A stretch of DNA of 10,407 bases from Gemmatimonadaceae bacterium (GTDB lineage: Bacteria; Gemmatimonadota; Gemmatimonadetes; Gemmatimonadales; Gemmatimonadaceae), in NCBI GenBank assembly GCA_013361745.1, contig JABFXM010000042.1:1-10407 (forward strand). Direction: 5' to 3'. Numbering within the stretch: the stretch's first letter is position 1; every line of letters starts with the position of its first letter. The position numbers and the translations under genes were made by a program. Below are positions 1-10,407 of this stretch, piece by piece. The notes beneath the pieces were generated by a model. That model was not told the origin of the DNA and made no database searches. It saw only the letters and a program-made list of their open reading frames with translations.

Positions 1-1
1 G

Positions 2-145
2 GTTATCGCTTCGCCCGACGGCACGATGGCGTGGGCGGCGACCGAGGGCGGCTCGGTCGAAATCATCAACCGTTTGGCAGGGGCGGGTGGGCGATGGGGC
101 AGCGCGGCTCGAGCCGCGCTGCCCCATCGCCGTGAAAACCCTTAG
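2..145 (+). CDS. 3' end of a beta-propeller-like protein (partial)
   Basis: This is an open frame entering from the left edge and ending at TAG 143-145, giving 47 visible residues. The first part reads SPDGTMAWAATEGGSVEIIN, which resembles a blade of WD40, YVTN or NHL-type beta-propellers (an SPDG turn, a hydrophobic strand, then a Gly-rich turn and a second strand). Third codon positions in this part are strongly G/C, as expected for real coding here. The last 17 or so residues (basic and Ala-rich, ending RRENP) are encoded by the perfect palindrome at 90-131 and look like low-information sequence. The true protein may have gained this tail from a terminator overlapping its 3' end. No catalytic residue is visible, so no function is assigned beyond the fold guess. 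The other two forward frames also lack early stops, so the frame choice rests on the protein pattern. Confidence 0.55.
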   Translation, partial: VIASPDGTMAWAATEGGSVEIINRLAGAGGRWGSAARAALPHRRENP

Positions 146-150
146 TTTTC
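90..150 (+). terminator. Perfect 42-bp palindrome plus T-rich tail, probable terminator
   Basis: Bases 90-110 are the exact reverse complement of 111-131, centred on CTCGAG. The RNA would form a stem of about 19 bp closed by a TCGA loop. It is followed by a second small inverted repeat, GAAAAC (134-139) with GTTTTC (145-150), so TTAGTTTT (142-149) supplies a short T-rich stretch. The position at the end of one gene and before the GNAT gene fits an intrinsic terminator. It is odd in two ways: the T tract starts about 11 nt after the big stem, and the upstream reading frame runs through the whole hairpin. Confidence 0.6.
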
Positions 151-202
151 GGCGACCGGCCCCGCGCTCCGCGGCACCGCCGGCTCGAGACCACCGGTCG
201 CC
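151..202 (+). promoter_or_regulatory. Inverted repeat in the leader of the GNAT gene
   Basis: GGCGACCGG (151-159) is perfectly complementary to CCGGTCGCC (194-202). A smaller hairpin, CCGCG-CTC-CGCGG (162-174), lies between the arms. The right arm ends 5 nt before the ATG at 208. No Shine-Dalgarno sequence is visible. A folded leader could cover the ribosome entry region, or the arms could be a dyad operator. GC-rich DNA forms such repeats easily, so a role is only suggested. Confidence 0.3.
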
Positions 203-207
203 ACACC

Positions 208-657
208 ATGCCCGTTCGCCGCGCCACAGAGTTCGACGCCGCCGCCATCTGCGCGCTGATCGATACCTACGTTCCCAGCGGGACGCTCCTTCCCCGCTCG
301 CTCGACTTCGTCACGATGCGCTGCCACGAGTTCATCGTCGCCACCGACGAGGAGGACCGCGTCATCGGCTGCGTCCATCTCGACGAGTACTCGCCGAGCA
401 TCGCCGAGCTGCGCTCGCTCGCCGTCGCCCCCTCGGCGCAGGGGCTGGGACTCGGCCGCGATCTCGTGCAGGCGACGATCGAGCTCGCCACGAAGCGCGA
501 GTACAGCATCCTCTTCGCGGTGAGCAACGACGAGGCGTTCTTCGCGCGCTTCGGCTTCGCGCGGATGGACATCCCCGAGCTGGATCGCGAGCGCAGCGAG
601 GTCAGTCGCTACAAGGGCGTCTTCGCGAAGGAGCTCGGCGCGCCGGCGGCGCGCTAG
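208..657 (+). CDS. GNAT-family N-acetyltransferase, ArgA/NAGS-like
   Basis: A 149-residue protein covering a single GNAT domain, which transfers an acetyl group from acetyl-CoA to an amine. The acetyl-CoA pyrophosphate loop (motif A) is clear: RSLAVAPSAQGLGLGRDLV at about residues 69-87, with Q78-x-x-G81-x-G83. A typical late strand-turn, AFFARFGFARMD, lies at about 110-121. The N-terminal half, with TLLPRS (26-31) followed by a beta strand and VIGCVHL (52-58), resembles the stand-alone GNATs related to N-acetylglutamate synthase. The usual Cys-containing C-terminal tail of those enzymes is not recognisable, and the protein ends in a short KGVFAKEL segment, so the substrate is uncertain. The ATG at 208 is chosen because the domain begins immediately after it; no strong ribosome site precedes it. 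It is the only gene between the upstream terminator and the convergent patatin gene, so it is probably transcribed alone. Confidence 0.88.
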   Translation: MPVRRATEFDAAAICALIDTYVPSGTLLPRSLDFVTMRCHEFIVATDEEDRVIGCVHLDEYSPSIAELRSLAVAPSAQGLGLGRDLVQATIELATKREYSILFAVSNDEAFFARFGFARMDIPELDRERSEVSRYKGVFAKELGAPAAR

Positions 658-664
658 CGCCGGC
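645..664. terminator. Palindromic junction between convergent genes
   Basis: The gap between the GNAT stop (TAG 655-657) and the patatin stop (TGA on the minus strand, 665-667) is only 7 bp. It is occupied by a compact dyad: CGGCGC (647-652), loop GCTA, GCGCCG (657-662), with one further pair beyond a mismatch. The GNAT stop codon spans the loop and the first base of the right arm. There is no T tract on either side, so this would be a weak or Rho-assisted bidirectional terminator at best. Confidence 0.35.
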
Positions 665-2338
665 TCACAGCTCGAGCAGCTCGTCCACCTTCTTCCCGAT
701 CACGCGTCCCACCGCCCAGCGCGTGATCGGCCCGGTCGCGAAGCGCAGCCACTTCGGTCCCGGCAGGTACCCGCTCGACATCGCCTGCACCTTCGCGACC
801 GCGGAGTCGCGGAGGATGCGCCGCTGTGCGACGTCCGCATCCTTCATGTCGACGTTGCTGTAGTCGACCCGGTTGACGTAGAGGTCCGTCCCGTCCGGCC
901 CGCGCTCGGGCGGATAGCCCTCCTCGACGCCCAGGATCTTCGGCAGCAGCGCGTACGCCTTCTGCCGCCCGAGCCGGAAGTCGAATTCGCGCCACTCGCG
1001 GTTGAAGAATCCGCCGAAGCTCATCAGCCGGTCGCCCGCCGTCTGTCCGGGGTCGGCGTAGATGACGTCGATGTCCAGCTCGTCCTTCCTGTCGAGCCCC
1101 GCGATGCTGTTGAGGACGAAGATCATCGTCGTCAGCATCGCCGTGCGCTGTGGGCCGAGCCCCTCGATCACCGGCGCGTGCCTGCGCGCCGTGCGGTCGA
1201 GCGACTGCTGCAGGTAGTCCGCGGGATAACGCCCCGGGAAGAGCTCCTGCTTCTTCGCGACGATCGACGCCGCGCTCTGTCGCAGCTCGGTGGCGAACGC
1301 CTCCGGATCGGCGACGGTGTTCGACTCGACCATCGCGCGCAGCCGCGCGAGCAGGTCGTCGCGCCAGGTGATCTCCTGGTTCACGCGCCGGGCGCGCAGC
1401 CAGTCGTTCGCGGTCGCCTCTCCCTCCACGATCGACGCGAGCCGTGCCGCGGTGGCGAGCAGCGAGCTCTCGCTGGTGAAGTTCATCGCCGCCGAGCGAT
1501 TGAGGTTCGCGTCGACGAGGAGGAACTTGCGGCCGTCGTCGATCTCGCCCCCGTCGGCGGCGAGGGAGAGCTGCACCGCCTCCTTGATCGGCTCGTTGTT
1601 GAACACGCCGCCGTCCACGTAGCAGAACTGTCCCGGGAAGGGATCTGTCGTGCAGTTCGGCCACGCTTCCTTCGCCGCGTCGACCATCGAGGGCGGGAAG
1701 GCGAGCGGAAAGCTCCCCGACGCGACCGCCGCGTTCCTGATCGCCCGCCACTGCGCGAGGTCGCGCGCCTGCGCGTCGTCGAGGGTGAAGCGCCGGCGCT
1801 CGGCGAAGAAGGTCGAGGTGAATGCCTCGCCGCGGCTCAGCCGGTCGGGGATCGCGTAGTCCACCCCGCACATGTTCGAGAGGGTGAAGCTGAGCCGGAG
1901 CGTGTCGGGGGCGAAGCGGGCGCGCGTCGCCGTGCCCAGGGGCCGCGCGAGGAGGAAGTCGTCGGCGATCCCCTCGACCGGTCGCTTCGAGAGGAAGGCG
2001 TTCCCCGGCATGTCCTTCGTGAGCCCGCGGATGTCGATCCGGTCGACCCACGCGTCGTGAAGCAGGGCGCGGTCGGCGAAGTCGTTCATCACCGCGCGAC
2101 CGACGAGCGCCGCGGTCATCGAGCCGGCGGAGGCGCCGGTGATCACGTCGAGGATGCATGGCGTGCCACGCCCCGCGAGCAGGTCGAGGACGTAGAGGAC
2201 CTCGGCGAGCACCCCGGCCTCGAAGCTGCCTAACGATACGGCGCCCGAGAGGATGAGCGCGAGCCTGTCCGGTGTACCCCGGCGTTCCCCCGGCGCCGGC
2301 TCATGGGCCGTGGAGCCGTCCCGCTCGCCACTCGGCAT
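665..2338 (-). CDS. Patatin-like phospholipase
   Basis: A 557-residue protein with the patatin Ser-Asp dyad. The nucleophile elbow is DVITGASAGSM, with Ser70 in G-A-S-A-G. The catalytic Asp is in the DGG motif, YVDGGVFNNEP, at Asp242. The oxyanion segment is LSGAVSLGSFEAGVL (30-44), where the usual Gly-rich GGGxxG run is reduced to S-G-A-V-S-L-G. Patatin enzymes hydrolyse acyl ester bonds of phospholipids or other lipids. No signal peptide or transmembrane segment is seen, so it is probably cytosolic or peripheral on the inner membrane. About 300 residues follow the catalytic domain with no domain I recognise. The start at 2338 is preferred over an in-frame ATG at 2422 because AGGGGAG lies 6 nt before it and the longer version would run across the divergent promoter. 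Leu36 is a TTA codon, very rare here, and lies inside a CGTTAGGC octamer. It is divergent from the sugar-binding lipoprotein gene. Confidence 0.9.
   Translation of the reverse strand: MPSGERDGSTAHEPAPGERRGTPDRLALILSGAVSLGSFEAGVLAEVLYVLDLLAGRGTPCILDVITGASAGSMTAALVGRAVMNDFADRALLHDAWVDRIDIRGLTKDMPGNAFLSKRPVEGIADDFLLARPLGTATRARFAPDTLRLSFTLSNMCGVDYAIPDRLSRGEAFTSTFFAERRRFTLDDAQARDLAQWRAIRNAAVASGSFPLAFPPSMVDAAKEAWPNCTTDPFPGQFCYVDGGVFNNEPIKEAVQLSLAADGGEIDDGRKFLLVDANLNRSAAMNFTSESSLLATAARLASIVEGEATANDWLRARRVNQEITWRDDLLARLRAMVESNTVADPEAFATELRQSAASIVAKKQELFPGRYPADYLQQSLDRTARRHAPVIEGLGPQRTAMLTTMIFVLNSIAGLDRKDELDIDVIYADPGQTAGDRLMSFGGFFNREWREFDFRLGRQKAYALLPKILGVEEGYPPERGPDGTDLYVNRVDYSNVDMKDADVAQRRILRDSAVAKVQAMSSGYLPGPKWLRFATGPITRWAVGRVIGKKVDELLEL
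2228..2235 (-). repeat. CGTTAGGC octamer inside the patatin gene
   Basis: On the minus strand it reads TCG TTA GGC AGC, encoding Ser35-Leu36-Gly37-Ser38 in the oxyanion-hole segment. Leucine here is normally CTC or CTG, so the TTA codon departs strongly from local usage. Confidence 0.7.
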
Positions 2339-2478
2339 CGGCTTCTCCCCTGTAACGTTAGGCGGCAAAGTTGTGGCCGGCGCGGCCAGCCGGCAAGGGA
2401 GCGGCCGCGAATCGACGGGCACGCTCTGGCGCGGCGGCGGTCGGCGCCGCAGAATCCCTCTCGACTCCCACCACGCCC
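2339..2478. promoter_or_regulatory. Divergent promoter region, patatin / sugar-binding lipoprotein
   Basis: A 140-bp intergenic region between two outward-facing start codons. It contains a CGTTAGGC octamer (2356-2363), the wider shared element (2356-2373), and a flanking 8-bp palindrome TAACGTTA (2353-2360). Directly after the shared element is a GC dyad, TGGCC-GGCGC-GGCCA (2374-2388). AGGGGAG before the patatin start is a good ribosome site. The plus-strand leader of about 105 nt has no clear ribosome site before ATG 2479. I could not place a standard -35/-10 pair with confidence. Confidence 0.6.
2356..2373 (+). promoter_or_regulatory. Shared 18-bp element, copy 1 (contains CGTTAGGC)
   Basis: It reads CGTTAGGCGGCAAAGTTG and matches copy 2 (7842-7859) at 16 of 18 bases. 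It ends 105 nt before the ATG of the plus-strand lipoprotein gene and starts 17 nt upstream of the minus-strand patatin ATG. Spacing to both genes is almost the same as for copy 2. It could be an activator or repressor site, or part of a promoter core; the sequence alone does not decide. Confidence 0.5.
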
Positions 2479-3540
2479 ATGCATCCGATCACACGCCCGC
2501 TTCTCGCCGCCCTCGCCGTCTCCCTCCTCGCCGTCGCCTGCGAATCCCGCCCCGCGAACGGCTCGGCCTCCGCCGCCACCGGCCGCCCCGCCAACGCCCC
2601 CGCCTTCGCCTCGTCCGGCAGCGTTCCCGACGAGGGGACGGTTCAGCCGGTGGCGCAGTCGCCGAAGAAGCCGCTCCGCATCGCGGTGCTCGGCCTCGAG
2701 AGCAGCCCCTTCTGGATCCCCGTGAAGGCGGGGGTCGACCGCGCGCGGAAGGAGCTCGCCTCCCACAACACCACCGTCGACTGGATCGTCCCCGGCGAGC
2801 AGCACACCGCCGACGTCTTCGGGCGCGCGATCGACGCCGCCGTCACCCGGCAGTACGACGCGATCGCGACGATTGCCGGGGACGCCGGCGTCGCCGCCTA
2901 CATCGATCGCGCGGTGAAGGCGGGGATCCCGGTCGCGACCTTCAACTCGGAGACCGACACCCCGAACGAGCGGCTCTTCTTCGTCGGCGCCGACAGCTAC
3001 AAGCAGGGCCAGGCGGCGGGCGACATCATGTGCCGCGCCGTCGGCTCGAAGGGGAAAGTCGGCATCATCACCGGCTTCTTCGCCGTCGAGGCGCACCAGG
3101 CGCGCGTCAACGGCTTCGAGGACACCCTGAAGAAGGAATGCCCGGGCGTCGTCGTCGTCGGCCGCGTCGAGAACCAGGACAAGGGCGACATCGCGTATCA
3201 GGAGGCGGAGGACTTCATGACCGCGCACCCGGACCTCTCCGGGATCATCGCGATCGCGGGCTCACCCTTCGGCGCCGCGCGCGCCGTCGAGGAGGCGGGA
3301 AAAAAGGGTAAGATCCACGTCGTCACCTTCGACGCGGTGGACGAGACCCTCGACTTCGTCGAGAAGGGCGTCACCGACGCGTCGATCGGCCAGGACCCCG
3401 ACGCGCAGGGGCACGACCCGGTGATCCGGCTCTACAACTACCTCGTCGCCGGCCAGATGCCACCGTACGGCCGCCTGATCACGAGGGCCGAGGTGATGAC
3501 GAAGGAGAACGTCTCGCGCTTCCGCGCCCCGCGGCAGTGA
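2479..3540 (+). CDS. Periplasmic sugar-binding lipoprotein (RbsB-like, ABC type)
   Basis: A 353-residue protein starting with a type II signal peptide: a basic N-terminus, the hydrophobic run LLAALAVSLLAVA, and lipobox Cys21. A low-complexity Pro/Ala/Ser linker follows to about residue 60. The mature part is a type I periplasmic-binding fold of the ribose/galactose/rhamnose class. It begins LRIAVLGLESSPFWIPVKAG, then has a second strand around YDAIATIAGD, IPVATFNSETD, and the C-terminal half with VGIITGFFAVEAHQARVNGF and IHVVTFDAVDETLDFVEKG. Such proteins capture a sugar outside the inner membrane and deliver it to an ABC permease. No permease or ATPase gene lies next to it. The next gene downstream, galT, begins 30 nt after its stop, which suggests galactose or a related sugar as ligand. 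ATG 2479 is chosen over the upstream in-frame ATG at 2371 because it starts directly at the signal peptide. Confidence 0.9.
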   Translation: MHPITRPLLAALAVSLLAVACESRPANGSASAATGRPANAPAFASSGSVPDEGTVQPVAQSPKKPLRIAVLGLESSPFWIPVKAGVDRARKELASHNTTVDWIVPGEQHTADVFGRAIDAAVTRQYDAIATIAGDAGVAAYIDRAVKAGIPVATFNSETDTPNERLFFVGADSYKQGQAAGDIMCRAVGSKGKVGIITGFFAVEAHQARVNGFEDTLKKECPGVVVVGRVENQDKGDIAYQEAEDFMTAHPDLSGIIAIAGSPFGAARAVEEAGKKGKIHVVTFDAVDETLDFVEKGVTDASIGQDPDAQGHDPVIRLYNYLVAGQMPPYGRLITRAEVMTKENVSRFRAPRQ

Positions 3541-3554
3541 TCGCCGCTCGCCGC

Positions 3555-3562
3555 CGTTAGGC
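3555..3562 (+). repeat. CGTTAGGC octamer between sugar-binding gene and galT
   Basis: It lies in the 30-nt gap between TGA 3538-3540 and GTG 3571. Its AGG sits about 10 nt before the GTG and is the only sequence there resembling a ribosome site, so the octamer might double as one. Confidence 0.7.
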
Positions 3563-3570
3563 AGCACGCC

Positions 3571-4608
3571 GTGAGCACGACATGGGAGGAGCGCTGGCAC
3601 CCGCTGCGCGAGGAGTGGGTGATGGTCGCCGCGCACCGGCAGACGCGTCCCTGGACCGGCCAGACCGTGGCGCCGGCGGAGCAGCAGCCGCCGCGCTACG
3701 AGTCCGGCTGCTACCTCTGTCCGGGGAACGTGCGCATCAGCGGCGCGGTGAACCCGCGCTATGAGGGCGTCTTCGTCTTCGACAACGATCATCCCGCCGT
3801 CGGCCCCGAGGCGCCGCTCGAGCCGGAGACGCCGCCCGCGCCCTACCGTGTCCGCCGCGCCGACGGCGTCGCGCGGGTGATCTGCTACTCGCCGCGCCAC
3901 GACCTCACCCTGGCGCAGATGTCCGTCGGCGACATCGCCCTCGTCGCCGATGCGTGGCGCCGGCAGATGCGCGACCTCGGGGCGCGCGCCGAGGTCGCGC
4001 AGGTGCTGATCTTCGAGAACAAGGGCGAGGTCGTCGGCGTCTCCAATCCGCATCCGCACGGACAGATCTACGCGACGAACTTCACCTGGAAGACCTTCGA
4101 CGCCGAGCACGAGGCGCAGCGGCGTCACGCGCGTGACACGGGGCGCCCGCTCTTCGAAGACATCATCGCCGCCGAGCGGAAGGACGGACGACGCGTGCTG
4201 TACGAGGACGAGCACACCATCGCCTTCGTGCCCTGGTTCGCGCGCTACGCCTACGAGGTGTACATCGCGCCGAAGCGCCGAGTGCCGCACGTCTCCGCGC
4301 TCACGGACACAGAGTGCGAGTCGCTCGCCCGCGCGCTGAAGGATGCGACCGTCCGCTACGACAATCTCTGGCGGATGTCCTTCCCGTACGTGATGACGCT
4401 GCACCAGGCGCCGACCGACGGGAGCGAGGTGCGCGACTTCCATTTCTTCATCGGCTTCCTTCCGCCGCTCCGCCGGCCGAACATGCTGAAGCATCTCGCC
4501 GGCCCGGAGATCGGCGCGGGCAACTTCCTCAGCGACACCTCCCCCGAGGACAAGGCCGCCGAGCTGCGCGCGCAGTCCACCGTGCACTACCTGGGGGACG
4601 CGTCGTGA
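3571..4608 (+). CDS. galT: Galactose-1-phosphate uridylyltransferase
   Basis: A 345-residue cytosolic enzyme of the Leloir pathway. It moves UMP from UDP-glucose to galactose-1-phosphate, giving UDP-galactose and glucose-1-phosphate. The N-terminal [16 protein letters not shown] (8-23) is typical. The zinc site is visible as Cys47-x-x-Cys50 (CYLCPGN), His110 (SPRHDLTL) and His161. The active-site motif [11 protein letters not shown] (158-168) contains the nucleophile His163, which carries the UMP. LHQAP (His278) and FHFF (His291) fit the second metal site of the E. coli enzyme, but the first His of its HxH pair is replaced by Asp289. The C-terminal [19 protein letters not shown] is characteristic. 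The start is GTG 3571; an ATG nearby at 3582 is out of frame. Its stop overlaps the next gene's GTG (GTGA), implying coupled translation with the sugar kinase. Confidence 0.95.
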
Positions 4609-6044
4609 CGCGCGGCGCGGCGTTGCGCGCCGACGACCCCCCCGACGTCGCACCCTTCGTCGCGGCCGTGGAGGGGCAGGCCGACTTCTTCGAGCGTGAC
4701 ACGCCGATCGTCCTCGCCCGCGCGCCCGGGCGGCTCGACGTCATGGGCGGGATCGCCGACTATTCCGGCTCGCTCGTGCTCGAGCTCCCCCTCGCCGTCG
4801 CCACCCTCGCCGCGGCGCAGCTCGCGAGCGACGGCCGCCTCACCGTGCGCACCCTCGCCCTCCCCGCGGACGACGCGGCGAGCGAGGTGACCGTCGCGCT
4901 CGACGCGCTCGCCCCCGGCGGCGCGCCCCTCGACTACGAGGCCGCGCGCGCCCTCCTCGCCCGCGATCCACGGCGGCGGTGGGCGGCGTACGCGTTAGGC
5001 GCGCTCGTCGTGCTCGCGCGCGAACGCTCGCTGCGCCTCACGCGTGGCGTGCGGCTCCTTCTCGACTCGAGCGTGCCGTCGTCGAAGGGTGTCAGCTCCT
5101 CCGCCGCGCTCGAGGTCGCGTCGATGCAGGCGCTCGCCGCGGCGCACGGCATCGCGCTCGAGGGACGCGAGCTCGCGCTCCTCTGCCAGATGGTCGAGAA
5201 CCAGGTCGTCGGCGCGCCATGCGGGGTGATGGACCAGATGACCGCGGCCTGCGGTGAGCGTGATCGCCTGCTCGCCCTCCGCTGCCAGCCCGCAGAGCTC
5301 GAGGGGCCGGTCGCGATCCCGTCCGGGCTCGAGCTGTGGGGAATCGACTCGGGGATCCGCCACGAGGTCGGCGGCGCCGATTATGGCGCCGTTCGCGTCG
5401 GCGCGTTCATGGGCTATCGCATCATCGCCGATATCGCGGGGCTCACCGTCATGCAGATATCCGAGGGTCGCGTGCGCATCGACGACCCGCGCTGGCACGG
5501 CTATCTCGCGAACGTGACGCCCGACGAGTGGGAGCGCGAGCTGCGCGATCGGGTCCCGCCGACGATGAGCGGCGCCGATTTCCTCGCGCGCTACGCCGGA
5601 ACGACGGATCCTGTCACGCGCGTCGACCCGTCGCGCACGTACGCGGTGCGCGCGCCGACCGCGCATCCGATTCACGAGCATCATCGCGTCCGGCGCTTTC
5701 GTACGCTGCTCGAGGGTAGTGCCCGCGCCGAGTCGGAGCGGACGGAGCTCGGTGCGCTGATGCTCCGATCGCACGAGAGCTACGGCGCGTGCGGACTGGG
5801 CTCGAGCGGCACCGATCGCCTCGTGGAGCTCGCGCGCGGCGTCGGCGTGCCGGCGGGCATCTACGGCGCGAAGATCACCGGCGGCGGGAGCGGCGGTGTC
5901 GTCGCCGTGCTCGCGCGCACGGGGTCGCGCGACATCGTCGAGCGCATCGCGCGCGAGTATGCTCGCGAGACCGGACGCTCCACGGCCGTGCTCGGTGGAT
6001 CGTCGAGCGGCGCGGCACGCGTCGGGGCGCGGACGATCCGGTGA
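4605..6044 (+). CDS. GHMP sugar kinase, L-arabinokinase/galactokinase type
   Basis: A 479-residue ATP-dependent sugar-1-kinase placed where galK would be expected. All three GHMP motifs are present: [18 protein letters not shown] (38-55), the ATP loop [16 protein letters not shown] (159-174), and [14 protein letters not shown] (423-436). CGVMDQM (206-212) supplies the likely catalytic Asp210. The first motif differs from galactokinase (GRVNLIGEHTDYNGG): the GEHTDY core is GGIADY. This motif, with [41 protein letters not shown] and [13 protein letters not shown], matches my memory of the kinase half of plant L-arabinokinase (ARA1) more closely than GalK. The plant enzyme has an extra N-terminal glycosyltransferase-like domain that is absent here. 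It is also longer than E. coli GalK (382 residues). The product would be galactose-1-phosphate or L-arabinose-1-phosphate. GTG 4605 overlaps the galT stop by 4 nt and fixes the start. Leu131 is a TTA codon inside CGTTAGGC. Confidence 0.88.
4993..5000 (+). repeat. CGTTAGGC octamer inside the sugar kinase gene
   Basis: In frame it reads GCG TTA GGC, encoding Ala130-Leu131-Gly132. This is one of only two in-frame TTA codons I found in the window's genes; the other also lies inside this octamer. Confidence 0.7.
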
Positions 6045-6075
6045 CCGGCACCCTCGCGAGCGCGCCACGGGCGCC

Positions 6076-6122
6076 GTAGCTTCCTTCCCCTGCTCGGATC
6101 GCCACAGCGTCACCCGGAGGAG
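6076..6122 (+). promoter_or_regulatory. Possible promoter core and ribosome site before the VOC gene
   Basis: The 81-nt gap after the kinase holds GTAGCTTCC (6076-6084), one of the few AT-containing stretches there. Its TAnnTT pattern also appears as TAAGTT at 7853-7858, in the second divergent region. GGAGGAG (6116-6122) is a strong Shine-Dalgarno sequence just before GTG 6126. The ribosome site is convincing; the promoter part is tentative. Confidence 0.4.
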
Positions 6123-6125
6123 CCG

Positions 6126-6530
6126 GTGCACCCCACGCGCAGGAACGGCAAGATCTGCTACCTCGAGATCCCGACCGCGGACATCGCGCGATCGGTGCGC
6201 TTCTACGAGGCCGTCTTCGGCTGGAAGACGCGCAAGCGCGGTGACGGTGCCACCGCCTTCGACGACGCGGTCGGTGAAGTCAGCGGGTCCTGGGTGAACG
6301 GCCGCCCGTCGTCGCCGGCGCCGGGGCTGCTCCTCTACATCATGGTGGACAGCGCCGACGCGACCGTCGCCCTCATCATCGCGCACGGCGGGCGCATCGT
6401 GCAGCCCATCGGCGCCGACTTCCCCGAGATCACCGCGCGCTTCGCCGATCCCGACGGCAACGTGCTGGGCATCTACCAGGAGCCGACGCCCGCCGGTGGA
6501 CGACGCTCGGCGCCGATGATACTCCCCTGA
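6126..6530 (+). CDS. VOC family protein (glyoxalase/bleomycin-resistance fold)
   Basis: A 134-residue single-domain protein with the paired beta-alpha-beta-beta-beta modules of the vicinal oxygen chelate superfamily. Module one starts KICYLEIPTADIARSVRFYEAVFGW (split here as KICYLEIPTADIARS, 9-23, and VRFYEAVFGW, 24-33). Module two ends ARFADPDGNVLGIYQE (104-119), the standard closing strand. Candidate metal-binding acidic residues are Glu14 and Glu119. Members include glyoxalase I, extradiol dioxygenases and drug-binding proteins; nothing here picks one. Most uncharacterised members of this size and motif are annotated only as VOC proteins. The GTG start at 6126 is supported by GGAGGAG 3 nt upstream; its core GGAGG gives a 5-nt spacing. 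It has its own 81-nt upstream gap, so it may be transcribed separately from galT and the kinase. Confidence 0.87.
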   Translation: MHPTRRNGKICYLEIPTADIARSVRFYEAVFGWKTRKRGDGATAFDDAVGEVSGSWVNGRPSSPAPGLLLYIMVDSADATVALIIAHGGRIVQPIGADFPEITARFADPDGNVLGIYQEPTPAGGRRSAPMILP

Positions 6531-6540
6531 TCACGATCAG
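6527..6540. terminator. Palindromic junction containing both convergent stop codons
   Basis: CTGATC (6527-6532) and GATCAG (6535-6540) are perfect inverted copies separated by AC. The plus-strand stop TGA (6528-6530) lies in the left arm and the minus-strand stop TGA (6537-6539) in the right arm. The stem is short (at most 5-6 bp) with no T tract, so strong termination is unlikely. The symmetry may simply reflect two TGATC endings facing each other. Confidence 0.3.
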
Positions 6541-7823
6541 AACTCGCTCATCGAGTTCGAGAAGCGCGGATTCACGACGTTGTTGAACACCGAGCCGAAG
6601 GTGTAGTTCAGTCCCGCGAAGACGAATGCGTTGTAGGGGCTCGCGAGCTGCGACCGGCGCAGCAGCACCTCGTCGCGCGTCAGGCTCCCCTTCGCGAGGT
6701 AGATCTGGTCGTGCATCACGCTGTAGTTGCCGAAGACATTCAGGTTCAGCCCCTTGAACAGGCGAACCTCGGCGTCGAGGAAGTACGTCAGCCGGCTCTG
6801 CGCGATGTTGTCGAGGTAGTGGTAGCCGTTGACGTCGAGCTCCAGCGAGCCCCACTTCTGCTTCTGCGAGAGCGTGAGGCTCAGTCCCTCGAAGGGGCGG
6901 GTCTCCGACGTCTTGAAGTAGATCGTCGTGTCGTTGTAGAGCAGATGCTTGCTCCCGACGCGGTACTGCAGCACGAGGGCGCGTCGGGTCGCCTCGGAGT
7001 ACGGGTAGAAGTTGAACTCGACCGCCGGGGCGACGGTCGCCACGAGATGCTCGTTGAGGAAGGTCGACGATGCCGCGCTCGCCGTCAGCCCCGCGGCCCA
7101 GCGCTTCCGGATCGTCTTCACCTGCTGCATCGCGCCACCGTAATCGCGACGCACGCTCGTCACGCGATCGGGGCCGATGGTGAACGCCTGCCCGTTGTAG
7201 TTCTCGCTCAGCCGGAAGTTGGTCTTCCACTGCTCGGTGAGGCGGTTCGCGTTGATGAACCCGTAGACGTAGTCGCTGCGGAAGTTGCGCTCGCGCGACG
7301 CGTTGAGGTTGGCGCCGACGCGGAAGACCCACGCCTTCCACGGATCGCGCGTCGTCGCCTTCTTCGCCGTATCCGTCGATGCGGCGACGGCGAGCGTCGC
7401 GCGCGCCGCGTCGGGAGTGCGCGCGAGATAGCGCGCCAGCCCGAGCTTGATCGTCCGCGACAGGATCTGCCGCGACTCGTCCTCGGTCGCGCCCTGCGGC
7501 GTCGTCACCGACACGGTGTCGTCGACGCCGGCGAAGCGATGTTGCCCGTAGAACGCGAGGGTGAAGAGCCGCCCGCCACCGCCCGTCGCCTGCCGCGTGA
7601 TCAGCACGTGCACGTCCGCCGCGCTTCGCTCGCGGACGTGGTCGACGAAGGTGATGTCGGTGCGGTAGAAGTCCGGATCGCAGTAGAAGTCGCTGCAGTC
7701 GAGGTACATGCTGAAAGCGCGCGTACCCTGCGCACCGAGCCGCGTGCTGGTGACGAGAGTCGCGCAGAGGAGCACGAGCAGGAGCGCGCGCGTCGAGGCG
7801 CGACATGGAGCGGGACTGTGCAT
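6537..7823 (-). CDS. Secreted protein with C-terminal outer-membrane beta-barrel, unknown function
   Basis: A 428-residue protein. It starts with a signal peptide (basic residues, then ALLLVLLCATLV, ending near RLGAQ, cleavage about residue 31). The mature N-terminal part has a Cys pair in LDCSDFYCDPDFYRTDITF (Cys43, Cys48), then a compact domain with FVDHVRERSAADVHVLITR and a Gly-rich GGGGRLFTLAFYGQ. From about residue 165 to the end there are many alternating polar/aromatic strands (such as WKTNFRLSENYNGQAF and LNLNVFGNYSVM). The protein ends in Phe, as outer-membrane barrels inserted by the BAM complex often do. I recall this Cys-rich/VRxRxxADVHVL head plus barrel layout from uncharacterised proteins of other diderms, but know no function. 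The start at 7823 is chosen because the signal peptide begins there; an in-frame ATG at 7964 would cross the divergent promoter. The ribosome site is weak. Confidence 0.8.
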   Translation of the reverse strand: MHSPAPCRASTRALLLVLLCATLVTSTRLGAQGTRAFSMYLDCSDFYCDPDFYRTDITFVDHVRERSAADVHVLITRQATGGGGRLFTLAFYGQHRFAGVDDTVSVTTPQGATEDESRQILSRTIKLGLARYLARTPDAARATLAVAASTDTAKKATTRDPWKAWVFRVGANLNASRERNFRSDYVYGFINANRLTEQWKTNFRLSENYNGQAFTIGPDRVTSVRRDYGGAMQQVKTIRKRWAAGLTASAASSTFLNEHLVATVAPAVEFNFYPYSEATRRALVLQYRVGSKHLLYNDTTIYFKTSETRPFEGLSLTLSQKQKWGSLELDVNGYHYLDNIAQSRLTYFLDAEVRLFKGLNLNVFGNYSVMHDQIYLAKGSLTRDEVLLRRSQLASPYNAFVFAGLNYTFGSVFNNVVNPRFSNSMSEF

Positions 7824-7962
7824 CGTTGACTCGGGGGTCGTCGTTAGGCGCCTAAGTTGGCCGTCGCCGGCGTCGGCACGCAAGGCCGCCGCCGCGGGCT
7901 CCGCGCTCGACTTGCGCGTGCGCCCTTCCGGTCGGCGCGCCCGTCGTGCATCGTGAAAGTCC
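7824..7962. promoter_or_regulatory. Divergent promoter region, beta-barrel / aspartic protease genes
   Basis: A 139-bp intergenic region, almost the same length as the first divergent region (140 bp). It holds the second copy of the shared 18-bp element and a perfect 12-bp palindrome, TTAGGCGCCTAA (7844-7855). The following GC stretch (7860-7877) can form an imperfect hairpin, as also happens after copy 1. TAAGTT (7853-7858) is a possible promoter core for the plus strand, giving a leader of about 100 nt. GAAAG sits 4 nt before ATG 7963. Confidence 0.6.
7842..7859 (+). promoter_or_regulatory. Shared 18-bp element, copy 2 (contains CGTTAGGC)
   Basis: It reads CGTTAGGCGCCTAAGTTG and differs from copy 1 at two positions. 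It ends 103 nt before the plus-strand ATG and starts 18 nt upstream of the minus-strand ATG, against 105 and 17 for copy 1. In both cases the plus-strand gene is a lipoprotein. Confidence 0.5.
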
Positions 7963-9234
7963 ATGCGCCGCCTCTTCCTCCTCGCGCTCGCGCTGGTCGT
8001 CGTCGCCTCCTGCGCCCGACAGACCGCGACGCCGCCCGCCGCGCGGCTGACGCTCGACGAGGTCTCGCGCCTTCGCCGGACGCGCGACTACTTCACCCTG
8101 CGCGACCGCCTCGCCCTCACCGGCGACACGACCAGCACGGCCGGGCTCTACGCGCGCGGCATCGTCGAGCACGCGATGAACCGGCCCGCCGAGTCGAACG
8201 CGATGCTCGCGCGGCTGCGGCGCGCGCCCGGCGTGAGCGACTCGCTTCTCGCCGACGCGTGGGAGCTGACGATGGCCAACGATCTCCGCCTCGGCGCCTA
8301 CGCCCACGGCGCGGCGGTCGCCGACAGCCTGCTCGCCGGCCGCTGGGTCCTCGATTCGCTGCGCGAGCTCGACGCGCGCAACACCCAGCGCATCTTCCAC
8401 GCGCTCGTCGGCGTTCCGGCGACGACGATGGTCGCGACGGGCGCGAGCCACGTCGTCCTCGAGAACGGCGACCTCCCGGTCGTCGTGAACGACTCGGCGC
8501 GCGCCTACGCCTTCGACACCGGCGCGAACCTCTCGGTGCTCGTGCGCTCCGAGGCGACCGCGCTCGGGCTGCGCGTCATCCCCGCCGGGCTCGACGTCGG
8601 CTCCTCGACGTCGAAGCGCGTCACCGCCGATCTCGCCGTCGCCGACCGCGTGCGCATCGGCGCGATGGAGTTCCACGACGTCGTCTTCCTCGTGATGGAC
8701 GACGCGCTGCTCACCTTCCCGGGTGGCTACCGGATCCGCGGCATCATCGGCTTCCCCGTGATCGAGCTGATGGGCGAGATCCGGCTCGGCGGCAGGCGGA
8801 CCCTGAGCGTGCCGGCGGCGATCCCCGTGCGCACGCAGGGCAATCTCCTCCTCGACGAGCTCACCCTGCTGACCCCCGCCGAGTGGGAGGGACGCGCGCT
8901 GCGCTGCCGCCTCGACACCGGCGCCGGCTCGACGGAGATCTACGAGCCCGTCTACCGCCGCTACCGCGCCGCGATCGACTCGAGCACCACGAGCGCGCAG
9001 CGCAAGGTCGGTGGCGCGGGCGGGGTGCAGGTGCTCCCCGTGCGCGTCGTGCCTAACGCGAAGCTCGAGGTGGCGGGGACGGTCGCGACGGTGAAGACCC
9101 TCGACGTCGTCACGCAGTCGCTGGTGCGCGACGAGAAGGAGAACTACCTCGACTGCAACCTCGGCCACGACGTCTTCGACCAGTTCGCGGAGATGATCGT
9201 GAACTTCCGCGACATGGCGGTCGTGCTCCGCTAG
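7963..9234 (+). CDS. Retropepsin-like aspartic protease lipoprotein with two DTG motifs
   Basis: A 423-residue protein. A type II signal peptide ends in VVASC (lipobox Cys17), so it should be anchored in a membrane facing the periplasm or surface. Residues 30-140 are helical and Leu/Ala/Arg-rich, perhaps TPR-like. Two protease halves follow. Half one has FDTGANLSVL (Asp185) and closes with RGIIGFPVIELM (259-270). Half two has RLDTGAGSTEIYE (Asp318) and closes with NLGHDVFDQF (399-408). Each half thus carries the DTG catalytic loop and the later hydrophobic-Gly motif of retropepsins (aspartyl protease families of the gag-asp type). With both Asp residues present, the chain could form a pepsin-like pseudodimer active site without dimerising. 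The substrate is unknown. The next gene starts 5 nt after its stop, so the two probably form an operon. A CGTTAGGC octamer lies in codons 363-365 and continues into the first base of codon 366. Confidence 0.87.
   Translation: MRRLFLLALALVVVASCARQTATPPAARLTLDEVSRLRRTRDYFTLRDRLALTGDTTSTAGLYARGIVEHAMNRPAESNAMLARLRRAPGVSDSLLADAWELTMANDLRLGAYAHGAAVADSLLAGRWVLDSLRELDARNTQRIFHALVGVPATTMVATGASHVVLENGDLPVVVNDSARAYAFDTGANLSVLVRSEATALGLRVIPAGLDVGSSTSKRVTADLAVADRVRIGAMEFHDVVFLVMDDALLTFPGGYRIRGIIGFPVIELMGEIRLGGRRTLSVPAAIPVRTQGNLLLDELTLLTPAEWEGRALRCRLDTGAGSTEIYEPVYRRYRAAIDSSTTSAQRKVGGAGGVQVLPVRVVPNAKLEVAGTVATVKTLDVVTQSLVRDEKENYLDCNLGHDVFDQFAEMIVNFRDMAVVLR
9051..9058 (-). repeat. CGTTAGGC octamer (minus orientation) inside the aspartic protease gene
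   Basis: On the plus strand GCCTAACG spans codons GTG CCT AAC GCG (Val363-Pro364-Asn365-Ala366). CCT is an unusual proline codon in this GC-rich context. Confidence 0.7.
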
Positions 9235-9239
9235 CCGCG

Positions 9240-10331
9240 ATGCTCGCGTCGATCCGCCACGCGCTCGCGGTCGCGACACCGCTGGCCGCGCTGCTCGCGA
9301 CCGGCTGCAGCCGCCCGCGCGAGATCACCCACGTCTTCGTGATCATCCTCGAGAACAAGGGGATCACGACCACCTTCGACAGCCCCTCGCCGGCGCCCTA
9401 TCTCGCGGAGACGCTCACGCGCGAGGGCGCCTTTCTTCGCCAGTACCACGGGATCGGCCACTTCAGCCTCGGCAACTACGTCGCGATGATCTCGGGGATC
9501 GCGCCGACACGCGAGACGCAGGGCGACTGCGGCCGTTACGAGGACTTCGTGCAGCGGGGCACTACCCCCGACGGCCAGCCGATCGGCCGCGGCTGCATCT
9601 ATCCCGCCTCGATCCCGACGCTCCCCAACCAGCTCACCCCGCGCGGACTGTCGTGGCGCGCGTACATGGAGGACATGGGCGCAGACCCCGCGCGCGAGCC
9701 GGCCAGCTGCGGCCACCCCGTCGTCGGCCAGGCGGATCTCACCGAGGGCGCGACGCGCACCGACCAGTACGCGACGAAGCACAACCCCTTCGTGTACTTC
9801 CACGCCATCATCGACTCGGTGGCGTCCTGCCAGGCGAACGTCGTCGCGCTGCCGGCCCTCGCGGCGGACCTTCGCTCGGCGCGTGGCACGCCGAACTTCG
9901 TCTTCGTCTCGCCGGGCCTCTGCCACGACGGGCACGACACTCCGTGCACGAACGGCGAGCCGGGCGGGCTCGTCTCCGCCGATCGCTTCCTCCAGCACTG
10001 GGTGCCGCTCATCATACAATCGCCGGCGTACCGCGAGGGCGGCCTCCTCATCATCACCTTCGACGAGGCCGAGGGGAGTGATGCGTCCGCCTGCTGCGAC
10101 GAGCAGCCAGGACCCAACGTCGCGCTCGCGGGAATCACCGGCCCGGGCGGTGGACGCACCGGAGCGGTGCTGCTCTCGCCGTTCATCGCGCCGGCGACGG
10201 TCTCCGACGTCGCGTACAACCACTACTCGATGCTGCGCAGCATCGAGGACATCTTCGGGCTGTCGCACCTCGGCTACGCGGGACAGGCTGGACTGGACAG
10301 CTTTGGCGACGACGTCTTCGGACGCCGTTAG
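9240..10331 (+). CDS. Phosphoesterase lipoprotein, acid phosphatase / SapM-like
   Basis: A 363-residue exported protein of the bacterial phosphoesterase family that includes phospholipase C and acid phosphatases such as SapM/AcpA. These enzymes release phosphate from phosphomonoesters or phospholipid headgroups using bound metal. The N-terminus has a type II signal peptide ending ALLATGC (Cys23). The first metal motif is HVFVIILENKG (Glu38-Asn39). HFSLGNYVAMISG (74-86) matches the HPSLPNYLAxxSG segment with the probable Ser/Thr nucleophile region. HNPFVYFHAI (181-190), LCHDGHDTPC (227-236), LLIITFDEAEGSD (269-281, Asp275) and YNHYSMLRSIEDIFGL (326-341) are the remaining signature blocks, in the normal order. 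At least eight Cys remain in the mature chain, suggesting disulphides. It starts 5 nt after the aspartic protease stop, so co-transcription is likely. The stop TAG lies inside a CGTTAGGC octamer. Confidence 0.9.
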   Translation: MLASIRHALAVATPLAALLATGCSRPREITHVFVIILENKGITTTFDSPSPAPYLAETLTREGAFLRQYHGIGHFSLGNYVAMISGIAPTRETQGDCGRYEDFVQRGTTPDGQPIGRGCIYPASIPTLPNQLTPRGLSWRAYMEDMGADPAREPASCGHPVVGQADLTEGATRTDQYATKHNPFVYFHAIIDSVASCQANVVALPALAADLRSARGTPNFVFVSPGLCHDGHDTPCTNGEPGGLVSADRFLQHWVPLIIQSPAYREGGLLIITFDEAEGSDASACCDEQPGPNVALAGITGPGGGRTGAVLLSPFIAPATVSDVAYNHYSMLRSIEDIFGLSHLGYAGQAGLDSFGDDVFGRR

Positions 10332-10333
10332 GC
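10326..10333 (+). repeat. CGTTAGGC octamer over the phosphoesterase stop codon
   Basis: In frame it reads CGC CGT TAG GCA, so the octamer provides the last sense codons' end and the TAG stop (10329-10331). TAG stops are used at other gene ends here too, so the stop alone is not unusual. Confidence 0.65.
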
Positions 10334-10344
10334 ACGCGACGACA

Positions 10345-10371
10345 GCCCCGGCTCGCTTGCCGGAGCGGGGA
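10345..10371 (+). terminator. Hairpin after the phosphoesterase gene, possible terminator
   Basis: CCGGC (10348-10352) pairs with GCCGG (10359-10363) around a TCGCTT loop. Alternatively CCCCGGCTC (10346-10354) pairs with GAGCGGGG (10363-10370) with one bulge. It begins 14 nt after the stop codon. No T tract follows. The remaining bases to 10407 include a GTG at 10388, but too little sequence is left to call another gene. Confidence 0.4.
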
Positions 10372-10407
10372 GCTGCCTACTGTAGCGGTGAGATCGCGAC
10401 GAAACGC

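Follow-up and report, generated by a model that had tools for sequence, protein, structure and literature searches.

HIP1 is a palindromic octamer of cyanobacteria, GCGATCGC, with a known methylated core. The sites of restriction-modification systems are usually avoided and not enriched. Uptake words have been established in two proteobacterial families, and a spacing of about 1,000 bp is given for the USS in the available part of the same source (PMC7811141). The DUS dialects of the Neisseriaceae follow phylogeny, according to the accessible portion of PMC3630211. Literature searches returned no published description of the octamer considered here, CGTTAGGC, and among the matches listed for literature containing it, none was on topic by title. 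The word is not given in the available text of PMC13340088, and Gemmatimonadota are not mentioned in that of PMC5217627.

The octamer in the window

The window is the whole stretch of DNA analysed, 10,407 nt of contig JABFXM010000042.1 from a soil bacterium of the Gemmatimonadaceae. It contains seven exact copies of CGTTAGGC, against a mean of 0.20 and a maximum of 3 in 200 dinucleotide-preserving shuffles. The coordinates and strands are all as a sequence-only reading of the window had given them:

2228..2235, minus strand: CGTTAGGC within the patatin-like gene (665-2422, minus strand), spelled TCG TTA GGC (Ser-Leu-Gly)
2356..2363, plus strand: CGTTAGGC where the patatin-like gene (minus strand) borders on the sugar-binding-protein gene (plus strand)
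3555..3562, plus strand: CGTTAGGC between the sugar-binding-protein gene (end 3540) and galT (ORF from 3571)
4993..5000, plus strand: CGTTAGGC within the galactokinase-like GHMP kinase gene, spelled GCG TTA GGC (Ala-Leu-Gly)
7842..7849, plus strand: CGTTAGGC at the predicted start or upstream of two divergent genes
7844..7855, no strand: palindrome TTAGGCGCCTAA, where the motif at 7842 runs into an inverted copy with 6 of 7 bases
9051..9058, minus strand: CGTTAGGC within the aspartyl protease-like gene (7963-9234, plus strand), read CCT AAC (Pro-Asn)
10326..10333, plus strand: CGTTAGGC across the end of the phosphoesterase-family gene (9240-10331), whose TAG stop lies within it

The palindrome and the nine TTAG/CTAA tetramers of that reading were also recovered, as were copies between genes, on a stop codon and within coding sequence. 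Seven of the tetramers belong to octamers, an eighth (7852-7855) is in the second palindrome arm, and the ninth is at 142. The TTAG tetramer alone is not in excess in the window (9 vs 9.93 expected). The copies at 2228 and 2356 form an inverted pair, 136 bp from end to end.

Genome-wide excess and conservation within a genus

The word is in excess genome-wide, is used on both strands, is conserved at homologous sites within one genus and is patchy between genera. The window's own genome (2.97 Mb, 72% complete) contains 880 copies of CGTTAGGC against 57 of the reversed word, and other contigs of this genome, 115 kb in all, hold 40 copies vs 1.5 expected. A whole-genome count near expectation had been named as the sign of a chance cluster; the 880 copies show otherwise, and the whole-genome counts together with the Markov expectation rule out such a cluster. 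Among 399 Gemmatimonadota genomes counted, 29 are rich in the word (168-4469 copies), including the named sequenced strain Gemmatirosa kalamazoonensis KBS708, and 370 are poor (0-93 copies). The reversed word is a crude control, outnumbering the word itself in poor genomes, and Markov models were therefore used. Under an order-1 model the excess is approximately 8 to 53 times in seven rich genomes sampled (for example 248 seen vs 5.1 expected, 62 vs 1.5 and 40 vs 1.5), and the word is at chance level in three poor genomes sampled. No other dialect was seen in the poor genomes G016, G023 and G024 (60-80 kb each) and G020 (20 kb), a search over samples of 20-80 kb that could miss weaker dialects.

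The core of the word is GTTAGGC and its best form is CGTTAGGC followed by A or G. Density reaches approximately one copy per 1.1 kb and is the same on megaplasmids as on the chromosome, with near-equal use of the strands (2275/2194 copies in Gemmatirosa). The word is asymmetric and mostly exact, as most one-mismatch forms are at expectation in Gemmatirosa; such forms are raised in the genome G022. Two of the six genomes tested have significantly fewer close pairs than chance would give: gaps below 300 bp are depleted in Gemmatirosa (23 vs 40.5, p 0.0005) and in the window's own genome (0 vs 3.5, p 0.02). In the other four no significant evenness of spacing was found. Close inverted pairs show no excess in the genomes sampled.

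Regulator sites and promoter parts, both candidates of the sequence-only reading, are not favoured, since a rough gene caller places most copies inside genes (Gemmatirosa 218 of 260, the window's own genome 38 of 40). With the same rough caller, density per kb is 0.83 intergenic vs 0.56 genic in Gemmatirosa and 0.88 vs 0.69 in G022; in the window's own genome intergenic density is below genic (2 of 40 copies intergenic) and in G012 none of 19 copies is intergenic. The word is written at the DNA level. The earlier view of a DNA-level motif and not a local effect is borne out by the genome-wide excess and by synonymous spelling: NCG-TTA-GGC is the spelling of 20-35% of [APST]-Leu-Gly tripeptides in six rich genomes and of 0 of 153 in three poor genomes. 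A protein-level cause is ruled out by the use of both strands and several frames, by the intergenic copies and by this spelling. Whichever reading of the word is true, it has largely captured the TTA codon, to an extent that varies among rich genomes; of the TTA codons sampled, those within the word number 20 of 21 for the window's own genome, 150 of 166 for Gemmatirosa and no more than 39-64% for four further rich genomes.

Sites are retained within a genus above composition-matched 7-mers (16/21 vs 33%; 12/20 vs 31%), and between genera at background level. The genome G243, filed in the rich genus g22 and holding 3 copies, was left out as a within-genus contrast because its top-scoring alignment with 20 kb of G022 spans about 320 bp at 69% identity. 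The rich label is mostly steady within genera and is unclustered on an rpoB tree, with 9 changes vs a shuffled mean of 9.2 (frames for the tree rows were picked by similarity). The rpoB gene itself carries the word at average density (19 vs 16.6), with copies in conserved codons. Inheritance of the same rpoB sites was rejected, as the 16 shared occupied columns vs 17.8 at random are not in excess.

A possible uptake-like self tag and its rivals

The sequence-only reading had offered a Chi/KOPS/DUS-like genome motif or methylation target, a class that is borne out by the genome-wide, DNA-level excess. GTTAGGC is tentatively interpreted here as a dispersed, orientation-independent DNA word and putative self tag like a DNA-uptake sequence, and the most likely role of the word would be that of a self-DNA uptake signal. 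Certain genera of one Gemmatimonadota order would have accumulated it via synonymous or tolerated substitutions. The type IV pilus/ComEC transformation machinery would have a surface receptor with a preference for word-bearing DNA, and every uptake and recombination event would favour the word-carrying allele. The word may then accumulate by molecular drive, like DUS in Neisseriaceae or USS in Pasteurellaceae, and genera would gain or lose it as the receptor gains, changes or loses its preference.

The uptake reading is favoured by the genome-wide excess, the strand balance and the asymmetric, mostly exact word, by the short-gap depletion in two genomes, the synonymous writing and the within-genus retention, and by the average rpoB density. 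ComEC (25/29 rich vs 29/31 poor genomes) and PilT (16/16 rich vs 20/20 poor genomes examined) are present in rich genomes, and transformation machinery is therefore plausible. Against it, both are as common in poor genomes and no receptor candidate was found, and the rich label is unclustered on the rpoB tree, whereas DUS dialects follow phylogeny. The absence of another dialect in the sampled poor genomes, the missing excess of close inverted pairs and the lack of significantly even spacing in four of six genomes also count against the uptake reading, as does the scarcity in Gemmatirosa, though not in G022, of the one-mismatch decay products expected from drive. Among the Gemmatirosa stretches sampled, the one of lowest density (L048) carries genes for MurJ, UvrC, EngA and SurE, which are housekeeping functions and not a mobile island; depletion on mobile islands is without support from this single stretch. 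None of RecC, PF01555 methylases, integron integrase, ComEC and PilT tracks the word between rich and poor genomes.

The main rival, possible but rather unlikely, is a HIP1-like site. Some genera would have acquired a protein that reads GTTAGGC, be it a methylase or one for chromosome organisation or repair, and sites would be kept by selection for the housekeeping role of that protein, not for uptake. The patchy, exchange-like distribution between genera is consistent with such a protein, as are the exactness of the word, its retention within a genus, the even strand use and the equal density of chromosome and megaplasmid. The word is not palindromic, however, unlike HIP1, and its enrichment is at odds with the usual avoidance of restriction-modification sites. 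PF01555 methylases over the cut-off occur in 8/16 rich vs 12/20 poor genomes and are absent from Gemmatirosa, G021 and G022; over the cut-off in only half of the rich genomes examined, a PF01555 methylase is disfavoured as the cognate.

It is improbable that the word is a Chi-like recombination hot spot for a non-RecBCD helicase-nuclease of the AddAB or AdnAB type. The length and exactness of the octamer would suit it, and helicase-nucleases vary between genera (RecC in 2/29 rich vs 5/30 poor genomes), but no leading-strand polarity was found under any choice of origin (best 0.581, random 0.554, p 0.10). With this polarity missing and RecC lacking from 27 of the 29 rich genomes, a Chi of the RecBCD kind is disfavoured.

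More doubtful again is a mutational or repair bias, in which an enzyme would turn near-matches into GTTAGGC in the manner of very short patch repair. The genome-wide, strand-symmetric occurrence of the word points this way, as does CGTTGGGC, the sole over-represented inner variant of Gemmatirosa (72 vs 24), which is also in excess in G022 (38 vs 8.2). Of 60 homologous places in other genera, however, 50 are 2-5 bases away from the word and four a single base away, so there is no single precursor; one-mismatch forms are not depleted overall, and site conservation within a genus is above background.

A slim chance is given to a link with integrons, in which the uptake machinery of some Gemmatimonadota would have evolved a self tag equal to the attC end core, preferentially importing foreign cassette arrays (approximately one GTTAGGC per cassette). 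The watermark would be a by-product of cassette-collecting transformation, with the receptor exchanged between genera.

That the copies are themselves dispersed integron attC sites or remnants is scarcely credible. GTTAGGC is exactly the attC end core (consensus GTTRRRY), motif-poor order mates have cassette arrays ending in CGTTAGGC, and integron integrases are common in the order. The window pair at 2228 and 2356 resembles attC in orientation and length; with -29.5 (136 nt, no shuffle control), its DNA fold energy is close to the -29.2 and -33.1 of two true attC sites. However, a partner core lies 35-160 nt upstream in 117/136 array copies vs 7/527 dispersed copies in four rich genomes, which refutes attC as a general explanation; the 2/7 window copies with a partner both come from this pair, the left copy of which sits in patatin codons; for this single pair an attC origin is still conceivable. 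The occupation of conserved rpoB codons also argues against attC, and the integrase is rejected as a driver, being similarly frequent over the cut-off in rich and poor genomes (15/29 vs 15/31).

Comparison with known systems

We know of no uptake words established beyond the two proteobacterial families. If the word is an uptake signal, it would be an independent case in a common soil phylum and would mean that DNA self-tagging arose elsewhere. Because some sister genera carry the word and others lack it, its gain and loss can be tested. Should a modification or chromosome protein read the word instead, this would be a new HIP1-like puzzle, with Gemmatirosa kalamazoonensis KBS708 as a named strain in the rich set.

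The 7-base core is identical to the attC end core, but the dispersed copies have no paired partner core at attC distance and no cassettes, and their orientations are mixed. Like Chi, the word is a non-palindromic exact octamer dispersed over the genome; it differs in its lack of strand polarity and in the near absence of RecC from rich genomes. HIP1 is similarly an octamer that is strongly over-represented in certain genera but not in others, and mostly inside genes, whereas GTTAGGC is not palindromic and is not tracked by PF01555 methylases. Compared with DUS and USS, the word belongs to another phylum, has another sequence and shows no phylogenetic clustering of the rich label; the inverted-pair terminator habit is not seen, and no receptor candidate was found. 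The likeness to DUS and USS lies in an asymmetric short word with hundreds to thousands of copies on both strands, placed within and between genes and tolerated at synonymous positions, at a density of up to approximately one per 1.1 kb that is near the USS spacing.

Abundance of the octamer in the window and among relatives

All seven exact copies of the octamer CGTTAGGC (core GTTAGGC) that the sequence-only reading had located in the window are present, against a shuffle mean of 0.20 and none of 200 shuffles with seven. The nine TTAG tetramers are also as it described. The 2.97 Mb genome assembly to which the window belongs, as contig 165, has 619 contigs and is 72% complete. Its genes have ordinary Pfam matches, with one of nine ORFs unmatched: acetyltransferase, patatin, sugar-binding protein, galT, galactokinase-like GHMP kinase, glyoxalase, aspartyl protease and phosphoesterase. 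The proposed over-representation extends to the whole genome, which holds 880 copies and 57 of the reversed word. As this control is crude, sampled stretches of genomes were also compared with a motif-masked order-1 model (see table).

The octamer was counted in 399 distinct Gemmatimonadota genomes (two counts of 60 and 395, 56 in common). Rich genomes, with 168 to 4469 copies, number 29/399 and belong to one order and three families (20, 8 and 1); the other 370/399 are poor, with 0 to 93. By order-2 z-score, GTTAGGC is the top 7-mer in Gemmatirosa (G017), G001, G022 and the window's own genome (G000), second in G012 after its own one-base shift and third in G055 after two shifts. CGTTAGGC is the top 8-mer in the first four and G012, and second in G055. 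The G027 sample is exceptional, with 2 copies in the 60 kb taken against 1100 in the whole genome. In Gemmatirosa, most variants with one changed base do not exceed expectation, first-base changes and CGTTGGGC (72 against 24 expected) being the clear exceptions; more such variants are raised in G022.

Gemmatirosa kalamazoonensis KBS708 is a member of the window's family, and contig C3 of G017 is 100% identical to its plasmid NZ_CP007129 over the 20 kb compared. Other 10-mers are strongly over-represented on the Gemmatirosa chromosome (L034-L053, L032), such as AGGACTGAAG, AGGGCAGGAG and ACTCGGGACT, possibly from repeated coding families. The motif stands in three tandem copies at L051:10869-10898 (11-base spacing) and L032:18235-18274 (16-base). 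A 20,952-base contig of the Gemmatirosa assembly (L031, G017:C1) has an internal repeat with a period of 14,997 bases (100% identity across 5,003 bases), and 13,560 bases of it match the beginning of the chromosome contig exactly (L032, G017:C2:1-20000); it is either a duplicate made in assembly or an additional circle.

Writing at the DNA level

The octamer is written at the DNA level. Codon and tripeptide counts come from a rough gene caller made for this analysis.

Table. Octamer copies in sampled stretches, observed vs expected (order-1); TTA codons within GTTAGGC; [Ala/Pro/Ser/Thr]-Leu-Gly written NCG-TTA-GGC.
Own genome: 40 vs 1.5; 20/21; 20/72
G017 (Gemmatirosa): 248 vs 5.1; 150/166; 128/541
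G021: 62 vs 1.5; 21/54; 19/55
G022: 98 vs 2.6; 70/109; 35/103
G032: 50 vs 2.4; 28/46; 21/104
G012: 19 vs 1.4; 11/28; 11/56
G030: 6 vs 0.6
G023 (poor): 1 vs 1.0; 0/6; 0/43
G016 (poor): 0 vs 0.6; 0/1; 0/49
G024 (poor): 1 vs 1.2; 1/3; 0/61

The rpoB genes of 13 rich genomes place 16 of 19 TTA codons in the octamer, and those of 14 poor genomes have zero TTA codons. Rich and poor genomes share the same Leu-Gly at four rpoB columns with an octamer TTA. Summed over these 13 rich genomes, the rpoB stretches hold 19 copies, where the mean density of each genome would predict 16.6, and occupied columns common to different rich groups show no excess (16 against 17.8 at random). Among other copies, some are on the opposite strand and read Pro-Asn or (R/G)LT, and others form stop codons or are intergenic. 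TTAG tetramers are very rare in the samples of the poor genomes G016, G023 and G024, at 0.13-0.16 per kb, and 0.06-0.31% of the Leu codons there are TTA.

Arrangement, turnover and switching

Gemmatirosa copies are near equal on the two strands (2275/2194), and in 21 stretches of 20 kb the strongest polarity given by any choice of origin, 0.581, is not significantly above the random value of 0.554 (p 0.10). Density on its two megaplasmids (120 and 50 kb sampled) equals that of the chromosome (0.65, 0.64 and 0.59 per kb). Neighbouring copies less than 300 bp apart are significantly depleted in Gemmatirosa (23 such gaps, with 40.5 by chance; p 0.0005) and in the own genome (0, with 3.5 by chance; p 0.02). 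This depletion is not significant in G032, G021, G022 or G012, and G032 gaps are uneven if anything.

The GTTAGGC sites of one 20-kb stretch from genus g22 were compared with same-composition 7-mers. G364 keeps 16/21 aligned sites against 33% of matched 7-mers (p 6e-5) and G369 keeps 12/20 against 31% (p 0.007), while five genomes of other rich genera keep 5/60, the background level. The other state at those 60 sites is 2-5 bases away in 50 and one base away in 4; the former disfavours one-step editing of a single precursor. The pattern fits build-up under selection or drive, with turnover between genera. Few relatives allow the window's own sites to be aligned: the congener G001 has one base changed at 9051, and the poor G015 several at 4993.

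Genera with several species counted are uniformly rich in five cases (g1 2/2, g21 3/3, g27 2/2, g30 4/4, g48 6/6) and mixed in g22 (3/4 rich) and g41 (1/3). The g22 exception, G243, has 3 copies, can be aligned with G022 over almost none of its DNA, and is probably misplaced. On a one-gene rpoB tree of 27 genomes (three rows partial), the rich label requires 9 changes (bootstrap 8-9) and is no better clustered than when shuffled (mean 9.2; 286/500 as low). Among the sister pairs unlike in state are G021/G015 (100/99), G055/G040 (98/92), G022/G033 (91/97) and, weakly, G032/G016 (83/61). The octamer is therefore largely steady within genera and switches, by gain or loss, between them.

Candidate identities and known systems

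By anatomy, the best match is an uptake-sequence-like signal, a tentative reading. A HIP1-like modification or binding site comes next and is somewhat less likely.

GTTAGGC equals the core at the end of integron attC sites (consensus GTTRRRY), and cassette arrays with this end occur in motif-poor members of the order. Long arrays with attC-type repeats of ~100 nt ending in CGTTAGGC were seen in L232 (G036:C95), L233 (G137:C2), L234 (G160:C5) and L235 (G267:C14). The copies as a whole are not attC sites, as a partner core lies 35-160 nt upstream in 117/136 array copies and in 7/527 copies of four rich genomes; in the window it accompanies 2/7, both of the inverted pair 2228/2356. Integron integrase, above cut-off in the own genome at G000:C288:279-1220, is equally frequent in rich (15/29) and poor (15/31) genomes. 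RecC (2/29 rich, 5/30 poor) and the PF01555 methylase (8/16, 12/20) were also rejected as correlates.

ComEC occurs in 25/29 rich and 29/31 poor genomes, several absences being fragmentary assemblies, and PilT in 16/16 and 20/20. Transformation is thus possible, and these general genes have no power to explain the difference between rich and poor. An open-access library, as far as its text was available, yielded no description of the octamer in Gemmatimonadota.

The available text of PMC7811141 gives USS spacing as about 1,000 bp, expects a relatively even distribution under molecular drive, and describes under-representation in strongly constrained coding sequence; the octamer, however, is not under-represented in rpoB. 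DUS dialects track phylogeny in the portion of PMC3630211 available, whereas the rich label is not clustered on the rpoB tree. These two mismatches help to keep the uptake reading tentative. The likeness to uptake sequences lies in an asymmetric exact word, dispersed on both strands at up to 0.87 per kb, with copies in core genes that are conserved within genera and not between them.
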